From NCBI GenBank assembly GCA_017503785.1, contig JAFVSK010000012.1, positions 49,183 through 113,182 on the forward strand: DNA of 64,000 nucleotides, given 5' to 3'. The notes beneath the pieces are model-generated. The model was given only the letters and a program-made list of their open reading frames with translations. It made no database searches and was not told the origin of the DNA. A program made the position numbers and the translations under genes. Origin of the DNA: Clostridia bacterium. Its GTDB lineage: Bacteria > Bacillota > Clostridia > Oscillospirales > Acutalibacteraceae. Shown one piece after another: positions 1-64,000 of this stretch (position 1 is its first letter; each line of letters begins with the position of its first letter).

Positions 1-9
1 CTCCTTGCT
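1..9 (-). promoter_or_regulatory. Possible ribosome binding site of a gene beyond the left edge
   Basis: Read leftward, the last bases give AGCAAGGAG, a good Shine-Dalgarno sequence about 45 bases after the coaX stop. A start codon would lie just outside the window, so the leftward operon may continue past coaX. The start itself is not visible. Confidence 0.35.
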
Positions 10-51
10 GTTGCTCCCTTGCGGGATGCAGCGCAAATTTTATAAAAACCG

Positions 52-819
52 TCAGGCACGGTTCTTATCGTAAATTAAACGCAGACCGTCCAAAAGCAGG
101 CGGCCGTCGTACACGGTATCGCGACGGCAGGCAGCGGCAATTTCCTTGCCCAAGCCACCTGTCACGACCACCGTTGCTTTTGCACCAAGTTCTTCCTCAA
201 TGCGATCGCACATACCCTCCATCATTGAGGCTGTGCCAAACACCGCACCGGAACGCAGCGAATCACCCGTGTTGGTGCCGATAGCACGATTCGGTGCTTT
301 AATGTGCACACGCTGCAGCAACGACGCGTTGCTGATAAGCGAATCCAGCGACGTGGCTACACCCGGCATAATGGCGCCGCCGCGGAAACCACCGTTGCTG
401 TCAATAGCCGAAACGGTGGTTGCGGTACCGAGATCCCACACAATGCACGGCACGCCGTACTTATGCACTGCGGCCACCGCACCAACCAGCAGATCGGCAC
501 CCAGCTGCGCCGGATTATCAATGCGGATATTCATGCCGGTTTTCACACCGGGCCCCACCAACAGAGGCTCCACACCCACAATGCGCTGCACGGCAGCGCA
601 CAGCACGGCATCCAAGCCCGGAACAACCGAGCTGAGAATGGCTCCATGGATCGCCTGTGGCTCCACGTGATACAGCTGCAGGATCGACAACAGCTCCACT
701 GCGTATTGGTCTTCCGTGCGAGAACGGTTGGTTGCCAAACGACATTCACACACCAGTTCTTCGCCGCTGAAAACGCCAACGGTAAGGTTGGTGTTGCCGA
801 GATCAAGTGTCAGAAGCAT
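52..819 (-). CDS. coaX: Type III pantothenate kinase
   Basis: Cytoplasmic kinase for the first step of coenzyme A synthesis (pantothenate to 4'-phosphopantothenate). At 255 residues it has the usual length for the CoaX family of the ASKHA superfamily. Visible signatures are the N-terminal phosphate-binding DLGNTN (residues 6-11), LGAD near residue 107, DLGTATT near 129 and GGAIMPG near 148. It is the last visible gene of the leftward housekeeping run. Its ATG lies inside the 3' end of the upstream glycosyltransferase gene (17-base overlap), so the two are probably translationally coupled. No BirA or Tgt neighbour is seen here. Confidence 0.95.
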   Translation of the reverse strand: MLLTLDLGNTNLTVGVFSGEELVCECRLATNRSRTEDQYAVELLSILQLYHVEPQAIHGAILSSVVPGLDAVLCAAVQRIVGVEPLLVGPGVKTGMNIRIDNPAQLGADLLVGAVAAVHKYGVPCIVWDLGTATTVSAIDSNGGFRGGAIMPGVATSLDSLISNASLLQRVHIKAPNRAIGTNTGDSLRSGAVFGTASMMEGMCDRIEEELGAKATVVVTGGLGKEIAAACRRDTVYDGRLLLDGLRLIYDKNRA

Positions 820-1747
820 GGGAATCCTCCTCTTCGGTACGGTGCGAAATTAGATAACGCGGACGGTTTTTCACTTCATCGTAAATGCGAGCAACGTAGT
901 GCCCAATAATGCCCAGACTGATCATAATGGAACCGCCGATCAGCAAGAGCAGCAAAATCACGGTGGTAAAGCCCTCCACCGCTGTGCCGGTGAAATACCG
1001 CACCAGTGTGTGAACACCCAGCACCAGTGTGCCCACCATCAGTAGCATACCGATCAACGTGACCAGCCGCAGCGGTGCGGTGGTAAACGAAGTTAAATTG
1101 TTTACAGCATATTTCAATAGGCCGCGGAACGACCATTTGGACTGACCGTTTGCGCGATCAAGCACCTCAAACTCCACGGTAGCCGTGCGAAAGCCTGCCC
1201 AAAACGACAAGGCACGGAAAAAGGTGTCGCGTTCGGTCAAGGTGTTCAGCGCATCAACGACCTTGCGATCCAGCAGTTTAAAATCGGAAGAGGACTGCAT
1301 ATCCATTCCCACGGCATGACCGATCAGACTGTAAAACAGCCGCGCAAAGGCCCCATGCGAAGCACGTTCGGTACCGCGCGTTGTTTTTTTGCCCTCGACC
1401 ACCTCGTAGCCCTGCTTCCACAGATCCACCATTTGCGGAATTACCTCGGGCGGGAACTGCATATCGCAGTCGGTCACCACGCAGGCATCGCCCTTCGCTT
1501 CGCGAAGTCCGGCAAAAATGGCTGCTTCTTTTCCGAAATTGCGGCTGAACGACACGCCGCGCACGCACGGATTTTTCTGTGCTTCTTCACAAATCAGCGC
1601 GTAGGTGCGATCGCGCGAACCATCGTCAACAAACAGCAATTCGTACGTAATACCTGCGCTGCTAAGCACCTCCGACAGACGTGCGGCAGCCAGCACAATA
1701 TTCTTTTCCTCGTTGTACGCGGGGATAATCACCGATAACAGACTCAT
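803..1747 (-). CDS. Family 2 glycosyltransferase, GtrB/ArnC/DPM1-like, membrane-anchored
   Basis: Inverting GT-A transferase that probably moves a sugar from a nucleotide donor to undecaprenyl phosphate at the inner membrane face. The 314 residues begin with VIIPAYNEE, followed by FVDDGSRD (about 40-47) and the metal-binding TDCDMQFPP (about 91-99), all typical of GT2. Two C-terminal transmembrane segments (about 228-250 and 262-285) and a short basic tail match the polyprenyl-phosphate glycosyltransferase subgroup. It sits between smpB and coaX and overlaps coaX. Donor and acceptor cannot be read from the sequence. Confidence 0.88.
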   Translation of the reverse strand: MSLLSVIIPAYNEEKNIVLAAARLSEVLSSAGITYELLFVDDGSRDRTYALICEEAQKNPCVRGVSFSRNFGKEAAIFAGLREAKGDACVVTDCDMQFPPEVIPQMVDLWKQGYEVVEGKKTTRGTERASHGAFARLFYSLIGHAVGMDMQSSSDFKLLDRKVVDALNTLTERDTFFRALSFWAGFRTATVEFEVLDRANGQSKWSFRGLLKYAVNNLTSFTTAPLRLVTLIGMLLMVGTLVLGVHTLVRYFTGTAVEGFTTVILLLLLIGGSIMISLGIIGHYVARIYDEVKNRPRYLISHRTEEEDSHASDT

Positions 1748-1765
1748 CCGTACGCCTCCTTTGCG

Positions 1766-2236
1766 TTAATAATCACGGCGCAAGGCTCGTTCGGCCTCAC
1801 GCTTCATATCACGCTTAGCCGCTTCCTCGCGCTTATCGTACAGCTTTTTACCGCGGCACAAGCCCAACTGCACTTTCACGCGTGAACCTTTAAAATACAG
1901 GGATAACGGAATAAGCGTTAACCCTTGCTGTTGCTTTAGCAACCCATACAACCGAAAGATCTCGCGACGATGCATCAGCAGCCGCCGCGGACGGACGGGA
2001 TCGCGGTTGAAAATATTGCCCTGCTCATACGGACTGATATGCATGCCCTTAACGAACAGCTCACCGTTTTCCACCGAGCACCAGGCATCCTTTAAATTCA
2101 CTGTGCCCTTGCGAAGTGATTTTACTTCGGTACCGCAAAGCTCGATACCCGCTTCCATCGACTCCTCAACAAAATAGTCATGGAAGGCTTTTCGATTGTC
2201 AACAATGGTTTTCGTTGCGACCTTTTCGCCCGCCAT
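1766..2236 (-). CDS. smpB: SsrA-binding protein SmpB
   Basis: Small beta-barrel protein that binds tmRNA and delivers it to stalled ribosomes for trans-translation. The 156 residues contain [23 protein letters not shown] and NLKDAWC near the N terminus and the basic tail [16 protein letters not shown] that reaches the decoding centre. The ATG at 2236 is preferred over an in-frame GTG two codons upstream because GGAGG lies seven bases before it. It sits 12 bases after recR in the same leftward operon. The tmRNA gene is not in this window. Confidence 0.96.
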
Positions 2237-2248
2237 AACCACTCCTCC

Positions 2249-2848
2249 TTATAATTCGCGACGTCCCTCCAGCGAGCGCCGCAGCGTTACCTCATCGGCA
2301 TATTCCAAGTCGCCGCCCACGGGAATACCGTAGGCCAAGCGTGTAACGGTAACCTCAAACGGTTTAAGCAAGCGAGACAAATACATCGCCGTTGCCTCTC
2401 CTTCAACCGTGGGGTTGGTAGCCATAATCACCTCGGAAACCTCGGTGTTTGCCACGCGGGTGAGCAGCTGCTTAATACGCAATTGATCGGGACCGATGCC
2501 GTCCATCGGCGAAATGGTGCCGTGCAGCACGTGATAAACGCCCTGGAACTCGCGGGTACGTTCAAACGCCAGCACGTCCTGCGGTTCTTCCACAACGCAA
2601 ATTACGCTTTCATCTCGATTGACAGCCGAACAGACCGAGCATTTTTCGCCATCGGTCAAATTACAGCAAACCTCACATTCGTGAATGGATTTGCGCGCAT
2701 CAACAACGGCGTTAACAAAACGCTCCGCTTCGTCATCCGACATGGATAACACCGAAAACGCCAACCGCACGGCCGATTTGTGGCCAATGCCGGGCAAGCG
2801 TTCCCATTGTTCAATTAACTTGTCCAAAGCAGCAACACGATAGGCCAT
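2249..2848 (-). CDS. recR: Recombination mediator RecR
   Basis: Component of the RecFOR recombinational repair pathway that helps load RecA at gaps. Typical length (199 residues). An N-terminal helix-hairpin-helix region (EQWERLPGIGHKSAVRLAF) is followed by a four-cysteine zinc motif (CEVC...CSVC, about 58-74) and a Toprim domain beginning VICVVEEPQD with EGEATAMYLSRLL further on. It follows the VanZ-like gene by three bases. The dnaX-ybaB-recR order is a conserved Firmicutes cluster; here a VanZ-like gene is inserted between ybaB and recR. Confidence 0.97.
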   Translation of the reverse strand: MAYRVAALDKLIEQWERLPGIGHKSAVRLAFSVLSMSDDEAERFVNAVVDARKSIHECEVCCNLTDGEKCSVCSAVNRDESVICVVEEPQDVLAFERTREFQGVYHVLHGTISPMDGIGPDQLRIKQLLTRVANTEVSEVIMATNPTVEGEATAMYLSRLLKPFEVTVTRLAYGIPVGGDLEYADEVTLRRSLEGRREL

Positions 2849-2851
2849 ACG

Positions 2852-3322
2852 TTACGTTCCTTTCTTGCGAAGCTTAGCACGCCAAAAGCAAACAAGCAAA
2901 ACAGCACCGATGCCAAGCAGCACGCCGACAATATCTTTAACCAGATCTGCCAATTCAAAAGCACGACCGGCAGAAAACCATTGCTGATGACATTCATCCA
3001 CCAACGCATACGCGCCACACACAAGGACGGTTATCCCCTGCCACCGCCGCACCGCATAGCTGCGAAACAGCAAGGCCACGGAAGTGCCCAGCAAGGCGAA
3101 CAGCACCACGTGAGCCGCACTGCGAACCAGCGCGTGCACCACAGCTTGCTGCCCTTCCGTTAATTTCAAAAACGAAAACAGTGTTCCCAAAAAGCCTTGG
3201 GTAACTTCCTCACTGAGCGCACCGGACTGCTCGGCAGTTTGGTGTGAAAGCCAAAATATCGCACCGGCGAGTCCCAGTGTGAAAACCCACAGTACGGTGC
3301 GATATACGATTACTTTACGCAT
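2852..3322 (-). CDS. VanZ-like integral membrane protein
   Basis: The 156 residues form about four transmembrane helices with the VanZ-family signature: FWLSHQ near residue 23, RSAAHVVLFALLG near 68, and DECHQ-F-GR-E-D-KD near 108-125. VanZ proteins are linked to teicoplanin resistance in enterococci, but most genomic copies have no known role. The start codon shares one base with the ybaB stop, so it is cotranslated with that gene. A resistance role should not be assumed. Confidence 0.85.
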   Translation of the reverse strand: MRKVIVYRTVLWVFTLGLAGAIFWLSHQTAEQSGALSEEVTQGFLGTLFSFLKLTEGQQAVVHALVRSAAHVVLFALLGTSVALLFRSYAVRRWQGITVLVCGAYALVDECHQQWFSAGRAFELADLVKDIVGVLLGIGAVLLVCFWRAKLRKKGT

Positions 3323-3663
3323 CAGAACGGCAGGTTCATGCCGCCGGTCAATTTTCCCATGGTTTCCTCGGAATCGGCCTGCGCCTTACGCACCGCTTCG
3401 TTAACGGCAGCGGTGATCATATCGGCCAGCATTTCCGTATCTTCCGGATCAACAGCCTCGGGATTGAGCACCAAGGAACGAATCAAATGCTTACCATCGA
3501 CCGTGGCAGTTACCATACCGCCGCCGGCAGCCGCCGTGTATTCCTTTTCTTCCAGCTCGGCCTGAGCAGCCGCCATATCCTCTTGCATTTTTTGAGCCTG
3601 GCGCAGCATCGACTGCATATTGCCGGGACCTCCGCCATAGCCTTGCGGTAATCTTGCTTTCAT
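3322..3663 (-). CDS. ybaB: YbaB/EbfC family nucleoid-associated protein
   Basis: Small dimeric DNA-binding protein almost always encoded beside dnaX and recR. The 113 residues have a glycine-rich start, the core helix MLRQAQKMQEDMAAAQAELE, the strand region GGGMVTATVDGKHLI and a terminal Gly-Met-Asn segment (GGMNLPF) typical of the family. It follows dnaX by six bases. Its precise role (nucleoid organisation or repair) is not settled for the family. Confidence 0.95.
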   Translation of the reverse strand: MKARLPQGYGGGPGNMQSMLRQAQKMQEDMAAAQAELEEKEYTAAAGGGMVTATVDGKHLIRSLVLNPEAVDPEDTEMLADMITAAVNEAVRKAQADSEETMGKLTGGMNLPF

Positions 3664-3669
3664 ACGTTA

Positions 3670-5268
3670 TCAACCTTTCTCATCAATGGAAATACCCGAT
3701 TCCGCACTGCGTTTTAAAAACGCCGTGAGAGGATCGGCAGACTCTGCAGCAGCTGCTTGTGCAGGACGGCCGCGCTTAATGCGCATCGGCTTCCCCACCA
3801 CTGCTTGCACAGCGTTAAGCAACACGGCTTTATTGCCGTCTTTTTTCACCAAGGGAATAAACATATCGTTGTCGGTGATCACAATAAGCTGCTCACCGTC
3901 AATCAACGCCGAAGAGTCGGATAAAACGCCATATAAAGGCGGGCTTTCTTTGGCAATATTCGCGAGCACGTCCGTCCAATCGGCGAACGGTGCAGGCTCT
4001 CCCCCGGCCGGCTTGGCGGGTGCTGTCGGTGTTTCGGGCTCCGCGCTCTCCATTGCAGGCGGTTCCTCGGCGGCCGGTGCCTCCTCTTCAACCACAGCCG
4101 AAGCCGCAGCAGGAATCGGTGCCGATACCGCAGGACGGCTTTCCAGCGCTTCAATGCGGCGAAGCAAGCTTTCCGGCGTGGTATCCAGCCGCGGATCGCA
4201 CAAGCGGAGCAAGGTGGTTTCCATTTCCACGCGCCGTGATACGCCGCTCTTCAAGCGATCCAACGTGCGCTGCAGCACATCCATGATATGCAAAATACTT
4301 TCCAGCGGCAACGCTTTGGCCTCGTTGCGAAGCTCGGTAAGCTCATCGGGTGAAATAACGATTAACGAGCCGGGATCACCCACGCTCTTTAAAATCATGA
4401 TATTGCGATAAAAATCAATCAGCTCCACGCACAAGCGCTCCATATCCTTGGAGCCTTCATACAAGGTGTTAAGCTGGGTAAGAGCTGCTGCGCCATCGTG
4501 ATTGCGCACCGCCGCTGCTAAGCGGAACAAATGCTCACGTCCGGCCATGCCGGTGGCCTCGGCCACCAACGCCGCCGTAATATTGTGGGAACGCGACAGG
4601 CATTGATCGAGCAGCGACAACGCATCACGCAGGCCGCCATCGGCCAACCGTGCGATCAACAAGGCCGCATCATCGGCCAGCGTGAACTGCTCTTGCTGCG
4701 CCACGTACTGCAGCCGTGCGCTGATCTCCTCGGCAGGAATACGGCCGAAATCAAAGCGCTGACAACGGGATAGGATAGTGGCGGGCAGCTTGTGAACCTC
4801 GGTGGTGGCCAAAATAAAGATGACGTGCTCGGGCGGTTCCTCCAGCGTTTTCAACAACGCGTTAAACGCACCGGCAGACAGCATGTGCACCTCGTCGATG
4901 ATATACACACGGTACTTGGCGACCGAGGGCGTAAAATTCACCTCATCGCGCAGATCACGAATGTTATCCACGCCGTTGTTGGAGGCCGCGTCAATTTCCA
5001 CCACGTCGAGAATGGTGCCGGCATCAATGCCGCGGCAATTATCGCACTCATTGCAAGGGTCACCGTCGTGCAGATTTAAGCAGTTAACAGCCTTGGCCAA
5101 AATTTTTGCGCACGAGGTCTTACCGGTGCCGCGAGAACCGGTAAACAAATAGGCGTGTGCCAGCCGCCCGGTACGTAATTCGTTTGTGAGTGCCGTAGTA
5201 ACAGCAGGCTGCCCATACACCTCCGAAAAGGTTTGCGGCCGCCATTTGCGGTACAATACCTGATACAA
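3670..5268 (-). CDS. dnaX: DNA polymerase III subunits gamma/tau (TTG start)
   Basis: Clamp-loader ATPase of the replisome. Early in the protein are YRKWRP, Walker A GSRGTGKTS, the four-cysteine zinc module (CLNLHDGDPCNECDNC), Walker B/DEVHML and the SRC sensor region; the C-terminal third is Ala/Pro/Glu-rich as in tau. I place the start at a TTG (5266-5268), giving 532 residues beginning YQVLYRKWRP, because AAAGGAG lies nine bases upstream; a longer frame starts at another TTG at 5295 inside the ribosome binding region. It lies directly downstream of the SRP RNA gene and heads the protein-coding part of the housekeeping run. Confidence 0.95.
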   Translation of the reverse strand: MYQVLYRKWRPQTFSEVYGQPAVTTALTNELRTGRLAHAYLFTGSRGTGKTSCAKILAKAVNCLNLHDGDPCNECDNCRGIDAGTILDVVEIDAASNNGVDNIRDLRDEVNFTPSVAKYRVYIIDEVHMLSAGAFNALLKTLEEPPEHVIFILATTEVHKLPATILSRCQRFDFGRIPAEEISARLQYVAQQEQFTLADDAALLIARLADGGLRDALSLLDQCLSRSHNITAALVAEATGMAGREHLFRLAAAVRNHDGAAALTQLNTLYEGSKDMERLCVELIDFYRNIMILKSVGDPGSLIVISPDELTELRNEAKALPLESILHIMDVLQRTLDRLKSGVSRRVEMETTLLRLCDPRLDTTPESLLRRIEALESRPAVSAPIPAAASAVVEEEAPAAEEPPAMESAEPETPTAPAKPAGGEPAPFADWTDVLANIAKESPPLYGVLSDSSALIDGEQLIVITDNDMFIPLVKKDGNKAVLLNAVQAVVGKPMRIKRGRPAQAAAAESADPLTAFLKRSAESGISIDEKG

Positions 5269-5301
5269 GCTGAAACACTCCTTTCTCCTTTGCAATAAAA
5301 A

Positions 5302-5452
5302 GCGCCCTGCACCCTCGGGTGTACGGACAAGCAGGCTCCCTGCGGCGCACGGCTGAATGCCGCTTAATGCTGCTCGGTTCCCCGCCTGACATGGTTCACG
5401 GATCGCCGTCGCGCAGGACCCGCCCGTCCGTACGCCCCAAGGTACACGACGC
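5302..5452 (-). ncRNA. ffs: Signal recognition particle RNA, long Gram-positive type
   Basis: The leftward strand carries the SRP RNA apical signature GTGAACCATGTCAGG ... GGGGAACCGAGCAGC, flanked by pairing arms. The 5' segment GCGTACGGAC pairs with the 3' segment GTCCGTAC, closing the molecule, and GGGTCCTGCGCGACGG fits an Alu domain as in Bacillus scRNA. The position immediately upstream of dnaX is the classic Firmicutes location. A strong promoter sits at the right distance to start transcription near 5452. Exact ends are estimated from the closing helix and may differ by a few bases. Confidence 0.9.
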
Positions 5453-5459
5453 TTGTACT

Positions 5460-5488
5460 ATTATACTGTATTTATTTTAAAAAAGCAA
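5460..5488 (-). promoter_or_regulatory. Sigma-A promoter of ffs and the dnaX operon
   Basis: The -10 TATAAT (5460-5465) and -35 TTGCTT (5483-5488) are separated by 17 bases. The predicted start, about 7 bases downstream of the -10, coincides with the 5' end of the SRP RNA. Confidence 0.85.
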
Positions 5489-5506
5489 CAATTATCACGT
5501 ATTTTT

Positions 5507-6493
5507 TTACGCAGGGGTGTAGGCTAAACCCTCGCTGGCGATCATCTTACCGTCTTGCCGCACAAACAGGGCCTCCACGCCATCCAAAGACCGCACCAAT
5601 TCCAGCCCCGCGCTCTCTCCCAAAACAAAGCAAGCCGTAGACAACGCATCCGCCTGAACCGAGCTTTCACACGCAATCGTCACGGAAGCTAAGCCGTTTT
5701 GCACGGGCATACCGGTTTTTGGCGAAAGTAAGTGATGATACCGCACGCCATCCAGTGTAAAGCCGCGTTCGTAAATTCCCGAGGTCACCACCGACAGATT
5801 TTGTCCGGTAACAACGGCGCACAAAGAGGATACGTCGGCGGGATCCTTAATCCCCACACGCCAATCGTCGCCGTTTTTGCTGCCGCATACCACAATGTTA
5901 CCGCCGAGATCCACCACCGCCGAGGTAACGCCCTCTTGCTCCAGCAGCTCACGCAAGCGATCGGCAATATACCCTTTGGCAATGCCGCCGAGGTCGATCG
6001 AGCCGCCGATTGTCAGTGTCACCGTCTGTCCATCCACCGACATTGCACGGTAATCTACGGTTTTTAGCGCATGAGGTAGCAGTACGGCATCCACCACGCC
6101 GCTGTTTCCCGAAAAGTCCCACAGTTCAATGACGGGACGCAACGTAACGTCGAACGCTCCGTCGGATAAGGCACTATACTTCAAGCTCTCTGCTAACAGC
6201 TCGGCGGTTTCCTCTGCTACGGTAACCGCCGTACCGCCGGCTTGATTGATGCGCGCCACGTCACTGTTCGGCAGCGTAGCACTGAACAATCCTTCGAGCC
6301 GCTTCACTTCTGCAAAACAGCGGTCGAGCACAGCCTCAACCTCCGTGTCTCCTGCTTCGTAAATGGTGACACTTATCACCGTATCCATGGCAAAATCGGT
6401 ACGCGATGCCACAGCCGGCTTGCGACAGGCCAGCAACGAAAACGCCATTGCTACTACCAGCAGTACCCCTATTCCTCGTCGTGTGCGTCGCAT
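5507..6493 (-). CDS. apbE: FAD:protein FMN transferase, lipoprotein
   Basis: ApbE attaches FMN covalently to threonine residues of redox proteins such as RnfD and RnfG. The start at 6493 follows AAGGGAG with seven bases spacing and yields 328 residues starting MRRTRRG, a signal peptide and a lipobox LLAC with Cys23, so it is an exported lipoprotein. Diagnostic parts are AMDTVISVTIY near residue 36, DLGGIAKGYIADRL near 170 and the closing region SVQADALSTACFVLG. The rnf genes with two flavinylation-type motifs are about 45 kb away in the same window and are likely clients. It is monocistronic, divergent from the O-antigen-ligase-like gene. Confidence 0.94.
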   Translation of the reverse strand: MRRTRRGIGVLLVVAMAFSLLACRKPAVASRTDFAMDTVISVTIYEAGDTEVEAVLDRCFAEVKRLEGLFSATLPNSDVARINQAGGTAVTVAEETAELLAESLKYSALSDGAFDVTLRPVIELWDFSGNSGVVDAVLLPHALKTVDYRAMSVDGQTVTLTIGGSIDLGGIAKGYIADRLRELLEQEGVTSAVVDLGGNIVVCGSKNGDDWRVGIKDPADVSSLCAVVTGQNLSVVTSGIYERGFTLDGVRYHHLLSPKTGMPVQNGLASVTIACESSVQADALSTACFVLGESAGLELVRSLDGVEALFVRQDGKMIASEGLAYTPA

Positions 6494-6572
6494 ACTCTCA
6501 CTCCCTTTGCACATTTAGTTTACCACACCTTTGCAAAAAAGCAAAGTATTCCTTACAAGTTTGTAATAAAGA

Positions 6573-6601
6573 TTGCCATATTCTTCTTTTCTCGGTATAA
6601 T
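6573..6601 (+). promoter_or_regulatory. Sigma-A promoter of the O-antigen-ligase-like gene
   Basis: TTGCCA (6573-6578), 17-base spacer, perfect TATAAT (6596-6601). Transcription would begin near 6608, 13 bases before AGGAGG at 6621. Confidence 0.85.
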
Positions 6602-6632
6602 ACTAGTATTATTGCAAGTAAGGAGGGGCCTC

Positions 6633-7952
6633 ATGAAGAAACACCTGCATAGTATTTTAGACGAGGGATACCCCTTCGTTTTAACCGTTCTTGCCATTGC
6701 CGTCATGCCACTGATTCCGGAATACGGTGCGCCTGTGCTGGCTATCTTTTCGGTGTTTACCGCCCACAAGGATGCACGCGCACGCGGCACTGAGCTGCGC
6801 ATCGGTGTGTTAGGTAAACTCCTACTGGTCTATATAGCCTATATGGCTATCGGTATTCTTTACTCCGACCATAAGGGAAACAGCTTTGCAACACTGCTGA
6901 TGTGGCTGGTTATGTTTTTAGTCTACGTATCGCTCGGCACGGTGCTGGTCACACGAAAACGTATACGCATTGCCCTGGGCATGGTTGCCGTTGCCGCCGG
7001 ACTGGTGGGATTGGTTGCCTGCGGTCAATATCTTTTACGCAGCGTACTGGGCTTTTCATCGCTGCCCAACCAATTTTGGTATCGCTTCGACCGTTTCTTT
7101 TACAACTATTTCCCGATGGATATCGACCTCACCCTCGGTGATGACCGTGCAGCCGGCACCTTTAACAATCCTAATATTTTGGGTGAATACCTGGTAATGG
7201 TCATTCCACTCGTCGGCTACTATGGCTTTTTCGGCAAGCGCACCAAAATCCACATGTTAGGTCGTCTGTGCACCATATTGGCCGTGTTCGGCGCTGTCGT
7301 TTCTTTTTCGCGCGGCGCCTACATTGCCTTGTTATCTATGCTGCTGCTCATTGTATTTATGCATGCCCGCAAAATCTCCCCCTTTGTTATGTGCTTGCTT
7401 GCCGCAGTATCGTTGGTTCCCGAAGCGGTGATCGGACGATTGTTCTCCATCGGTCAAGGCGGCGATGCCATTTTCGAGCGCTTTGAAGCGTGGGAGGTCG
7501 CTGTTCAAGTCATCATCAAGAACCCTCTCTTTGGATTAGGGCCGGGCGTATCCAACTTTTGGGAGCAACTAACCAAAATGGGCGTTTCGGCTCCGCACTC
7601 GCACAATCTGATCCTGCAAATCCTGGTGGAGGGCGGCTTCATTGCCCTATTTCTCATGTGCTTGGTTGCTACGCATCTGCTGCAAGACAGTTTGGGGCTG
7701 CTTAACCGTTCCAATCAAAGTGCTCCCACAGGAAGGATCTTCCTGATCTTTGCCGTGGCTTTTGTGGTATACGGTATGGTGGACTATCCGTTCCTCTCCC
7801 CAAAACTTATCGGCATCTTCTGCTTGGTACTAGGCTTTTTCGATTGCATGTCGGCACTCTATCTCCCCAACCGCTTTACCCCGCTTTCCAAACTCCTCGA
7901 TCCGCTCATAAAGTATGTGAAAGCACTTCCGAAACGGTTGAAAAAGCAATAA
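6633..7952 (+). CDS. O-antigen ligase/polymerase family membrane protein (Wzy_C type)
   Basis: Polytopic membrane protein of 439 residues with about 10-12 hydrophobic helices. Two family hallmarks are visible: RAAGTFNNPNILGEYL about one third in, and the long periplasmic loop ending GLGPGVSNFW...SAPHSHNLILQILVEGG about two thirds in, where O-antigen ligases and Wzy-like polymerases carry their catalytic Arg/His residues. The start ATG 6633 is preceded by AGGAGG. It is a single gene with its own promoter and a perfect terminator. Substrate (polysaccharide, teichoic acid or glycoprotein glycan) cannot be decided, and no glycan cluster surrounds it. Confidence 0.85.
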   Translation: MKKHLHSILDEGYPFVLTVLAIAVMPLIPEYGAPVLAIFSVFTAHKDARARGTELRIGVLGKLLLVYIAYMAIGILYSDHKGNSFATLLMWLVMFLVYVSLGTVLVTRKRIRIALGMVAVAAGLVGLVACGQYLLRSVLGFSSLPNQFWYRFDRFFYNYFPMDIDLTLGDDRAAGTFNNPNILGEYLVMVIPLVGYYGFFGKRTKIHMLGRLCTILAVFGAVVSFSRGAYIALLSMLLLIVFMHARKISPFVMCLLAAVSLVPEAVIGRLFSIGQGGDAIFERFEAWEVAVQVIIKNPLFGLGPGVSNFWEQLTKMGVSAPHSHNLILQILVEGGFIALFLMCLVATHLLQDSLGLLNRSNQSAPTGRIFLIFAVAFVVYGMVDYPFLSPKLIGIFCLVLGFFDCMSALYLPNRFTPLSKLLDPLIKYVKALPKRLKKQ

Positions 7953-7954
7953 AC

Positions 7955-7989
7955 AACAGCCGCTGTTGCAAGGAGCAACAGCGGCTGTT
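7955..7989 (+). terminator. Rho-independent terminator, bidirectional
   Basis: Perfect 15-bp stem AACAGCCGCTGTTGC with a 5-base loop, followed by TTGTTA on the + strand. It lies between the convergent ligase-like and kinase genes. Confidence 0.85.
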
Positions 7990-7996
7990 TTGTTAC

Positions 7997-8746
7997 TTAC
8001 ACATATTCCACTACATCGACCCAACTAAGCAAGAACTCTCGCTCTTCCGGATTGCCCTTCACCGATTGCGAGGCCGCTACGATCGGCATCCATTTCTGCA
8101 CGTACTGACGAGCCGTATCGCTCTTTTGGCAAAACAGCTCCAAATACTGCTTCGCAAGCTCTTTCTCACCGTTCAGGCAGAACAAGAGATAGGTGCGTGC
8201 CGCATCGGCCGAAGCGTTGCCCTGCGTGGCGTGTGCCCAGTCGATAATAAACGGCGTGCCATCGTCGGAAATGACGATATTGCTTGGATTAAAATCACCA
8301 TGGCACACCTTTTTGTGCTTCGGCATACCTTCCAGACGAGCGTGCAGCTCGTAACGTGTTGTCGCATCCAGTTCGGTTTCTCCGATCTTACGGTCCATCT
8401 TATCCTTCAGCTTTGTCAGCAGCCGACAGGTTTTCGACTGCACAGTCAGCTGCAGCTCCACAAACAGTTCCAAATACTCCGCCTGCTTTTCCGGATACTC
8501 CTGCATAAGCTGTTCCAGCGTTTTCCCGGGAATGTAATCCAACACGATCGCCCAACGGCCGTCAATGCGAGTAACCTCCAGCAAACGCGGAACGTTCAAC
8601 CCCGTTTCTTCAATGCGTGCGTGATTCAGCGCTTCGTTCAGCACGTCGGCCTTGGAAAAATTCTCGTTAAACAATTTGATGCAATGATTTCCATCGCGGT
8701 AAATGGTTTTGTCGCGTCTTACCGCTACCACGTTCTCTAAATTCAT
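7997..8746 (-). CDS. Phosphotransferase (APH/choline-kinase fold)
   Basis: 249 residues with the Brenner box of aminoglycoside/choline kinase-like enzymes: HGDFNPSN (about 149-156, catalytic Asp151) and FIIDW (Asp169, metal ligand). An N-terminal kinase lobe carries Lys and Glu in AVRRDKTIY and ALNHARIEE, and VLDYIPGKTLEQLM marks the hinge. It overlaps the adhE stop by an ATGA junction, so it is translationally coupled to adhE. Substrate unknown: small-molecule kinase, fructosamine-kinase-like or an unspecific APH relative are all possible. Antibiotic resistance is not implied. Confidence 0.8.
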   Translation of the reverse strand: MNLENVVAVRRDKTIYRDGNHCIKLFNENFSKADVLNEALNHARIEETGLNVPRLLEVTRIDGRWAIVLDYIPGKTLEQLMQEYPEKQAEYLELFVELQLTVQSKTCRLLTKLKDKMDRKIGETELDATTRYELHARLEGMPKHKKVCHGDFNPSNIVISDDGTPFIIDWAHATQGNASADAARTYLLFCLNGEKELAKQYLELFCQKSDTARQYVQKWMPIVAASQSVKGNPEEREFLLSWVDVVEYV

Positions 8747-11361
8747 CGTACATCCTCCTTACCGTAATAGGCGTTCAGATACATTTGACGGATCTCGCTC
8801 ATCAGCGGATAGCGCGGATTGGCTCCCGTGCACTGATCGTCAAAGGCCTGCTCGGTCATTTCGTCGAGCTGCTCCAGGAAAAGCGCTTCGTCAACACCGT
8901 AATCACGAATGGTTTCGCGAATACCCACACGCTCCTTCAGAGCATTCACGGCATTGATCAGAGCCTCCAGCTTTTCCTCGTTGGAGGCACCGCCAAGGCC
9001 CAAAGAATCGGCAACCTCGGCATACCGTGCCAGCGTGTGCGGATGGTCGTACTGCGGGAACGTACCCATTTTGGTGGGAACCTCTGCCGCGTTGAAGCGA
9101 AGCACCTGCTCGATCATCAGTGCGTTGGCAACGCCGTGCGGCAAGTGATGGAACGCACCCAGCTTATGTGCCATGGAGTGGCACACACCCAAAAACGCAT
9201 TGGCGAATGCCATACCTGCCATTGTGGCGGCATTGGCCATTTTTTCACGTGCCAGCGGATCGTTGGGACCGTTATCATACGCACGCGGCAAATACTCAAA
9301 GATCATTTTCAACGAACGCAGTGCCATGGAATCGGTATAATCCGTTGCCATCATGGAAGCATACGCCTCCAAGGCGTGCGTTACGGCATCAATGCCCGAA
9401 GCGGCCGTCAAGCCCTTGGGGGCTGTCATGTGGAAATCGGTATCAATGATAGCCATGTTCGGCATCAACTCATAGTCGGCCAGCGGGTACTTCACGCCCG
9501 TCTGCTCATCGGTAATTACCGCAAACGGTGTCACCTCTGAACCTGTACCCGCCGAGGTGGGTACAGCAATAAAATACGCTTTTTCGCCCATTTTGGGGAA
9601 CGTATAGGTTCGTTTGCGAATGTCCACAAAGCGCATTGCCATATCTTGGAAATCGGCATCCGGATGCTCGTACATGACCCACATGATCTTGGCGGCATCC
9701 ATTGCACTGCCACCTCCCAAAGCAATAATGCAATCCGGTTGAAATGCGGTCATCTGCGCCGCACCTGCTTTGGCACAGGCTAAGGTCGGATCGGGAGCAA
9801 CGTCAAAGAACGTGGTATGCTGAATACCCATGGCATCCAGCTTATCCGTGATCGGTTTGGTATACCCGTTGGCATACAGGAAATTATCCGTTACAATAAA
9901 CGCTTTTTTCTTGCCCAGCACCGTGGCAAGCTCATCCAGGGCTACCGGCAGGCAGCCACGCTTGATATACACCTTCTCCGGTGTGCGGAACCACAACATA
10001 TTCTCTCTCCTCTCGGCAACCGTTTTAATGTTCAACAAATGCTTAACGCCCACGTTCTCCGAAACGGAATTACCGCCCCAAGAACCGCAGCCGAGAGTTA
10101 ACGACGGCGCTAATTTAAAGTTGTACAGATCACCGATACCGCCATGAGAAGAAGGCGTATTCACCAAAATACGGCACGTTTTCATGCGGGCAGAAAAGGC
10201 ATTTATCTTCTCCCGCTCCGTTACGGCATTCAAGTAGATCGACGCCGTATGTCCGTAACCGCCGTCGGCCACCAAGCGTTCCGCCTTAGCAAGCGCTTCG
10301 TCCATGTCGGCAGCACGATACATAGCCAGCACGGGCGACAGTTTTTCATGAGCGAACTCCTCGGTCAGCTCCACGCTTTCCACTTCGCCGATCAAAATCT
10401 TAGCCGTCTCCGGCACCTCGAACCCTGCCAACGCTGCAATCGTAACCGGCTTTTGGCCAACGATCTTGGCGTTTAACGCGCCGTTGATGAGCAAGGTGGA
10501 GCGCACTTTATCGGTTTCTTCAGCGTTTAAGAAATAGCAGCCGCGAGCAGCAAATTCCGCTTTAACCGCCTCGTACACGGCATCCAGCACGATCACCGAC
10601 TGCTCGGAGGCGCAGATCATGCCGTTATCGAATGTTTTAGAATGAATGATAGAGTTAACGGCCAACAGAATATCCGCCGTATCATCAATGATCGCAGGCG
10701 TATTACCGGCACCGACACCAATAGCAGGCTTACCGCTGGAATAGGCAGCCTTTACCATACCGGGGCCACCGGTAGCTAAAATAATGTCTGCTTCCTTCAT
10801 TAGCGTGTTCGTCATTTCCAAGCTGGGAACGTCGATCCACGCAATAATATCCTCCGGTGCGCCGGCGGCTACCGCCGCCTCCAGCACCACCTTAGCAGCG
10901 GCAATGGTGGCACCTTTTGCGCGGGGATGCGGGCTGATGAGAATACCGTTGCGCGTTTTCAGTGCCAGCAGCGCTTTAAAAATGGCCGTTGACGTGGGAT
11001 TGGTTGTGGGGATTACCGCGGCAACCACGCCGATCGGCTCGGCAATGCGGGTAATACCATAGGTGGCATCCTGTTCGATTACACCGCAGGTAGGTGTGTC
11101 CTTATAGGCATTATAAATATACTCCGAGGCAAAATGATTTTTAATCACCTTATCCTCCACGATGCCCATGCCGGTTTCGGCCACCGCCAGCTTCGCCAAG
11201 GCGATGCGCTGCCGATTGGCTGCCATGGCCGCCGCTTTAAAAATGCGATCGACCTGTTCCTGGGTGTAGGTGGCAAACCGCGCCTGTGCGGCACGAACAC
11301 GCGCCAGCGCAGCTTCCAGCTGCTCTACACCATCCACTGTGGGGTATTGCTTGTTTTCCAT
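8743..11361 (-). CDS. adhE: Bifunctional acetaldehyde-CoA/alcohol dehydrogenase
   Basis: Converts acetyl-CoA to ethanol through acetaldehyde with two NADH, the main NADH-disposal reaction of many fermenters. The 872 residues comprise an N-terminal CoA-acylating aldehyde dehydrogenase with catalytic cysteine in GMICASEQS and cofactor region GGPGMV, and a C-terminal iron alcohol dehydrogenase with GGGSAMDAAK, TSAGTGSE and the iron ligands in HSMAHKLGAFHHLPHG. The ATG at 11361 is six bases after AGGAGG; an upstream in-frame start lacks this. It shares an ATGA overlap with the downstream kinase gene. A Rex-type operator overlaps its promoter, so repression at low NADH/NAD+ is predicted. Confidence 0.97.
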   Translation of the reverse strand: MENKQYPTVDGVEQLEAALARVRAAQARFATYTQEQVDRIFKAAAMAANRQRIALAKLAVAETGMGIVEDKVIKNHFASEYIYNAYKDTPTCGVIEQDATYGITRIAEPIGVVAAVIPTTNPTSTAIFKALLALKTRNGILISPHPRAKGATIAAAKVVLEAAVAAGAPEDIIAWIDVPSLEMTNTLMKEADIILATGGPGMVKAAYSSGKPAIGVGAGNTPAIIDDTADILLAVNSIIHSKTFDNGMICASEQSVIVLDAVYEAVKAEFAARGCYFLNAEETDKVRSTLLINGALNAKIVGQKPVTIAALAGFEVPETAKILIGEVESVELTEEFAHEKLSPVLAMYRAADMDEALAKAERLVADGGYGHTASIYLNAVTEREKINAFSARMKTCRILVNTPSSHGGIGDLYNFKLAPSLTLGCGSWGGNSVSENVGVKHLLNIKTVAERRENMLWFRTPEKVYIKRGCLPVALDELATVLGKKKAFIVTDNFLYANGYTKPITDKLDAMGIQHTTFFDVAPDPTLACAKAGAAQMTAFQPDCIIALGGGSAMDAAKIMWVMYEHPDADFQDMAMRFVDIRKRTYTFPKMGEKAYFIAVPTSAGTGSEVTPFAVITDEQTGVKYPLADYELMPNMAIIDTDFHMTAPKGLTAASGIDAVTHALEAYASMMATDYTDSMALRSLKMIFEYLPRAYDNGPNDPLAREKMANAATMAGMAFANAFLGVCHSMAHKLGAFHHLPHGVANALMIEQVLRFNAAEVPTKMGTFPQYDHPHTLARYAEVADSLGLGGASNEEKLEALINAVNALKERVGIRETIRDYGVDEALFLEQLDEMTEQAFDDQCTGANPRYPLMSEIRQMYLNAYYGKEDVR

Positions 11362-11427
11362 GTTGCTCCTCCTTATTTTTCCGTCTTTGCGGTTAATAAG
11401 CGGCAACTCCAAACCTCCGCCACTTGA

Positions 11428-11445
11428 TTGTTAAAAGTTTAACAC
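11428..11445. promoter_or_regulatory. Rex (redox-sensing repressor) operator
   Basis: The sequence TTGTTAAAAGTTTAACAC matches the clostridial Rex consensus TTGTTAA-N4-TTAACAA at all consensus positions but the last. It overlaps the adhE -10 element. Rex control of adhE by NADH/NAD+ is established in Clostridium; its action here is inferred from this match. The rex gene is not in this window. Confidence 0.8.
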
Positions 11446-11464
11446 ACTTCTTTCGCTTTGTGAA
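11436..11464 (-). promoter_or_regulatory. adhE promoter
   Basis: -35 TTCACA (11459-11464), 17-base spacer, -10 TAAACT (11436-11441). The -10 is inside the Rex operator, so repressor and polymerase binding would be exclusive. Confidence 0.65.
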
Positions 11465-11500
11465 TGATAAAAAAAGCATATTGATATATCAAAAAAAATA

Positions 11501-11529
11501 TACCTCCGTCTGCCATTCAGACGGAGGTA
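11501..11529 (-). terminator. Rho-independent terminator of the lysR gene
   Basis: 12-bp perfect stem TACCTCCGTCTG with loop, followed leftward by TATTTTTTTT. The stem overlaps the last codons and the stop of the lysR gene. Confidence 0.8.
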
Positions 11530-12449
11530 ATATGACAAGTATTCTTAGCAGCTTCCAATTCTGCAATAAACTGTCGGTCCAGCGCCGACAAACGATAGTT
11601 TTGTTTTCGGATCAGCACATCTCTGTACACGCGGCGGTTATCAACACATACCCGCTGTACCAATCCGTAGCGATCCAGCAATGTCTGCGGTACGGGAGAA
11701 ACCCACATAAAGGTTTTGTTGTTTTCGGCGAGCAATTCTAACTGGCTGGCTCGTTCAAACACAAAAATACGCCGCTCAATATCGTCGGGCAATTCCGCTT
11801 TTTTCACTTCCGCCATAGACAGCGACGGAACAAACGGATCGGCATGAGCGATCTCAATATATGGGCGCAAATCCGAAAAATGAATCTCCTTCTTTTGCGC
11901 CAGCGGATTTTCACGCCCCAAAAGAAGCACGTAATGAAACTCCGTGATCTGCTCACCCACCAAGCCTTTTTCCTCCAGCAGCGCTTGGTAATACGTGTCG
12001 TAATCCCGCGCATACCGCACGATGCCCAGCTTATAATCGGCATACAGCAGATTGTTCAGCGTGCGCTGTGAATTGGTTTCCTTGTAGAAAATCTCGGCGG
12101 GGTCGTCCGACAAGCCCAAGGAAAAGCGCGTAAACGCCTCGGAAATATAGCATGCGCGCGGCACACAAATGGAAAAGCGCTGCTTAAAGGCAGCCCCCTC
12201 CTTGTAGCGCCGATCGACCTCGTCGATCTGGCTGAGTATCTTACGCGCATAGCCCAAAAACTCCTCGCCCTCGGGGGTTAAGGTCATGCCGGTGGAGGAA
12301 CGTTCAAAAATTGCGATACCCAATTCTTCTTCCAGTTCTTTAATGGCACGGCTGAGATTTGGTTGAGCAATGAGCAGCTTTTCGGCAGCCTTGCTGATGG
12401 AACCGGCTTTGGCCACTTCCACCGCATAGCGCATGTGTAATACGTTCAC
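11517..12449 (-). CDS. LysR-family transcriptional regulator
   Basis: 310 residues with the LysR winged helix at the N terminus (MRYAVEVAKAGSISKAAEKL ... LSRAIKELEEELGIAIFERS) and a periplasmic-binding-like effector domain from about residue 90. It starts seven bases after the PurF-like gene and ends in its own terminator, so the two are cotranscribed; co-regulation with the PurF-like protein is more likely than control of adhE, which has a separate promoter and Rex site. The effector is unknown. Linker YARKILSQIDEVD is typical. Confidence 0.9.
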   Translation of the reverse strand: MNVLHMRYAVEVAKAGSISKAAEKLLIAQPNLSRAIKELEEELGIAIFERSSTGMTLTPEGEEFLGYARKILSQIDEVDRRYKEGAAFKQRFSICVPRACYISEAFTRFSLGLSDDPAEIFYKETNSQRTLNNLLYADYKLGIVRYARDYDTYYQALLEEKGLVGEQITEFHYVLLLGRENPLAQKKEIHFSDLRPYIEIAHADPFVPSLSMAEVKKAELPDDIERRIFVFERASQLELLAENNKTFMWVSPVPQTLLDRYGLVQRVCVDNRRVYRDVLIRKQNYRLSALDRQFIAELEAAKNTCHITSV

Positions 12450-12456
12450 TGCCCAA

Positions 12457-13863
12457 TCACTCCTTACCGGTCCAGCAATAGGTACAGAATTTACAGGACG
12501 GCAGGCCGGTAGCCTCGATCATATCGTCTAAGCGCTGGTATTTAAGCGAGGTAAAGTGCAGCTCTTTGCGGATCTCCTCCACCATATTGGCGTACTCCGG
12601 CGTGTCGGGATCGGTGTACAACGGCAGCTTTTCCTCGGCCTTATCCCCTTCTAAACGAGCGATCACACGGCGAGCGATCAGATCCATCTCCGATGTAGAA
12701 CGCGAGAAATTAAGGTACTTACAACCATACATGATCGGTGGACAGGCTGCGCGGATATGCACCTCTTTAGCACCGCTGCGATACAAAAACTCCGTGGTTT
12801 CACGCATTTGAGTACCGCGCACCAAGGAATCGTCGATGAGCACCAGCCGCTTATCGTGAATGAGCTCACCCACGGGAATGAGCTTCATGTGGGCAATCAA
12901 ATTACGTTGACTTTGCTTTTGTGGCATAAAGGAGCGCGGCCACGTGGGTGTGTATTTAATGAACGGCCGTGAGAACGGAACACCGGTGCTGTTGGCGTAT
13001 CCAATGGCATGGGCAATGCCCGAATCGGGGATACCTGCCACGCTGTCGGCTTCAACAGGGTCGCGCTGTGCCAGCTTTTCACCGCAGCGGCAGCGCATGG
13101 TTTCCACGTTGACCCCCTCATACGACGAAGTAGGATAACCATAGTACACCCACAAAAAGGTGCAGATCTTCATTTCATCGCGAGCAGGAAGTAACGTTTT
13201 CACTTCATCGGCAGTAACAAAAACGATCTCGCCCGGGCCAAGCTCGCGCTCTTTATCGTATCCCAAATTTAAAAACGAAGACGACTCAAAGCTCGCGCAA
13301 TGGGCACCCTCTTTTTTGCCGATAACCACCGGAGTGCGCCCCATGTAATCCCGAGCCGCATACAAGCCATCCGGCGTGAGCAGCAGCATTGACATGGAGC
13401 CTTCGATCATGGTCTGTGCATGGCGGATGCCTTCTTCAATGGTATCCTTTTGATTGATGAGCGCCGCCGTAAGCTCAGTGGGATTGATGTTACCCCCGCT
13501 CATTTCCTGAAAATGCGGAATCCCCGTTTCAAACGCTTGCTTGACCAGCGCATCAATGTTGTTGATACGACCTACCGTGGTGATTGCATAATTTCCCAAG
13601 TGAGAACGCACAATAAGCGGCTGCGGCTCGGTATCGGAAATGCAACCAATGCCCGCGGTGCCACGCATATCGTCGACGTCTCGCTCAAATTTGGTGCGGA
13701 AAGGCGAGTTTTCGATGTTGTGAATAGCACGATCAAACCCATTTTCGCGGTCATATACCGCCATACCACCGCGCTTGGTGCCCAGATGAGAATGATAGTC
13801 AGTGCCGAAGAACAGATCGAACACGCAATCCTTGTGTGATACAACGCCGAAAAAGCCGCCCAT
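12457..13863 (-). CDS. Amidophosphoribosyltransferase-like protein lacking the Ntn cysteine
   Basis: 468 residues align by motif to PurF: a class II glutamine amidotransferase fold (YHSHLGTKRGG, SHLGNYAITTVGRINN), the PRPP loop LVLIDDSLVRGT (about 340-351) and cysteines at 234, 381, 460 and 463 placed like the 4Fe-4S ligands of Bacillus PurF. The mature N terminus should read CGVFG, but here it is MGGFFGVV: the nucleophilic cysteine is glycine, so glutamine hydrolysis cannot occur by the known mechanism. It may use free ammonia, or act in another pathway. No purine genes are adjacent; the only partner is the downstream lysR. AGGAG precedes the ATG. Confidence 0.85.
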   Translation of the reverse strand: MGGFFGVVSHKDCVFDLFFGTDYHSHLGTKRGGMAVYDRENGFDRAIHNIENSPFRTKFERDVDDMRGTAGIGCISDTEPQPLIVRSHLGNYAITTVGRINNIDALVKQAFETGIPHFQEMSGGNINPTELTAALINQKDTIEEGIRHAQTMIEGSMSMLLLTPDGLYAARDYMGRTPVVIGKKEGAHCASFESSSFLNLGYDKERELGPGEIVFVTADEVKTLLPARDEMKICTFLWVYYGYPTSSYEGVNVETMRCRCGEKLAQRDPVEADSVAGIPDSGIAHAIGYANSTGVPFSRPFIKYTPTWPRSFMPQKQSQRNLIAHMKLIPVGELIHDKRLVLIDDSLVRGTQMRETTEFLYRSGAKEVHIRAACPPIMYGCKYLNFSRSTSEMDLIARRVIARLEGDKAEEKLPLYTDPDTPEYANMVEEIRKELHFTSLKYQRLDDMIEATGLPSCKFCTYCWTGKE

Positions 13864-13955
13864 AATGCACTCTCCTTGAAAAATAAAAAATACTTTCCTA
13901 TAGTATCATAGTTTCTTGAAAATTTCTACATAAAAAAATAAATTTTTTAAAAAAA

Positions 13956-13986
13956 TAACGCGCAAAAGTGAGCCTTTTGCGCGTTA
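13956..13986 (-). terminator. Rho-independent terminator after the lipoprotein gene
   Basis: 13-bp stem TAACGCGCAAAAG with a 5-base loop, followed leftward by TTATTTTTTT. It separates the lipoprotein gene from the PurF-like gene. Confidence 0.85.
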
Positions 13987-13989
13987 TCC

Positions 13990-15717
13990 TTATTCACTCA
14001 TGGCCATTGATGGGCGCAGCACCGCAAAGCGATTGCAGCCCAGCACCTTTTCCAAGCAGGCATTACAGTCCTCTGCCGCCATACCATTTAGCAAATCATA
14101 GGCCGTATCGCCCATCAGCAAGAACAGACGGAGCATCGTACCGTCGGCATTTTCCGAGGCAACCAAAATATCACCCACCATCAGCTGGTGTTTATACGGC
14201 AAGCGAGTGCGAACAACCGCTTCTTCAACGCCGAAGTCCGGAATCGTGTAGCGACCGCCGTACATGGTGGGCACCAACATGGCCGCACAGGCGCCATCCG
14301 CTGCAGGCGTGAAATAATCAAGCGTACCCAAATAGGCATCAAATACCGACTCCAGCAGCGCTTCGCACGTGCTCGGCAACACGTCCTTTGTGCCAAAAGC
14401 TTCGGTATAGATGGCATTTGCCAGAGCGGTGCCGTTCAATTCCGAAGCCGTATACGTTTGTACGGCAGCAAGTAAGGAATTTTGCTGATCGGCCGTGAGG
14501 CTCTTGGCCACCACAACCTGCGGGCAGGACACGGAAACGCCGCCGACACTGCCGGAAGCGCCGCTTATTACATCCCCATACGCCGCATCGTCGTTCACCT
14601 TTACCGTATACGATACGGTTTTGGTTTCCCCGCCGGGCACGGTAAGCTTCCAAGACAGCTCGTTCCCCGTAACCGTTTCGGCGCCGGACACGTAAGCGGT
14701 TCCGCTCGGTACCGTGTCCTTGACCTCCAGGGTGACTGCGTTGGCGTTGGTGTTTTCCACAGAAAACGTGAAGGTGATCTCCTCACCCGGGTTCACGGTC
14801 ATGCCGACCGTGTGGCTGGACAGCTTTTCTGCCACAATGCCGTACAAATTGTTAATGCGGTTCACGCTTTCTTCGGGCACCTCACCGTCAAATACGTTGA
14901 GGGGGCGCACGATACCGATACTGAGCAGTTTAGAAAACACATATCGGCTGCTGATCGGGTCGAACAGCATGTCCACAGATGTCATGGAAATGCTGCCCTT
15001 TTGTTCAAATTTTTCCGTAAAGGTACTGTAATTGTAATTACCGCCACCGCTGTGGATAATATCGTACACATATTCCTTCTCAGTAACCGACGAGGTGGGG
15101 GCCGTGGTTTGCACGGTGTTCCCTTCCGCTTGATTGTTTTTATCGGCAATCACATTTTCCAGCACCTCGGCACCCACGTACAGCATCGCGTGGCCGTTGC
15201 CCTTTCTGCTGCCGTTATAGCGCACAACGATGATATCGCCAACCTTCAGCGTGTCGCGGAACTTTTGCTCTAATTCGGCCATTTCCTCCTCGGTTTCCTT
15301 GCCGGTGGGGAAATATTTGAACATCATCTGATCGGCACCCGTTTGAATCAATGAGGCCGTGGTATAACTCAAAATATCCTGATTCAGCGCATGATAATAC
15401 ACATCGTAAGTAAACGCCGCGCAGTTGGTGTAGGCGTAATACTGCGAGGTGGCATCCTCGGGTGATTTTTGGCCGCGCTCCCAACGGTAGCGAACCTGGC
15501 TCGGCACTAGGTCACCGGTAGCCAAGCGCGTATCGGCATATTGAATGCGGGAACCGCGTGCCAAATACGCCAGTGCCGTTTCCACCACGGCCTGCTGCGC
15601 CAACGACTCATACTCGATCTTCTTTTTTCCGTTCCCTGCGCAACCGCTAAATGCACACAATATTACTGCCGTTGCTGCAGGCAAGCACAATACACGCCGC
15701 CAAATCGTCTTTTTCAC
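13990..15717 (-). CDS. Lipoprotein with NlpC/P60-like and DUF11-like domains
   Basis: Predicted surface lipoprotein of 575 residues from a GTG at 15717 (GGGAGG seven bases upstream). The signal peptide ends in the lipobox FSGCAGN. The N-terminal domain resembles NlpC/P60 hydrolases: candidate cysteine in YTNCAAFTYDVYY and histidine in GNGHAMLYVG, with KVGDIIVVRYN between them. A central DUF11-like beta domain (NPGEEITFTFSVENTNANA to VKVNDDAAYGDVI) follows. The C-terminal region again has a MVGDILVAS segment and a strand pair, like a second degenerate copy without obvious catalytic residues. It probably acts on peptidoglycan or is a scaffold; that is inference. Confidence 0.75.
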   Translation of the reverse strand: MKKTIWRRVLCLPAATAVILCAFSGCAGNGKKKIEYESLAQQAVVETALAYLARGSRIQYADTRLATGDLVPSQVRYRWERGQKSPEDATSQYYAYTNCAAFTYDVYYHALNQDILSYTTASLIQTGADQMMFKYFPTGKETEEEMAELEQKFRDTLKVGDIIVVRYNGSRKGNGHAMLYVGAEVLENVIADKNNQAEGNTVQTTAPTSSVTEKEYVYDIIHSGGGNYNYSTFTEKFEQKGSISMTSVDMLFDPISSRYVFSKLLSIGIVRPLNVFDGEVPEESVNRINNLYGIVAEKLSSHTVGMTVNPGEEITFTFSVENTNANAVTLEVKDTVPSGTAYVSGAETVTGNELSWKLTVPGGETKTVSYTVKVNDDAAYGDVISGASGSVGGVSVSCPQVVVAKSLTADQQNSLLAAVQTYTASELNGTALANAIYTEAFGTKDVLPSTCEALLESVFDAYLGTLDYFTPAADGACAAMLVPTMYGGRYTIPDFGVEEAVVRTRLPYKHQLMVGDILVASENADGTMLRLFLLMGDTAYDLLNGMAAEDCNACLEKVLGCNRFAVLRPSMAMSE

Positions 15718-15745
15718 GAAACCGCCTCCCATCACTGTTGAGTCA

Positions 15746-15751
15746 ATTATA
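15746..15751 (-). promoter_or_regulatory. Extended -10 promoter of the lipoprotein gene
   Basis: TGGTATAAT on the leftward strand gives a consensus -10 with an upstream TGn and no good -35. Transcription would start about 22 bases before the GTG. Confidence 0.6.
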
Positions 15752-15810
15752 CCACGGCTTTGCGGCATTTTCTTGCCATGTGCCATAAATTTTATGCCAT
15801 TTTTTGACAT

Positions 15811-16578
15811 TTACAACGCTTCCAAGGCCGACCGTACCGCGGTATCCCAGTCCGGCTTTTCGGTAAACACCTTGGTTTTATCCTCCAGCTTGGAAAACTC
15901 TTCGTAATACCGCAAGCCGAACTCGCGCAGTGCGGCAGCCGAAAAATGCATATTATCGGGATTTCCTTTCAAGCCTTCTGAGGAAACATAGCCGGTCATC
16001 GGTGTTGTGGCAGCAATGTTACGCAACGTTGCATTTATGTGAACGTAATTGGTGAACACCGGCTCGCCCGCTTCCGTGCGCCACGTATGGTCGGCCAAAT
16101 ATTCGCCCAATCCACCCAGCAAGAACGGAACGTCGTACAGTTCCAAGTCGCGGCGGAACGCCTCCATAATGGGAACAAACTTTTCGGCGTACACCTGATA
16201 GCGGCCATCATAGCAATCCGACTCACCTTGATGCCACAGTACACCCGCAATGGTTGAGGTGCGTTGTGCCAGCTTTGCACAGTTCACAGCGTTATCGTAC
16301 AATACACCGCCCACCTGCCATTGATCTAAACACGTACCGCCGTCGGCACAAGGAATGAGACCGACTTCGACCCCATGCTCTTTGGCATACGCATCGGCAA
16401 AGCTTTCTGCCAGCGAGATGCCCGCCGTTACACGGTCGGGATTTACGGGCACGTACATTGGCCACCAGCGGCCGTTGCGTTGCACCTTAATGGCGGCATT
16501 TTCAATGGGTTCAACTTCTTCTTTAAAGCCACGTCCGGCCATATTTGACTGGCCGATCAACAAAAACGAATGGATCAC
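15811..16578 (-). CDS. Sialate O-acetylesterase-like (SASA/CE6) carbohydrate esterase
   Basis: 255-residue SGNH-type hydrolase. Catalytic serine block LLIGQSNMAGRG (Ser11), glycine/asparagine regions, WHQGESD near 114-120, and the C-terminal Asp-His pair in NPDNMHFS (about 220). Such enzymes remove O-acetyl groups from sialic acids, xylan or other glycans. No signal peptide is visible, so a cytoplasmic substrate taken up by a transporter is likely. It lies 45 bases downstream of the eutH-like gene and may be in one transcript with it. Confidence 0.85.
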   Translation of the reverse strand: MIHSFLLIGQSNMAGRGFKEEVEPIENAAIKVQRNGRWWPMYVPVNPDRVTAGISLAESFADAYAKEHGVEVGLIPCADGGTCLDQWQVGGVLYDNAVNCAKLAQRTSTIAGVLWHQGESDCYDGRYQVYAEKFVPIMEAFRRDLELYDVPFLLGGLGEYLADHTWRTEAGEPVFTNYVHINATLRNIAATTPMTGYVSSEGLKGNPDNMHFSAAALREFGLRYYEEFSKLEDKTKVFTEKPDWDTAVRSALEAL

Positions 16579-16623
16579 GGTGTTTCCCCCTCTTACAGCG
16601 GTTTGTTGGTTTTTAATATAAGG

Positions 16624-17709
16624 TCACTCCGGTTCAGCAGTTACGGCAACTCGTTTATACAAGACCGTCGCCAGCACGATCGCCAGCAAGCCGGATACCA
16701 GTTTTGCTATAATGACCGGTGTGATATACGCCGTGTCAAATGCCATGGTAAAGGCCAAATGACTGCCAAACACAAACGCCGCCGATACCACAAACGAGGC
16801 ATTGAGCATCACGCCCTTTTTGTCCATACGGTTCATCATTTCAAAGGTGGTGGCATTGGTCACCAGTGTGGACACAAAGCCCATTGCTGCGGTTTCGTTG
16901 ATCTTCAACGCCTTGCCAAGTGCCGCAAGCGGCTTTTGCAGCAGCTTGGATACAACGTGCATGAGCGGAAACGCGCCCGACAGCACAACAGCAGCGTTAA
17001 GACAAATATCGCCGCCAACCTTAATATCATCTAAAGCAGGAAGGATCTCCCAACCGGTGAGCGCCTTCACGATTCCCAGTGCCAAGCCGATGGTGATGAT
17101 GATCTTTATACCAATGCCGACGATGGAAAACACCTTAACGGTAGCCTCGGGAAACACGAGCAAACCGGCTGCGATCACGGCGGCGAAAATCAGAAGCGGC
17201 AACAGATTGACGAGAAGCGCCAAAAACGGCAGCCTCATCAACAAACCAACACAGAAGCAGCCTACGGGAATGGTCACAATGCCGCACAACAGTCCTAAAA
17301 ACAGCTCACGGTGACGCTCTTTTTCCACAACACCCAGCGCATACGGGATGGTGAACGAGATGGTACAGCCCATCATGGAGGACACCACCAACGCATTGTA
17401 CATTCCGATCGCTTCGTTTTGCGCAAGCTCCGTGGCCAAAGCGGTGCCGCCCATATCGTTGGCAAATAACGATGCAGGAATGAGCGACGGATCCAGATGC
17501 AGTGTTTCGTACACCCACGCGCAGAACGGTTGCATCCATTCTGCCAGCAACGGCGAGATCACCAGCATACCGATCATCGACAGTGCCATATTTCCCAGCA
17601 GCATAAAGCCGCGTTCAAACTCGCGCCCCAAGCCAAAGCGATTACCTAAAATGCGGTCGAGTGCACCCAACAGGGCAAACACCAGCATGATCATTGAAAC
17701 GAAGCTCAT
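16624..17709 (-). CDS. eutH: EutH-like ethanolamine transporter family protein
   Basis: 361 residues, about ten transmembrane helices. Family features are ALDRILGNRFGLGREFERGF at the N terminus, GNMALSMIGM, the FANDMGGTALA block near 83 and an NATTFEMMNRMDKKG segment near 295. EutH facilitates ethanolamine entry in organisms with eut microcompartments. No other eut gene, lyase or shell protein is in the window, so this is an orphan copy; the actual substrate is uncertain. It follows the PHP phosphatase gene by 13 bases, with AGGAG upstream of its ATG. Confidence 0.88.
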   Translation of the reverse strand: MSFVSMIMLVFALLGALDRILGNRFGLGREFERGFMLLGNMALSMIGMLVISPLLAEWMQPFCAWVYETLHLDPSLIPASLFANDMGGTALATELAQNEAIGMYNALVVSSMMGCTISFTIPYALGVVEKERHRELFLGLLCGIVTIPVGCFCVGLLMRLPFLALLVNLLPLLIFAAVIAAGLLVFPEATVKVFSIVGIGIKIIITIGLALGIVKALTGWEILPALDDIKVGGDICLNAAVVLSGAFPLMHVVSKLLQKPLAALGKALKINETAAMGFVSTLVTNATTFEMMNRMDKKGVMLNASFVVSAAFVFGSHLAFTMAFDTAYITPVIIAKLVSGLLAIVLATVLYKRVAVTAEPE

Positions 17710-17722
17710 ACGCCCTCTCCTT

Positions 17723-18538
17723 TTACAGTGCTACCGCTTGGAAGCCGTGATCGGTTAAAATATACCGTTCGGTAAAGCCGGCCTCCAACAGCAAATCGCG
17801 GGATAATTCAAAGCCGACATCCAAATACCGACCGTCGTGGCAATCCGATGAAATAATAGCACCAAAGCCCAAGCGTTTACATTCGCGCAGCAGCTCCAAC
17901 GAGGGATACGGTGACGTGCGATATCCACGCGCCATAGCGCCGGTGTTCACCTCAAAAAACGGAATCTTCCCTTGCAACGCCTGCAACGCTTCACGAGCAA
18001 CGTCTAAGTACGCTTTTGACTGTATGTCAAAAAATGGAATCTGCTCAATGTTTTTCGTAAGCAAGTCAAGATGACCGAGAATATCAAACTTGCCATACTG
18101 TGGCAGCGTGGCAAGCTGCGCGTAATATTCCTTGGCAAAGGCTAAGCCGTTACCGCTGAAACGGGTATCAATAACCGCCTGCACCGTTTCGGCAGGACGG
18201 TCAAACGCCACGTACTCGTTGCCCAGTTTCAGGTAATGCAACGCACCGATAAGATAATCGTAGCCCGACAGATCGACCCCGGAATACATATCCACTTCCA
18301 AGCCCAAATAAACGGGAAAGCGGCCTTTGTATTTTTCTTTCAGCGCCGTAACCTCCACCTTGTAGCGCTCCGTGCCTTCCAGCGACACCAGCTTGTACGG
18401 CGAATAGAACATATAGGAATGACCCGAAAAACCCAAAGAATCGAAACCCTTTTCCATGGCAAAACGAATCATCTCTTCGGGCGTGTGTTCACCGTCACAA
18501 TAGGTGGTGTGAGTATGCAGATTTTGCAGTAATTTCAT
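17723..18538 (-). CDS. PHP-domain phosphatase, histidinol-phosphatase (HisK/HisJ) type
   Basis: Metal-dependent PHP hydrolase of 271 residues. Motifs: NLHTHTTYCDGEHTPEEM at the N terminus (metal ligands), GFSGHS near residue 40, LGLEVDMYSG, GHLDLL near 160, and ISSDCHDGRYLDVGFE at the end. This pattern fits histidinol-phosphate phosphatase, but no his genes are nearby and PHP specificity is broad. The ATG 18538 is preferred to the TTG three codons upstream although its ribosome binding site is weak. First gene of a probable PHP-eutH-esterase transcript. Confidence 0.82.
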   Translation of the reverse strand: MKLLQNLHTHTTYCDGEHTPEEMIRFAMEKGFDSLGFSGHSYMFYSPYKLVSLEGTERYKVEVTALKEKYKGRFPVYLGLEVDMYSGVDLSGYDYLIGALHYLKLGNEYVAFDRPAETVQAVIDTRFSGNGLAFAKEYYAQLATLPQYGKFDILGHLDLLTKNIEQIPFFDIQSKAYLDVAREALQALQGKIPFFEVNTGAMARGYRTSPYPSLELLRECKRLGFGAIISSDCHDGRYLDVGFELSRDLLLEAGFTERYILTDHGFQAVAL

Positions 18539-18570
18539 CGGTATCAACTCGCATATACAATGTCGAAATC

Positions 18571-18599
18571 ATTATACTACCGCCATATCTAAAAAGCAA
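18571..18599 (-). promoter_or_regulatory. Promoter of the PHP-eutH unit
   Basis: -10 TATAAT (18571-18576), 17-base spacer, -35 TTGCTT (18594-18599). Confidence 0.8.
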
Positions 18600-18610
18600 G
18601 TGCACCAACG

Positions 18611-18639
18611 AAAAAAGCGCCGACCGAAAGGTCAGCGCT
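18611..18639 (-). terminator. Terminator of the XRE regulator gene
   Basis: Stem AGCGCTGACC/GGTCGGCGCT with loop TTTC, then six T residues on the leftward strand. Confidence 0.85.
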
Positions 18640-18696
18640 CTTCTATTGCGAAAATTGGCTAAAGATAATGTATCTGCTTGCTCGGGAGGTTGAAAT

Positions 18697-19305
18697 TCAC
18701 TTCTTCAATACTTTTTTGCACCAAGTGCGTTTGTTGCATTTAGGGCACTTAAAATAGCGAGTTGTTCCTCTGTGCATTGCCATCATCGCTTCTTTATAAG
18801 TAGGAACAATTTCATAACCGCAATTTTTACACTTGTAAGCACCCACACTGACTTCAAGCTTTAACGCATAGAGGCACGGTATCAAAAACACGACGCAAAC
18901 ACCAAGAATTGTGACAAGCTGCCACACCCCTTCGGGAATCAAAAACGCAGCAATAAAGATACCTGCAATTAGGGCGGTCATACTTATGATCATAATTGCC
19001 CACATGGACGACCAAATTGTTTTGTTTTTCTTCTCCAATTCTTTCGCCATATCAAGCAAAAGTTGTTCGTTTTTCCGATTGTTATTTTCCATATTGATTT
19101 TCTCCCCACTTAATAATTCATTTACACTGATGCAAAGAATATCACACAGTTCGAGCATTATCGAAGTATCGGGCATTGCCACACCCCGTTCCCACTTGGA
19201 TATTGCTTTATCGGTGATACCCAATTTTTCTGCCAACTGCATTTGTGTTAAGTTTACGTTTTTTCTGCACTCGGCGATAAATCTTCCGATTTTTATTTGA
19301 TTCAT
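18697..19305 (-). CDS. XRE regulator with two membrane helices and a zinc ribbon
   Basis: 202 residues starting at 19305, six bases after AAAGGAGG. Residues 1-65 are a Cro/cI-type helix-turn-helix (LTQMQLAEKLGITDKAISKWERG). A linker with a Glu/Lys-rich helix leads to two transmembrane segments (about 95-145), and the C terminus has two CxxC pairs (CKNCGYE and CPKCNKRTW) forming a zinc ribbon. This membrane-tethered XRE layout is common in Clostridia but its signal is unknown. It is monocistronic and more AT-rich than its neighbours, which hints at acquisition. Confidence 0.85.
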   Translation of the reverse strand: MNQIKIGRFIAECRKNVNLTQMQLAEKLGITDKAISKWERGVAMPDTSIMLELCDILCISVNELLSGEKINMENNNRKNEQLLLDMAKELEKKNKTIWSSMWAIMIISMTALIAGIFIAAFLIPEGVWQLVTILGVCVVFLIPCLYALKLEVSVGAYKCKNCGYEIVPTYKEAMMAMHRGTTRYFKCPKCNKRTWCKKVLKK

Positions 19306-19456
19306 AGTCAGCCTCCTTTCGTATACAGTGTAACAACTATTTCGCAAGGATGACACCTACCATTGGTTTAGTGGAGAGAAGTAAACCGATGGTAGAGCGA
19401 AAATCAATCATTAAATTTGCTTTATCGAACAGTATTATATCACAAAACTCGGGATA

Positions 19457-19554
19457 CGTCTATGAGTTTCGGTACAGCCCGTCAGGGCGGATGAACTCCA
19501 CGGCCTAAAAACGTGCCACCGGCACGTTTTCTTTACGGCCTTTCGAATCCCTCC
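19457..19554 (-). repeat. tRNA-tail cassette, second (distal) copy at the tRNA-Arg(CCG) locus
   Basis: 98 bases identical to 19639-19736, displaced by 182 bases. Read leftward it opens with the antisense T-arm copy GGAGGGATTCGAA, then the 42-nt core hairpin, then a less conserved region ending in AGACG. Unlike the proximal copy it lacks the following tRNA tail and terminator, so it is truncated. Confidence 0.9.
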
Positions 19555-19560
19555 AAACGG

Positions 19561-19597
19561 AAAAAGAGAGCACCACCTGTCGGTGATACTCTCTTTT
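19561..19597 (-). terminator. Second terminator of the tRNA-Arg(CCG) locus
   Basis: Hairpin with A-rich left arm and T-rich right arm (AAAAAGAGAG paired with CTCTCTTTTT, loop GACA) directly after the duplicated tRNA tail. Its stem sequence differs from the first terminator. Confidence 0.75.
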
Positions 19598-19616
19598 TGG
19601 CCCGCCCGGAGGGATT
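19598..19616 (-). repeat. Duplicated 3' tail of tRNA-Arg(CCG)
   Basis: 19 bases identical to the last 19 of the tRNA gene, from the T-loop AAT through CCA. There is no 5' half, so it is not a tRNA gene. Confidence 0.9.
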
Positions 19617-19638
19617 GTACAGTGCGGGCGGTCGTTCT

Positions 19639-19736
19639 CGTCTATGAGTTTCGGTACAGCCCGTCAGGGCGGATGAACTCCACGGCCTAAAAACGTGCCA
19701 CCGGCACGTTTTCTTTACGGCCTTTCGAATCCCTCC
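19639..19736 (-). repeat. tRNA-tail cassette, proximal copy at the tRNA-Arg(CCG) locus
   Basis: Begins with the antisense T-arm copy (19724-19736, complementary to tRNA bases 19792-19804), continues with the 42-nt core at 19682-19723 (outer GGCC/GGCC, inner AAAACGTGCC/GGCACGTTTT, loop GGT), and runs through CTGTACCG and AGACG to a sense copy of the tRNA tail at 19598-19616. No coding frame. The same architecture recurs at two other tRNA genes in the window. Confidence 0.85.
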
Positions 19737-19745
19737 GTGCAAAAC

Positions 19746-19776
19746 AAAACACACCACCTTTGCGGTGGTGTGTTTT
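19746..19776 (-). terminator. Terminator of tRNA-Arg(CCG)
   Basis: 13-bp stem AAAACACACCACC with a 5-base loop and a run of T residues, starting 5 bases after the encoded CCA. Confidence 0.9.
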
Positions 19777-19781
19777 ATTTT

Positions 19782-19858
19782 TGGCCCGCCCGGAGGGATT
19801 CGAACCCCCGGCCTTTGGAATCGGAATCCACTGCGATATCCAGCTTCGCCACGGGCGG
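19782..19858 (-). tRNA. tRNA-Arg (anticodon CCG)
   Basis: 77 bases including encoded CCA. Acceptor CCGCCCG/CGGGCGG, D-arm GCGA/TCGC, anticodon loop TTCCGAT (CCG, reads codon CGG), T-arm GGGGG/CCCTC with TTCGAAT. The anticodon stem has a G-A mismatch at 27-43. Confidence 0.92.
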
Positions 19859-19885
19859 ATGGTTTTACTTATTTCAAGCATTGTT

Positions 19886-19914
19886 ATTTTACACTCTTTT
19901 CCCTCGTTTTGCAA
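19886..19914 (-). promoter_or_regulatory. Promoter of tRNA-Arg(CCG)
   Basis: -35 TTGCAA (19909-19914), 17-base spacer, -10 TAAAAT (19886-19891). Confidence 0.75.
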
Positions 19915-19953
19915 TACCTAAATCGTAAAAATATTTTTTACCTGCAGTTACCG

Positions 19954-19983
19954 TTGCCAAACCCCTATTGCATGTGATACAAT
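19954..19983 (+). promoter_or_regulatory. Promoter of the ygiQ-like gene
   Basis: -35 TTGCCA (19954-19959), 18-base spacer, extended -10 TGATACAAT (-10 at 19978-19983). Confidence 0.75.
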
Positions 19984-20015
19984 AGACACAGTTTGATGCA
20001 AAGGAGGGGCTTTGG

Positions 20016-21875
20016 ATGCCGTTCTTACCCATTACAAAAAAAGAAATGCGCGAATACGGTTGGGATCGCCCCGATTTTGTCATCGTCACCGGCGATGCTT
20101 ACGTGGATCATCCGTCGTTTGGTACCGCCATTATCTCGCGTGTGCTGGAAAAGGCCGGCTATCGTGTTGCGATCGTTCCGCAGCCGCGGTGCGATGCCGA
20201 CTATCAGCGCTTTGGTGAACCGCGGTACGGCTTTTTGGTGAACGGCGGTAACATTGATTCCATGGTGGCTCACTATACCGCCGCCAAAAAACGTCGCAGT
20301 GAAGATGCCTACACGCCCGGAGGCAAGGCCGGCGCCCGACCCGACCGTGCCACCATCGTTTATTGCCACGCAATTCGTCGGTTATTCCCCACGCTCCCGA
20401 TTGCCATTGGCGGTGTGGAGGCCTCGTTACGACGTTTCGCTCATTACGACTATTGGGACGATCGCGTGCGTCCGTCCATTCTCATCGACTCGGGCGCCGA
20501 CCTGCTCATGTACGGCATGGGCGAAAAGCACGTTGTGGAGATTGCCGACCGCTTACGCGACGGTGCCGCCATACACGAGCTGACGGATATTCGCGGCACC
20601 TGCTACGCCGTGCGTACCTGTGATTACAAACCGGGGCCCGTTAAGGAATGTCCGCGCTTTGAAGCGGTTTCTGACGATACCGAGCAGGGCAAACGATTGT
20701 ATGCTGAGTCCTGCCGTATTCAACAGCAGGAGCACGATGCCGTGCGCGGCAAAGTGGTGATTCAACGCCACGGTGACAGGATCGTTGTTCAAAATCCGCC
20801 GATGCCGCCGCTGACCACCGAAGAAATGGATGCCGTGTATGCGCTGCCGTTTATGCGCAATTATCATCCCTCATACGAAGCGATGGGCGGCGTACCGGGT
20901 ATTGAGGAAGTCAAATTTTCCATCATTCACAACCGTGGATGCATCGGTGCCTGCAATTTTTGTGCGCTCGCCTATCATCAAGGACGCCAGATCGCTTGCC
21001 GAAGCCACGAATCGGTTCTCGCCGAGGCAAAGCTTATCACCGAAATGCCCGATTTTAAGGGATATATCCACGATGTTGGCGGCCCTACCGCCAACTTCCG
21101 TTTTCCCTCTTGCGAAAAACAATTGACCTGCGGTGTCTGTGCCGATAAAAAATGCTTGGCTCCCGAAAAGTGCCCTGCCGTGCGCGTGGATCACAGCGAT
21201 TATTTGGCTCTGCTCCGCAAGCTGCGCGGCTTACCGAAAGTGAAAAAGGTGTTTATCCGTTCCGGTATTCGCTTTGATTACCTGATCTACGATAAAGACG
21301 AAGCCTTTTTCCGCGAGCTGGTGGAGCATCACACCAGCGGTCAATTGAAGGTAGCTCCCGAGCATTGCTCCGATGCCGTGCTCAAGCGCATGGGCAAGCC
21401 GTCCATTGCCGTGTATGAACGCTTTAAAAAGCGTTTCTACGAATTAACACAGGCTGCCGGTAAAAAGCAGTTTTTGGTGCCGTATTTAATGTCATCACAC
21501 CCCGGCAGCACGCTGGCCGATGCCATTGAACTGGCTCTGTTTCTCAAGCGTGAAAAGCTGCATCCCGAGCAGGTGCAGGATTTCTATCCCACCCCCGGCA
21601 CGGTATCCACGTGTATGTTCTACACAGGGTTGGATCCGTACACCATGGAAGCGGTATACGTCCCCCGCACACCGCGTGAAAAAGCCCAACAGCGGGCACT
21701 ATTGCAATACTTCCGCCCCGAAAATCGCGAGATCGTTCTTGATGCGTTACGCCGTGCAGGACGTACCGATCTGATCGGCAGCGGTAAGCAGTGCCTTGTT
21801 GCCGCCCCTGCCGGCATGGCATCAAAGCCCAAACCCCAAAAAGGCAAACCGCGCAAGAGTACCAAACGCCGATAA
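20016..21875 (+). CDS. YgiQ family radical SAM protein
   Basis: 619 residues, usual for YgiQ (UPF0313). The N-terminal part (DYVD-type GDAYVDHPSFG, GGVEASLRRFAHYDYWDD) is the family-specific domain; the radical SAM core starts at RGCIGACNFC (C-x3-C-x2-C binds 4Fe-4S) followed by SHESVLAEAKL. An extra cysteine group (CGVCADKKCLAPEKC) suggests a second cluster or metal. The C-terminal region YPTPGTVSTCMFYTGLDPY is conserved, ending in a Lys/Arg-rich tail. The reaction is unknown for the family. AGGAGG precedes the ATG; the gene stands alone. Confidence 0.93.
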   Translation: MPFLPITKKEMREYGWDRPDFVIVTGDAYVDHPSFGTAIISRVLEKAGYRVAIVPQPRCDADYQRFGEPRYGFLVNGGNIDSMVAHYTAAKKRRSEDAYTPGGKAGARPDRATIVYCHAIRRLFPTLPIAIGGVEASLRRFAHYDYWDDRVRPSILIDSGADLLMYGMGEKHVVEIADRLRDGAAIHELTDIRGTCYAVRTCDYKPGPVKECPRFEAVSDDTEQGKRLYAESCRIQQQEHDAVRGKVVIQRHGDRIVVQNPPMPPLTTEEMDAVYALPFMRNYHPSYEAMGGVPGIEEVKFSIIHNRGCIGACNFCALAYHQGRQIACRSHESVLAEAKLITEMPDFKGYIHDVGGPTANFRFPSCEKQLTCGVCADKKCLAPEKCPAVRVDHSDYLALLRKLRGLPKVKKVFIRSGIRFDYLIYDKDEAFFRELVEHHTSGQLKVAPEHCSDAVLKRMGKPSIAVYERFKKRFYELTQAAGKKQFLVPYLMSSHPGSTLADAIELALFLKREKLHPEQVQDFYPTPGTVSTCMFYTGLDPYTMEAVYVPRTPREKAQQRALLQYFRPENREIVLDALRRAGRTDLIGSGKQCLVAAPAGMASKPKPQKGKPRKSTKRR

Positions 21876-21877
21876 GC

Positions 21878-21904
21878 AAAAGGCATCCCCAAGGGATGCC
21901 TTTT
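21878..21904. terminator. Bidirectional terminator between ygiQ-like and S1 genes
   Basis: 12-bp perfect stem AAAAGGCATCCC with a 3-base loop; A and T runs on the two arms serve both converging genes. Confidence 0.88.
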
Positions 21905-21907
21905 CTG

Positions 21908-22828
21908 TTAGCCGAATACCGTTTCGATCACCTTACGGCAGCCGCTCGGTGAATACTGCCAACGGTCGATATGCCCTTCGGTGATAAAATATTTCAGCGG
22001 CGGCAATTCAGCCGTGTCCTGTGAATCAATAAGCACCAGCTTTAACTTCATTTTTTCGGCTAAAATATTTTTAATATACACGCCCGCGTACTGCCCCACA
22101 CGCACACCGTCACGCGGCTCGGCCAAGCCTGCCAGATTAGGAGTAAGCTCAATAAACACGCCGTAATCTTCCACCGAGCGCACAATGCCGGCCACCGTTT
22201 CGCCTTGCGTGAATAAAGCGGCGTTTTCCTCCCACGTGCCAAGCAGCTCTCGTTGCGACAAGCAAATACGGTTTCCCTCAATGGAGCTGATAACGCAATG
22301 GATGTCCATACCCACAAACAAGCGGTCGGACGGATGCGCAATGCGGCTCACCGAAATACTGGCAATGGGCAACAGTGCGGGAATACCGCACCCGATATCA
22401 CAAAACGCACCAAAGCTTTCCAGTCGCGTTACTCGCGCGGCGATCACATCTCCCGGGCGGCACAGCGACAAAAATTCATCGCGACATTTTTGCTGAGCAG
22501 CCCGTCGGGAGCAAATGGCGCGGCGTTGTCCGTCGGGCGTATAATCAAAGCCTATTACGATGAAACTGACCGGCTTACTCACTCGCGAAATAAGCGCAAT
22601 GTCGCGAGTACTGCCGTCATCAATACCCAGTGCTCCCTCCTCTCGGGGGATAATTCCCGTCATGCCGGGTAACTCTACATACAGATTATGTTCGTTATCA
22701 CAGAGCACCGCCCGCGCTTCCACGATCTCGCGGTCGACAGATGCCTCCATCAGTGCCGCCGGACTTTCCGTGCGACGACGGTTTTGCGGTGTGTTCAGCA
22801 ACAACCCTTCGGGATAAAAGTCACTCAT
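21908..22828 (-). CDS. S1 RNA-binding domain protein
   Basis: 306 residues with two clear S1-type OB folds: about residues 120-185 (PGDVIAARVTRLESFGAFCDI ... LLPIASIS) and about 205-265 (GETVAGIVRSVEDYGVFIELTPNLAGLAEP). An N-terminal segment (LYVELPGMTGIIPREEGALG) resembles a third degenerate copy. Such short S1 proteins occur in Clostridia near translation genes, role unknown. The ATG at 22828 has AAGGA about 12 bases upstream; upstream in-frame ATG and TTG codons at 22840 and 22849 are less likely. Divergent from the ROK gene. Confidence 0.8.
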   Translation of the reverse strand: MSDFYPEGLLLNTPQNRRRTESPAALMEASVDREIVEARAVLCDNEHNLYVELPGMTGIIPREEGALGIDDGSTRDIALISRVSKPVSFIVIGFDYTPDGQRRAICSRRAAQQKCRDEFLSLCRPGDVIAARVTRLESFGAFCDIGCGIPALLPIASISVSRIAHPSDRLFVGMDIHCVISSIEGNRICLSQRELLGTWEENAALFTQGETVAGIVRSVEDYGVFIELTPNLAGLAEPRDGVRVGQYAGVYIKNILAEKMKLKLVLIDSQDTAELPPLKYFITEGHIDRWQYSPSGCRKVIETVFG

Positions 22829-22962
22829 TTGAACAGTCATTCCTTTCAACTATAGTTTTTCTATCACATCTATACGCTTCAATCGACCGATAAATGCAAA
22901 AAAATAACGGAAAGTGCAAATTTAAAAACCTATTGTTTCTTTCGTCTTTTGAAGCGAAGTGT

Positions 22963-22977
22963 TATAGTTAAACTATA
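22963..22977. promoter_or_regulatory. Palindrome upstream of the ROK gene, candidate operator
   Basis: TATAGTTAAACTATA is a perfect 15-base palindrome 28 bases before the ROK start. It overlaps plausible -10 hexamers, and TTGAAG at 22949 could be part of a -35. The binding protein is unknown; the exact promoter is uncertain. Confidence 0.4.
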
Positions 22978-23005
22978 CCATACATAAAAAGGAGTCTTTT
23001 GTAGA

Positions 23006-24391
23006 ATGAACGTACGTGGATTAGAAGTTTCTGTAAAAAATCTCCCGATTTTAGACCCCGGCTTTATTCCGATGGCAGCGTTCTGCCGCGATTATGAAAA
23101 ATCGGCCGCCAACGGCAAAGAGATTGCCGTGGCTGTCGAGCGTAACCAGGGCCAAACCGCCGTGCGCCGTTTCCGTATTCACGGAACTGAAGCTATGAAA
23201 GAGGCCGATGCGCTCTACGTTGACCGCACTGTGAAAATGCTGTTGTGGGCCTACGGCGGCTACAAGGTGATGATCTGCGGCGACGATGCCATTGCTGCTA
23301 CCGTGGCTGCTGCTTACAGCAAGGGCGGCTCCCGCGAGTTCGACAGCACTTTTATGGCGCGCGTGTATGAGCGTCCGTTTGAGGTGATCTCCCTCCCCTT
23401 GTCGGAGGTTCCTGCCGAAAAGTCCACCGCACAATCGGTTGGCCGCAACCTCGACGGTTGCCGCATTGGCTTTGATGCCGGCGGCAGCGACCGCAAGGTG
23501 TCTGCCGTGATCGACGGTGTTTCCGTGTATTCCGAAGAAGTGGTGTGGTTCCCCAAGACCAACGAGGATCCCAACTACCACTACCAAGGCATTGTTGATG
23601 CGTTCCGTTCGGCTGCTTCCAAGATGCCGCGCGTGGATGCTATCGGCATCTCTTCGGCCGGTGTGTACGTGGACAACCGCGCCATGGTGGCTTCGCTGTT
23701 CATTAAGGTTCCGGAGGACCGCTACGAGAAAGAGGTTAAAGATATTTACCTCCGTGCCGCTGCTGAGATTGGCAACGTTCCGATCGAGGTTGCCAACGAC
23801 GGTGACGTTACTGCTTTGGCCGGTGCTATGAGCTTGAACAAGAACAACATTCTCGGTATCGCCATGGGCACCTCCGAGGCTGTTGGCTACGTTGACGGCG
23901 ACGGCAACATCACCGGCTGGCTCAATGAGCTGGCGTTTGCTCCCGTAGACCTGCAAGAGGATGCTATGGTTGACGAATGGTCGGGCGACAAGGGCTGCGG
24001 CGTGAAATACTTCTCGCAAGACAGCGTGATCAAGCTGGCTCCCCGCGCCGGTATTGAGCTGGATGCAACGCTCTCCCCTGCCGAAAAGCTGAAGGTCGTT
24101 CAGGTAGAGATGAACAAGGGCGGCGAAAACGTGCGCAACATTTACCGTTCCATCGGTACCTACCTGGGTCACACGTTGGCTTATTATGCCATGTATTATC
24201 AGATCGGTGACGTGCTGCTGCTCGGCCGTGTTATGTCGGGCGAAGGCGGCGATCTGATCATCGCCGAGGCCGAGCGCGTGCTGGCCGAGGAGTATCCCGA
24301 GGTTGCTTCCATGGAACTGCACCTGCCGGACGAAAAGATCCGTCGCGTCGGTCAGTCGGTGGCAGCTGCCAGCCTGCCGAAGATCGGCTGA
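23006..24391 (+). CDS. ROK family protein (sugar kinase-like) with N-terminal extension
   Basis: 461 residues. The C-terminal about 310 residues have the ASKHA/ROK pattern: phosphate loop RIGFDAGGSDRKV near 153, IGISSAGVYVDNR near 208, PIEVANDGDVTALAGA near 260 with the catalytic-type Asp, GIAMGTSEAVGYVDG near 282, and a GCGVKYF element. The first 140 residues are an additional domain without a recognisable helix-turn-helix. It may phosphorylate a sugar or be a catalytically altered relative. Codon choice is strongly biased to C-ending codons compared with neighbours, suggesting high expression. AAGGAG is 11 bases upstream of the ATG. Confidence 0.75.
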   Translation: MNVRGLEVSVKNLPILDPGFIPMAAFCRDYEKSAANGKEIAVAVERNQGQTAVRRFRIHGTEAMKEADALYVDRTVKMLLWAYGGYKVMICGDDAIAATVAAAYSKGGSREFDSTFMARVYERPFEVISLPLSEVPAEKSTAQSVGRNLDGCRIGFDAGGSDRKVSAVIDGVSVYSEEVVWFPKTNEDPNYHYQGIVDAFRSAASKMPRVDAIGISSAGVYVDNRAMVASLFIKVPEDRYEKEVKDIYLRAAAEIGNVPIEVANDGDVTALAGAMSLNKNNILGIAMGTSEAVGYVDGDGNITGWLNELAFAPVDLQEDAMVDEWSGDKGCGVKYFSQDSVIKLAPRAGIELDATLSPAEKLKVVQVEMNKGGENVRNIYRSIGTYLGHTLAYYAMYYQIGDVLLLGRVMSGEGGDLIIAEAERVLAEEYPEVASMELHLPDEKIRRVGQSVAAASLPKIG

Positions 24392-24402
24392 TTTCTGCAA
24401 AC

Positions 24403-24438
24403 AAAAAGGTCGCATCTCATTTGAGATGCGACCTTTTT
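24403..24438. terminator. Bidirectional terminator after the ROK gene
   Basis: About 16-bp stem AAAAAGGTCGCATCTC with a 4-base loop and TTTTTT; also serves the converging aldolase gene. Confidence 0.9.
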
Positions 24439-24446
24439 TATGTTTT

Positions 24447-25298
24447 TTACGCTTTACCGGCACAGCGGCAAAGCTTCATTTTACCCATCACGTATTTCTT
24501 TACGCTTTCGCGGCCTGCAGCACCGTACAGCTTTGGATCAAAAGCCTCCGGCTTTTCGGCAAGTGCCGCACGCACACCGCCGGTGTACGCAATGCGTAGG
24601 TCGGTGGCGTAATTGACCTTGCAAATGCCGCAGTCGATGCACTGTGACACCACCTGCTCGGGCACGCCCGACGTGCCGTGCAGTACCAGCGGCACCGACA
24701 CTACCTTGCGAATGGCACAAAGGCGGTCGATATCCAACCGCGGTTCGCCCTTATACACGCCGTGTGCGGTACCAATGGCCACTGCCAGCGAATCCACGCC
24801 CGTGCGTTTAACAAACTCGGCCGCTTGCGCAGGATCGGTATACGGATCGTCCGTTTTGCGTTCCAAATCGTCTTCCTTACCGCCAACACAGCCAAGCTCT
24901 GCTTCCACCGGCACTCCTGCCGCGTGGCAGAACTCAACCACCTCGCACGTAAGTGCCACGTTTTCTTCAAACGGCTTTTGCGAACCGTCGAACATAATAG
25001 AGGTGTAGCCTCCCAGCAACGCATCCCGAGCCAAGGCGGCACTGCTGCCGTGATCCAGATGCACCGCCACCGGCACTGTAGCCTTTTCGGCGACGGCACG
25101 TACCATGGCCGCAAACAACGCCGGTGCAGCATAGCGGAGGGTGGATGGTGTGGTTTGCAGCATCACGGGGGCACGTAATTCTTCCGCTGCGGCAATCACA
25201 GCCTGCACCATTTCCATATTTTCTACGTTAAACGCACCCACGGCATAACCGTCGCGTTGAGCGTTTAACAGCATTTCCTTTGAGGTTACTAACGGCAT
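24447..25298 (-). CDS. Class II fructose/tagatose-bisphosphate aldolase
   Basis: 283 residues, zinc-dependent aldolase of the FbaA/GatY/KbaY family, cleaving a ketose bisphosphate to DHAP and an aldehyde. Metal ligands are visible in VAVHLDHGSS (His near 80-83), GTAHG near 177 and VLHGTSGVP near 208; phosphate-binding NYATDLR near 232 is present. It is encoded 12 bases after the pfkB-type kinase and in the same direction as the RpiR regulator, so it probably cleaves the product of that kinase. Fructose versus tagatose cannot be distinguished here. Confidence 0.9.
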   Translation of the reverse strand: MPLVTSKEMLLNAQRDGYAVGAFNVENMEMVQAVIAAAEELRAPVMLQTTPSTLRYAAPALFAAMVRAVAEKATVPVAVHLDHGSSAALARDALLGGYTSIMFDGSQKPFEENVALTCEVVEFCHAAGVPVEAELGCVGGKEDDLERKTDDPYTDPAQAAEFVKRTGVDSLAVAIGTAHGVYKGEPRLDIDRLCAIRKVVSVPLVLHGTSGVPEQVVSQCIDCGICKVNYATDLRIAYTGGVRAALAEKPEAFDPKLYGAAGRESVKKYVMGKMKLCRCAGKA

Positions 25299-25310
25299 GG
25301 GATTTCCTCC

Positions 25311-26228
25311 TTACACCTTGCGAACAGCAATGTTTTTGCTATATTCCGCTACCTTGGCAAAATCGCCCAGCGCAGCGCTTTCAGCAGCGTTAGCACCGCA
25401 GGCCGCGCCACGCTGCAACGCGGGAACAACCGCATTTTTATCGGCCAACCACAGGCTCAAAAAGCCACCCAACGTAGCATCGCCGGCGCAAGCAGTGCTA
25501 TAGACCTTTACAGGATGAATGCCGCATTGCCAGCAATCGGAGCCGTTGGAGAAGTACGAGCCGCGTGAGCCCAGTGTTAAAAACACGTTTTGTGCACCCA
25601 AGCGGTGCAGCTCGGCCATTGCCGCCAGCACCTCCTGCTCGTTAGAAGCCGTCATACCAAACACATCCCGAAGTTCGTCGTCGTTTGGCTTGATGAGCAG
25701 CGGCCGATAGCTCAACAGCTCTTTCAGCTTTGGCGAACTGATATCCAGCACCACCGGGATCGCGCGTTCATTGCACACCTGCAGGATTTCTTCATAATAC
25801 GCCGTGTCGATACCGCGCGGCAGGCTACCGCTGATACACAAGGTTTCGGGCGAGTCCAGTGTGCACAGCACATTAAGCAGCTCGTCTTGCGCCTCACGCG
25901 GAACAAAAGAACCGGCATTGACAAGGTTGTACTCTCCCCTGCCATCGTTCAAAAACACGTTGATACGCGTGGCATCCTCCACCCATATCGGTAAAACAGG
26001 TACACTTTTTTCACGGCAACCATTCACGATATACTCACCCGAAAAGCCACCGAAGAAGCCCAACACCGTGCTTTCCACACCGAAATGCTGCAGCGTAAAG
26101 CTGACGTTGAGGCCCTTGCCGTTAGGCGTATACACGGCGTCACGCGTGCGTGTAACCGTGTTTGCCTGCAATTCGTTAGAGCGTATATTCATATCAATTG
26201 CCGGATTGGTCGTTAACGTATAGATCAT
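25311..26228 (-). CDS. PfkB-family hexose-phosphate kinase (1-phosphofructokinase/tagatose-6-phosphate kinase type)
   Basis: 305 residues. N-terminal MIYTLTTNPAIDMNI and NGKGLNVSFTLQHFG are the 1-phosphofructokinase/LacC signature; the catalytic loop is TACAGDATLGGFL near 253, with the base Asp conserved though the usual first Gly of GAGD is Cys. Expected product is fructose-1,6- or tagatose-1,6-bisphosphate. It lies between the RpiR gene (63 bases, with a palindrome in between) and the aldolase gene. There is no PTS permease in the window, so the source of the phosphorylated sugar is elsewhere. Confidence 0.88.
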   Translation of the reverse strand: MIYTLTTNPAIDMNIRSNELQANTVTRTRDAVYTPNGKGLNVSFTLQHFGVESTVLGFFGGFSGEYIVNGCREKSVPVLPIWVEDATRINVFLNDGRGEYNLVNAGSFVPREAQDELLNVLCTLDSPETLCISGSLPRGIDTAYYEEILQVCNERAIPVVLDISSPKLKELLSYRPLLIKPNDDELRDVFGMTASNEQEVLAAMAELHRLGAQNVFLTLGSRGSYFSNGSDCWQCGIHPVKVYSTACAGDATLGGFLSLWLADKNAVVPALQRGAACGANAAESAALGDFAKVAEYSKNIAVRKV

Positions 26229-26266
26229 ACGCCTCGCCTCCTACAAAAAGCATACCAGAAACTCAC

Positions 26267-26282
26267 TTGAAAATCTTTTCAA
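26267..26282. promoter_or_regulatory. Palindrome before pfkB-type gene, candidate RpiR operator
   Basis: TTGAAAATCTTTTCAA is a near-perfect palindrome (arms TTGAAAA/TTTTCAA), and TTCAAAAATTGAA at 26278-26290 overlaps it. They lie between the rpiR-type gene and the kinase gene, a natural place for local regulation. Binding is inferred. Confidence 0.45.
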
Positions 26283-26291
26283 AAATTGAAA

Positions 26292-27026
26292 TTATGACAC
26301 CAAATAATCCACCACAATGCGCGACAGCAAATGCAACGGCAAGCGGGAATCCACCTCGTAACCGGCGATCTCCTGCCGCCGCTCACGGTGCCCAACAACA
26401 ACGTGGTCGGATAAAGGAATAAGCGGTGAGGAAACGTCGCAACAGCAGGTAATGATCTTTGCCCCGCGCAGCGAAGCGTTCTGTGCTGACTCGATCAGCT
26501 CGGGAGTTTGACCGCCGAGTGAGAAAATAAACAGCAATTCATTGGCGCGCATTTTTGCCGTGCGTGTACGCATAATATTCGGATCGCGGATCACCAAAGC
26601 GTTGTGATCTAAAAGCTGCAATTTCAAGCAAAATTCCTCGGCAACGTATTCGGTTAATCCGCGGCCCAACACCACAATACGCTCTGCAGCACGGATGCTT
26701 TCCACAATGCTCAACACCGTGGGTACGGACAGCTCGTCGATTACACGTTGCACTTCCAGCAGTGAGTTGTTGACCACCTCGCCCATGCGACAGATCTCGG
26801 GCTGTTTGGCGGCTGCTGTGAGCTTATACCGCAGCTCATGAAATCCGCTGATGCCGCACTTGCGAATCGCACGGGACACGCTTGCCGGCGAAGAATAGGT
26901 TTCCTCGGCAATATCCACAATGGACATGGTAGTCAAGCGCTCTTCGTTTTCGTTAATAAACCGCACGATTTCTTGCTCGGTATGGGATAGTCCCTCTAAA
27001 ATATTCCGATCGACAGTGATCAACAT
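26292..27026 (-). CDS. RpiR-family (MurR-type) transcriptional regulator
   Basis: 244 residues. An N-terminal HTH_6 domain (LSHTEQEIVRFINENEE ... SPASVSRAIRKCGISGFHELRYKL) precedes a SIS sugar-phosphate-binding domain (about 110-235, with VVLGRGLTEYVAEEFC and SLGGQTPELIESA). RpiR regulators sense sugar phosphates and control adjacent catabolic genes, here most likely the kinase and aldolase. The ATG at 27026 is seven bases after AGAGGT; the longer frame starts inside the promoter. Confidence 0.92.
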   Translation of the reverse strand: MLITVDRNILEGLSHTEQEIVRFINENEERLTTMSIVDIAEETYSSPASVSRAIRKCGISGFHELRYKLTAAAKQPEICRMGEVVNNSLLEVQRVIDELSVPTVLSIVESIRAAERIVVLGRGLTEYVAEEFCLKLQLLDHNALVIRDPNIMRTRTAKMRANELLFIFSLGGQTPELIESAQNASLRGAKIITCCCDVSSPLIPLSDHVVVGHRERRQEIAGYEVDSRLPLHLLSRIVVDYLVS

Positions 27027-27045
27027 ACCTCTCACCTCTTTGCCC

Positions 27046-27074
27046 AGTTTACCATAATGCAACGAAAAAAACAA
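27046..27074 (-). promoter_or_regulatory. Promoter of the rpiR-type gene
   Basis: -35 TTGTTT (27069-27074), 17-base spacer, -10 TAAACT (27046-27051); the -35 touches the upstream terminator. Confidence 0.6.
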
Positions 27075-27099
27075 CACCCGACAGCACGTGTCGGGTGTT
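27073..27099 (-). terminator. Terminator at the end of the metallophosphoesterase cluster
   Basis: 11-bp stem AACACCCGACA, 5-base loop, then GTTTTTTT leftward, four bases after the last phosphoesterase gene. Confidence 0.9.
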
Positions 27100-27103
27100 T
27101 CGT

Positions 27104-28177
27104 TTATACATCTAATTTAACATCCGCATCGGGAGCGCCCAGCATTTTGCCCGCTACCTCTTCCCAATACTTGGGCTCGGGGCGAATGCCGTAGGCAAAA
27201 TCCACCTGCTTGCCCTCTATGTGAATTCGACCATCGTCTTCCAGAGTAACGATCACCGAAACGGGCTCGCTAAAATGATAGCCAAAGCGGCCGCGATAGG
27301 GCTTGCTGTACGGCGCCTGATACGATTTCACTGCGTTACCCTCGGCATCGTATTCCACGTACTCAAAGGTGTGCTCCTCGGTGTAATGGTCGCCGTCGGT
27401 AGAAATATACATATTGGCATGGATCACCGCATTGGCATCCCAAAACAGCACGTTGTCACACACCGCCATACGCTGCGTATGATAATGGCCGTTAATGGAC
27501 ATACGCACCGTACCCTTTTTGATGGCGTTAACACGGGCATAGATCTCACGCACGGCCGTGTGGTCATACGATTTATTCCAATGCTCGCAGAAGCCTGCGT
27601 GACCCACCACGATGCATGGGATCCCCTTGTGTGCCGCATCGGTGAGCACCTCTTCCAGCCAGTGCAGTTGCCGGGTTCCCAAGGCATCGCCGTGAACGTT
27701 TTCGGGCGGGCGGAAATAATCCATATTGTGCATCCACTCGTCGCGTTCCTCGTTGTAGGAATAGTTCGTGTCGACACACACCACGCGGTAGCCCTGTGCT
27801 TCAAAATAATAATAGCCAATGCTGCCGTTGCCGATCTTTCCGTCGGCCGTGCCCCACACCACCTCGCGGTTGGTCAGATACGGCGACACACGCTCCATGG
27901 GGTTAGAATGATCCAGCCCTTGGCGGTCGTGCGTTACCCACTCCAATTCGTGGTTGCCGTACACACCGTACACCGGCAGGCCGTACTTGTTTTGCAAATA
28001 CGCTTTTGTTGCCTGCGGGCAGGTGGCGTAATCGTTACAAAAATCGCCTGCGTGCATCACAAAGTCCACGCGGTTTTCGGCAGCACGGTCAAGCATGGTT
28101 TCCAAGTTGCCCAGCGTGGAAGCATAGGCAGCCGGTTGGTAGTGCAGATCGGCAAACAGCAAAAATTTCAAGCTCAT
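27104..28177 (-). CDS. Calcineurin-like metallophosphoesterase, paralogue 5 of 5
   Basis: 357 residues with a complete two-metal phosphoesterase set: DLH (Asp10, His12), GDFCND (Asp45), YGNHE (Asn75, His76), VGHAGF near 164 and GHYHTQ near 200. No signal peptide, so cytoplasmic. The C-terminal 120 residues are a family-specific beta region ending before KMLGAP. It overlaps the preceding paralogue by four bases. All five paralogues share the middle DGSI-YYWFE and LTDAAHKGIPCIV blocks, showing tandem duplication. Substrate unknown; nucleotide, nucleic acid or lipid phosphoesters are all possible. Confidence 0.85.
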   Translation of the reverse strand: MSLKFLLFADLHYQPAAYASTLGNLETMLDRAAENRVDFVMHAGDFCNDYATCPQATKAYLQNKYGLPVYGVYGNHELEWVTHDRQGLDHSNPMERVSPYLTNREVVWGTADGKIGNGSIGYYYFEAQGYRVVCVDTNYSYNEERDEWMHNMDYFRPPENVHGDALGTRQLHWLEEVLTDAAHKGIPCIVVGHAGFCEHWNKSYDHTAVREIYARVNAIKKGTVRMSINGHYHTQRMAVCDNVLFWDANAVIHANMYISTDGDHYTEEHTFEYVEYDAEGNAVKSYQAPYSKPYRGRFGYHFSEPVSVIVTLEDDGRIHIEGKQVDFAYGIRPEPKYWEEVAGKMLGAPDADVKLDV

Positions 28178-29253
28178 AGTTCTCTCTCCACCTTATAAGT
28201 TCCTGAAGAAATACGCGGTTGCATACCGCGATGACGCACGCTCACGGGCGGCAAAACATTATATACCCATTCGCTTTCGGTACCCTGAATGTCCACCGTA
28301 CCGTCTTCGTACACGGTGACGTTGGCACTCAACGGATCTTTATAGAACCAGCCCTTTTCACCTGTCCACAGCTCGGAATACGGCCGCTCGTAGGTTTTTG
28401 TGGGATTTCCCTCTTCGTCGTACTCGGTGTAGGTATATGTGTGCCACGGCTCGTAATGAGGCAAATTGGCACCCTGCCAATGCCCATTAATGGCCGAATT
28501 GATATCCAGATATAACACGTTCTTTTTCTTTTCGGTACCGTAATCGGTGTGCTGGTGGCCGCTGACGGCCGCAACGACCGTGCCCTTACGAATGGCGTTC
28601 ACACGGTCGAATATCTCACGAACGTGTTCATGATCGCTGGACTGATGCGTCCACACCATAAACGGGCAGTGCGAGAAAACGATACACGGAATTCCCTTGT
28701 GTGCGGCATCGGTAAGTACCTCTTCCAGCCACGCAAGCTGCGGCTCACCCAACGCCTCGTGCGGACGGTTCCCCTTGGGCACGTACAGCGTGGGGTTATG
28801 CACCCACTCGCCTGTTTCGACGTTCATCGAATAGGCGGTATCCGTGCACACAAAGCGGAATCCGTTCACCTCAAACCAGTAATACCCTATTGCGCCCCAT
28901 TCGGCCATCTTACCATCGGGAGTGCCCCAATGCACCTCGCGATTGGTTAGGTATGGCGTTACATACTGCATGGGGTGTTCGGTGTCTAAATCGGGGATTC
29001 CGTGGTTCATGCACTCCAGCTCGTGATTGCCGTAAATTCCGTAAACCGCCAAACCGTATTTGTTTTCCAAATACGCTTTTTTGATTTCGGGAGAACGGAT
29101 CATTTGTGTACAAAAGTCACCGGCATGGATCACAAAATCCACCTTTGCCTCGGCACCGCGGCGCAGGATCACATCGAGATCCTGCACGCGTGACGGCCAA
29201 CTTGGACGATGATAGTGAAAATCGGAAAAGACGGTAAATTTTACAGACTTCAT
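28174..29253 (-). CDS. Calcineurin-like metallophosphoesterase, paralogue 4 of 5
   Basis: 359 residues starting at 29253 (GAGGTG six bases upstream; an in-frame GTG three codons earlier is less likely). Motifs: FSDFHYH, HAGDFCTQ, YGNHELECMNHG, VFSHCPF and GHQHTDYG. The residues after GDFC are TQ where siblings have ND. Transcribed with the preceding and following paralogues; its stop overlaps the next start. A possible -10 (TATACT) lies about 40 bases upstream. Confidence 0.85.
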   Translation of the reverse strand: MKSVKFTVFSDFHYHRPSWPSRVQDLDVILRRGAEAKVDFVIHAGDFCTQMIRSPEIKKAYLENKYGLAVYGIYGNHELECMNHGIPDLDTEHPMQYVTPYLTNREVHWGTPDGKMAEWGAIGYYWFEVNGFRFVCTDTAYSMNVETGEWVHNPTLYVPKGNRPHEALGEPQLAWLEEVLTDAAHKGIPCIVFSHCPFMVWTHQSSDHEHVREIFDRVNAIRKGTVVAAVSGHQHTDYGTEKKKNVLYLDINSAINGHWQGANLPHYEPWHTYTYTEYDEEGNPTKTYERPYSELWTGEKGWFYKDPLSANVTVYEDGTVDIQGTESEWVYNVLPPVSVRHRGMQPRISSGTYKVEREL

Positions 29254-29338
29254 TGCAAACACCTCGCCGTTAAATTTTCTTCAGTATACTGCGAGAAAAT
29301 GTTAAAAAACAGGCAAAAACGTGTTTAATACGTACACT

Positions 29339-30418
29339 TTAGCGTTCGGCTTTATACGTACCCGAGGTGATCTTCGGGTGCTTGCCCGGCTTGTCGGTGT
29401 CGGGCGGTAAAATACCGTAGGCCCAGCTGCTTTCGGAGCCCTCCACCGATACCGTACCGTCATCGCTTACCGTAATGATGGCGCTGAGCGGTTCGCGGTA
29501 GAACCAGCAATAGTTGCCCATTAAGCCGTAAAACAGCTCCTTATACGGACGCTCGTAGGTTTCGCCCTCGTTGCCTTCAGCATCGTAATCGGTGTATAAG
29601 AAGGTGTGCGTTTCATCGTAATGCGGGAACCCGGGCGTTAGAAAATAGCCGTTATTCACGGTGTTGATATCCAAGAAAACAATGTTATCCACCACTTCGG
29701 CATTATCGGTGTGCAGGTGACCGTTGATGGATGCCACCACCGTGCCCTTGCGAATGGCATTCACGCGATTAAAGATCGCCCGAACGTTAGCGCGGTCGTG
29801 CGAGGGATGCCAGCTATCGGCAAAAGCTGCATGACTGAACACGATGCACGGAATATCCTTGTGTGCTGCATCGGTAAGCACTTCTTCCAGCCAAGCACGC
29901 TGTTTATCGCCCAACGACTCGGTCATCACGTTACCCTTCGGCACGTATAACGAGGGGTTGTGCTCCCACACACCACGCTCCTCACTGTAGGAATAATGCG
30001 TATCGGTGCAAACGATGCGGAAGCCGTTTTTCTCAAACCAATAATACGCAATTGAGCCATCGTCGAGCGGCTTGCCGTCTTCGGTGCCCCAGTGAACTTC
30101 TTGGTTGGTGAGCCACGGCGTTACCAGTTGCATGGGCGGCTTATCGTCGTAATCGCGGCAATCGTGAATCAGATACTCCAGCTCGTGATTACCGTAAATG
30201 CCGTATACAGGCAACTCGTATTTGTTGTTCAACCACACCGGTTTCAGCTCGGGCGACTCATGGTAATCGTTGCAAAAGTCACCCACGTGAATGACGAAAT
30301 CGACTTGGTTGTCGGCTGCGCGCTTTAAAATGGTATCCAAATCACGCAAAGTGCCCGGATAGGCAAATTTCCGATAATGAAAGTCAGAAAACACACACAT
30401 TTTCAGCGTTTTACTCAT
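29339..30418 (-). CDS. Calcineurin-like metallophosphoesterase, paralogue 3 of 5
   Basis: 359 residues. Motifs: FSDFHYRK, VGDFCNDYHES, YGNHELEYLIH, VFSHAAFADSW and GHLHTDNAEV; all metal ligands are present. AAAGGATG precedes the ATG. It closely resembles paralogue 4, so this pair may be the most recent duplication. Gaps of about 75 bases on either side could hold weak promoters; no terminator is seen. Confidence 0.85.
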   Translation of the reverse strand: MSKTLKMCVFSDFHYRKFAYPGTLRDLDTILKRAADNQVDFVIHVGDFCNDYHESPELKPVWLNNKYELPVYGIYGNHELEYLIHDCRDYDDKPPMQLVTPWLTNQEVHWGTEDGKPLDDGSIAYYWFEKNGFRIVCTDTHYSYSEERGVWEHNPSLYVPKGNVMTESLGDKQRAWLEEVLTDAAHKDIPCIVFSHAAFADSWHPSHDRANVRAIFNRVNAIRKGTVVASINGHLHTDNAEVVDNIVFLDINTVNNGYFLTPGFPHYDETHTFLYTDYDAEGNEGETYERPYKELFYGLMGNYCWFYREPLSAIITVSDDGTVSVEGSESSWAYGILPPDTDKPGKHPKITSGTYKAER

Positions 30419-30492
30419 GTAATCACATCCTTTGATTTCACCGTAGCATAGTACTTACACGTTCGTCAATAGCCGTTTTTCCCTCGGCCTTG

Positions 30493-31584
30493 TCATCTTT
30501 CCACTTTATTCTTCGATGAATCAATTCGCGGTGCACAATGGACAAATTCCTTGGCGAAATACGCATCCTCAGGGGTCTCGGGAGCGATGCCGTAGACCCA
30601 ATCGGTTTCCATACCGTCCACAGTCACCGTACCGTCGGTATCTACCGTGACAATGGCCGACAGCGGTTCCTTAACAAACCACGTGTTCTGCCCCTGCCAC
30701 AGCTCGATATACGGGCGTTGACGCTTGCTGACAGCGTTTCCGTTCGCATCGTACTCGGTATATTCGTAGGTGTGCTCTGCGGTGTAATGCGGCTTGGCCT
30801 TAGCGCCCATCCACCAGGCGTTGATAGTGGCATTGATATCAATGTACAACACGTTGTCGACCATTTTCGTGGGACGGTTGGTATGTAAATGCCCATTAAA
30901 GCAAGCCATTACCGTGCCCTTGCGAATACCGTTTACCTTGTCGAACAATTCCTTGACCTCAGGTTCCGTACCGCCGTAGCCGTGCCAAGCGGGCGAATGA
31001 GCAAAGATGATACACGGAATATCCTTGTGCGCCGCATCGGTAAGCACGTTCTCCAACCACGCCAGCTGCTTATCACCCAAGCGATCGCTGCGCTGTTGGC
31101 CCTTTTCGCAGTGGTAGGTAATATTCTTCATCCACTCGCCTGTTTCGGGATTTTGCGAATACTGCGAATCCACGGAAACAAAGCGGAAGCCGCCGCAATC
31201 AAAGTAATAGTAGCCGATGCTACCGTCACCGATGGTACCGTCTTCGGTGCCCCACACCACATCGTCATCGCTGTTAAGAAGCTTCGTTACCGGACCCATG
31301 GTGTTATCACGCGGGAGATCCTTTCCGCTAAACTCCACGTATTCCAGATCGTGGCCGCCGTACACGCCGTAGGCGGGCAGATCGTAGGGATTTTCGGTGT
31401 AATAACGCGTAATTTCGGGAGCAACGAGAATATCGTTGCAGAAGTCACCCAGCTGCACCACGAAGTCCACTTTGTTATCTACAGCGCGGCGCAAAATGGC
31501 ATCCAGGTGTTCCTGCGTTACAGGATAGACCTGCTTCATATAGTGAAAATCGGCAAATACACAAAACTTGACAGATTGGCTCAT
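30493..31584 (-). CDS. Calcineurin-like metallophosphoesterase, paralogue 2 of 5, altered GNH motif
   Basis: 363 residues. It keeps FADFHY (Asp12, His14), LGDFCND (Asp47), FAHSPAW and GHLHTN, but the hallmark GNHE reads GGHD: the asparagine that bridges metal and phosphate is Gly77. The next acidic residue is Asp instead of Glu. The change may lower or alter activity. AGGTGGG precedes the ATG. It has its own strong promoter, but a terminator-like hairpin stands between promoter and gene (see 31612-31649). Confidence 0.85.
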   Translation of the reverse strand: MSQSVKFCVFADFHYMKQVYPVTQEHLDAILRRAVDNKVDFVVQLGDFCNDILVAPEITRYYTENPYDLPAYGVYGGHDLEYVEFSGKDLPRDNTMGPVTKLLNSDDDVVWGTEDGTIGDGSIGYYYFDCGGFRFVSVDSQYSQNPETGEWMKNITYHCEKGQQRSDRLGDKQLAWLENVLTDAAHKDIPCIIFAHSPAWHGYGGTEPEVKELFDKVNGIRKGTVMACFNGHLHTNRPTKMVDNVLYIDINATINAWWMGAKAKPHYTAEHTYEYTEYDANGNAVSKRQRPYIELWQGQNTWFVKEPLSAIVTVDTDGTVTVDGMETDWVYGIAPETPEDAYFAKEFVHCAPRIDSSKNKVER

Positions 31585-31611
31585 AATGTTATCCCACCTT
31601 TTAAAAAAAGC

Positions 31612-31649
31612 CGAGGAGAACCGAACTTGTCTTCGTTTGATTCTCCTCG
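31612..31649 (-). terminator. Terminator-like hairpin in the leader of paralogue 2 (possible attenuator)
   Basis: Stem CGAGGAGAA/TTCTCCTCG with an inner CGAA/TTCG helix, then GGC and seven T residues, immediately before the AAAAGGTGGG ribosome binding region. It lies downstream of the promoter at 31664-31692, so transcripts from that promoter must read through it. Confidence 0.7.
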
Positions 31650-31663
31650 ACTAAGATGTACTT

Positions 31664-31692
31664 ATTGTACCACAGTTGCTTGAAATTGTCAA
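31664..31692 (-). promoter_or_regulatory. Promoter of phosphoesterase paralogue 2
   Basis: Consensus -35 TTGACA, 17-base spacer, -10 TACAAT with upstream TGn. Start near 31657, giving a leader of about 73 bases. Confidence 0.8.
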
Positions 31693-31726
31693 TGAAAAGC
31701 CTCGGTATTCCTCAAAAAACAACGGG

Positions 31727-32797
31727 TCACCGCGTAATTTTATACGTCCGCGAAGAAATTCGCGGCATCTTGCTCGTTCCTTGCGGCTCTACACCGTGCA
31801 GCCATTCGGTCTCGGCTCCATCAACCGTTAGGGTGCCGTCATCCGTCGCCGTGATCACACAGCTGAGAGGATCCTTAAAGAACCACGTTCTCGGCGCATT
31901 CGGTAGACTGTTGATCGGTTTTTCCTCGGTTCCCAAATAGTTGCCCTGTAGGTCGTAGTTCATGTACGAAAAGGTCTGGTCATCGGTGTAATGCGGTTCG
32001 CCCTCAGCCATCCAAAGACCGTTCAGCACCACGTTGATATCCAAAAAGATAATGTTATTGTGAACGACACCGTGATCGGAATGAAGATGCCCGTTGATCA
32101 CCGCCACGACTGTGCCCTTGCGAATTTCGTTCACTCGGTCGAATATTGCGCACACGTCGTCGCCATCACCGGCACGGCCACCCCAGCCATCGTAAAACGT
32201 AGGATGAGAAAACACGATGCACGGAATATTCTTATGCGCCGCATCGGTGAGTACCTCTTCCAGCCAGCGGCGTTGCACCGCGCCCACACATTCGGTGGGA
32301 CGGTTACCCTTGGTGCGCGGATACAAATTGCGGTTGTGCTCCCACGCATCACGCTCGGCGTTATAGGAATAACCGCAATCGGTGCACACGAAACGGAAGC
32401 CACTTCTTTCAAACCAATAGTACGCAATCGAACCATCCGCCATCGGCTTACCGTCGGGCGTGCCCCAATGCACCTCGTCGGCGCGGTTGGTGAGGTACGG
32501 GGTTACGTAGATCATGGTTTCGGGAATGTCTTGATCGGCCTTACCGTGATGCATACATTCCAGCTCGTGATTGCCGTAAATACCGTAGGCCGGCAGCCCA
32601 TACTTGTTGTTCAGATACATTTCCACGATCTCACGCGAGCCGATGATATCGTTGGTGAGATCGCCCAGTTGCATCATAAATTCCGATTTCGAGGTCGCAG
32701 CGCGGTCGATGATCTGCTCTAAATGACGAGGCGTACAGGTGTAGTAGCCTTTAATATAATGCAGATCGGCAAACAGCGTAAATTTCACAGAAGCCAT
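31727..32797 (-). CDS. Calcineurin-like metallophosphoesterase, paralogue 1 of 5
   Basis: 356 residues. Motifs: FADLHYIKG, LGDLTND, YGNHELECMHHG, VFSHPTFYDGWGG and GHLHSDHG; full metal-binding set. It starts nine bases after the YwaF-like gene, with GAGGG six bases before its ATG, so the two share a transcript. This is the most divergent paralogue in the GD motif (GDLTND) and may be closest to the ancestral copy that was linked to the membrane protein. Confidence 0.86.
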   Translation of the reverse strand: MASVKFTLFADLHYIKGYYTCTPRHLEQIIDRAATSKSEFMMQLGDLTNDIIGSREIVEMYLNNKYGLPAYGIYGNHELECMHHGKADQDIPETMIYVTPYLTNRADEVHWGTPDGKPMADGSIAYYWFERSGFRFVCTDCGYSYNAERDAWEHNRNLYPRTKGNRPTECVGAVQRRWLEEVLTDAAHKNIPCIVFSHPTFYDGWGGRAGDGDDVCAIFDRVNEIRKGTVVAVINGHLHSDHGVVHNNIIFLDINVVLNGLWMAEGEPHYTDDQTFSYMNYDLQGNYLGTEEKPINSLPNAPRTWFFKDPLSCVITATDDGTLTVDGAETEWLHGVEPQGTSKMPRISSRTYKITR

Positions 32798-32806
32798 AAC
32801 AATCCC

Positions 32807-33613
32807 TCACTTTTTTAATTTACCAATTAACGCGCGCGGTATCCACGCCAGCAGCAGCACCATGCCGGCTGCTGCCATAAATCCTAAAATATAAATGAAC
32901 AAGCACCACGGGAACGGTACCACCGCTTGCACCTGCGAATATACCGGCAACGACGGCTCGCAATACGGACTGATAAAGAACATATTAAAATCTTCGATTT
33001 CCAACAGTCCGGTACGATAGGCGATCTCGTTCATGACGGCGGCGATCACCACCATAACACCAAATACCGCCGATGCACGCAGCAACGTTTTGTACCGGCA
33101 ACGCACATACCCGGTGTACAGCAAATAGATTCCCACTGCCACCATGGAGCCATGGCAAATCATGGTTTGAATATTAATACCGATCCAGTCGATATAAATA
33201 TCCACCGGATACGCCAGCACGGCCGCACCGGCAAACACCGCAAAACTGCCCAAATAATCGCAACACGCGCGGTGTAGCTTCCCGCGAGTCAGCAGTGCCA
33301 GCAAGCCGACGTACATGGGCGTGGAGCAAAACTGAAACGGAAATGCATACCATTGAAAATCGGCCGTAACAACCGAACCGTCAAAGCTGTAGGTATAGAT
33401 AAGTTGCTTATATACCTCGCCCAGCACCGTGAGAATGACGGTAACCAGCAAGATGCGGCGCACCTGTTTTTCGGTTCCCTGCTTAAACCATACGCAAAGC
33501 AACACACCCACCAATATGGCAGCGGCCGTTGTGAGCAAATGATATGCGCCATACGGCTGCGGCTTCGGCATTGGCGATTGCAGCCACGTTATGATCTCGC
33601 CCCACACGCTCAT
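32807..33613 (-). CDS. YwaF-like (TIGR02206-type) integral membrane protein
   Basis: 268 residues with about seven transmembrane helices. The segment ending FQFCSTPMYVGLLAL and the MICHGSMVAVGIYLL region match the YwaF/TMEM164-type family as I know it. Eukaryotic TMEM164 has been linked to lipid acyl transfer; the bacterial role is unknown. It is the first gene of the phosphoesterase operon and has a strong promoter. A lipid-related substrate for the adjacent phosphoesterases is a possible but untested inference. Confidence 0.75.
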   Translation of the reverse strand: MSVWGEIITWLQSPMPKPQPYGAYHLLTTAAAILVGVLLCVWFKQGTEKQVRRILLVTVILTVLGEVYKQLIYTYSFDGSVVTADFQWYAFPFQFCSTPMYVGLLALLTRGKLHRACCDYLGSFAVFAGAAVLAYPVDIYIDWIGINIQTMICHGSMVAVGIYLLYTGYVRCRYKTLLRASAVFGVMVVIAAVMNEIAYRTGLLEIEDFNMFFISPYCEPSLPVYSQVQAVVPFPWCLFIYILGFMAAAGMVLLLAWIPRALIGKLKK

Positions 33614-33641
33614 CGGCCTCCTTGCAACAAACTACAAATTC

Positions 33642-33670
33642 AGTATAGCAAACTCATTTTTAATTTGCAA
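33642..33670 (-). promoter_or_regulatory. Promoter of the YwaF-phosphoesterase operon
   Basis: -35 TTGCAA (33665-33670), 17-base spacer, -10 TATACT (33642-33647), followed by AAGGAGG before the start codon. Confidence 0.82.
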
Positions 33671-33681
33671 GATACAAAAAG

Positions 33682-33708
33682 CGACAGCTAAAGAACACTC
33701 CGCTGTCG
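33682..33708 (-). terminator. Terminator of the acyltransferase gene
   Basis: Stem CGACAGC/GCTGTCG with a 13-base loop, followed leftward by CTTTTTG. Confidence 0.75.
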
Positions 33709-33722
33709 TTTTTCAGTATTCT

Positions 33723-34979
33723 TTATTTTTTATGAGCCTCTTGCGCGCGCTGATACAGAATTTCCGTAGCAAAGGCCAGTTTGGTAACTACGTCGGTTTG
33801 CGTAGGATAGCAGTAGAACGAATCGTTTTCCGTGGAAATATCGACACAATCGAACGGCTTAATATAGCAGTAATCGTATTCAATGTGCAAACTGTTGGTT
33901 TCCTGCGGTGTGCGCTGAATATGATAAGGGCTGCCGTTGTAGAAGCCATCCAGTACAAAGCCTTCGTCGATGGAATGGCGCAGGCGCGCCTTGCCCAATT
34001 GCTCAAACCTCCAACAACGCGGCAAGGAATACACCTCAACCTCATCTTCAAACGCGTAGGTACCGTTTTCGATCTGCTCGCGCACCTGAGAGCGCTCCCA
34101 CTCGAACCAATCCGGCACGTGCGAAAATTCGGTTTCACCCTCCAACGCCGAAAGCGTACCGTCTTCGTTTAAGTTCCAGCGTTTACCGCAGGCCTTGCAA
34201 AAGATCTCCGTTCCGGCAGAGCCCATTTGCGATTCTGCTTTGCAGTGCGGGCACTGGTATAGGATCTTGTGCATACCCTCGGCGCGGAACGGCTCGGTAA
34301 TCAGAATACCGTTTTCCCTTTGATAGCGGTAATCGTCATACGCCAATGCCTCGCGCACCGCTTGATTGATCTCGTCCACCGACATTGCCTGCACCTGCTC
34401 GGCAGTGAGGATCTGCGTTACCGTGGTATGCAACGGGACCTTGCGCTTCTTGCGGAAATTCCAAAACGGCGAATGCAAGTAGTTGCCATGGTGCACCACC
34501 GCAACCACCGGCACCTTGTTCATGCGAATCAATTTGCCCAAGGAATCCGGCAAATACGACAGCGTACCACACGGCGAATACCGTGCTTCAGGGTACATAC
34601 TCAAGATATCGCCGCGTTTTAACACACGGTTGATCGACCGAACGAGATGCAGATCCATTGTAAATTTCCGCGTACAGATGGCGCCGATCAGCTCCATCAA
34701 CCACGGACGGCGATAATAGCCGTCGATGCTGACCACGTTGTTAACGCGATGCGGCAGCGTTGCCATAGCGGCCAATTCAAAGTCGATAAAGTACATGTGG
34801 TTACTGAGCAGCATATACGGCGGCTTCAGGCCCTCCATGTTGATCTTTTCCACCTTGTAATCTTTACCGATCAATGCCATTTTAGAAAGCAACCAAATCA
34901 GCCATACAATAATCTTAGGCTGACGGATGGGATATTTCGCTGTTGTATATCGTTTTTTGTTTCTATAGTTTACATCCAT
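33723..34979 (-). CDS. 1-acyl-glycerol-3-phosphate acyltransferase-like (PlsC) with zinc ribbon
   Basis: 418 residues from ATG 34979 (AAGGGG seven bases upstream). Hydrophobic start (IIVWLIWLLSKMALIG), then the acyltransferase HX4D box LSNHMYFIDFE near 60, and the second block MYPEARYSPCG near 130. Unusually, a zinc ribbon follows the catalytic domain (CPHCKAES ... FCKACGKRW, about 240-265) and the protein ends in a long extra domain. Probable membrane-associated phospholipid acyltransferase; the zinc ribbon may regulate or bind a partner. Divergent from the hydrolase gene. Confidence 0.85.
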   Translation of the reverse strand: MDVNYRNKKRYTTAKYPIRQPKIIVWLIWLLSKMALIGKDYKVEKINMEGLKPPYMLLSNHMYFIDFELAAMATLPHRVNNVVSIDGYYRRPWLMELIGAICTRKFTMDLHLVRSINRVLKRGDILSMYPEARYSPCGTLSYLPDSLGKLIRMNKVPVVAVVHHGNYLHSPFWNFRKKRKVPLHTTVTQILTAEQVQAMSVDEINQAVREALAYDDYRYQRENGILITEPFRAEGMHKILYQCPHCKAESQMGSAGTEIFCKACGKRWNLNEDGTLSALEGETEFSHVPDWFEWERSQVREQIENGTYAFEDEVEVYSLPRCWRFEQLGKARLRHSIDEGFVLDGFYNGSPYHIQRTPQETNSLHIEYDYCYIKPFDCVDISTENDSFYCYPTQTDVVTKLAFATEILYQRAQEAHKK

Positions 34980-35045
34980 ACCATTACCCCTTTCACTCCT
35001 CTGCCCCATTCTAACCGATTTTCGTCGAAAAAGCAAGATTTTTGT

Positions 35046-35074
35046 TTGACGGCTAACAACCGCCGCGTTATAAT
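35046..35074 (+). promoter_or_regulatory. Promoter of the alpha/beta hydrolase gene
   Basis: -35 TTGACG (35046-35051), 17-base spacer, perfect -10 TATAAT (35069-35074). Confidence 0.85.
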
Positions 35075-35102
35075 AATACTACGTTTAGGAGATGACAATG
35101 GT

Positions 35103-36065
35103 ATGGAATGGTATTGGATCGTCTTGCTTGTGCTGCTTTTGATAGCCGTACTCGTGTTACTGACAACGTATATTTGCTTTCGCATGGCGTTTTTTGTTTC
35201 AAGAAAAAAACGAAAAGCCGAAGCGGAATTTGATATTCCTCCCGGTGAAATCTATGAACCCTACCGCGAGATCATGATCGACTGGATGAAGAAAATGCGT
35301 GCCGAGCCTCATCGCGAGGTAACCATCACCTCGTTTGACGGTTTAACGCTTCGCGGCAATTACTACGAATACGAAGCCGGTGCTCCCATTGAACTAATGT
35401 TCCACGGCTATCGCGGCACCGCCGAACGCGACCTGTGCGGCGGTATCCAGCGGTGCTTTGCGCTCAAGCGTAACGTGCTTATCGTCGATCAGCGCGGTTG
35501 CGGAAAAAGCGAAGGAAACGTCATCAGCTTCGGTATTAACGAAAGCCGCGATTGCCTTTGCTGGATCGATTTTCTCATTGAGCAATTCGGCCCCGACGTT
35601 AAAATTCTGCTCACGGGAATTTCCATGGGTGCTTCCACCGTGATGATTGCTGCCGGCAAGGAACTGCCGCCTAACGTGGTGGGCCTGCTGGCCGATTGCG
35701 GGTTTACTTCCGCTCGCGCCATCATCAAAAAGGTCATTCGGCAAATGAAGCTCCCCGCCGATCTGTTATATCCCTTCGTTAAGCTCGGGGCCCGTCTGTA
35801 CGGCGGATTTAACCCGGAAGAGACCTCTGCTGTTGAAGCCATGCGCCGGTGTCGCTTGCCCATCATTTTCTTTCACGGCGATGCCGACGATTACGTTCCC
35901 TGTGATATGAGCCGCGAAAACTACGAAGCATGTGCCGCCCCTAAACAGTTGGTGGTGGTGCCCGGTGCCGGGCACGGCCTCGCCTTTATGCTCGACCAAG
36001 AAGCCTACATACGCACACTGGCCGAATTCTCCGAAAAGAATCATTTACCGGTTTCACTGGCATAA
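35103..36065 (+). CDS. Membrane-anchored alpha/beta hydrolase
   Basis: 320 residues. One N-terminal transmembrane helix (about 5-27) and a basic stop-transfer (SRKKRKAEAE) anchor an alpha/beta hydrolase: oxyanion region FHGYRG, nucleophile GISMGAS (Ser), acid in FHGDADDYVP and His in GAGHGLAF. This fits the YqkD/BAAT-like peptidase S9-related group seen in Firmicutes. Substrate unknown, likely an ester or peptide. The ATG at 35103 is chosen because upstream ATGs are out of frame; AGGAG is 11 bases before it. Confidence 0.88.
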   Translation: MEWYWIVLLVLLLIAVLVLLTTYICFRMAFFVSRKKRKAEAEFDIPPGEIYEPYREIMIDWMKKMRAEPHREVTITSFDGLTLRGNYYEYEAGAPIELMFHGYRGTAERDLCGGIQRCFALKRNVLIVDQRGCGKSEGNVISFGINESRDCLCWIDFLIEQFGPDVKILLTGISMGASTVMIAAGKELPPNVVGLLADCGFTSARAIIKKVIRQMKLPADLLYPFVKLGARLYGGFNPEETSAVEAMRRCRLPIIFFHGDADDYVPCDMSRENYEACAAPKQLVVVPGAGHGLAFMLDQEAYIRTLAEFSEKNHLPVSLA

Positions 36066-36069
36066 TTAA

Positions 36070-36097
36070 AAGCCGCCGTCCGTTTGGACAGCGGCTT
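36070..36097. terminator. Bidirectional terminator after the hydrolase gene
   Basis: Stem AAGCCGC(C)GTCC/GGAC(A)GCGGCTT with one mismatch, followed by CTTGTTT. Confidence 0.75.
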
Positions 36098-36108
36098 CTT
36101 GTTTATAA

Positions 36109-36492
36109 TTAGAAGAATTTGTCGGGATCCACAACGTATTTGTCGGTCAGGATCTTGATGAAATCGATCAGAGCAAGAATGCTACCCAGATAGAAACAGC
36201 AGGTCAGAACGATTCTTAAAATACCCTTTTTGGTTTCACCCATCATGAAGTTGTGAATACCCAAACCGCCCAAGAAGAAGCAGATGAGCGCCATGGTGAT
36301 CTTGTCTTTACCGGCCAAGTCGCCGCCGGCCTTTTTAATAGCTACGCCACAGCTTAAGCAAACAGCAGCGTTGGGATCGACCGCATTGCCGCAGTTAGCG
36401 CAGAACGCATTGCCCTCGCCGGTTTTCACACCGCAGTTCAGGCAAATGGCCTGATTATCATTCATTTCTTTACCGCATTGTCTACAGAACAT
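36109..36492 (-). CDS. TM2-domain protein with double zinc ribbon
   Basis: 127 residues: two zinc ribbons (MFCRQCG ... CLNCG and FCANCG ... CLSCG, residues 2-49) followed by a TM2 domain of two membrane helices (KITMALICFFLGGLGIHNFM ... ILALIDFIKI). TM2 proteins are common in gut Clostridia; function unknown. It stands alone and converges on the hydrolase gene. Confidence 0.88.
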   Translation of the reverse strand: MFCRQCGKEMNDNQAICLNCGVKTGEGNAFCANCGNAVDPNAAVCLSCGVAIKKAGGDLAGKDKITMALICFFLGGLGIHNFMMGETKKGILRIVLTCCFYLGSILALIDFIKILTDKYVVDPDKFF

Positions 36493-36586
36493 AAGAACCC
36501 CTCACTTTCGTTAGTCACAATCTGTGCTGTTTAAAATATAGCATACTATTCGACTTATGTCAATTAAATTCGACAAAAATCGGCGC

Positions 36587-36919
36587 TTAAAACAGCCAAT
36601 TTGCCAAGAAACCGGCAGCTATTCCTACCAAGATCACCGTATCGACAGTACGGTGTTTAAACAGGCGTCCGTCAAAAATAAAATAGGCATATAAAAGCGG
36701 CATTGACCAAAACATGCTGTGAAAAGAAAAGGCCTGTACAAAATCGCCCGACAAAGCCGAAAGCCACGCTCTGGTCATACCGCATCCGGGGCATGGAACA
36801 TGAAATAAAAACTGGAAAACGCAAGGCAGGTGCAGCAAGGCAAATACCGCAAGTAACAGCGCATAGACAACGCTCAAAAGCAGCTTTTGCCGCCATTGCC
36901 GAATAAACGGTTTTTGCAT
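36587..36919 (-). CDS. DUF2752 membrane protein
   Basis: 110 residues with three hydrophobic helices and the family signature FHVPCPGCGMTRAWLS near residue 38. DUF2752 proteins have no known function. Start 36919 follows a GGAGGGGGAG ribosome binding site. Divergent from the HIT gene. Confidence 0.85.
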   Translation of the reverse strand: MQKPFIRQWRQKLLLSVVYALLLAVFALLHLPCVFQFLFHVPCPGCGMTRAWLSALSGDFVQAFSFHSMFWSMPLLYAYFIFDGRLFKHRTVDTVILVGIAAGFLANWLF

Positions 36920-36941
36920 AGCTCCCCCTCCTTTTTCACCC

Positions 36942-36970
36942 ACTATATCACACTTGGTTTCAAAAAACAA
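36942..36970 (-). promoter_or_regulatory. Promoter of the DUF2752 gene
   Basis: -35 TTGTTT (36965-36970), 17-base spacer, -10 TATAGT (36942-36947). It is back to back with the HIT promoter. Confidence 0.72.
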
Positions 36971-36974
36971 GGCG

Positions 36975-37003
36975 TTGCTTTTTTGCTACTAATGCGGTAT
37001 GAT
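36975..37003 (+). promoter_or_regulatory. Promoter of the HIT gene
   Basis: -35 TTGCTT (36975-36980), 17-base spacer, -10 TATGAT (36998-37003). Confidence 0.78.
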
Positions 37004-37024
37004 TATAAAAAAGGAGGTCGTTGT

Positions 37025-37444
37025 ATGAAAGATACGAACTGTGGTTACTGTATGGGCGGCGAGGTGCTGGCTAAATTCGGTATTCCCATTTGTAACTTGC
37101 GCGTCAGCAATCTAATTCTGTTTAAAGAGCAATCCAAGCCCGGCCGTGTGATCGTGGCCTATAAGGATCACGTAAGCGAATTGGTCAATATCAGTGAGGA
37201 AGATCGCAATGCCTTTATGGCCGATATTTGCCAAGCAGCGAACGCACTCCACAAGGCGTTCCACCCCAACAAGGTAAATTACGGTGCCTACGGCGACACC
37301 GGCTGCCATTTACATTTTCATTTGGTGCCGAAATACGAAGGCGGCGATGAATGGGGCGGCGTGTTTCAAATGAACCCCGGCAAGGTGTACCTCTCCGACG
37401 AGGAGTATACCGAAATGATTCAAAAAATCAAAGATAACCTGTAA
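37025..37444 (+). CDS. HIT family protein
   Basis: 139 residues. The histidine triad HLHFHLVP near residue 97 marks a nucleotide hydrolase/transferase, probably acting on adenosine phosphoramidates or dinucleoside polyphosphates. An N-terminal Cys pair in NCGYCMGG may bind zinc. AAGGAGG lies seven bases before the ATG. Single gene with its own promoter and terminator. Confidence 0.92.
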   Translation: MKDTNCGYCMGGEVLAKFGIPICNLRVSNLILFKEQSKPGRVIVAYKDHVSELVNISEEDRNAFMADICQAANALHKAFHPNKVNYGAYGDTGCHLHFHLVPKYEGGDEWGGVFQMNPGKVYLSDEEYTEMIQKIKDNL

Positions 37445-37449
37445 AAAAC

Positions 37450-37475
37450 AGCACCGACCACCAGTGGTCGGTGCT
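37450..37475. terminator. Bidirectional terminator after the HIT gene
   Basis: 12-bp stem AGCACCGACCAC with a 2-base loop, followed by GCTGTTTATT. Confidence 0.85.
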
Positions 37476-37480
37476 GCTGT

Positions 37481-38014
37481 TTATTCGTTAATTTCCGTTA
37501 CCAGCTTGTCATAGGTAAGGCGCTTTTTAGGCCGCGGTGCTGTGGATTCTTTAGGATACCCCACACAGATCACCAGCCGTGCAGGAGCATCCAAGCCGCA
37601 AATTTTCCGCAGCTTATCATCGTCAAACCAGCCGAGAATACAACTTCCCAACCCTTGTGCAGCCGCCTCGGCAGTAAGGTATGCCGCCGCGATACCGATA
37701 TCAATTGAGCGATAATCGTTGTGCTTGACCTTGGCTCCCAAGGCTGCCGTTTTCACATAGGGCTTTTCGGAAATGACGATCATGACCGGCGCCTGTGCAG
37801 CAAACACATTCATTCCCATACCCATCGTAGCAGCGGCCACTTTTTTGGCAGTAGCCCCGGTACATACGGTAAAATGATACGGCTGCCCATTGCAGGCCGA
37901 CGGTGCCAGTCTGCCCGCTTCCAAAACTGCCTGTAAAGCCTCTTGCGGAACGGCACGATCGGCATCATAGCTACGGCACGATTCACGCGTTAACGCTATT
38001 TCGGTAAAATTCAT
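37481..38014 (-). CDS. Nitroreductase family flavoprotein
   Basis: 177 residues. FMN-dependent NAD(P)H oxidoreductase fold: TRESCRSYDAD at the N terminus (FMN phosphate contact), LAPSACNGQPYHF near 40, IDIGIAAAYLTAEAAAQGLGSC near 107 and GYPKESTAPRPKKRL at the end. Substrates range from nitroaromatics to quinones in the family. The ATG at 38014 follows AAGGAG with eight bases spacing. Confidence 0.9.
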   Translation of the reverse strand: MNFTEIALTRESCRSYDADRAVPQEALQAVLEAGRLAPSACNGQPYHFTVCTGATAKKVAAATMGMGMNVFAAQAPVMIVISEKPYVKTAALGAKVKHNDYRSIDIGIAAAYLTAEAAAQGLGSCILGWFDDDKLRKICGLDAPARLVICVGYPKESTAPRPKKRLTYDKLVTEINE

Positions 38015-38069
38015 TGCTGTCACTCCTTAAGCAGTAATAATCGGACTATCTTTTTTTAAAAAACTATGC

Positions 38070-38075
38070 TATACT
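38070..38075 (+). promoter_or_regulatory. Extended -10 promoter of the 84-residue orphan gene
   Basis: TGCTATACT with no convincing -35; start about 12 bases after it. Confidence 0.55.
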
Positions 38076-38094
38076 AAAAGCGGAGGGATGCTGT

Positions 38095-38349
38095 ATGAAC
38101 AAAAGATTGGTCATGAAAAACCCGCATGGCAACATCGTTTCCTGCATATTGTCCACCGAGATCGATTACAAAGAACAACTGCATCAGGTGTTTGCCCTTT
38201 CAACCGGGCAAGGCATCAGCGCAGAATTATGTACCGATACCGTCGTTATTCGCGATGTGTTTCACGGCGAAACTATTGCGGAGTTTCAAGTTCTTTCGCT
38301 TGAAGAAACGACAGAACCGGTTTCGTATGACCTCACCCCTGCCGAGTAA
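38095..38349 (+). CDS. Small protein of unknown function (84 residues)
   Basis: I do not recognise this gene. It encodes a soluble acidic protein starting MNKRLVMKNPHGNIVSC with an alternating polar/hydrophobic pattern suggesting a small alpha/beta fold, no membrane helix and no metal motif. It has a promoter, GGAGGG upstream of the ATG and a perfect terminator, so it is probably real and expressed alone. Confidence 0.7.
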   Translation: MNKRLVMKNPHGNIVSCILSTEIDYKEQLHQVFALSTGQGISAELCTDTVVIRDVFHGETIAEFQVLSLEETTEPVSYDLTPAE

Positions 38350-38377
38350 CGGCATTATAACATAATACGCTAAAAAG

Positions 38378-38411
38378 AACAAGAGGAAGCCGTTCACGGC
38401 TTCCTCTTGTT
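38378..38411. terminator. Terminator of the 84-residue orphan gene
   Basis: 16-bp perfect stem AACAAGAGGAAGCCGT with a 2-base loop and TTTT; works in both directions. Confidence 0.9.
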
Positions 38412-38446
38412 TTATTTGCACTGTTCACCCTTTTAGGTTTCAAGCA

Positions 38447-38500
38447 AAAAAATAACGAGCACCGCAAAGCGGTACTCGTTATTTTGGCGCGCCCGAAGGG
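38447..38500 (-). repeat. 54-bp direct repeat: copy of the tRNA-Arg(ACG) tail plus terminator
   Basis: Identical to 38629-38682 over 54 bases, 182 bases apart. It contains the acceptor 3' strand with CCA and the whole terminator, but no 5' tRNA half. Confidence 0.92.
38449..38484 (-). terminator. Duplicated terminator of the tRNA-Arg(ACG) locus
   Basis: Same hairpin as at 38631-38666, following the duplicated tRNA tail. Confidence 0.85.
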
Positions 38501-38626
38501 GCTTGTGCAGCGCGGTGGTGTGTTCTCGTCTTTTGGTAACGGTACAGTGCGGTAGGGCGCAGAAACGCTACGGCCTAAAAACGTGCCACCGGCACGTTTT
38601 ATTTACGGCCTTTCGAATCCCTTCGG
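38501..38626 (-). repeat. tRNA-tail cassette at the tRNA-Arg(ACG) locus
   Basis: Leftward it opens with the antisense T-arm copy CCGAAGGGATTCGAA (38612-38626), matching this tRNA and not tRNA-Arg(CCG). The 42-nt core at 38570-38611 differs from that of the first locus by a single base (AAAT for AAAG). CTGTACCG, AGACGAGAAC and a 22-base spacing to the tail copy are shared with the other loci. Confidence 0.85.
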
Positions 38627-38630
38627 ACAA

Positions 38631-38666
38631 AAAATAACGAGCACCGCAAAGCGGTACTCGTTATTT
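38631..38666 (-). terminator. Terminator of tRNA-Arg(ACG)
   Basis: 17-bp stem around AATAACGAGTACCGC with a 3-base loop and a T run, directly after CCA. Confidence 0.9.
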
Positions 38667-38743
38667 TGGCGCGCCCGAAGGGATTCGAACCCCTGACCTC
38701 TTGATTCGTAGTCAAGCACTCTATCCAGCTGAGCTACGAGCGC
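38667..38743 (-). tRNA. tRNA-Arg (anticodon ACG)
   Basis: 77 bases with encoded CCA. Acceptor GCGCTCG/CGGGCGC with a G-T pair, anticodon stem CTTGA/TCAAG, loop CTACGAA (ACG, read as ICG after editing), T-loop TTCGAAT. Confidence 0.95.
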
Positions 38744-38763
38744 ATGTTTGGACAACGTATAAG

Positions 38764-38792
38764 ATTATAGTGGCTTTCCGGCGAAAAGTCAA
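38764..38792 (-). promoter_or_regulatory. Promoter of tRNA-Arg(ACG)
   Basis: -35 TTGACT (38787-38792), 17-base spacer, -10 TATAAT (38764-38769). Confidence 0.85.
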
Positions 38793-38832
38793 GAGAAAAT
38801 TTGCATTTTCTTAAAAAATTTTCGCCGGAAAG
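38774..38832. repeat. 14-bp inverted repeat around the tRNA-Arg(ACG) -35 region
   Basis: CTTTCCGGCGAAAA at 38774-38787 and its exact complement at 38819-38832, 31 AT-rich bases apart. The left arm lies in the promoter spacer. It may also act as a terminator for ktrA. Confidence 0.7.
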
Positions 38833-38844
38833 CACCACCGTCGT

Positions 38845-39495
38845 TTACGAATTCTTTGTAAGCTTATTAATTCGCTCGCCTGTGCCCAAAACCAGCAGGT
38901 GATCGCCCTTCAAAAACGTGAGCTCCGGCCCTGCCAAGCATACGCTTCCCTCGCGCTTGACCGCCAGGATATTGACGTTGTGCTTTTGGCGAACGTTGAT
39001 TTCCAAAATGCTCTTGCCCACCCAACTGCGCGGTACGGCAATTTCAAAAACAGCCAGGTCACCCGAGACCTGATAATAGTCGAAAATGTTGTGGCCGCTG
39101 TACTGCACGGCCAGCTTGCGTGCAAGATCCTTTTCGGGGTACACCACTTCATCGGCGCCGTTGCGCAACAAAAACTTTTCCTGAATACGCGTGGAAGCCT
39201 TGCTCACCACGCGCTTGGCGCCCTGTTCCTTGAGCAGGCTGGTGATTTCCAAACTGCTTTGGAAATCGTTGCCGATACACACAAAGCACATATCAAAGCC
39301 GTTCACGGACAGGCTTTTCAGCACCGCCTCGTTCTTACAGTCACCCACCTGCGCACAGGTGACCCGGTTGGCCAAGCGGTTAATGATCTCCTCGTTTTGA
39401 TCGACGATCATGACGTCGTTGCCCAACTCGACCAAACGCAAGCTGAGATGCTCACCAAAGCGACCCATACCGATAACTAAAAAATTCTTTTTCAC
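38845..39495 (-). CDS. ktrA: Potassium uptake regulatory subunit KtrA (TrkA family)
   Basis: 216 residues: RCK-N nucleotide-binding domain with VIGMGRFG (residues 7-14) and VDQNEE, followed by an RCK-C domain from about 135. It forms the cytoplasmic gating ring of the Ktr potassium channel, controlled by ATP/ADP or c-di-AMP in relatives. It is encoded 13 bases after ktrB. Confidence 0.94.
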   Translation of the reverse strand: MKKNFLVIGMGRFGEHLSLRLVELGNDVMIVDQNEEIINRLANRVTCAQVGDCKNEAVLKSLSVNGFDMCFVCIGNDFQSSLEITSLLKEQGAKRVVSKASTRIQEKFLLRNGADEVVYPEKDLARKLAVQYSGHNIFDYYQVSGDLAVFEIAVPRSWVGKSILEINVRQKHNVNILAVKREGSVCLAGPELTFLKGDHLLVLGTGERINKLTKNS

Positions 39496-39508
39496 GGTTA
39501 TCTCTCCC

Positions 39509-40846
39509 CTATCCTACGCTGACCGTTTCTTCCGGATACAGCAACAGTTCTTTTTTCTTTTTCTGAACAAATACCATCGTAAAGGTTAAGCTTCCCAAGC
39601 GGCCGCAATACATCATCAATAACACGACCACCTGTGAAAACGCCGACAATTCCCGTGTGACACCTGTGCTCATGCCCACGGTATCAATGGCAGAAAAGCA
39701 CTCGAAAATAATATCGGTCAACGGAAGCTCGGGCTGCGCGGCGCTCACGAGGAACACGCCTGTAAATGCCAGCATCAGCTGCAGCCCCGCCACGCTGACG
39801 GCCTGCACAATAAGATCACGCGGCAGCCGACGGCGGAACAAATTGAAGCCCGATCTGTTAAACAGATTGCTGATACAGCACAGTGCCAGCACCGCCAGCG
39901 TGGTGGTCTTAATACCACCGGCTGTTGACCCGGGCGAGCCGCCGATAAACATTAAGATCGTGGTCAGTGCCCCCGAAGCAGGATGCAAGGCTGTGGTATC
40001 CACCGAATTAAATCCTGCCGTGCGAGGCGTGACCGAATCAAAAAACGCATTAAGAAGTTGCTGAGCAAACGGAAGATCGGCCCCCGTATGGTCACGTTCC
40101 AAAAACAAAAACAACGCCGTGGTTACTACCGTGATCCCTACCGTCATTGTGAGCACCAATTTTGAATGTAGGCGATACCGTTTGAAATGCCATTTATGGC
40201 AGGCAATATCGTCCCACACAAGGAAACCGATGCCGCCGATCAAGATCAGCAATGCTGCGGTAACGATCACAACGGCATCGTCGGCAAACGACACCAACGA
40301 CGAGAATGCGCCTTGATCGCCCAACAAATCGAAGCCGGCATTACAGAAAGCCGAGATCGACATAAATACCGCACGGCCCAAGCCATCCCAAAAGCCGAAT
40401 TTAGGAATGAAACGAGAGGCAAACAGCAACGTACCTACACCCTCAAACAGAACGGTGCCCAACAGGATCTTACGCGTAAGGCGTACCATACCGCTGATAT
40501 CGGGGGTGTTAAAGTTCTCTTTCAGCAGCGTACGCTGCCGCAACGAGATCTGACGGTGCAGAGCCATAGAAAAACCTGTCATTAACGTCATAAATCCCAA
40601 ACCGCCGATTTGGATGAGCAGTAGAATAACCACCCGTCCGAAAACCGACCAATGCAGGTAGGTATCCACCACAATTAAGCCGGTAACGCACGTTGCCGAG
40701 GTGGCGGTAAACAGGCATGACAAAAACGGCGTGACCGTGCCACTGTTAGAGGAGATGGGCAACATCAAAAGCAGTGCTCCCAACAGAATGATGACCGCGA
40801 ATCCTAACGCAACTAAATGTGGATAACTAAGCCTCAAACGACGCAA
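39509..40846 (-). CDS. ktrB: Potassium uptake transmembrane subunit KtrB (TrkH family), TTG start
   Basis: 445 residues. Four membrane-pore-membrane repeats, with selectivity-filter segments SATCVTGLIVVDT, SAFCNAGFDLLG, SVTPRTAGFNSV and SAIDTVGMST. I place the start at TTG 40846 because AAAGGAGG lies exactly seven bases before it; the longer frame from 40876 would begin ahead of this ribosome binding site. Partner of KtrA just downstream. Confidence 0.93.
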   Translation of the reverse strand: MRRLRLSYPHLVALGFAVIILLGALLLMLPISSNSGTVTPFLSCLFTATSATCVTGLIVVDTYLHWSVFGRVVILLLIQIGGLGFMTLMTGFSMALHRQISLRQRTLLKENFNTPDISGMVRLTRKILLGTVLFEGVGTLLFASRFIPKFGFWDGLGRAVFMSISAFCNAGFDLLGDQGAFSSLVSFADDAVVIVTAALLILIGGIGFLVWDDIACHKWHFKRYRLHSKLVLTMTVGITVVTTALFLFLERDHTGADLPFAQQLLNAFFDSVTPRTAGFNSVDTTALHPASGALTTILMFIGGSPGSTAGGIKTTTLAVLALCCISNLFNRSGFNLFRRRLPRDLIVQAVSVAGLQLMLAFTGVFLVSAAQPELPLTDIIFECFSAIDTVGMSTGVTRELSAFSQVVVLLMMYCGRLGSLTFTMVFVQKKKKELLLYPEETVSVG

Positions 40847-40881
40847 GTAATCTCCTCCTTTCTTAAAATCCACCATACTTC

Positions 40882-42387
40882 TTATCGGTTACGTAGCAAG
40901 AAACCGCCGGGCTTTGCACCCGTGTACACGGCGTTCTCGGCAACGATCTGACCGTTCAAGATCACGTACGACAGCCCTTCGGCGCGTTTGGTGCAATCAA
41001 CAAAATCGGCACGGTCGATAATCGTATCTTCATCAAAAATACAGATATCGGCATCAAAGCCCTCCACCAAAAGGCCCTTGTTTTTCAGTTCGTACACCGC
41101 CGCAGGCATGGCTGTCATTTTACGGATCATTTCAGGCAGTGTGGTAACCTTGCGTTCTCTCACGTACCGTCCGAGAACACGAGGGAAAGCACCGCGCAAA
41201 CGCGGATGATAGGTTGTTAAGTGACGAGCTACGCCCGAATCGGTACAAAGCATGGCACGAGGATGCGCCATAACGCGCTCAATATCCTCTTCCGACATCG
41301 AGAAAAACGCCGCCGAACAGGTCAGCTCTGTTTCGATAAGAACATCCATTGCCGCATCGTAATGCGATTTTCCTTGTTCCTCAGCAATTTCGGAAATGCG
41401 CTTTCCCTCATACTGCGGGCATGCTGTGCACGAGGTAATCATGACTGCATGTAAATCATCACCAAAGATTTTACGGGTAATGGCGCAGATCTCCTCACGC
41501 TTTTCCTTGTTTTCCAACAGCGCGATGATCTCCTTGTCGGGGTAGGCGCGATACTGTGTGGGCACAAGGAACGCCACCAGCGACGTCCCCGATGCAGGGT
41601 ACGGATATACGTCGCAATACACGTCGATTCCTTCTTCGTTGGCAGCGTCGATCAATGCGAGCGTTTTGGCCGTTTTGCCCCAGTTTTTCGGCTGGCTGGA
41701 TTTATGGTGCGAGATCACACCGCGCACGCCGGCTTCACGCAGAACGGTGATAAACTCCTCCACCGATTCTACCACGCGATCGCCTTCGTCGCGGATATGG
41801 GCAGCAATAACGCCGTGATATTCCGCCACCACCTTAGCGAGTGCGATAAGCTCCGGTAACTGCGCGTAGTTACCGGGCGAATAGTACAGGCCGAACGACA
41901 TACCGGCAGCACCGTGCTCCAGCGCATCGCGAAGCAGCGCTTTCATGGTTTCCAGTTCAGCCTCAGTGGGCGCACGATTCTCTCTTCCCATGGCCATTTT
42001 GCGCAACGAGCTGTGACCGACAAGCATGACCACATTGGAACCAAGTGCCAGATCCTTCTTGTCTTCCAACAACGCCCCCATCGTGGTATAACCGTCTTGA
42101 TTCGGTGCGACAGAGGAACCGCACTGACCGGCAACCGAGGTGGTGATCCCCTGCTCGGCTTTTTCGATCAGCTCAGGATGCGTAAGCAGTGCCGTATCCG
42201 CATGGCTGTGAGAATCAATAAATCCGGGTGTGACCACCAAGCCGGCGGCATCAATCACGCGGCTTGTTTCGCCCAATTCTCTTCCGATGCGAGCGATTTT
42301 ACCGTCTTTTACCGCAATATCCGAACGATAGTACGGACTGCCGGTACCGTCGATTATTTTGCCGTTTTTGATAATCAGATCATACAT
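40882..42387 (-). CDS. N-acyl-D-amino-acid deacylase (D-aminoacylase)
   Basis: 501 residues, amidohydrolase superfamily with two-part beta sandwich. Metal ligands in PGFIDSHSHADTAL near 58; further family blocks VAGQCGSSVAP, SFGLYYSPGNYA near 173, HIRDEGDRV near 208, SHHKSS near 235 and CTDSGVARHLTTYHPR near 375. It releases D-amino acids from N-acyl forms, possibly from peptidoglycan. The ATG at 42387 follows GGAGG by eight bases. It is upstream of ktrBA by 35 bases and may be cotranscribed. Confidence 0.9.
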   Translation of the reverse strand: MYDLIIKNGKIIDGTGSPYYRSDIAVKDGKIARIGRELGETSRVIDAAGLVVTPGFIDSHSHADTALLTHPELIEKAEQGITTSVAGQCGSSVAPNQDGYTTMGALLEDKKDLALGSNVVMLVGHSSLRKMAMGRENRAPTEAELETMKALLRDALEHGAAGMSFGLYYSPGNYAQLPELIALAKVVAEYHGVIAAHIRDEGDRVVESVEEFITVLREAGVRGVISHHKSSQPKNWGKTAKTLALIDAANEEGIDVYCDVYPYPASGTSLVAFLVPTQYRAYPDKEIIALLENKEKREEICAITRKIFGDDLHAVMITSCTACPQYEGKRISEIAEEQGKSHYDAAMDVLIETELTCSAAFFSMSEEDIERVMAHPRAMLCTDSGVARHLTTYHPRLRGAFPRVLGRYVRERKVTTLPEMIRKMTAMPAAVYELKNKGLLVEGFDADICIFDEDTIIDRADFVDCTKRAEGLSYVILNGQIVAENAVYTGAKPGGFLLRNR

Positions 42388-42426
42388 CTGCTTTTCCTCC
42401 CAGCCCATAGTCACTATTATTTAATA

Positions 42427-42455
42427 ATTATATATCTCCACTTTAAAAAAGTCAA
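42427..42455 (-). promoter_or_regulatory. Promoter of the D-aminoacylase gene
   Basis: -35 TTGACT (42450-42455), 17-base spacer, -10 TATAAT (42427-42432). Confidence 0.85.
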
Positions 42456-42475
42456 TAAAGCGCATGTTACGGTAC

Positions 42476-42504
42476 TTGAAAAACGCTTAGGTACTCGGTA
42501 TACT
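42476..42504 (+). promoter_or_regulatory. Promoter of the divergent lysR gene
   Basis: -35 TTGAAA (42476-42481), 17-base spacer, -10 TATACT (42499-42504). The two divergent promoters are about 20 bases apart, so one LysR site could control both. Confidence 0.8.
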
Positions 42505-42524
42505 TATAAATAGAGGTGATGGGA

Positions 42525-43412
42525 ATGGATTTCCAACAATTAAAATACTTTAAAGCCGTAGCAACCGTGGGTAAGATTGCCGAAGCCGCCGAAGCACTGT
42601 TCGTTTCCGCGCCGGCCTTGAGCATGTCGATTGCCCGTCTTGAAAAAGAACTCGGCGTTCGCTTGTTCGACCGTGCCGGCAATCGTATCACCTTGAATGA
42701 GCAGGGTAAAATCTTTTTGAAGTACACCAGTCAGATATTTACCAATTTGAATACTGCCAAGCAAGAACTTCAACAAAGCTTGTTACGCCAAAGTCCTTGT
42801 ATATCGCTTCTCAGCATCAACTCCATGATATGGGTAGAGCTGATCACCGCCTTCACCTCGGAATTTCCGGAATATACCATGGCTCATACTGCCGTATCAA
42901 TCGCCACACTCACCGCGAACGGACTTCCCGCACACTGCAATCTGTTGCTGGCGTATGAAAGTGAGATTCCTCTCGCCTTCAACGACGAGTTGGACAGCGT
43001 TGCTCTATTTAAAGCCAAACCCGTCGTTATGCTGCACAAGGATCACCCTTTGGCAGCGGAAAAAGAAATTGATATTTCCATGCTGGCTAACGAAAAATTT
43101 CTCATGTCGCACCCGGGTCAGTCATTGCACTCGCGTATTAAGCAGCTGTTCGAGCTACGGGGGCTCCCCTTTCCGTCAGATACGTTTTATTCCTATGTAG
43201 CACGGCAAAAAATGGTTTCGGAAAATTTGGGAATATCCTTTGCCTCACAAAGCTTTAGCAACTTGCTTTCCTCAAACGTCCGTTACATCCCTTTGGTGGA
43301 TCCGTTTGAACCGTGGACAGCGCGCCTATACTGGCGAAAGGATCACCCGCTCACGGAGCAAGAAGAGGCTTTTCAAACGTTTGTCAAACAATTCTACGAT
43401 AATTTGCATTAA
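42525..43412 (+). CDS. LysR-family transcriptional regulator
   Basis: 295 residues with an N-terminal winged helix (LKYFKAVATVGKIAEAAEAL ... MSIARLEKELGVRLFDRAG) and an effector domain. Start at 42525, shortly after AGAGGTGA. It is divergent from the D-aminoacylase gene and followed by an MFS transporter; regulation of one or both is likely. Effector unknown, possibly an N-acyl-D-amino acid. Confidence 0.9.
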   Translation: MDFQQLKYFKAVATVGKIAEAAEALFVSAPALSMSIARLEKELGVRLFDRAGNRITLNEQGKIFLKYTSQIFTNLNTAKQELQQSLLRQSPCISLLSINSMIWVELITAFTSEFPEYTMAHTAVSIATLTANGLPAHCNLLLAYESEIPLAFNDELDSVALFKAKPVVMLHKDHPLAAEKEIDISMLANEKFLMSHPGQSLHSRIKQLFELRGLPFPSDTFYSYVARQKMVSENLGISFASQSFSNLLSSNVRYIPLVDPFEPWTARLYWRKDHPLTEQEEAFQTFVKQFYDNLH

Positions 43413-43444
43413 GTTTTTGTTATGCTATAGTAACAACCGTATAA

Positions 43445-43473
43445 TTGTTTTCATCCTGCTATCGCGCTATACT
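43445..43473 (+). promoter_or_regulatory. Promoter of the MFS transporter gene
   Basis: -35 TTGTTT (43445-43450), 17-base spacer, -10 TATACT (43468-43473). Confidence 0.78.
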
Positions 43474-43505
43474 TAACGTGTTGTTTCAGTATAGAGGTGT
43501 TAGCA

Positions 43506-44777
43506 ATGAAAACAAAAAACCGTACGTTTGATTACAAATGGGTCATTCTGATCGTCTGCTTCCTTATGGAATTTATTTGCCTGGGCTTTTGCAGCAGCAA
43601 TGCCGGCTTGTATTTCGTGCCCATTACGGAAGCCTTGGATATTCCCCGCAGCCTTTACTCCTTCGGCACCAGTATTCGCTATATCGTGCAAGTGGTGGTG
43701 GCCTTGTTTTTTGGGTCTCTCACCTACCGCTTTGGCATCAAAAAACTGGTGTGCACCGGCTTGTGTGCGTTGGTGCTTTCGGTAACCATTCGTGCCTTTG
43801 CCACAAAATTTTATCATCTTTACGTTGCCTACGCACTGTTAGGACTGGGTATTGTGTTTGTGGGCGGCACGATGGCGGGCACCATTGTGCGGCGCTGGTT
43901 TCATCACGATATCGGCAAGTATACCGGTATTGTCATGTCGGCCAACGGCATCGGCGGTGCCATCGCGGCGCAAATCGTTTCACCTATCATCAACAACGGC
44001 GAAACCTTTGGTTATCGCAAAGCGTATTTGCTCTCCGCACTGCTCACCCTTGCCATTTCCATAGTCATTATGATCTTTCTCAAGGATCGTCCGAGTGACA
44101 CTCCCGATTCGCCGAAGAAAACCAAAAAAGCGCCTCGCGGTACACTTTGGAACGGTTTCGACTATAGTACGATCAAGCGCAAGCCTTATTTCTACTTAAC
44201 TGCTGCTATGGTATTTCTTACCGGTATCAGCCTGCAAAGTATTGGCAGCATTACCATTGCGCACATGACCGACGTTGGTTTAACTCCCTCGTTCATCGCA
44301 ACGACCACCACCGTTTCTTCGCTGGTGCTCACCGTGTCAAAATTCATGGTGGGCTACACCTACGATAAACGAGGACTTCGTTTTACTCTGCTGATATGTC
44401 ACTCCGTTACGATGCTCACCTTTGCACTGAAAGCACTGCTCACAGACTCAACGCTCGGTATGATACTGGCCATGGCAGCCACCTGCTGCTCCAGCCTGGC
44501 TTTGCCGCTGGAAACCGTTATGATTCCGTTGCTGTCCAACGATCTGTTTGGCTCAACATCCTATAACGAGGTGCTCGGGGTTTTTATGGCTATGAATTCC
44601 CTGGGTCTATGCCTCGGCTCGCCGCTGGGCAATTTGTATTTCGACAAATTCGGCACTTATATTCCTTGCTTTTGGTTTTTCTGCGTTTTGATGCTCGTGG
44701 TCGCTATTGGATTCCAGCTCGTTATCAGCGTTGCTTATAAAGATAAAGAAGCACTAACAAAAAAAGAAACAGCATAA
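43506..44777 (+). CDS. MFS transporter (OFA/monocarboxylate-like)
   Basis: 423 residues with 12 predicted transmembrane helices and the large charged central loop (SDTPDSPKKTKKAP, about 195-215). The first-half loop RFGIKKLV fits the MFS A-motif, and YDKRGLRF the second-half copy. The start of helix 1 (ILIVCFLMEFICLGFCSSNAG) resembles oxalate/formate antiporter-type carriers. Its own promoter, GAGGTG ribosome binding site and terminator make it monocistronic. Given the neighbours, a D-amino acid or its acyl product may be carried; this is speculative. Confidence 0.85.
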   Translation: MKTKNRTFDYKWVILIVCFLMEFICLGFCSSNAGLYFVPITEALDIPRSLYSFGTSIRYIVQVVVALFFGSLTYRFGIKKLVCTGLCALVLSVTIRAFATKFYHLYVAYALLGLGIVFVGGTMAGTIVRRWFHHDIGKYTGIVMSANGIGGAIAAQIVSPIINNGETFGYRKAYLLSALLTLAISIVIMIFLKDRPSDTPDSPKKTKKAPRGTLWNGFDYSTIKRKPYFYLTAAMVFLTGISLQSIGSITIAHMTDVGLTPSFIATTTTVSSLVLTVSKFMVGYTYDKRGLRFTLLICHSVTMLTFALKALLTDSTLGMILAMAATCCSSLALPLETVMIPLLSNDLFGSTSYNEVLGVFMAMNSLGLCLGSPLGNLYFDKFGTYIPCFWFFCVLMLVVAIGFQLVISVAYKDKEALTKKETA

Positions 44778-44812
44778 ACGATAAGGGCACGCTAAGCGTG
44801 CCCTTATCGTTT
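44777..44812. terminator. Terminator of the MFS transporter gene
   Basis: 16-bp stem AACGATAAGGGCACGC with loop TAA and TTT, starting at the stop codon. Confidence 0.9.
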
Positions 44813-44866
44813 ACATAGTTATACAAAACAAAAAGAACGCCTAGGCGTTGTACCCTAAAGGACAGA

Positions 44867-45004
44867 AAAAGGCCCCCTTGTGTAAAGGGGGCTGGATTTT
44901 TGCAAAGCAAAAAGACTGGGGGATTGTAAATTGCAGATACCTAACAATCCCTCCGTCAAAAATCAAAGATTTTTGCCACCTCCCTTTACACAAGGGAGGC
45001 TTTT
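44867..45004. mobile_element. MITE-like palindromic element (about 138 bp)
   Basis: The two ends are imperfect inverted repeats of about 55 bases: AAGGCCCCCTTGTGTAAAGG at the left and its near complement at the right, each itself containing a short hairpin (CCCCCTTGTGTAAAGGGGG) and ending inward at GGGGATTGT/ACAATCCCT. There is no coding capacity. As far as I recall, similar CCCCCTTGTGTAAAGGGGG repeats are frequent in gut Clostridia. The rest of the gap 44813-45136 shows nothing recognisable. Confidence 0.75.
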
Positions 45005-45136
45005 ATTTGTCTTATACCGTAGCAAGCAGGACATTTGGGCGCCAAATATCACTTGTTAGGAGAACCTAAAACCCTTAACCTAACTCAAAACTAATTTATA
45101 GCCTGTGGTGCTATCAGCAAAAGAGGGAAAACCTAA

Positions 45137-45865
45137 TTACAAGATTCCAATAATTTGAAGCAAGGTTAATACCAAGGCAGCACCAGAAGTAATTAAAGCG
45201 ACAATCTTCCACTTTTCTAAATTGGCTATCTTTTTCTGCAATTCTTCAATGAGAGCATCCTGTCTGTCATCGTCTGCTGCCATTTCTTTGATTTGTCTGT
45301 CCTGCTCTTCGTCTTGGGAATCTTTTTCTTCCAATTCTCGCTCCAAGGCTTCTTGTTTTCTAATTGTATCGCCCTGAACTCTCATTTGGTTAATAATTTG
45401 TTGAAGGTGTTCTTTTGCAACATCGTTCAAAGGTTTGTTAGCAGGTCTATTTTGAATAGCGGCGTAAATTCTTTCTATCGCTTGGTCAGTATGCACTGCA
45501 CTGCAAGCAGCAATTGCAATTAAGAATTTACTAATTTCTCCGAGTTGTTTCTCGTATTCAAAAGAGAGTTTCAATGCATCTACCGTTTCGCTAATTGCCT
45601 CCGTTGACTTTTTATTAGCCTTTTGGAGGTCTTCAATTGCTTCTTTTTTGTGTCCCCATTTTACTGGCTTTGCATCTTCGGCAAGTTTTTTTGCATCTTC
45701 GGCAGTAGATAAAGCATCATTAATTTTGGTAGAAAGAATTTCTATTTGTTCTACTTGACTATCAATAATTGTTGGCAGTGCAGTTAAATCTATTTTTTCA
45801 ACCAAGTAAGTATATCTGCTTACATTCCCAACAAATTCTTGTTCTTTTGTTATTATATTTGACAT
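45137..45865 (-). CDS. Unrecognised helical protein with C-terminal membrane anchor
   Basis: 242 residues from ATG 45865 (AAGGGTG nine bases upstream). No family recognised. The first half is helical with an Ala/Glu/Lys-rich segment (STAEDAKKLAEDAK); residues about 160-210 form a strong coiled coil (EALERELEEKDSQDEEQDRQ) and the last 25 are a transmembrane helix (WKIVALITSGAALVLTLLQI). It follows the 562-residue gene by eight bases. Base composition is clearly richer in A and T than the rest of the window. The tail-anchored layout suggests a membrane partner for the larger protein. Confidence 0.75.
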   Translation of the reverse strand: MSNIITKEQEFVGNVSRYTYLVEKIDLTALPTIIDSQVEQIEILSTKINDALSTAEDAKKLAEDAKPVKWGHKKEAIEDLQKANKKSTEAISETVDALKLSFEYEKQLGEISKFLIAIAACSAVHTDQAIERIYAAIQNRPANKPLNDVAKEHLQQIINQMRVQGDTIRKQEALERELEEKDSQDEEQDRQIKEMAADDDRQDALIEELQKKIANLEKWKIVALITSGAALVLTLLQIIGIL

Positions 45866-45873
45866 TTTACAAT

Positions 45874-47562
45874 TCACCCTTGACTTTCATCATACATTGT
45901 TAAGAATGTTTCTAACACAGCATATTCTTCATTTTCTTTTTCCAAGGTGTTGACAATATCGTCAACTTTTTTATCGGTTTCTGCCCACGTGGTTACAATA
46001 GTTTCAACGGCAGGAACGACCATTTCATATGCTTCGTTAATTGCTTCACCAGCATCTTTTGCAGATACCCACATATCTGCCTGCTGGTAAGACACCTTGA
46101 CATTCATTAACTGTAATTGTTGACCAACCAAATCTAACCGCTTGTTTTCCTTGATGCCTTTTTTTACACCCATTCCAACATCAGTTGCAACGGCAATGGC
46201 AAAACGGCCAACACCAACAAAATTCACATTCAAAACGAAGTTACTTAATGTAGCAGGGTTAAAACCGCCAGACTTGATTACCGCTCTAATTCCTGCATCT
46301 GCCATATCAACAGCAGTGAAAGTGCCAGAGGCAATAGTCATCATACGAACAACGGTTCTATTCCCAAAAGGTATGACTGTTCGCCAGTTCATTTCAGTAA
46401 GAGATTTATGTTCTTGATATTCGGAAACAAAGTGCCGAACAAAATAGAATGTACGGACAATGACTTCGTTAATGATAACAGGCATTGCTTGTTTTTTAAT
46501 AACTGCAATCTCTGTTCGCAAATCAACCTTATCAGTTGTATATTTTTTGCTTGCATAGAGGTCATTGACGATTTTAGGCAATTCTGTATCTTTAACACCA
46601 GGAAGCATAGAAATTTCTTTCAATAGAGAAATAAAAATGCCAGAAACACCTGTGCCACCACCTGCGGTGCTTTTAGAGCCACCCATATCGCTCACTATAT
46701 GTCCAAACCAATTATCGGCAACCTTGGCCAACTGCAAGATAATAGGCACTTTATGAATGTTTTTAACTAACCACTTAACCGACTCAGGAAGGTCATCATC
46801 CATATCCAGTAAGTCGTTTTTTTCAGCCATATAACTTAACCATTTGAGCACACCCGAAATAACAACAGGTATCCAGCAGGACAAGTCTTTCATACTCGTT
46901 TCTACAATACGAGGATGCACTTTTCCATCCTTGCTTGCAAAGAAACTAATTCTAAAAAACTGAACCAGTATTGAAGACACCAATCCCATCAGTGTTGGAT
47001 GGTGGGCTAAATCATCCAAGTGGTGGGTATGGGTAGAAGATATTCCTTGACCACTCCAAGTGTTATCATTGGCAACTGGGAATTTTTCCTCCAAAAACGA
47101 AATGGCACCTTTTAGGTCGCCACCGTCTTTGGGATTATACCCACGCATCTTGGCATATTTTTCTACAAATTTATTGACGATTTTATTGCTTTCGCCTTTG
47201 GCTTCTCTGAACTGTGCTTTCGCTTCGTCACTGGCATTTTCAAACAATCCCAATTCGCCAACAAAGAAACTATCTATCAAACCCGTTAAGATGCCACTGG
47301 CAACAGCGATTGTGTAATCAAGGCCATCTGCATTATTGGTTAAATTTTCAATATCAGCATTTAGTTCTGCAACCTTTTTATTGACAACGGATAACCGTTG
47401 TTCAACATCACACAGACCTTGCTGAATTCTTGCTCTGTTTTCATCATCGGTAGCATTAGGACAAACCAAATCAAATTGGATGCCTTGGAACTCATCATCA
47501 AAGCAATTATCGTCACCACAAGGCAGGTTGCCCTGTTCTAATTTTAACAAACTTTTTTCCAT
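45874..47562 (-). CDS. Unrecognised 562-residue protein of an AT-rich two-gene module
   Basis: Start at 47562, five bases after GAGGTG. I cannot assign a family. Visible parts: an N-terminal acidic region with three cysteines; a coiled-coil stretch (RLSVVNKKVAELNADIENL, about 60-80); a hydrophobic glycine-containing segment (IAVASGILTGLIDSFF); a His-rich block STHTHHLDDLAHHPTLMGLV near 178-197; further amphipathic helices; a Gly/Thr-rich loop GGSKSTAGGGTGVSG; and a coiled-coil tail. The His block may bind metal. With the tail-anchored downstream gene it looks like a two-component accessory system (defence, toxin or envelope), which is inference only. Confidence 0.75.
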   Translation of the reverse strand: MEKSLLKLEQGNLPCGDDNCFDDEFQGIQFDLVCPNATDDENRARIQQGLCDVEQRLSVVNKKVAELNADIENLTNNADGLDYTIAVASGILTGLIDSFFVGELGLFENASDEAKAQFREAKGESNKIVNKFVEKYAKMRGYNPKDGGDLKGAISFLEEKFPVANDNTWSGQGISSTHTHHLDDLAHHPTLMGLVSSILVQFFRISFFASKDGKVHPRIVETSMKDLSCWIPVVISGVLKWLSYMAEKNDLLDMDDDLPESVKWLVKNIHKVPIILQLAKVADNWFGHIVSDMGGSKSTAGGGTGVSGIFISLLKEISMLPGVKDTELPKIVNDLYASKKYTTDKVDLRTEIAVIKKQAMPVIINEVIVRTFYFVRHFVSEYQEHKSLTEMNWRTVIPFGNRTVVRMMTIASGTFTAVDMADAGIRAVIKSGGFNPATLSNFVLNVNFVGVGRFAIAVATDVGMGVKKGIKENKRLDLVGQQLQLMNVKVSYQQADMWVSAKDAGEAINEAYEMVVPAVETIVTTWAETDKKVDDIVNTLEKENEEYAVLETFLTMYDESQG

Positions 47563-47668
47563 TTCGGCACCTCGCATATAATCAAATAAGCCATATGATA
47601 CTTTATTATAGCATATTTCCTTGTATTTTACAATATAATGTGTTTATTTTGCAAATTCCATATAAAAA

Positions 47669-47698
47669 ATCCCTCTGACGATTTCTCGGCAGAGGGAT
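47669..47698. terminator. Hairpin ahead of the two-gene module
   Basis: Stem ATCCCTCTG/CAGAGGGAT with a 12-base loop, A-rich to the left and T-rich to the right; can terminate in either direction. Confidence 0.55.
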
Positions 47699-47719
47699 AA
47701 TTTTGTTTTATAAATCTAA

Positions 47720-47808
47720 TTACTTAGATTCCTTGATAGCTGCTGTGGTGCAATACATCGGGCGATAAGAACAAATTTTAGAACTGTCCTTAACAGTACG
47801 ACCCTTAA
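47720..47808 (-). pseudogene. Possible coding remnant next to the tRNA-Val cassette
   Basis: Between the cassette end and the hairpin a leftward frame reads GRTVKDSSKICSYRPMYC and ends ESK-stop at 47720. There is no start codon; the frame enters the duplicated terminator sequence. It may be the 3' end of a gene cut by cassette formation, or chance. Confidence 0.25.
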
Positions 47809-47841
47809 CGGCGTTCTTTTTTTGGTGGGCGTAAACGGACT
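47807..47841 (-). repeat. Duplicated tail and half terminator of tRNA-Val(CAC)
   Basis: About 34 bases repeat 47968-48001 with one extra T: the tRNA tail from the T-loop through CCA and one arm of the terminator. The other arm is missing. Confidence 0.88.
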
Positions 47842-47951
47842 ACGATGCGCTGCGCGCCCATGCATAACTTCGTCTTGCCAATCACGCGGCGCTTCGCTTG
47901 CGTTCTTGGAGCCTCAGTTATCGAACCTGCGGTTCTCGTCCGACGCCCCCG
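47842..47951 (-). repeat. Variant tRNA-tail cassette at the tRNA-Val locus
   Basis: About 110 noncoding bases between terminator and tail copy. It has GGACGAGAAC and AAGACGA motifs like the other cassettes but no 42-nt core and no clear antisense T-arm; instead there is a GC-rich stretch with AACGCAAGCGAAGCG. Probably a related but different type. Confidence 0.6.
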
Positions 47952-47982
47952 AAAAAAAAGAACGCCTAACGGCGTTCTTTTT
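47951..47982 (-). terminator. Terminator of the Met-Glu-Val tRNA operon
   Basis: Stem AAAAGAACGCC/GGCGTTCTTTT with loop GTTA and a T run, directly after the CCA of tRNA-Val. Confidence 0.9.
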
Positions 47983-48059
47983 TGGTGGGCGTAAACGGAC
48001 TCGAACCGCTGACCTCCTGCGTGTGAAGCAGGCGCTCTAACCAGCTGAGCTATACGCCC
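47983..48059 (-). tRNA. tRNA-Val (anticodon CAC)
   Basis: 77 bases with encoded CCA. Acceptor GGGCGTA/TACGCCC, anticodon stem CCTGC/GCAGG, loop TTCACAC, T-loop TTCGAGT. Last gene of the three-tRNA operon. Confidence 0.95.
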
Positions 48060-48094
48060 ATGTCCAGCCGCCGCTGTTGCAGCAGCCAAGGAAA

Positions 48095-48169
48095 TGGTGA
48101 CCCGAACGGGAATCGAACCCGTGTTACCGCCGTGAAAGGGCGGTGTCTTAACCGCTTGACCATCGGGCC
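48095..48169 (-). tRNA. tRNA-Glu (anticodon TTC)
   Basis: 75 bases with encoded CCA. Acceptor GGCCCGA/TCGGGTC, anticodon stem CCGCC/GGCGG, loop CTTTCAC, T-loop TTCGATT. Confidence 0.95.
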
Positions 48170-48173
48170 AAAA

Positions 48174-48250
48174 TGGTGGCTGTAATTGGATTCGAACCAA
48201 TGACACTGCGGGTATGAACCGCATGCTCTAGCCAACTGAGCTATACAGCC
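48174..48250 (-). tRNA. tRNA-Met (anticodon CAT), elongator type
   Basis: 77 bases with encoded CCA. Acceptor GGCTGTA/TACAGCC with A73, anticodon stem TGCGG/CCGCA, loop TTCATAC. It lacks the three stacked G-C pairs of initiator tRNA. A lysidine-modified Ile isoacceptor cannot be fully excluded. Confidence 0.9.
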
Positions 48251-48280
48251 GTGTACGTCCCCACTCAGGGGACGCAGATT

Positions 48281-48310
48281 ATTATATAGTATACCCACCC
48301 AATTTGTCAA
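48281..48310 (-). promoter_or_regulatory. Promoter of the Met-Glu-Val tRNA operon
   Basis: -35 TTGACA (48305-48310), 18-base spacer, -10 TATAAT (48281-48286). Confidence 0.85.
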
Positions 48311-48349
48311 GCCTGTTTTTGCAAAAAGATGATTTCTTTTTTAAAAAAA

Positions 48350-49165
48350 TCAACAAACCGTTTCAGACTCGGCAGGCATATAAATGGTAATGCAGTGAAT
48401 GGGGCAATTTTCGGCGCATTTTCCGCAACCAACGCACTTATCGGGGTCGATACTGGCCAACGAGTCGGTAACCGTAATGGCACCGTATTCGCACACTTTT
48501 ACGCACTTACCACAACCAATGCAGCCAACCTTACACGCCGTACGCGTTACGGCGCCTTTATCGTGACTGGAGCAACGCACCACACCGTGTACATTACTGT
48601 CATACATCGCAATGAGGCCCTTCGGGCAAGCCGACACACACTTCGTACAGCCGCGGCAAATGGTGGAATCCACACGGGCCAGACCGTCCTTTACCGTGAT
48701 AGCCTCGTATTCACAAACGGCCTTACAGTCGCCGTAACCTAAGCAGCCGTAATTGCACTGCCAGTTTCCGCCGTAGAACTGCGCTGCGGCACGGCAGGAT
48801 TGGATACCGTGATAGTCAAGCTTACGAGCCGTAAATTCCTCGCAGCCGCCGCAACGCACCATGGCCGTTTTATGCGCCACGTTGCCGCTTTCCACGCCCA
48901 GCAAACGCGCCGTAGCTTCGGCCACGGCCACACCGCCGGGCGAGCACAGACCCACTTTTTCGCCGTCGTGAGCCATGGCCTTGGCATAGCCCTCGCAGCC
49001 CGAATAACCGCACGCACCGCAGTTGGCACCGGGGAGAAGATCGACCAACGCTTCGGTCTTTTCATCCTTCGGCACTGCCATCAGCACGGAGGCGACCGCC
49101 AAAATCAAGCCGGCTGCCAGGCCTAAACCGCCAACCAACAGCACTGCTATTAAAATTGTATTCAT
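48350..49165 (-). CDS. rnfB: Rnf complex subunit RnfB, electron-input ferredoxin subunit
   Basis: 271 residues: an N-terminal membrane helix, the Fes-type cluster domain (GANCGACGYSGCEGYA near 47) and a C-terminal polyferredoxin with CNYGCLGYGDCK, CRGCTKCVSACPK, CIGCGKCVKVCEY and CVGCGKCAENCPIH, i.e. several 4Fe-4S clusters. RnfB passes electrons from reduced ferredoxin into the ion-pumping complex. It is the last gene of rnfCDGEAB, the order typical for Clostridia. Confidence 0.96.
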   Translation of the reverse strand: MNTILIAVLLVGGLGLAAGLILAVASVLMAVPKDEKTEALVDLLPGANCGACGYSGCEGYAKAMAHDGEKVGLCSPGGVAVAEATARLLGVESGNVAHKTAMVRCGGCEEFTARKLDYHGIQSCRAAAQFYGGNWQCNYGCLGYGDCKAVCEYEAITVKDGLARVDSTICRGCTKCVSACPKGLIAMYDSNVHGVVRCSSHDKGAVTRTACKVGCIGCGKCVKVCEYGAITVTDSLASIDPDKCVGCGKCAENCPIHCITIYMPAESETVC

Positions 49166-49182
49166 CGGTACTCCTCCCCTGC

Positions 49183-49770
49183 TTATAATCCAAAGAGGCC
49201 CTGGAAGCCCAAGAACGATACCGAAACGATCGAAGCAGCCACCAACGTAATGGGCAGGCCTTTCAGCGTTTCGGGAACTTCAGCGCTTTCCAAACGCTCG
49301 CGAACACCGGCGAACATTACCATAGCCAGCAAAAAGCCTAAGCCGGCACCCAACGCATTGACGACCGACTGCACAAAGTTGTAGCCGCTGTCAATATTCA
49401 AGATGGTAACACCCAGCACGGCACAGTTGGTGGTGATGAGCGGCAGATAGATACCCAGCGACTGATACAGCGGCGGAATGAACCGCTTCAACACGATCTC
49501 AACCAACTGCACCAAGGCGGCAATGATGAGAATGAACACGATGGTTTGCAGATAGGCCAAATCGTTGGGAATCAGCAAATAGGTGTAGATGGGCCACGTG
49601 GCAACGGTGGCCATGACCATAACAAAAATAACCGCCACCGACATACCCACAGCCGAGTTTAATTTTTTCGACACGCCGAGGAACGGGCAAATACCCAAGA
49701 ACTGCGACAGCACGAAGTTGTTAACCAGCAGACCGCCGATCAGAATAGCAAATAAGCTACCGTTATTCAT
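49183..49770 (-). CDS. rnfA: Rnf complex subunit RnfA
   Basis: 195 residues, six transmembrane helices. Family blocks: NNFVLSQFLGICPFLGVSKK at the N terminus and LPLITTNCAVLGV near 105, where a conserved cysteine helps bind the membrane-embedded iron-sulfur centre formed with RnfE. Start at 49770 (AGGAGG nine bases upstream); it overlaps the rnfE stop by eight bases. Confidence 0.96.
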   Translation of the reverse strand: MNNGSLFAILIGGLLVNNFVLSQFLGICPFLGVSKKLNSAVGMSVAVIFVMVMATVATWPIYTYLLIPNDLAYLQTIVFILIIAALVQLVEIVLKRFIPPLYQSLGIYLPLITTNCAVLGVTILNIDSGYNFVQSVVNALGAGLGFLLAMVMFAGVRERLESAEVPETLKGLPITLVAASIVSVSFLGFQGLFGL

Positions 49771-50464
49771 GCTCCTTTGCCTCCTCTCCGTGACAGGCAC
49801 CCGCCATCGGGCAGGCAGCACACGCCGACGAGGCCGTGGCAGAAGCCAGCTCGCGGCGGGTTTGGTTCTTCTCCAAACGAATAGACAAGCGGTTGACGAG
49901 CCAAATCATCATGCCGAACACGAAGAAGCCGCCCGCCGGCAAGACAAAGATCGTAATAGCCGGGAACAAGCCACCCTCGGGCCAACCAAACACCGTGCCG
50001 TTCCCCAAGAACTCACGGATGCTGCCCATAACGACCAAGGCTGCCGTAAAGCCGCAGCCCATGCCCAAACCGTCCAGTGCCGACAAGCCCACCGTGTTTT
50101 TACCGGCAAACGCTTCGGCGCGACCGAGAATGATGCAGTTAACCACAATCAGCGGCAGATAAATACCCAGCGATTGGTCGATGGCCGGCAAATACGCCTT
50201 TACCAGCATTTGCACAATAGTGGTAAAGCCGGCGATAACCACGATATACGAAGGTAAGCGAACCTTACCGGGAATGAGCTTACGCAGCAACGAGATCACA
50301 ATATTAGAGCACACCAACACGAAGGTAGCAGCAGCGCCCATGCCTAAGCCGTTCATAGCTGCCGTGGTGACTGCCAACGTGGGACACGTGCCCAGCACCA
50401 AACGAAACACGGGGTTTTCACGCAGGAGACCCTTGGAAAACGCGTTCCAATACCGATTATTCAT
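49763..50464 (-). CDS. rnfE: Rnf complex subunit RnfE
   Basis: 233 residues, six transmembrane helices homologous to RnfA, with GLLRENPVFRLVLGTCPTLA at the N terminus and LPLIVVNCIILGRAEAFA near 105. The C terminus is extended by about 30 residues with cysteines (SACAACPMAGAC) after the last helix; this tail is not essential in the family. Overlaps rnfG and rnfA by eight bases each. Confidence 0.95.
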   Translation of the reverse strand: MNNRYWNAFSKGLLRENPVFRLVLGTCPTLAVTTAAMNGLGMGAAATFVLVCSNIVISLLRKLIPGKVRLPSYIVVIAGFTTIVQMLVKAYLPAIDQSLGIYLPLIVVNCIILGRAEAFAGKNTVGLSALDGLGMGCGFTAALVVMGSIREFLGNGTVFGWPEGGLFPAITIFVLPAGGFFVFGMMIWLVNRLSIRLEKNQTRRELASATASSACAACPMAGACHGEEAKEHE

Positions 50465-51008
50465 CTGCGTTCACCCCTTTCGCCAGCTGATACCATTCGA
50501 GCGCCTGCGTTACCGCCTTGCGCACACCGTTGGAGGTCTTGGTGGCCTGCGACACCGCATCCACTGTTTCGACCTCTTCCTTGGTGGTTTTGCCCAACAA
50601 GCTCGGCAGGAAGTTTTCGTCCTTTTCGATCTTGCCGACATAACCGGCTGTTTCATTATCATCGGTGATCTTCACGCCTTGCACGGCACCGTCAGCACCG
50701 ATACCCACCATGACCATCAAACCGGAGCTCTTACCGACCGAGCTGACCGTAAACACATAGCCGCAGGCTGCACCGTTGTTCATGCCCACGTAATACACGA
50801 CCGACTCACCGTTTGCCGTTATTTCGTTCTTTTCAAAAGAAGTGGCATCCTTGATAACCTCGGCGCGGGCTTCATTTTCGATCTGTTCGGTGCGCAGAGC
50901 AATGGTATTCTTGGTTAATGCGTTGGTTCCTGCCAATGCCGCCGTAACGATACCGGCAATCAGCATTAGAGCCAGGGCAGAGATCAGAATATCACGAAAC
51001 GATTTCAT
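50457..51008 (-). CDS. rnfG: Rnf complex subunit RnfG, flavin-binding
   Basis: 183 residues: one N-terminal transmembrane helix and an exported FMN-binding domain. FMN is normally linked to the last Thr of S-G-A-T; here the segment is AVSQATKTSNG with Thr156 as the acceptor and Gln in place of Gly. The flavinylating enzyme ApbE is encoded at 5507-6493. Overlaps rnfD by four bases. Confidence 0.93.
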   Translation of the reverse strand: MKSFRDILISALALMLIAGIVTAALAGTNALTKNTIALRTEQIENEARAEVIKDATSFEKNEITANGESVVYYVGMNNGAACGYVFTVSSVGKSSGLMVMVGIGADGAVQGVKITDDNETAGYVGKIEKDENFLPSLLGKTTKEEVETVDAVSQATKTSNGVRKAVTQALEWYQLAKGVNADE

Positions 51009-51973
51009 TTCTCCACCTTCTTTCGCTGTTCACCAAACGGACGCGGCCGCGTAACACGCTCAATCAGCGGCACGAGAATGTTCATAATCACAATCGCGAA
51101 CGATACGCCCTCCGGCAGTGAGCCGAATAAGCGGATCAATACCGTTATGACACCGCAGCCGATAGCATACACCAGCTTACCGGTGCGATTGATGGGGCAT
51201 GTAGCGTAATCGGTTGCCATAAACACGGCACCCAACATCAGGCCACCCGACAAGACAGCGGCCGGTGCCTGCGTATACAGCGACCACGTTTCGGCACCGA
51301 CGTTGCCGAGCAGCAGCGTGAGAACAAATACCGTGCCGATATAGACCACCGGGATCATCGGGCTGATAACACGGCGAATAACCAAATACAAACCGCCGAT
51401 CAACAGGGCGATCACGCAGGTCTCACCAAGTGAGCCGCCGCGTAGACCGAACAGCAGATCGGTGAGCGGCGGAATCTCGGCACCCTCGGCCAACGGCGTG
51501 GCCGAGGACACGACGTCCGTCTTGCCAAGCCACGCAAACGGTGCTTCCCAGTTGTTCATTTCACCGGGGAAACTGCCCATGAGCACGATACGGCCAACCA
51601 GTGCAGGGTTCACAAAGTTTTGACCCAAGCCACCAAACATTTGCTTCGCAACCACAATGGCCACCACGCTGCCAAACGCAGCCTGCCAGAGCGGAATGGT
51701 GGACGGCAGGTTAAACGCGAGCAGCAAGCCCGTGACAACCGCCGACAGATCGCCCACCGTTTGGGCGCGTTTCATTACACGGCGGCTGAGGTATTCGGCG
51801 GCGATGGCGGCCGCAACGCAAACCACTTCCACGGCCAAGGCACGGAAGCCAAACAGCCATATCGAGGCCAACAGTGCCGGGATTAAGGCAATAATAACGT
51901 CACGCATGACATCACGGGTATTCATACCGCAATGCACGTGAGGTGACGAAGAAACCAACAACGTTTGTTCCAT
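51005..51973 (-). CDS. rnfD: Rnf complex subunit RnfD, flavin-binding membrane subunit
   Basis: 322 residues with about eight or nine transmembrane helices. The flavinylation segment VVSSATPLAEG has Thr159 as expected FMN site. FVNPALVGRIVLM near 121 and the loop MATDYATCPINRTGK near 250 are family blocks. It is part of the ion channel of the complex. Starts 21 bases after rnfC. Confidence 0.95.
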   Translation of the reverse strand: MEQTLLVSSSPHVHCGMNTRDVMRDVIIALIPALLASIWLFGFRALAVEVVCVAAAIAAEYLSRRVMKRAQTVGDLSAVVTGLLLAFNLPSTIPLWQAAFGSVVAIVVAKQMFGGLGQNFVNPALVGRIVLMGSFPGEMNNWEAPFAWLGKTDVVSSATPLAEGAEIPPLTDLLFGLRGGSLGETCVIALLIGGLYLVIRRVISPMIPVVYIGTVFVLTLLLGNVGAETWSLYTQAPAAVLSGGLMLGAVFMATDYATCPINRTGKLVYAIGCGVITVLIRLFGSLPEGVSFAIVIMNILVPLIERVTRPRPFGEQRKKVEK

Positions 51974-51994
51974 AACTGTTCCGTCCTTTCCGTG

Positions 51995-53317
51995 TTATTT
52001 CGCCGAGCGCAACACATCTTTCGCCATACGGATGGTTTGCAGTATGGGACGATGTGCCGGACAAGAGAAGGTGCAGCAGCCGCATTCCATACACGTCATT
52101 GTGGAAAGACGGCGCAGCGAGTCAATGTCGTTAGCCATATAGGCTTTCGTGATGGAGGTGGGCAGCAAGGTCATCGGGCAGGCATCCACACAGCGACCGC
52201 AACGGATGCAGGTGCTGGCCGGGATCTCTTGCACGTCCTCGTCGGCCAAGGCGATGATCGCATTGTTTTGCTTCAAAATCGGCAACTCAGAGTTCATCAG
52301 TGCCAAGCCCATCATCGGGCCGCCGTAAAGCAGCTTGCGAATCGGTTTTTTCACGCCCACGAATTTGAGGACGTCCTCGATCGGTGTGCCGATCCATGTG
52401 CGCAGATTCATCGGCTTTTCAATTGCCGAGCCTGCCACGGTGATGCGCTTGCGAATAAGCGGTGTGCCGGTTTTCAAATAACGGCGCAGCTTGGCGACCG
52501 AGGTAACATTCATTACGATAACGCCCACGTCGGCCGGCAGCCCGCCCGCCGGAACGATACGTCCGGTACATTCGGCAATGAGCACCTTTTCAGCACCCTG
52601 CGGATAGCGGGTGCGCAGCGCTTTAACCGAAATGGTCTGTTTGGGATTCTTAATGGTTTCTGCCATACGCGACAGCACCGCAATGGCTGCCGGCTTATTG
52701 CTTTCAACACCGATGATGGCACGAGAAGCACCCAAGAAGCCCATAATGGTGCGAATACCCGAAATGATATCCCAGGAATTCTCCAAGCACTCGCGGTAGT
52801 CGGCCGTGATATACGGCTCACATTCCGCGGCGTTGATCACCAAGGTGTCGATCGCCTCGCGATTTTTGGGATTGAGCTTTACATGCATCGGGAAACCGGC
52901 GCCGCCCAAACCGACGATACCGGAATTGCGAACCGCTGCAATAAACTCCTCAAAGGTTTCCACCTTCGGCGGCTGCATACTCGCATGAGGGCGACGCTCG
53001 CCATCGGACGTGATGACCAAGGCGTTCGCTTTACGACCACCGGGTAACAGCAGTTCCTTCGTACCGGTAACCGTACCGGAAATACTGCTGTGAATGGGTG
53101 CCGAAATGGGCGAATCGCTATCACCGATGATTTGACCGACGTCGACCGTATCTCCCACCTTCACGGTAGGCGTACAGGGGGCACCGATGTGCTGCGACAT
53201 CGACACCACGATCTTCTCCGGTATGGGCATTGTGACGCTTTCAAGTTCCGCTGCGTCTTTATGCTGCGCCGGATGAACGCCGCCGTGAGGTCTCCAAATC
53301 TGTGGAAAAACGGACAT
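51995..53317 (-). CDS. rnfC: Rnf complex subunit RnfC, NADH-interacting subunit
   Basis: 440 residues from ATG 53317 (AAAGGTG seven bases upstream). N-terminal biotinyl-lipoyl-like region (GGVHPAQHKD, VKVGDTVDVGQIIGDSD), flavin/NADH region with GLGGAGFPMHVKLNP and AAECEPYITADYR, a SLBB part, and two 4Fe-4S sites CIRCGRCVDACP and CMECGCCTFSCP. First rnf gene after the Gx-type gene. Coupled ferredoxin:NAD+ oxidation would build a sodium or proton gradient. Confidence 0.96.
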   Translation of the reverse strand: MSVFPQIWRPHGGVHPAQHKDAAELESVTMPIPEKIVVSMSQHIGAPCTPTVKVGDTVDVGQIIGDSDSPISAPIHSSISGTVTGTKELLLPGGRKANALVITSDGERRPHASMQPPKVETFEEFIAAVRNSGIVGLGGAGFPMHVKLNPKNREAIDTLVINAAECEPYITADYRECLENSWDIISGIRTIMGFLGASRAIIGVESNKPAAIAVLSRMAETIKNPKQTISVKALRTRYPQGAEKVLIAECTGRIVPAGGLPADVGVIVMNVTSVAKLRRYLKTGTPLIRKRITVAGSAIEKPMNLRTWIGTPIEDVLKFVGVKKPIRKLLYGGPMMGLALMNSELPILKQNNAIIALADEDVQEIPASTCIRCGRCVDACPMTLLPTSITKAYMANDIDSLRRLSTMTCMECGCCTFSCPAHRPILQTIRMAKDVLRSAK

Positions 53318-53343
53318 AAGATCACACCTTTCTGGGAATTTGT

Positions 53344-53838
53344 TTATTTTGAAAATTGACGAAGATGCGGATAAGAAACATTCAGAGCCAAGCCGGTAAC
53401 CGCACCGGCAGGAATGGCCATAAGCAGCAGAAGCGGCGTGTAATACCACATGGCGCTGCCGAGCAACGCTACCGACATAAGCAGTTGGCCAAGGTTGTGC
53501 GCTGCCGCTCCCACAACGCCCCAGCCGATAAAGCTGAAGTGACGGTGCAAAAGCTTGCGGAACACCATCATGGCAAGCAACGCTGCCGCACCTCCCGCCG
53601 TACTCATGAGGCAAGCCACGGGGCCGCGCAACAGGGCAAACACGGCTTTCACTGCAGTAATGCCCACGGCACTCCCCACCGACAGCTCTGCCAAAGCGTA
53701 CATGACCACCAAATTGGCTAACCCCAAGCGAGCGCCGGGAATGGGTAGCGGCGGAAGAAATCCCTCCAAAAAGGAAAACGCCAGCGCTAACGCAGCCAAA
53801 ACGGCAGTGATGGTCAACCGATAAACGTGCTTTTTCAT
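53344..53838 (-). CDS. Gx-transporter / heptaprenyl diphosphate synthase component I-like membrane protein
   Basis: 164 residues, about five transmembrane helices with LPIPGARLGLANLVVMYAL near 32 and LLRGPVACLMSTAGGAAALL near 70, the Hpre_diP_synt_I signature, related to ECF substrate-binding components. In Clostridia this gene often accompanies rnf and NusG-II genes; its substrate is unknown. Its start shares an ATGA overlap with the NusG-II gene. Confidence 0.88.
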   Translation of the reverse strand: MKKHVYRLTITAVLAALALAFSFLEGFLPPLPIPGARLGLANLVVMYALAELSVGSAVGITAVKAVFALLRGPVACLMSTAGGAAALLAMMVFRKLLHRHFSFIGWGVVGAAAHNLGQLLMSVALLGSAMWYYTPLLLLMAIPAGAVTGLALNVSYPHLRQFSK

Positions 53839-54212
53839 GCTGTCACCCCGTCTACTGCCGGTTCGCCGCCGAGGATCTGCACGCAGACACCTGCCGGAAC
53901 ACAAGCCGCCGTTTGACCGCTGCGAGATAACCAACCGCTGTGCACGCACACCTGATCGGGACAAGAGCTCTCTCGCACGCGCGCGCGGCCGTTGTCGATC
54001 TCGATCAACAAATCAATACCGTTATTGCCGGAAATCTCGATGGTTTGAACACGATTTAGGGAAATATATTCTTTGTGTCCGTCGGGATATTGCACCGATA
54101 CCTGCGAAGCGGGAGCTTGTCCGAACCATAAAAAAAAGGCGGTCAGCAGAGCCGTTACCAGAACAGCACACGCCGCCGCAATATCGCCGCGACGCAACCA
54201 TACAGGTCTCAA
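53835..54212 (-). CDS. NusG domain II-containing protein
   Basis: A single membrane helix (about residues 12-34) is followed by a NusG-II beta domain: ISLNRVQTIEISGNNGID and the cysteine-containing SSCPDQVCVHSGWLSRSGQT ending in VCVQI. I choose the TTG at 54212 (125 residues) with GGGGGGAG just before it, because the promoter at 54265-54293 would place the ATGs at 54254 and 54266 at or upstream of the transcript start. Such proteins are linked to rnf operons and ApbE, role unknown. First gene of the rnf transcript. Confidence 0.82.
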   Translation of the reverse strand: MRPVWLRRGDIAAACAVLVTALLTAFFLWFGQAPASQVSVQYPDGHKEYISLNRVQTIEISGNNGIDLLIEIDNGRARVRESSCPDQVCVHSGWLSRSGQTAACVPAGVCVQILGGEPAVDGVTA

Positions 54213-54264
54213 TCGACTCCCCCCATTTGATCGCGTTTTTGCAAACTTAGTCATATTACTGTCC

Positions 54265-54293
54265 ATTATATATCACTTTTGGACAGATTTCAA
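54265..54293 (-). promoter_or_regulatory. Promoter of the NusG-II/Gx/rnf operon
   Basis: -35 TTGAAA (54288-54293), 17-base spacer, -10 TATAAT (54265-54270). No Rex-type site is visible here. Confidence 0.8.
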
Positions 54294-54303
54294 GTCCAAT
54301 ATA

Positions 54304-55149
54304 TTACAAAAACGCGGAAATTAACAACATTTCCTGCGCTTTTTCGTAAATTTTTTCAAAATCGGAAAGCGGCAACGGATTGACACCTTTTCCCAATTCC
54401 ATCGTAAAGCCCGGTCGATGATACTGCTTGATGAACCAATCCTTAAATCCGCCGTGTGAAGCAAGCCCCGTAGGTGAAGATACCACGTATCCCGAGGCGG
54501 CCGCCATGGTCATCGCCATCAGTTCGGATTCGCGGGGTGTATGCTCACCATACTGCCAATAGATCTCCTCACCCTGGCTGTGCAACGCTACCACGTGACG
54601 AAAATCACCGCGTTCGCAAAGTGCTACCAACGCTTGGGTTTCCGGCTCACTTTCCGGCGATGCCCCACCCCATTGACGGGCACACGGACCGACGATTCCT
54701 TTTTTTCGTTCTGCTTGTTGCAATTCCTGCCAACCTGCGTTAAAATTATGATTAAGGTCCACACCGTTGGCGTTGGCCTGCCAACGATGCTCGGCATCAC
54801 GCAGGCCGATCTCGACACCGTCGGGATTTACCATCGGCACCAACACCAAGCTGCGGCCAGACATGGCGCGACGAACGTTCCACCCGCAAAGCGGCGTATG
54901 ATCGTGCAACGAGCGGCACATGTCTTCGCACAAGCGCAGGCACACCCACGCGGTAAGCCATTCCTGCCCGTGAAATGCAGCGGCAATCAGCACGCGCTCC
55001 TTACCGCTGCCCAAGGTCAGCCCCCACAAGTTGCGCCCTTGCACGCTTTGGCCGATGGGCGCCGCACACAAAAACCGGTAACGCGCTGTCAAAGCCTTCA
55101 CCGTCCCGCAGACCGTTCCGTAATCCAGTTGTCGCACGGTCGTTATCAC
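54304..55149 (-). CDS. M14 family zinc carboxypeptidase (murein peptidase-like)
   Basis: 281 residues from a GTG at 55149, preceded by GGGGGG at seven bases. Zinc ligands: AAFHGQEWLT (His, Glu near 60) and VALHSQGEEIYW (His near 185); substrate Arg/Asn region VPMVNPDGVEIG and NANGVDLNHNFN; catalytic Glu in FTMELGKG near 254. No signal peptide. The layout fits cytoplasmic gamma-D-glutamyl-diamino-acid or MpaA-type muropeptide recycling peptidases. Divergent from the Nudix gene. Confidence 0.88.
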   Translation of the reverse strand: MITTVRQLDYGTVCGTVKALTARYRFLCAAPIGQSVQGRNLWGLTLGSGKERVLIAAAFHGQEWLTAWVCLRLCEDMCRSLHDHTPLCGWNVRRAMSGRSLVLVPMVNPDGVEIGLRDAEHRWQANANGVDLNHNFNAGWQELQQAERKKGIVGPCARQWGGASPESEPETQALVALCERGDFRHVVALHSQGEEIYWQYGEHTPRESELMAMTMAAASGYVVSSPTGLASHGGFKDWFIKQYHRPGFTMELGKGVNPLPLSDFEKIYEKAQEMLLISAFL

Positions 55150-55195
55150 GGTACCACCCCCCTTCGTTACACCGTATTCATTAGGAGTGATCAAT

Positions 55196-55735
55196 ATGAA
55201 TTTGAAAGAAGAAACGCTTATCCGCGAATATCAGTTCCGCGGGCGCATCATTAACCTGCGCACCGATACCGTGAAGCTGCCCAACGGCGCAGAAGCAGGC
55301 CGCGAGGTGGTGGAGCACCCCGGCGGTGTATGCGTGGCACCGTTAACCGGTGCCGGTGAATTGCTGTTCGTTCGGCAGTATCGCTATCCGTATGAGGAAG
55401 TGGTGTTGGAGCTACCTGCCGGCAAGCGCGACCGCAAAAACGAGGAACCGTTAAGTTGCGGCAAGCGTGAGCTGTTGGAGGAAACCGGTGCCACTGCCGA
55501 AAACTACACGTTCCTCGGCAAGGTGTACCCTACCCCCGGCTTTTGCGACGAGGTGATCTATCTCTACCTCGCTACAGGGCTTTCATTCGGTGAGGCTCAA
55601 CCCGACGAGGATGAATTCGTGGAGGTAGAGCGCATTCCGCTCGAGCGTGCGGTGGACATGGTGATGAACAACGAGATCACCGATGCTAAAACGCAGATCG
55701 CTATTTTAAAAACAGCCAGATTACTCAAGCAATAA
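55196..55735 (+). CDS. Nudix hydrolase, ADP-ribose pyrophosphatase type
   Basis: 179 residues with a complete Nudix box (G-x5-E-x7-RELLEETG, about 82-104) and the YRYPYEEVVLELPAG lead-in typical of ADP-ribose pyrophosphatases. Cleaves ADP-ribose to AMP and ribose-5-phosphate. The ATG 55196 is eight bases after AGGAG. Confidence 0.93.
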   Translation: MNLKEETLIREYQFRGRIINLRTDTVKLPNGAEAGREVVEHPGGVCVAPLTGAGELLFVRQYRYPYEEVVLELPAGKRDRKNEEPLSCGKRELLEETGATAENYTFLGKVYPTPGFCDEVIYLYLATGLSFGEAQPDEDEFVEVERIPLERAVDMVMNNEITDAKTQIAILKTARLLKQ

Positions 55736-55738
55736 ACA

Positions 55739-55767
55739 AACGCGGCGGATGTGTTATCCGCCGCGTT
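55739..55767. terminator. Bidirectional terminator after the Nudix gene
   Basis: 12-bp stem AACGCGGCGGAT with a 5-base loop and TTTT. Confidence 0.88.
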
Positions 55768-55778
55768 TTCGCGTTTTA

Positions 55779-56255
55779 TTAATCGTTCTGTGCCATTTCA
55801 ATGCAAGCGTCGATCACCAGCACCACCGCCAAGGCGGCAATAGCATCGGCGCCGGGCTGAATGACGATTTGGTAGGTGTCGCCCCACGTGAACCATTTCT
55901 TTGATACAAAGGCTACGGGCTGATCGCCGTTTCTTATGGTGTATTCGTGCCCTGAAAAATCGCCTTCCACTTCCCAGCCCAAGCCGTGAACTGTGTACCA
56001 CTGCTGAAACAGCGCGATCTCACGCACCACTTCGGCGATTTCGCTTCCGTCGCGAAAAATATGGAACTTCGGCAAAAACGACCACACTTTTTGCTGAATA
56101 TAGGCGAGCTCCTGTCCGTTTAAGTCGTACAAATGCAGCTTCTTACCAAAGCTAAACACTTCGCCCTCTACATAAAACTGCTCACGCTCCAAGGCATCGT
56201 AAACGGAGAACCTATCCCCCCAGGTAAATACACGCTGTTTAATATACAACTCCAT
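55779..56255 (-). CDS. LURP-one-related (tubby-like) protein
   Basis: 158 residues from ATG 56255 (AGGGAGG seven bases upstream). Repeated beta-strand pattern: VFTWGDRFSVYD, EGEVFSFGKKLHLYD, KVWSFLPKFHIF, KKWFTWGDTYQIV, ending in a hydrophobic helix IAALAVVLVIDACI. This matches the LOR/YxjI barrel with its central helix. Function unknown; membrane-lipid or signal binding is suggested for tubby folds. Confidence 0.85.
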   Translation of the reverse strand: MELYIKQRVFTWGDRFSVYDALEREQFYVEGEVFSFGKKLHLYDLNGQELAYIQQKVWSFLPKFHIFRDGSEIAEVVREIALFQQWYTVHGLGWEVEGDFSGHEYTIRNGDQPVAFVSKKWFTWGDTYQIVIQPGADAIAALAVVLVIDACIEMAQND

Positions 56256-56276
56256 GAACATCCCTCCCTTACGGTT

Positions 56277-56306
56277 ATCATAGCATTCTGAAAACGGTAT
56301 TGTCAA
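56277..56306 (-). promoter_or_regulatory. Promoter of the LURP-one-related gene
   Basis: -35 TTGACA (56301-56306), 18-base spacer, -10 TATGAT (56277-56282) with upstream TGn. Confidence 0.78.
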
Positions 56307-56369
56307 CTGCTTTCCACGCTGTTCTTTACAGCAACGGCTGTTGCATACAGTAATCGTGGAGGGATGCGT

Positions 56370-57773
56370 ATGTGGGATCAAGTGATCGTATTCGGGTATT
56401 TAGCCGTTTTGGTGATTGTTGGGCTGCGCGGCGGCGGTAAAATTAAAAATGCTGCCGATTTTACCGCCACGGGAAAGCGCTGCGGCACGGCGGTGGTATT
56501 TGCCACCCTGTCTGCTTCATTTATTGGCGGTGGATATTCCTCCGGCAACGCCGCAGCCGCCTATGAAAGCGGTATCGGAACCGCGCTGGCGCTGTTCGGC
56601 TTCGGAATCGGCATGATACTGATCGGCAAATTTTTGGTGCCGGGGGTGGCGCGGTTCCCTCACGCAAAAACCGTGGGCGGCATCCTTGGTAATGTTTACG
56701 GCTCCCGCGCCCGCTTTGTGACAGGCTTGTTTTCCTTTTTATGTTGTGCCGGTGTTGTAGGGGCACAAATGGAATCTATCGGACTGGTATTTCACACACT
56801 GCTGGGAGTTCCCAAAACTGCAGGAATCATAATCGGCTGCTCGGTGGTGCTGCTGTACACCACCTTTGGCGGTATGGAATCGGTGCTCACCGCCGATATG
56901 ATCCAATTCTTTTTGTTGGCACTGGGAATGCCGCTTTTGCTCCTGATTGCTGTCATTGCGGGCGGTGGTCCTGCGGCAACGTGGAGAGCCATTCCTGCGG
57001 AGCTACTTGACCCGTTAAATCAAACCACGCTGCCGGCGTTTCTTTCGCTGTTTCTTTCCATGATGTGCGGCGAGGCACTGGCGCCGCCGTATATGCAACG
57101 CTTGCTCATTGGAAAAACACCGCGAGAAACCGCACGCGGCACGATGCTGAGCGGTGCCTTTTCATTGCCGTTTTTTTTGGTAACTGCCGGCGTGGGCCTT
57201 TCGGCAAGAGCATTGGGAATCGAAGGAGATCCCGCCACCGTCATGCCCGATCTGATTTTGCGGATACTCCCCATCGGCCTGCGCGGCCTCCTGATGGCAG
57301 CAATGGTTTCGATCATCCTTTCGGCAGCCGACGGCTTCTTAAACGGTGCGGCAGTCAGCCTGGTGTGTGACACCATTCTCCCCCGCCGCCCCATGGCAGA
57401 CCGTGCGCAGCTGCACTGCCTTCGCACCGTTAATCTTCTCACCGGCCTTGCGGCAATGGCCTTAGCCTTTTTGGTACCGAACGTATTTTCCATTTTGCTG
57501 CTGGCCTATTCCTTCTGGAGCCCTGCCTTGTTGATACCGTTGGCAGCAGCATTACTGGGCGTCCGTGCTGATGAACGCACGTTTTTTCGCGCACTTATCA
57601 GCGGTGTATCGGTGTGTCTGCTGTGGAACCACGTGCTTTGTCGACCGCTCGGTATCGACGGAACCGCCGTGGGAACACTGGCTAATTTCGTCGTGTTTAC
57701 CATTTCGCATTTCGTGACCGAAAAGCCACTTGACAAAGCGCCGAAAGCGGTGTATTCTCCACTTAAAGAGTAA
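56370..57773 (+). CDS. Sodium:solute symporter family transporter
   Basis: 467 residues with about 13 transmembrane helices of the LeuT-fold SSS family: ATLSASFIGGGYSSGNAAAAY near 49, GGMESVLTADMIQFFLLALG near 171 and AAMVSIILSAADGFLNGAAVS near 311 (sodium-site serines). GGAGGG precedes ATG 56370. It is the first gene of a three-gene operon with an amidohydrolase and a PHP enzyme, so it probably imports their substrate, a small carboxylate or amide. No -35/-10 pair stands out. Confidence 0.87.
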   Translation: MWDQVIVFGYLAVLVIVGLRGGGKIKNAADFTATGKRCGTAVVFATLSASFIGGGYSSGNAAAAYESGIGTALALFGFGIGMILIGKFLVPGVARFPHAKTVGGILGNVYGSRARFVTGLFSFLCCAGVVGAQMESIGLVFHTLLGVPKTAGIIIGCSVVLLYTTFGGMESVLTADMIQFFLLALGMPLLLLIAVIAGGGPAATWRAIPAELLDPLNQTTLPAFLSLFLSMMCGEALAPPYMQRLLIGKTPRETARGTMLSGAFSLPFFLVTAGVGLSARALGIEGDPATVMPDLILRILPIGLRGLLMAAMVSIILSAADGFLNGAAVSLVCDTILPRRPMADRAQLHCLRTVNLLTGLAAMALAFLVPNVFSILLLAYSFWSPALLIPLAAALLGVRADERTFFRALISGVSVCLLWNHVLCRPLGIDGTAVGTLANFVVFTISHFVTEKPLDKAPKAVYSPLKE

Positions 57774-57791
57774 TCGTTTGGAGGTAACCGT

Positions 57792-58685
57792 ATGTTTATT
57801 GATATTCACGCTCACGCTTTTCGCAGAAAGCCGCCCGGATATGTGTTTTGCGAGCCACACGAGTTGTTAAAGCGGTACAATGAACTCAAAATCGACGTCG
57901 GTGTGCTGTTGCCCATCGTCAGTCCTGAGATCTATCTTCCGCAATCCAATGAGGATATTCTCGAAATGTGCGACCAACACCCCGACCGCTTCGTCCCCTA
58001 CTGCAACGTCGATCCCCGCGCGCTGACCAATTCTCCCCGCGCACCGCTGGGCGAAGTGCTGCAATATTACAAAGATTTAGGCTGCAAGGGTCTTGGCGAA
58101 GTAATGCCCAATATGGAACTGCTGGATCCGTTGGTGCAAAATCTCTTTGCCTGCGCCGAAGACGTTGGCTTGCCGGTGGTGTACGACGGTTCCGTTCAAA
58201 AAACGGGCGATTTCGGTTTGTACGACGATCCCGGCCTGCCTCAGCTCGAATACACCCTGCAGGAGTTCCCCAAGCTGAAGATCTTCGGCCACGGTCCGGT
58301 GTTCTGGAACGAAATGGCCAAGCTGGACACCGTTGCCGAGCGCGGCGTGTATTTCGGGTGGCGTAACACACAAGTCGTTCGCCTGCCCTCCGGCCCCGTT
58401 GAAGTGGAGGGCACGGTGCCGCGCTTGTTCCGCAAGTACGATAATTTGATGGGCGACCTGTCGGATTTCACTGCCTACAACGCTTTTGCGCGTGACCCCG
58501 AATACGGTCCGCGTTTTATGACCGAGTTCCAAGACCGTTTGTTCTTCGGCACCGATATGTGTGCCCCCGACATGCAAGTTGATCTGCCCGAGCTGATGAT
58601 CTCGTGGAAGGAAAGCGGTAAGATCAGTGAAACCGTCTTCCGTAAGATCGCTTGGGAAAACGCCGCCAAGCTATTGGAACTGTAA
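57792..58685 (+). CDS. Amidohydrolase-family metal-dependent hydrolase (amidohydrolase 2 type)
   Basis: 297 residues. Metal and catalytic residues: IDIHAHAF (residues 3-10), a conserved Glu region GLGEVMPN near 101, FGHGPVFWN near 165 and FFGTDMCAPD near 256. The amidohydrolase_2 group includes decarboxylases and lactonases. It begins 18 bases after the symporter and is followed by the PHP gene, so these three form one pathway; the compound is unknown. Confidence 0.88.
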   Translation: MFIDIHAHAFRRKPPGYVFCEPHELLKRYNELKIDVGVLLPIVSPEIYLPQSNEDILEMCDQHPDRFVPYCNVDPRALTNSPRAPLGEVLQYYKDLGCKGLGEVMPNMELLDPLVQNLFACAEDVGLPVVYDGSVQKTGDFGLYDDPGLPQLEYTLQEFPKLKIFGHGPVFWNEMAKLDTVAERGVYFGWRNTQVVRLPSGPVEVEGTVPRLFRKYDNLMGDLSDFTAYNAFARDPEYGPRFMTEFQDRLFFGTDMCAPDMQVDLPELMISWKESGKISETVFRKIAWENAAKLLEL

Positions 58686-58698
58686 AGAGGTGCTTTGT

Positions 58699-60120
58699 AT
58701 GCTACGTCCCCATCCGCGTTACCAGTGCTTCCCCTCCGTGATCTGTGTGGGACGCGAAACGGAAATCACCATCGTCCCGCGCGATATCAGCCGTGTATTC
58801 CGTGAGGAAAATGACTACGAGTTCGGCATTTTTGGTTTGCGCGATGATCTTGTGGATTACCACTTTTCTCCGACACTGGATCGGCCTTTTCACCTTGTTG
58901 ACGGTTGCCTTCGGTTCACCTTTACCGCCGAAAGCGAGCAGGAATTTTCCGTTCGCTTCCGCGTGAACGGCGGCAAGGAAGAACGCCTTGCCTTGTATGC
59001 CTTACACGAGGACCTATATCAGCTTCGTCCGCTCAAGGGCGACTTTCACTCGCACACCTATTATTCCGATGGACAAGACGGCGTGGCCATGACTCCTGCG
59101 GAATATCGCGAGGAGGGCTTCGATTTCTTTGCCCTCACCGATCACAACCGCCTGTTCACTTCGGAGCTTGCCGCCGATTTGTATAAGGATATCCCGCTGG
59201 GTATGCATATCATGACGGGCGAAGAGGTTCATCCGCCCGAGTCGTCGCTGCATATCGTTGGTGTGGGTCAAACCACCGGTGTTTCGTATGAATATATCCA
59301 TCACAAGGAAGCCTACGAAGCCGCACTGGACGAGCTCGAGAGTACCCTTACGCATGTTCCGGAGCAATATCGCCGTCGCACTGCCATGGCAAAATGGTGC
59401 TGCAATGAAATACGCAAAAACGGTGGATTAGCCATTTTTGCGCATCCGTTCTGGTGCCCGAATCTTTACAATTACTCCGAAGAGTTTTTAAACATTCTTT
59501 TTGACGAAAAGCTGTTTGATGCCGTGGAGATCGTTGGAGGAATCGGCACTAACGGTCGGCTGAACAATTTGCAGCTTACCACTTGGCAGGAACAGGCGTT
59601 TAAAGGCAACGTCTTGCCGGTCGTTGGCTCCAGCGACTCTCACAACCACTATTCCCCCAACGGGAAATTCGGCCGTTGCTTCTCCGTGGTGTTTGCCAAA
59701 GAAAACACCACCGCATCCATTCTGGAGGCCGTTCGTAGCGGCTACAGCGTTGCCGGTGAGGTTCCCCGCGGTGACGATGCAGATATTCGCTTCTACGGCT
59801 CGCAATTCCGTTTGGTCGCATTTGCACATTTCCTGTACGAGCACTATTTCAGCGAAACGCGCCGCTTATGCTTTGGCGAGGGCACCCTGATGCAACGCTA
59901 CGCCGAGGGTGAGCCTGTGGGCGAACTGTTGGCAGCTTTTGCCTCTACGGTATCGGATTTTTACAAAAAATTCTACGGCTTGCTTCCGGCTCCTACCCTA
60001 CCGGCGGAACGCCTTGCTTTCCTCGATCGTTGCCGCGAGCGCCAACGCACGGAAGGCCCTGCCACCAAAGGCAGCAAGCTATATCTTTACGATAACAACA
60101 CAAACGTGCGCCGCGAATAA
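58699..60120 (+). CDS. PHP-domain phosphoesterase, CehA/McbA-like
   Basis: 473 residues. The N-terminal 130 residues form a beta-rich region; then the PHP core: LKGDFHSHTYYSDGQD near 138, FALTDHNRLF near 163, GEEVHPPESSLHIVG near 193, IFAHPFWCP near 270 and GSSDSHNHY near 322. This arrangement resembles CehA/McbA proteins, which hydrolyse phosphate or carbamate esters. Starts 13 bases after the amidohydrolase gene, with AGAGGTG upstream. Last gene of the operon. Confidence 0.85.
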   Translation: MLRPHPRYQCFPSVICVGRETEITIVPRDISRVFREENDYEFGIFGLRDDLVDYHFSPTLDRPFHLVDGCLRFTFTAESEQEFSVRFRVNGGKEERLALYALHEDLYQLRPLKGDFHSHTYYSDGQDGVAMTPAEYREEGFDFFALTDHNRLFTSELAADLYKDIPLGMHIMTGEEVHPPESSLHIVGVGQTTGVSYEYIHHKEAYEAALDELESTLTHVPEQYRRRTAMAKWCCNEIRKNGGLAIFAHPFWCPNLYNYSEEFLNILFDEKLFDAVEIVGGIGTNGRLNNLQLTTWQEQAFKGNVLPVVGSSDSHNHYSPNGKFGRCFSVVFAKENTTASILEAVRSGYSVAGEVPRGDDADIRFYGSQFRLVAFAHFLYEHYFSETRRLCFGEGTLMQRYAEGEPVGELLAAFASTVSDFYKKFYGLLPAPTLPAERLAFLDRCRERQRTEGPATKGSKLYLYDNNTNVRRE

Positions 60121-60136
60121 TAAGCCCCCGAGCAAA

Positions 60137-60168
60137 TACGCCCGCGCCCCATAAGGGGTGCGGGCGTA
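60137..60168. terminator. Bidirectional terminator between the PHP and glycogen phosphorylase genes
   Basis: 14-bp stem TACGCCCGCGCCCC (one G-T pair) with loop ATAA, then CGTTTT. Confidence 0.88.
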
Positions 60169-60184
60169 CGTTTTGGGGTGCTTT

Positions 60185-62617
60185 TTATTTCAGCGGACGA
60201 GCATGCCAGATGGTTTCGGCATAATCGCGAATGGAACGGTCGGAAGCAAATTTTCCGCTGCACGCCGTGTTGAGCAATGCCATACGCGCCCAACGCTCGC
60301 GGTCGCGGTATACTTCGCCGGAAAGGCGCTGTGCCGCCTGATAGGAGGTGAAATCGGCGAACACCATATACGGATCCTTACCGGTGAGAGAACCGGCAAT
60401 TTCGGCGTAATTACGGCCGCCAAAGCCCGTATACATGGTGTCGATCGCACGGCGAATACGCGGGTCGTTCCGATAGTATTCCTGCGGGTTATAGCCGGCC
60501 TGTTTGCGGGCGGTAACCTCCTGCTCGTTCATACCGAACAGGAACATATTCTCCGCACCGACCTGCTCACAGATCTCCACGTTGGCACCGTCCAGCGTTC
60601 CCAACGTGACAGCACCGTTCATCATCAGCTTCATATTGCCGGTACCGCTCGCTTCGGTGCCTGCCAACGAGATCTGCTCGCTGATATCTGCTGCCGGCAT
60701 CAACAGCTCGGCCAACGTTACGCGGTAATCCTCCAGATATACCACGCGCAGCTTTTCGCGAATAACGGGATCCTTCTCGATCTCCTCCGACAGCTTGCAG
60801 ATAAATCGAATGATCTCCTTTGCCAAGAAATAGCCGGGGGCCGATTTGGCACCGAAGATATAGGTGCGCGGCGTAATATCCAGCGTGGGATCTTCCTTAA
60901 GAGCTAAATACGTATCCAAAATGTTCAGCGCATTCAAGTGCTGCCGCTTATACTCGTGCAAGCGCTTGACCTGTACGTCGAACACCGAGTTGGGGTCAAC
61001 GGTAATTCCGTTGTTTTTCTTGATATACTTTGCCAAGCGTTCCTTGTTGCGCTGTTTGATTGCCATGAACGTGTCACGGGCAGCCGCATCGTCGGCCAAG
61101 GGCTTCAGCTTTTCGAGTTCAGCAGCATCCAGTACAAAGCCGTCACCGATCTGCTCGGTGATGAACCGGGTGAGTTCGGGGTTTGCCTGGCACAACCAAC
61201 GACGATGGGCAATACCGTTGGTAACGTTGCGGAATTTTTCCGGCATCACGCTGTAGGCATCGCGGAACACGGTTTCTTTAAGGATCTCACTATGGATCTG
61301 TGCCACACCGTTCACCGCGTGCGAGGCTGCCACACACAGATTGGCCATGCGCACCACACCGTAGCTGATGATTGCCATACGGCTCACCTTTTCCACGTCA
61401 CCGCCGGTGGCTTCCATCATTTGAGCGCCAAAGCGGTTATTGATCTCACACACGATCTGGTGAATACGCGGTAAGCGCTGACGGAACAGATCCTCGGGCC
61501 AGCACTCCAACGCCTCTTTCATTACCGTATGGTTGGTGTACGCCACCGTGCGAGTGACGATATCCCAAGCCTGTTCCCAACCGTAGCCGCATTCATCCAG
61601 CAGCAGACGCATCAATTCGGGAATAGCCAGCGTGGGATGCGTATCGTTAATGTGGATAGCAGCCATTTCGGGCAGGTTATCCAGCGTGCCGAATTGCTCC
61701 AGGTGACGATACACGATATCCTGCACCGAAGCCGATGCCAAGAAATACTGCTGCGACAGGCGCAGCGACTTGCCTTCGCGGTGGTCGTCGGCAGGATAGA
61801 GCACCTGTGTAATGATCTCTGCCATTGCCTTTTGCTCCACGGCGCGCATATACTCGCCTTGATTGAACAACGACATATCCATACCCGGTGCCGTTGCTTT
61901 CCACAAACGCAGCGTGGAAACACCCTTGCCGTCTTTACCGGCAACCATCAGATCGAACGGCTGTGCGATCACGCGGGTAGCGTTGGCATGCTCCACGTGG
62001 TGATAGGAACCATCCCACCATTCGTGCACCTCGCCGTCGAACAGCACGTCCTTGGCCAGTTCGGGACGCGGCAACAGCCAGCACTGACCGCCGGGAAGCC
62101 AGAAATCGGGCAGTTCGGTTTGCCAACCGTCTACCAGCTTTTGGCGGAAAATACCACATTCGTACAGCAGCGAATACCCGATAGCGGGAATCGACGCGGT
62201 AGCCAGACCGTCTAAAAAGCAAGCCGCCAAACGGCCCAAGCCGCCGTTGCCGAGACCGGCATCGGGCTCCAGCTCATACAGCGAATCCAGTTTCACTTTG
62301 TATTCCGACAGCACCGCACGCGCGGCATCGGTTAAATTCATGTTAAACAAGGTGTTTTTCAGCGAACGGCCCATTAAAAACTCCATGCACAGATAGTACA
62401 CCTGTTTGGACTGTTGCTTATGGGTTTTGGAAATATATTGAATACGGGAAGAACGCATACGGTCGCGCAGGACCAGTGCCAACGCCTCGTAAAAATTTTC
62501 GTTGGTAGCCTGCTCGGGCGTGACCGAAAACGCTGTGAGCAGCTTGGCGCACAGTTCTTCGCGGAGCGTATCCTTTTCGGTTGCGGTTGCTTTGATTTTC
62601 TTGGTAGAAGCAGCCAT
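60185..62617 (-). CDS. glgP: Glycogen/maltodextrin phosphorylase
   Basis: 810 residues, standard for GT35. Releases glucose-1-phosphate from alpha-1,4-glucans. N-terminal LCMEFLMGRSLKNTLFN, GNGGLGRLAACFLDGLAT near 123, HINDTHPTLAIPELMRLL near 335 and the pyridoxal-phosphate region EASGTGNMKLMMNGAVTLG near 655 (lysine in MK). No regulatory N-terminal extension, as in other bacterial enzymes. GAGG is eight bases before the ATG. Single gene. Confidence 0.96.
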   Translation of the reverse strand: MAASTKKIKATATEKDTLREELCAKLLTAFSVTPEQATNENFYEALALVLRDRMRSSRIQYISKTHKQQSKQVYYLCMEFLMGRSLKNTLFNMNLTDAARAVLSEYKVKLDSLYELEPDAGLGNGGLGRLAACFLDGLATASIPAIGYSLLYECGIFRQKLVDGWQTELPDFWLPGGQCWLLPRPELAKDVLFDGEVHEWWDGSYHHVEHANATRVIAQPFDLMVAGKDGKGVSTLRLWKATAPGMDMSLFNQGEYMRAVEQKAMAEIITQVLYPADDHREGKSLRLSQQYFLASASVQDIVYRHLEQFGTLDNLPEMAAIHINDTHPTLAIPELMRLLLDECGYGWEQAWDIVTRTVAYTNHTVMKEALECWPEDLFRQRLPRIHQIVCEINNRFGAQMMEATGGDVEKVSRMAIISYGVVRMANLCVAASHAVNGVAQIHSEILKETVFRDAYSVMPEKFRNVTNGIAHRRWLCQANPELTRFITEQIGDGFVLDAAELEKLKPLADDAAARDTFMAIKQRNKERLAKYIKKNNGITVDPNSVFDVQVKRLHEYKRQHLNALNILDTYLALKEDPTLDITPRTYIFGAKSAPGYFLAKEIIRFICKLSEEIEKDPVIREKLRVVYLEDYRVTLAELLMPAADISEQISLAGTEASGTGNMKLMMNGAVTLGTLDGANVEICEQVGAENMFLFGMNEQEVTARKQAGYNPQEYYRNDPRIRRAIDTMYTGFGGRNYAEIAGSLTGKDPYMVFADFTSYQAAQRLSGEVYRDRERWARMALLNTACSGKFASDRSIRDYAETIWHARPLK

Positions 62618-62650
62618 CGTTTCATCCTCATTTCTTACAGGTATGATAAC

Positions 62651-62679
62651 AGTATATACTATGACTCAAAAAATTGCAA
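62651..62679 (-). promoter_or_regulatory. Promoter of the glycogen phosphorylase gene
   Basis: -35 TTGCAA (62674-62679), 17-base spacer, -10 TATACT (62651-62656). Confidence 0.82.
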
Positions 62680-62786
62680 TAGTTATTCACTCTGACCAAC
62701 AATTTCCTGTTTTTCTTAATTTTATTCCTATGTTTTTGACTTTGTGCACAAAAAACAGCACTTTTTCAATTGTAATAAAACCGTGA

Positions 62787-62815
62787 TTGCTTTTTTTCAA
62801 AAGCTGTGATACAAT
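62787..62815 (+). promoter_or_regulatory. Promoter of the trmL-like gene
   Basis: -35 TTGCTT (62787-62792), 17-base spacer, extended -10 TGATACAAT (-10 at 62810-62815). Confidence 0.8.
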
Positions 62816-62837
62816 AATACACATTGGAGGTGGTGTT

Positions 62838-63332
62838 ATGCCACAGTTAAACATTGTGCTGGTAGAGCCTGAAATCCCGCAAAATACAGGAAATATCAGT
62901 CGCACCTGTGCTGCCACCGGCAGTAGGTTACATATCGTTAAGCCAATGGGATTCACCATCGATGATCGCAAATTAAAACGTGCCGGCTTGGATTACTGGC
63001 ACTTGCTGGATATTACCTATTACGAGAACTTAGCCGAATTCTTTGAAAAGAATGCCGGCCCGTTCTTTTATTTCACCACCAAAGGTACGCACATTTATTC
63101 GGATGTGAGCTACCCCGACGGTGCCTATTTGGTGTTCGGCAAAGAAACCAAAGGATTGCCCGAGGAATTGCTGCACGAGCATCCCGAAAGCTGTGTGCGT
63201 TTACCCATGCTGGACGACGATGCCGCCCGTTCGCTGAACCTGTCGAACACCGTGGCCGTGGGTGTATATGAAGTGTTGCGGCAATGGGGCTTCCCTGCCC
63301 TGCGCACGCAAGGACATTTAACAAAATATTAA
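62838..63332 (+). CDS. trmL: tRNA (cytidine(34)-2'-O)-methyltransferase
   Basis: 164 residues, SPOUT knot methylase methylating the wobble nucleotide of tRNA-Leu isoacceptors. Blocks: IVLVEPEIPQNTGNISRTCA at the N terminus, LDYWHLLD, YLVFGKETKGLPEELL near 108 and the knot LNLSNTVAVGVYEVLRQWG near 135. GGAGGTG lies upstream of ATG 62838; the longer frame overlaps the promoter. Confidence 0.94.
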   Translation: MPQLNIVLVEPEIPQNTGNISRTCAATGSRLHIVKPMGFTIDDRKLKRAGLDYWHLLDITYYENLAEFFEKNAGPFFYFTTKGTHIYSDVSYPDGAYLVFGKETKGLPEELLHEHPESCVRLPMLDDDAARSLNLSNTVAVGVYEVLRQWGFPALRTQGHLTKY

Positions 63333-63343
63333 GAAAAAAGAGA

Positions 63344-63372
63344 TTGACAAACGCCGCCGCATCCACTATAAT
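63344..63372 (+). promoter_or_regulatory. Promoter of tRNA-Ser(CGA)
   Basis: Perfect TTGACA (63344-63349), 17-base spacer, perfect TATAAT (63367-63372). Confidence 0.92.
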
Positions 63373-63386
63373 AGGGAGTGCTGTGT

Positions 63387-63474
63387 GGAGAGTTGTCCGA
63401 GTGGTCGAAGGTGCAGCACTCGAAATGCTGTAGGGCGAAAGTCCTCTAGGGTTCGAATCCCTAACTCTCCGCCA
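63387..63474 (+). tRNA. tRNA-Ser (anticodon CGA)
   Basis: 88 bases with encoded CCA and a long variable arm. Acceptor GGAGAGT/ACTCTCC, anticodon stem CAGCA/TGCTG, loop CTCGAAA, T-loop TTCGAAT. Confidence 0.95.
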
Positions 63475-63479
63475 AAACG

Positions 63480-63507
63480 AAAAAACCGCCCAAAAGGGCG
63501 GTTTTTT
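63480..63507 (+). terminator. Terminator of tRNA-Ser(CGA)
   Basis: 12-bp stem AAAAAACCGCCC with loop AAAA and TTTTTT. Confidence 0.92.
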
Positions 63508-63512
63508 GTTTT

Positions 63513-63657
63513 GGAGTTAGGGATTCGAAAGGGCGTTAAGAAAACAGTCCGGCGGACTGTTTTTAGCCCGTCGCGTTTATCCGCCCTAAACGGACCGTCG
63601 GGACGCCGGTCCCTACAGCCGAAATTCGCAGACGAGATCAATCTGCCGCATTGTACA
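63513..63657 (+). repeat. tRNA-tail cassette at the tRNA-Ser(CGA) locus
   Basis: Opens with the antisense T-arm copy GGAGTTAGGGATTCGAA (63513-63529), specific for this tRNA. The 42-nt core (63530-63571) has the same plan as the two Arg loci but a different stem: GGGC/GCCC outside and AAAACAGTCC/GGACTGTTTT inside, loop GGC. A middle part with inverted GGGACGCCGGTCCC follows, then CAGACGAGAT and 22 bases later the tail copy. Confidence 0.85.
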
Positions 63658-63697
63658 ATCACCCTAACTCTCCGTCAAAACAAAAAACCGCCCAAAA
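63658..63697 (+). repeat. Degenerate copy of the tRNA-Ser(CGA) tail and terminator
   Basis: CCCTAACTCTCCG and AAAACAAAAAACCGCCC repeat the tRNA tail and the left terminator arm with a few changes (CCGTCA for CCGCCA). The right terminator arm is absent; a GGAGACA/TGTCTCC hairpin follows. Confidence 0.82.
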
Positions 63698-63798
63698 AGG
63701 AGACACTCCGTAAGGAAGTTGTCTCCCTTTGGCTTTTGTAATCAGTCAGATTGATTGAATTGTAAGGATAATTCAATTCATAACGGAGGATTACGAAA

Positions 63799-63897
63799 AT
63801 GACAAACTTTATTGAAGAATTTTACTATGGCAATTTAGATCCACAAGCCCGCAGTACCAAGGAAACGAAGATATTGTTCTGTGCGGGGTGTTGTTAA
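63799..63897 (+). pseudogene. Truncated small-protein gene (MTNFIEEFYYGN type)
   Basis: GGAGG nine bases before ATG 63799. It encodes MTNFIEEFYYGNLDPQARST and ends after 32 codons. The start resembles a DUF6809-like small protein of roughly 90-100 residues often seen near mobile elements in Clostridia; the rest is missing, so it looks broken. Confidence 0.55.
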
Positions 63898-64000
63898 AAT
63901 TTAACGATTATAAAGCTTTGTTAAATATGCTATTTTATCGCTTAAACCGTATGGAATTTGGTCGGGTAGCATTCTCCAACGCCAATTACCCTCTTGTGTG
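63816..64000 (+). pseudogene. Partial reading frame open to the right edge
   Basis: A second frame is open from 63816 and continues past the window, reading VLLKFNDYKALLNMLFYRLN and FGRVAFSNANYPLV. It has no start with a ribosome binding site. Probably the 3' part of another gene joined to the truncated gene at 63799; not recognised. Confidence 0.35.

Follow-up and report, generated by a model that had tools for sequence, protein, structure and literature searches.

The window, by which we mean the whole stretch of 64,000 nucleotides that was analysed, contains six tRNA genes, three of which are followed by copies of a short repeated unit: tRNA-Arg(CCG), tRNA-Arg(ACG) and tRNA-Ser(CGA) (Table 1). 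Read along the tRNA strand, the parts are the tRNA gene with its CCA, a terminator, an antisense copy of the T-arm, a core, a sense copy of the tRNA tail with CCA, and another terminator. The initial annotation had proposed this layout, and we found it as described at tRNA-Arg(CCG), which has two units; one unit each stands behind tRNA-Arg(ACG) and tRNA-Ser(CGA), again as annotated, with flanks that match their own tRNA. A run of 98 bases (GGAGGG...AGACG) from the antisense T-arm and core of the first Arg(CCG) unit recurs exactly 182 bases away at 19554-19457. The double copy reported there is thus real, with the qualification that the second copy is truncated and has no sense tail after it. 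The antisense copy is present as claimed, but it is not always 13 bases long: from T54, the first base of the T-loop, it runs through the 3' strand of the T-stem into the acceptor stem, and its length among the units of the window is 13-16 nt. At tRNA-Arg(ACG) the second terminator repeats the first (38 identical bases after the CCA), whereas at tRNA-Arg(CCG) it is different and at tRNA-Ser(CGA) it is degraded.

Table 1. Positions of the tRNA genes and unit parts in the window. R1 is a covariance model of the unit, built from 18 copies.
Feature	Position	Strand	Basis
tRNA-Arg(CCG), target gene 1, complete to CCA	19782..19858	-	ARAGORN and Rfam RF00005
Proximal terminator hairpin, unit 1	19738..19781	-	sequence, folding
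Antisense T-arm, unit 1, 14 nt, exact reverse complement of tRNA-Arg(CCG) nt 54-67	19724..19737	-	
Core, unit 1: outer stem, palindromic hairpin AAAACGTGCC-GGT-GGCACGTTTT, AGACGAGA box, right end CTGTACAAT	19614..19723	-	R1 147.7 bits; covariation
Second sense tail copy, nt 61-76 with CCA, unit 1	19598..19613	-	nt 62-76 identical, 15/15
Terminator of unit 2, near-identical to the tRNA-Arg(ACG)-unit terminator in two sister species	19555..19597	-	
Antisense T-arm, unit 2	19542..19554	-	sequence
Core of unit 2, truncated after AGACG	19457..19541	-	exact 98-base repeat with unit 1
tRNA-Arg(ACG), target gene 2	38667..38743	-	ARAGORN and Rfam
Proximal terminator, Arg(ACG) unit	38627..38666	-	sequence
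Antisense T-arm, Arg(ACG) unit, 15 nt, exact	38612..38626	-	
Core, Arg(ACG) unit	38501..38611	-	R1 141.8 bits
Second tail, nt 61-76 with CCA, Arg(ACG) unit; then terminator copy (about 38484-38445)	38485..38500	-	
tRNA-Ser(CGA), target gene 3	63387..63474	+	ARAGORN and Rfam
Proximal terminator, Ser(CGA) unit	63475..63513	+	sequence
Antisense T-arm, Ser(CGA) unit, 16 nt, exact	63514..63529	+	
Core, Ser(CGA) unit	63530..63661	+	R1 117.1 bits; match 155 bases vs 135
Second tail, nt 61-76, Ser(CGA) unit, decayed (CGTCA for CGCCA)	63662..63677	+	

A search of the window with the core pattern (three mismatches or fewer) gave 4 occurrences against 0.04 expected from shuffles. All were confined to these three tRNA genes; the Val-Glu-Met cluster has none. 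The Ser(CGA) unit carries an extra insert of about 20 nt at 63598-63618 (around GGGACGCCGGTCCCTACA) that is absent from the other units. An Rfam scan at gathering thresholds recognised only tRNAs and one SRP RNA in the window and returned no match for the unit; the SRP RNA is a small one (RF00169) at 5326-5425 on the minus strand. A second scan, of four related loci at a permissive E-value, brought only tRNA and tmRNA to threshold, the remaining matches being sub-threshold, so that neither the window nor these loci tie the unit to an Rfam family. Literature searches found no description of such an element.

Searching the source genome (2.06 Mb, 64 contigs) and its relatives with R1, as the initial annotation had suggested, uncovered further copies behind other tRNAs. 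Of the outcomes that the annotation had named as refuting it, neither a lack of copies at other tRNAs nor an Rfam match was observed. There were 8 matches in the source genome, and all nine genomes of the genus had matches. Among 300 genomes drawn from the family, 93 matched at E ≤ 0.01, representing 53 of 135 genera, many of them in the hairpin part only. In a draw at the level of the order, 14 of 394 genomes matched at E ≤ 1e-5; nine belong to the same family (the source genome included) and five to four other families. A pattern scan of contigs (at least three loci) placed the unit in named records of an uncultured Ruminococcus, an Oscillospiraceae MAG and a Clostridia MAG from goat rectum. 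Plasmid records gave a single match, in Subdoligranulum variabile, where the same plan follows tRNA-Arg(ACG). No copy was found in viral contigs by exact pattern or in phage records. In G050 (L155-L160, about 1360-1460 in most) the same hairpin module, CGTTAAGAAAATATGCCGGTGGCATATTTTTAG, lies inside dispersed palindromic repeats with TGTAGGG...CCCTACA-like ends, and no tRNA was found there.

For a closer comparison, 60 regions around the better R1 matches were taken, and the search of 69 sources returned 89 matches, of which 81 copies were analysed. The eight left out were L013 (a duplicate of L091), L144 and L146 (which lack the 5' part) and the weak or partial matches L134:2764, L095:2233, L089:2630, L126:3132 and L121:2939. 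As shown by these 81 copies, the placement behind tRNA genes holds for most: 44 lie within 60 nt behind a tRNA or tmRNA gene, a count to be read with the fact that the copies from which R1 was built were themselves mostly behind tRNAs, so that the model favours such copies, the tRNA sequence itself being outside the model. Another 11 lie at 61-300 nt (seven of these are second copies of arrays whose first copy is counted) and three at more than 300 nt. For the remaining 23 there was no tRNA upstream within the stretch examined; 14 of them start less than 400 nt from the beginning of that stretch. Exceptions occur in the source genome also, where one copy lies about 770 nt behind tRNA-Ala(CGC) and one truncated copy has no tRNA within its 3 kb stretch. 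The 44 adjacent copies follow 15 kinds of tRNA plus tmRNA: Tyr (10 copies), Ser(CGA) (6), Ala(CGC) and Ala(GGC) (4 each), Arg(ACG), Pro(GGG) and Ser(GGA) (3 each), Arg(CCG) and Gln(CTG) (2 each), and Pro(CGG), Gly(CCC), Leu(TAA), Thr(TGT), Trp(CCA), Arg(CCT) and tmRNA (1 each). Tandem arrays with near-identical copies exist. Among 27 copies from the genus (L134 and L029 left out), core similarity showed no significant clustering: 458 of 2000 permutations equalled or exceeded the observed value for genome and 112 of 2000 did so for tRNA, and recent spread inside one genome is therefore not demonstrated by these cores.

The antisense arm follows the tRNA behind which it stands. It was compared in 42 of the 44 adjacent copies (L110, which has no T-loop, and L119, which has no anchor, were left out), and it matched the local tRNA from T54 over 11-19 nt, with no mismatch in 37. 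Against all other tRNA kinds in the set, the local tRNA was the best match in 41 of 42, and the arm tracks local variants of the T-loop (TTCGACTCC, TTCGATCCC and TTCAAGTCC). It reaches the end of the acceptor stem in two of the 42 only. An antisense 12-mer within 160 nt behind the tRNA was present at 37 of 55 tRNAs that have the core motif, compared to 3 of 92 that do not, and those three have a variant or truncated unit. The 14 stretches L233-L246 entered the analysis through this tRNA control. Of the 18 core-bearing tRNAs that lack the 12-mer, 15 have an exact antisense match of 9-11 nt, and three (L020, L119 and L134) have none of 6 nt or longer. The distal tail, scored in the same copies, agreed with the tRNA at 10 or more of 15 bases in 38 of 42 and at all 15 in 18. 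Mismatches amounted to 6.1% in the distal tail and 1.8% in the antisense arm, a gap on which we do not lean because the anchor favours the antisense arm and because nt 62 is often the joint itself.

The hairpin of the core is a nearly pure Watson-Crick palindrome. Over 88 distinct rows, 98.8% of cells were paired, and 12 of 15 pairs showed double changes, 216 cells in all; none of 500 shuffles was as high on any measure. The four central pairs accounted for 137 double changes with no one-sided change and one unpaired cell among 344. A helix maintained as RNA would be expected to change by way of G-U intermediates. When hairpins were folded singly, 1 of 604 pairs was G-T (61 hairpins), compared to 48 of 712 in 43 neighbouring terminators and 16 of 244 in the acceptor stems of 35 tRNAs; the regular expression that collected the hairpins and the model both require AAAAC/GTTTT-like feet, and clean stems are somewhat favoured by this. 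Because G-T pairs are nearly absent, the palindrome is constrained on both strands rather than as one RNA. Judged from the base pairs, what keeps it may be a DNA hairpin or cruciform, correction of the palindrome, or service as a bidirectional terminator. Strict palindromy is also a requirement of a bidirectional transcription terminator, and we count this against reading the unit as a mobile element.

Joints were examined in the 38 copies whose distal tail was readable (at least 11 of 14 tail bases). The duplicated block of tRNA sequence starts at nt 61 in 25, at nt 63 in 10 and elsewhere in three. The seven-base T-loop ends just before nt 61. On the other side, the antisense arm, in its own reading direction, ends at the complement of T54, which is the last T-loop base of that strand, and the core is joined there. 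Since the block starts at nt 61 and the antisense arm ends at the complement of T54, the core borders on T-arm sequence at either end, each time at the T-loop's 3' edge, with one border for each strand. Beyond A76, the two copies of the tail agreed exactly for 0-5 bases in 29 of 38 copies (chance mean 1.03) and for 9-60 bases in the other nine, in which the terminator is repeated too. In three of the 29 the terminators were still more alike than the 99th percentile of unrelated pairs, and 26 of 38 copies have unrelated terminators after the two tails. Since there are two copies of the block, a crossover could lie anywhere within nt 61-76. In two short units from other genera, L173 and L174, the tail starts earlier, within the T-loop; in these and in Subdoligranulum the antisense arm covers more of the T-arm.

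Comparison of one tRNA locus with and without the unit, which had been recommended for this element, gave clean inserts at two orthologous loci of sister species. At tRNA-Arg(ACG), L205 in G004 is empty and L204 in G005 is occupied, the insert being 184 bp; at tRNA-Ser(CGA) the roles are reversed, L177 in G005 being empty and L178 in G004 occupied, with an insert of 193 bp. In both global alignments the flanks match on both sides. At the occupied loci the tRNA gene is whole and its own tail is followed by a terminator that is absent from the empty site, while the tail and terminator on the far side of the insert correspond to those at the empty site. Elsewhere in the genus the Ser(CGA) unit is absent from G001 and G007, present in G000 and G002 and truncated in G003; in G006 the 3' half of the gene alone is seen, together with a truncated unit, and in G008 the 5' half alone. 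Targets differ between sister species. In G008 (L183, G008:C150, from 1501) the tRNA-Ser(CGA) gene is interrupted at the anticodon loop. About 130 nt further downstream stands a second tRNA-Ser that looks complete, as though a replacement tRNA had come with an inserted element. In L226 (G005, tRNA-Arg(CCG)) most of the core between the tRNA and the displaced tail is replaced by a ATGATATAC-type repeat, and only the right end of the core remains.

The second Arg(CCG) unit of the window (genome G000) has a terminator that is nearly that of the Arg(ACG) units in G002 and G005, and its tails are local. We conclude that terminator and core moved or were exchanged between these loci without the tail. 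This was the one convincing case among the best 41 of 3240 pairs compared for terminator sharing; it involves two related Arg genes, and it favours copying of the local tail at insertion. The order of events was not always the simple one, because the proximal, and not the distal, terminator at Arg(CCG) in G000 resembles, by eye, the displaced terminator of G005.

The empty and occupied pairs, the differing targets of sister species and the sharp left edge of the duplicated tRNA block support one of the two readings offered at the outset, that of a minimal mobile element which enters tRNA 3' ends and regenerates them. The data show the insertion itself, the position of the duplicated block and an inverted arm that is exact for the local tRNA. 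We consider it reasonably probable that the unit is mobile DNA, non-autonomous and non-coding, which enters at the T-arm, leaves the gene restored and is moved by an enzyme supplied in trans. Against this reading count the absence of a linked recombinase, the lack of core clustering by genome or tRNA, the 23 of 81 copies with no tRNA upstream, the negative results in viral contigs and phage records, and the nine of 38 copies whose terminator is duplicated as well. In such a mechanism a site-specific recombinase acting in trans would read the nearly universal, nearly palindromic T-arm sequence GGTTCRANNCC. The antisense arm, core hairpin and tail might fold jointly into an attachment site, as a cruciform or in single-stranded form, with the antisense arm pairing across the joint, and the inverted copy would be either made from the target at insertion or corrected later by palindrome repair. 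A bolder version, which we hold only tentatively and think improbable as it stands, is that of a gene-less folded cassette able to enter any tRNA or tmRNA gene through the universal T-arm, writing an exact inverted copy of the host T-arm into itself as a splint or guide for the joining.

Which enzyme would do this was approached through the genomes that bear the unit. Tyrosine recombinases (PF00589) were found in 10 of 10 bearing genomes and equally in 14 of 14 controls, so that no recombinase is linked to the element and the tyrosine recombinase suggested at the outset as the mover remains a candidate. Y1 transposases (PF01797) were over the cut-off in 5 of 10 bearing genomes (any match, 7 of 10) and reverse transcriptases (PF00078) were present in 3 of 10; on these counts we set aside reverse transcription by a group II intron or retron and hold HUH/Y1 transposition to be less likely. 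Absences weigh less here, as the moving enzyme may have been lost after the event. A seven-base symmetric centre suits tyrosine integrases and the integron integrase uses folded palindromic sites, and for both reasons we prefer a site-specific recombinase acting in trans on the T-arm. A further reason is that the T-loop and the T/acceptor junction are known crossover sites of tyrosine integrases, as described in PMC4383910.

At some loci, genes lie between the tRNA and the unit, and a gene cassette was considered; in L231 and L232 these genes belong to recombinase-bearing elements at the same tRNA, and cargo genes are no regular part of the unit. The L232 element (12889-18233, reverse strand) is of the tyrosine-integrase kind. 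On one side it has tRNA-Ala(GGC) and on the other a 50-nt exact copy of the 3' part of that tRNA, after which two units follow. In L231 (10009-18783, reverse strand) and in L014, genes that by eye are serine-recombinase-like stand upstream of the unit, and these tRNA ends appear to serve a further family of elements as well.

The best rival to integration by a recombinase in trans is a staggered cut, in which a casposase, Cas1-like enzyme or other integrase would read the T-loop and cut the two strands at different places, one after nt 60 and one after the CCA. The 16-bp tail would then be a target site duplication and the element would consist of terminator, antisense arm and core. We regard this as unlikely. 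In its favour, both tails are local in the aligned copies, as a target duplication would give; the unrelated terminators in 26 of 38 copies limit the block to about nt 61-76; and at Arg(CCG) the terminator between the local tails is a foreign one. In A. boonei, as reported in PMC6614799, the casposase reads the T-loop-like TCAAATC of a tRNA-Pro gene and makes duplications of 14-15 bp. According to the same report, however, the casposon inserts 8-9 bp beyond the T-loop motif, whereas the block here starts at the edge of the motif. Terminal inverted repeats were not apparent by eye in the alignments, the left end would have to be a variable terminator, and in nine of 38 copies the terminator was duplicated along with the tail. 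Somewhat less likely again is local fold-back amplification, whereby template switching among the tRNA tail, the terminator palindrome and the core hairpin would build a zigzag of tail, hairpin, antitail, hairpin and tail without a dedicated enzyme, and palindrome correction would keep the arms exact. Tail and antitail do alternate around two hairpins, hairpin and antisense arm are near-exact palindromes, and tandem arrays hold near-identical copies. Local copying, however, cannot bring the shared core, about 110 nt long, to tRNA genes whose orthologues in sister species are without it, and the sharp start at nt 61 is unexpected from random switching. Fold-back copying may nevertheless explain the upkeep of the antisense arm.

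The other reading offered at the outset, a structured RNA closed by a mimic of the T-stem, was weakened by the data and has been set aside as the main explanation: G-U pairs are nearly absent (1 of 604) and the closing helix is incomplete, the antisense arm seldom reaching the end of the acceptor stem. Read-through from the tRNA or a promoter in the core would yield an RNA with a closing helix of antisense arm and tail and a CCA end, acting on tRNA processing or as a decoy. Such an RNA would account for the covarying hairpin, the CCA and terminator at the end and the exact antisense match to the T-arm. We think it quite improbable, since a terminator stands between the tRNA and the unit, truncated copies persist, orthologous tRNAs free of the unit exist, Rfam scans of the window and four loci gave no match, and the distal tail is more variable than the antisense arm, a difference that is partly a junction effect at nt 62. 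Least probable of all, and very remote, is that the units descend from ordinary tRNA-targeting islands, each from a larger integrative element that shrank by internal deletion. Recombinase-bearing elements do lie between the tRNA gene and the unit in L232 (a PF00589 match) and L231 (by eye), an apparent serine recombinase C-terminus lies upstream of the unit in L014 (19-420, by eye), and in L122 the two copies behind tRNA-Ser(CGA) have a Fic-like gene (372 aa, by eye; 2870-3988, reverse-strand coordinates) between them. The duplicated tRNA piece in L232 is 50 nt from the anticodon arm, however, and not from the T-loop, so that element has a site of its own, and a near-constant length and sequence behind 16 kinds of gene is unlikely to come from independent deletions.

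An insertion at a tRNA gene that keeps the gene whole is of a kind already known. The islands of tyrosine integrases described with Islander split a tRNA or tmRNA gene near its 3' end, restore it with sequence of their own and displace the 3' fragment (PMC4383910), and our unit does likewise at the two empty and occupied pairs. Unlike those islands it measures about 190 bp, which leaves no room for an integrase gene, it carries an inverted copy of the local T-arm, and one core serves all its target-gene kinds. With integron cassettes and their attC sites (compare PMC2727003) it shares an imperfect palindrome that is kept by structure and not by sequence. Growth of arrays at an anchor and a hairpin as recombination site might be further likenesses. 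The unit differs from integrons in that it usually has no cassette gene, no IntI is linked to it, a tRNA gene serves as its anchor and its arms match whichever tRNA is local. Like the casposons of PMC6614799, it targets the 3' end of tRNA genes at a T-loop motif with a direct repeat of similar size; unlike them as described there, it contains no Cas1 or other gene within its 184-193 bp, in addition to the difference in block position given above and to the terminal inverted repeats, of which none were apparent by eye.

MITEs, REP/RAYT sequences and other palindromic intergenic repeats are short, gene-less, palindromic and dispersed, and are presumably moved in trans. The unit resembles them in these respects, and its hairpin module is found inside other palindromic repeats as well (G050). 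Unlike them it inserts at a defined place of tRNA genes with the gene end restored, and only half of the bearing genomes have PF01797 over the cut-off. What is new in the unit is its size, the absence of genes, the breadth of its targets and the self-matching inverted arm.

Bacterial islands classically dock at tRNA genes, and an integrase normally serves one or a few tRNAs, the island carrying the tail of that tRNA. In contrast, one short core was found here, in gut bacteria, at 15 kinds of tRNA and at tmRNA, at one position of the gene and nearly every time with an exact inverted copy. If an enzyme reads the T-arm generally, it would be a broad-target integrase that leaves its target gene whole. 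The finding raises a question that can be tested, namely how a mobile element matches its own end to each new target. If the bolder version were true, in which a cassette writes the host T-arm into itself, the units would form a class of mobile DNA not seen before, whose members tailor their own end to each target.
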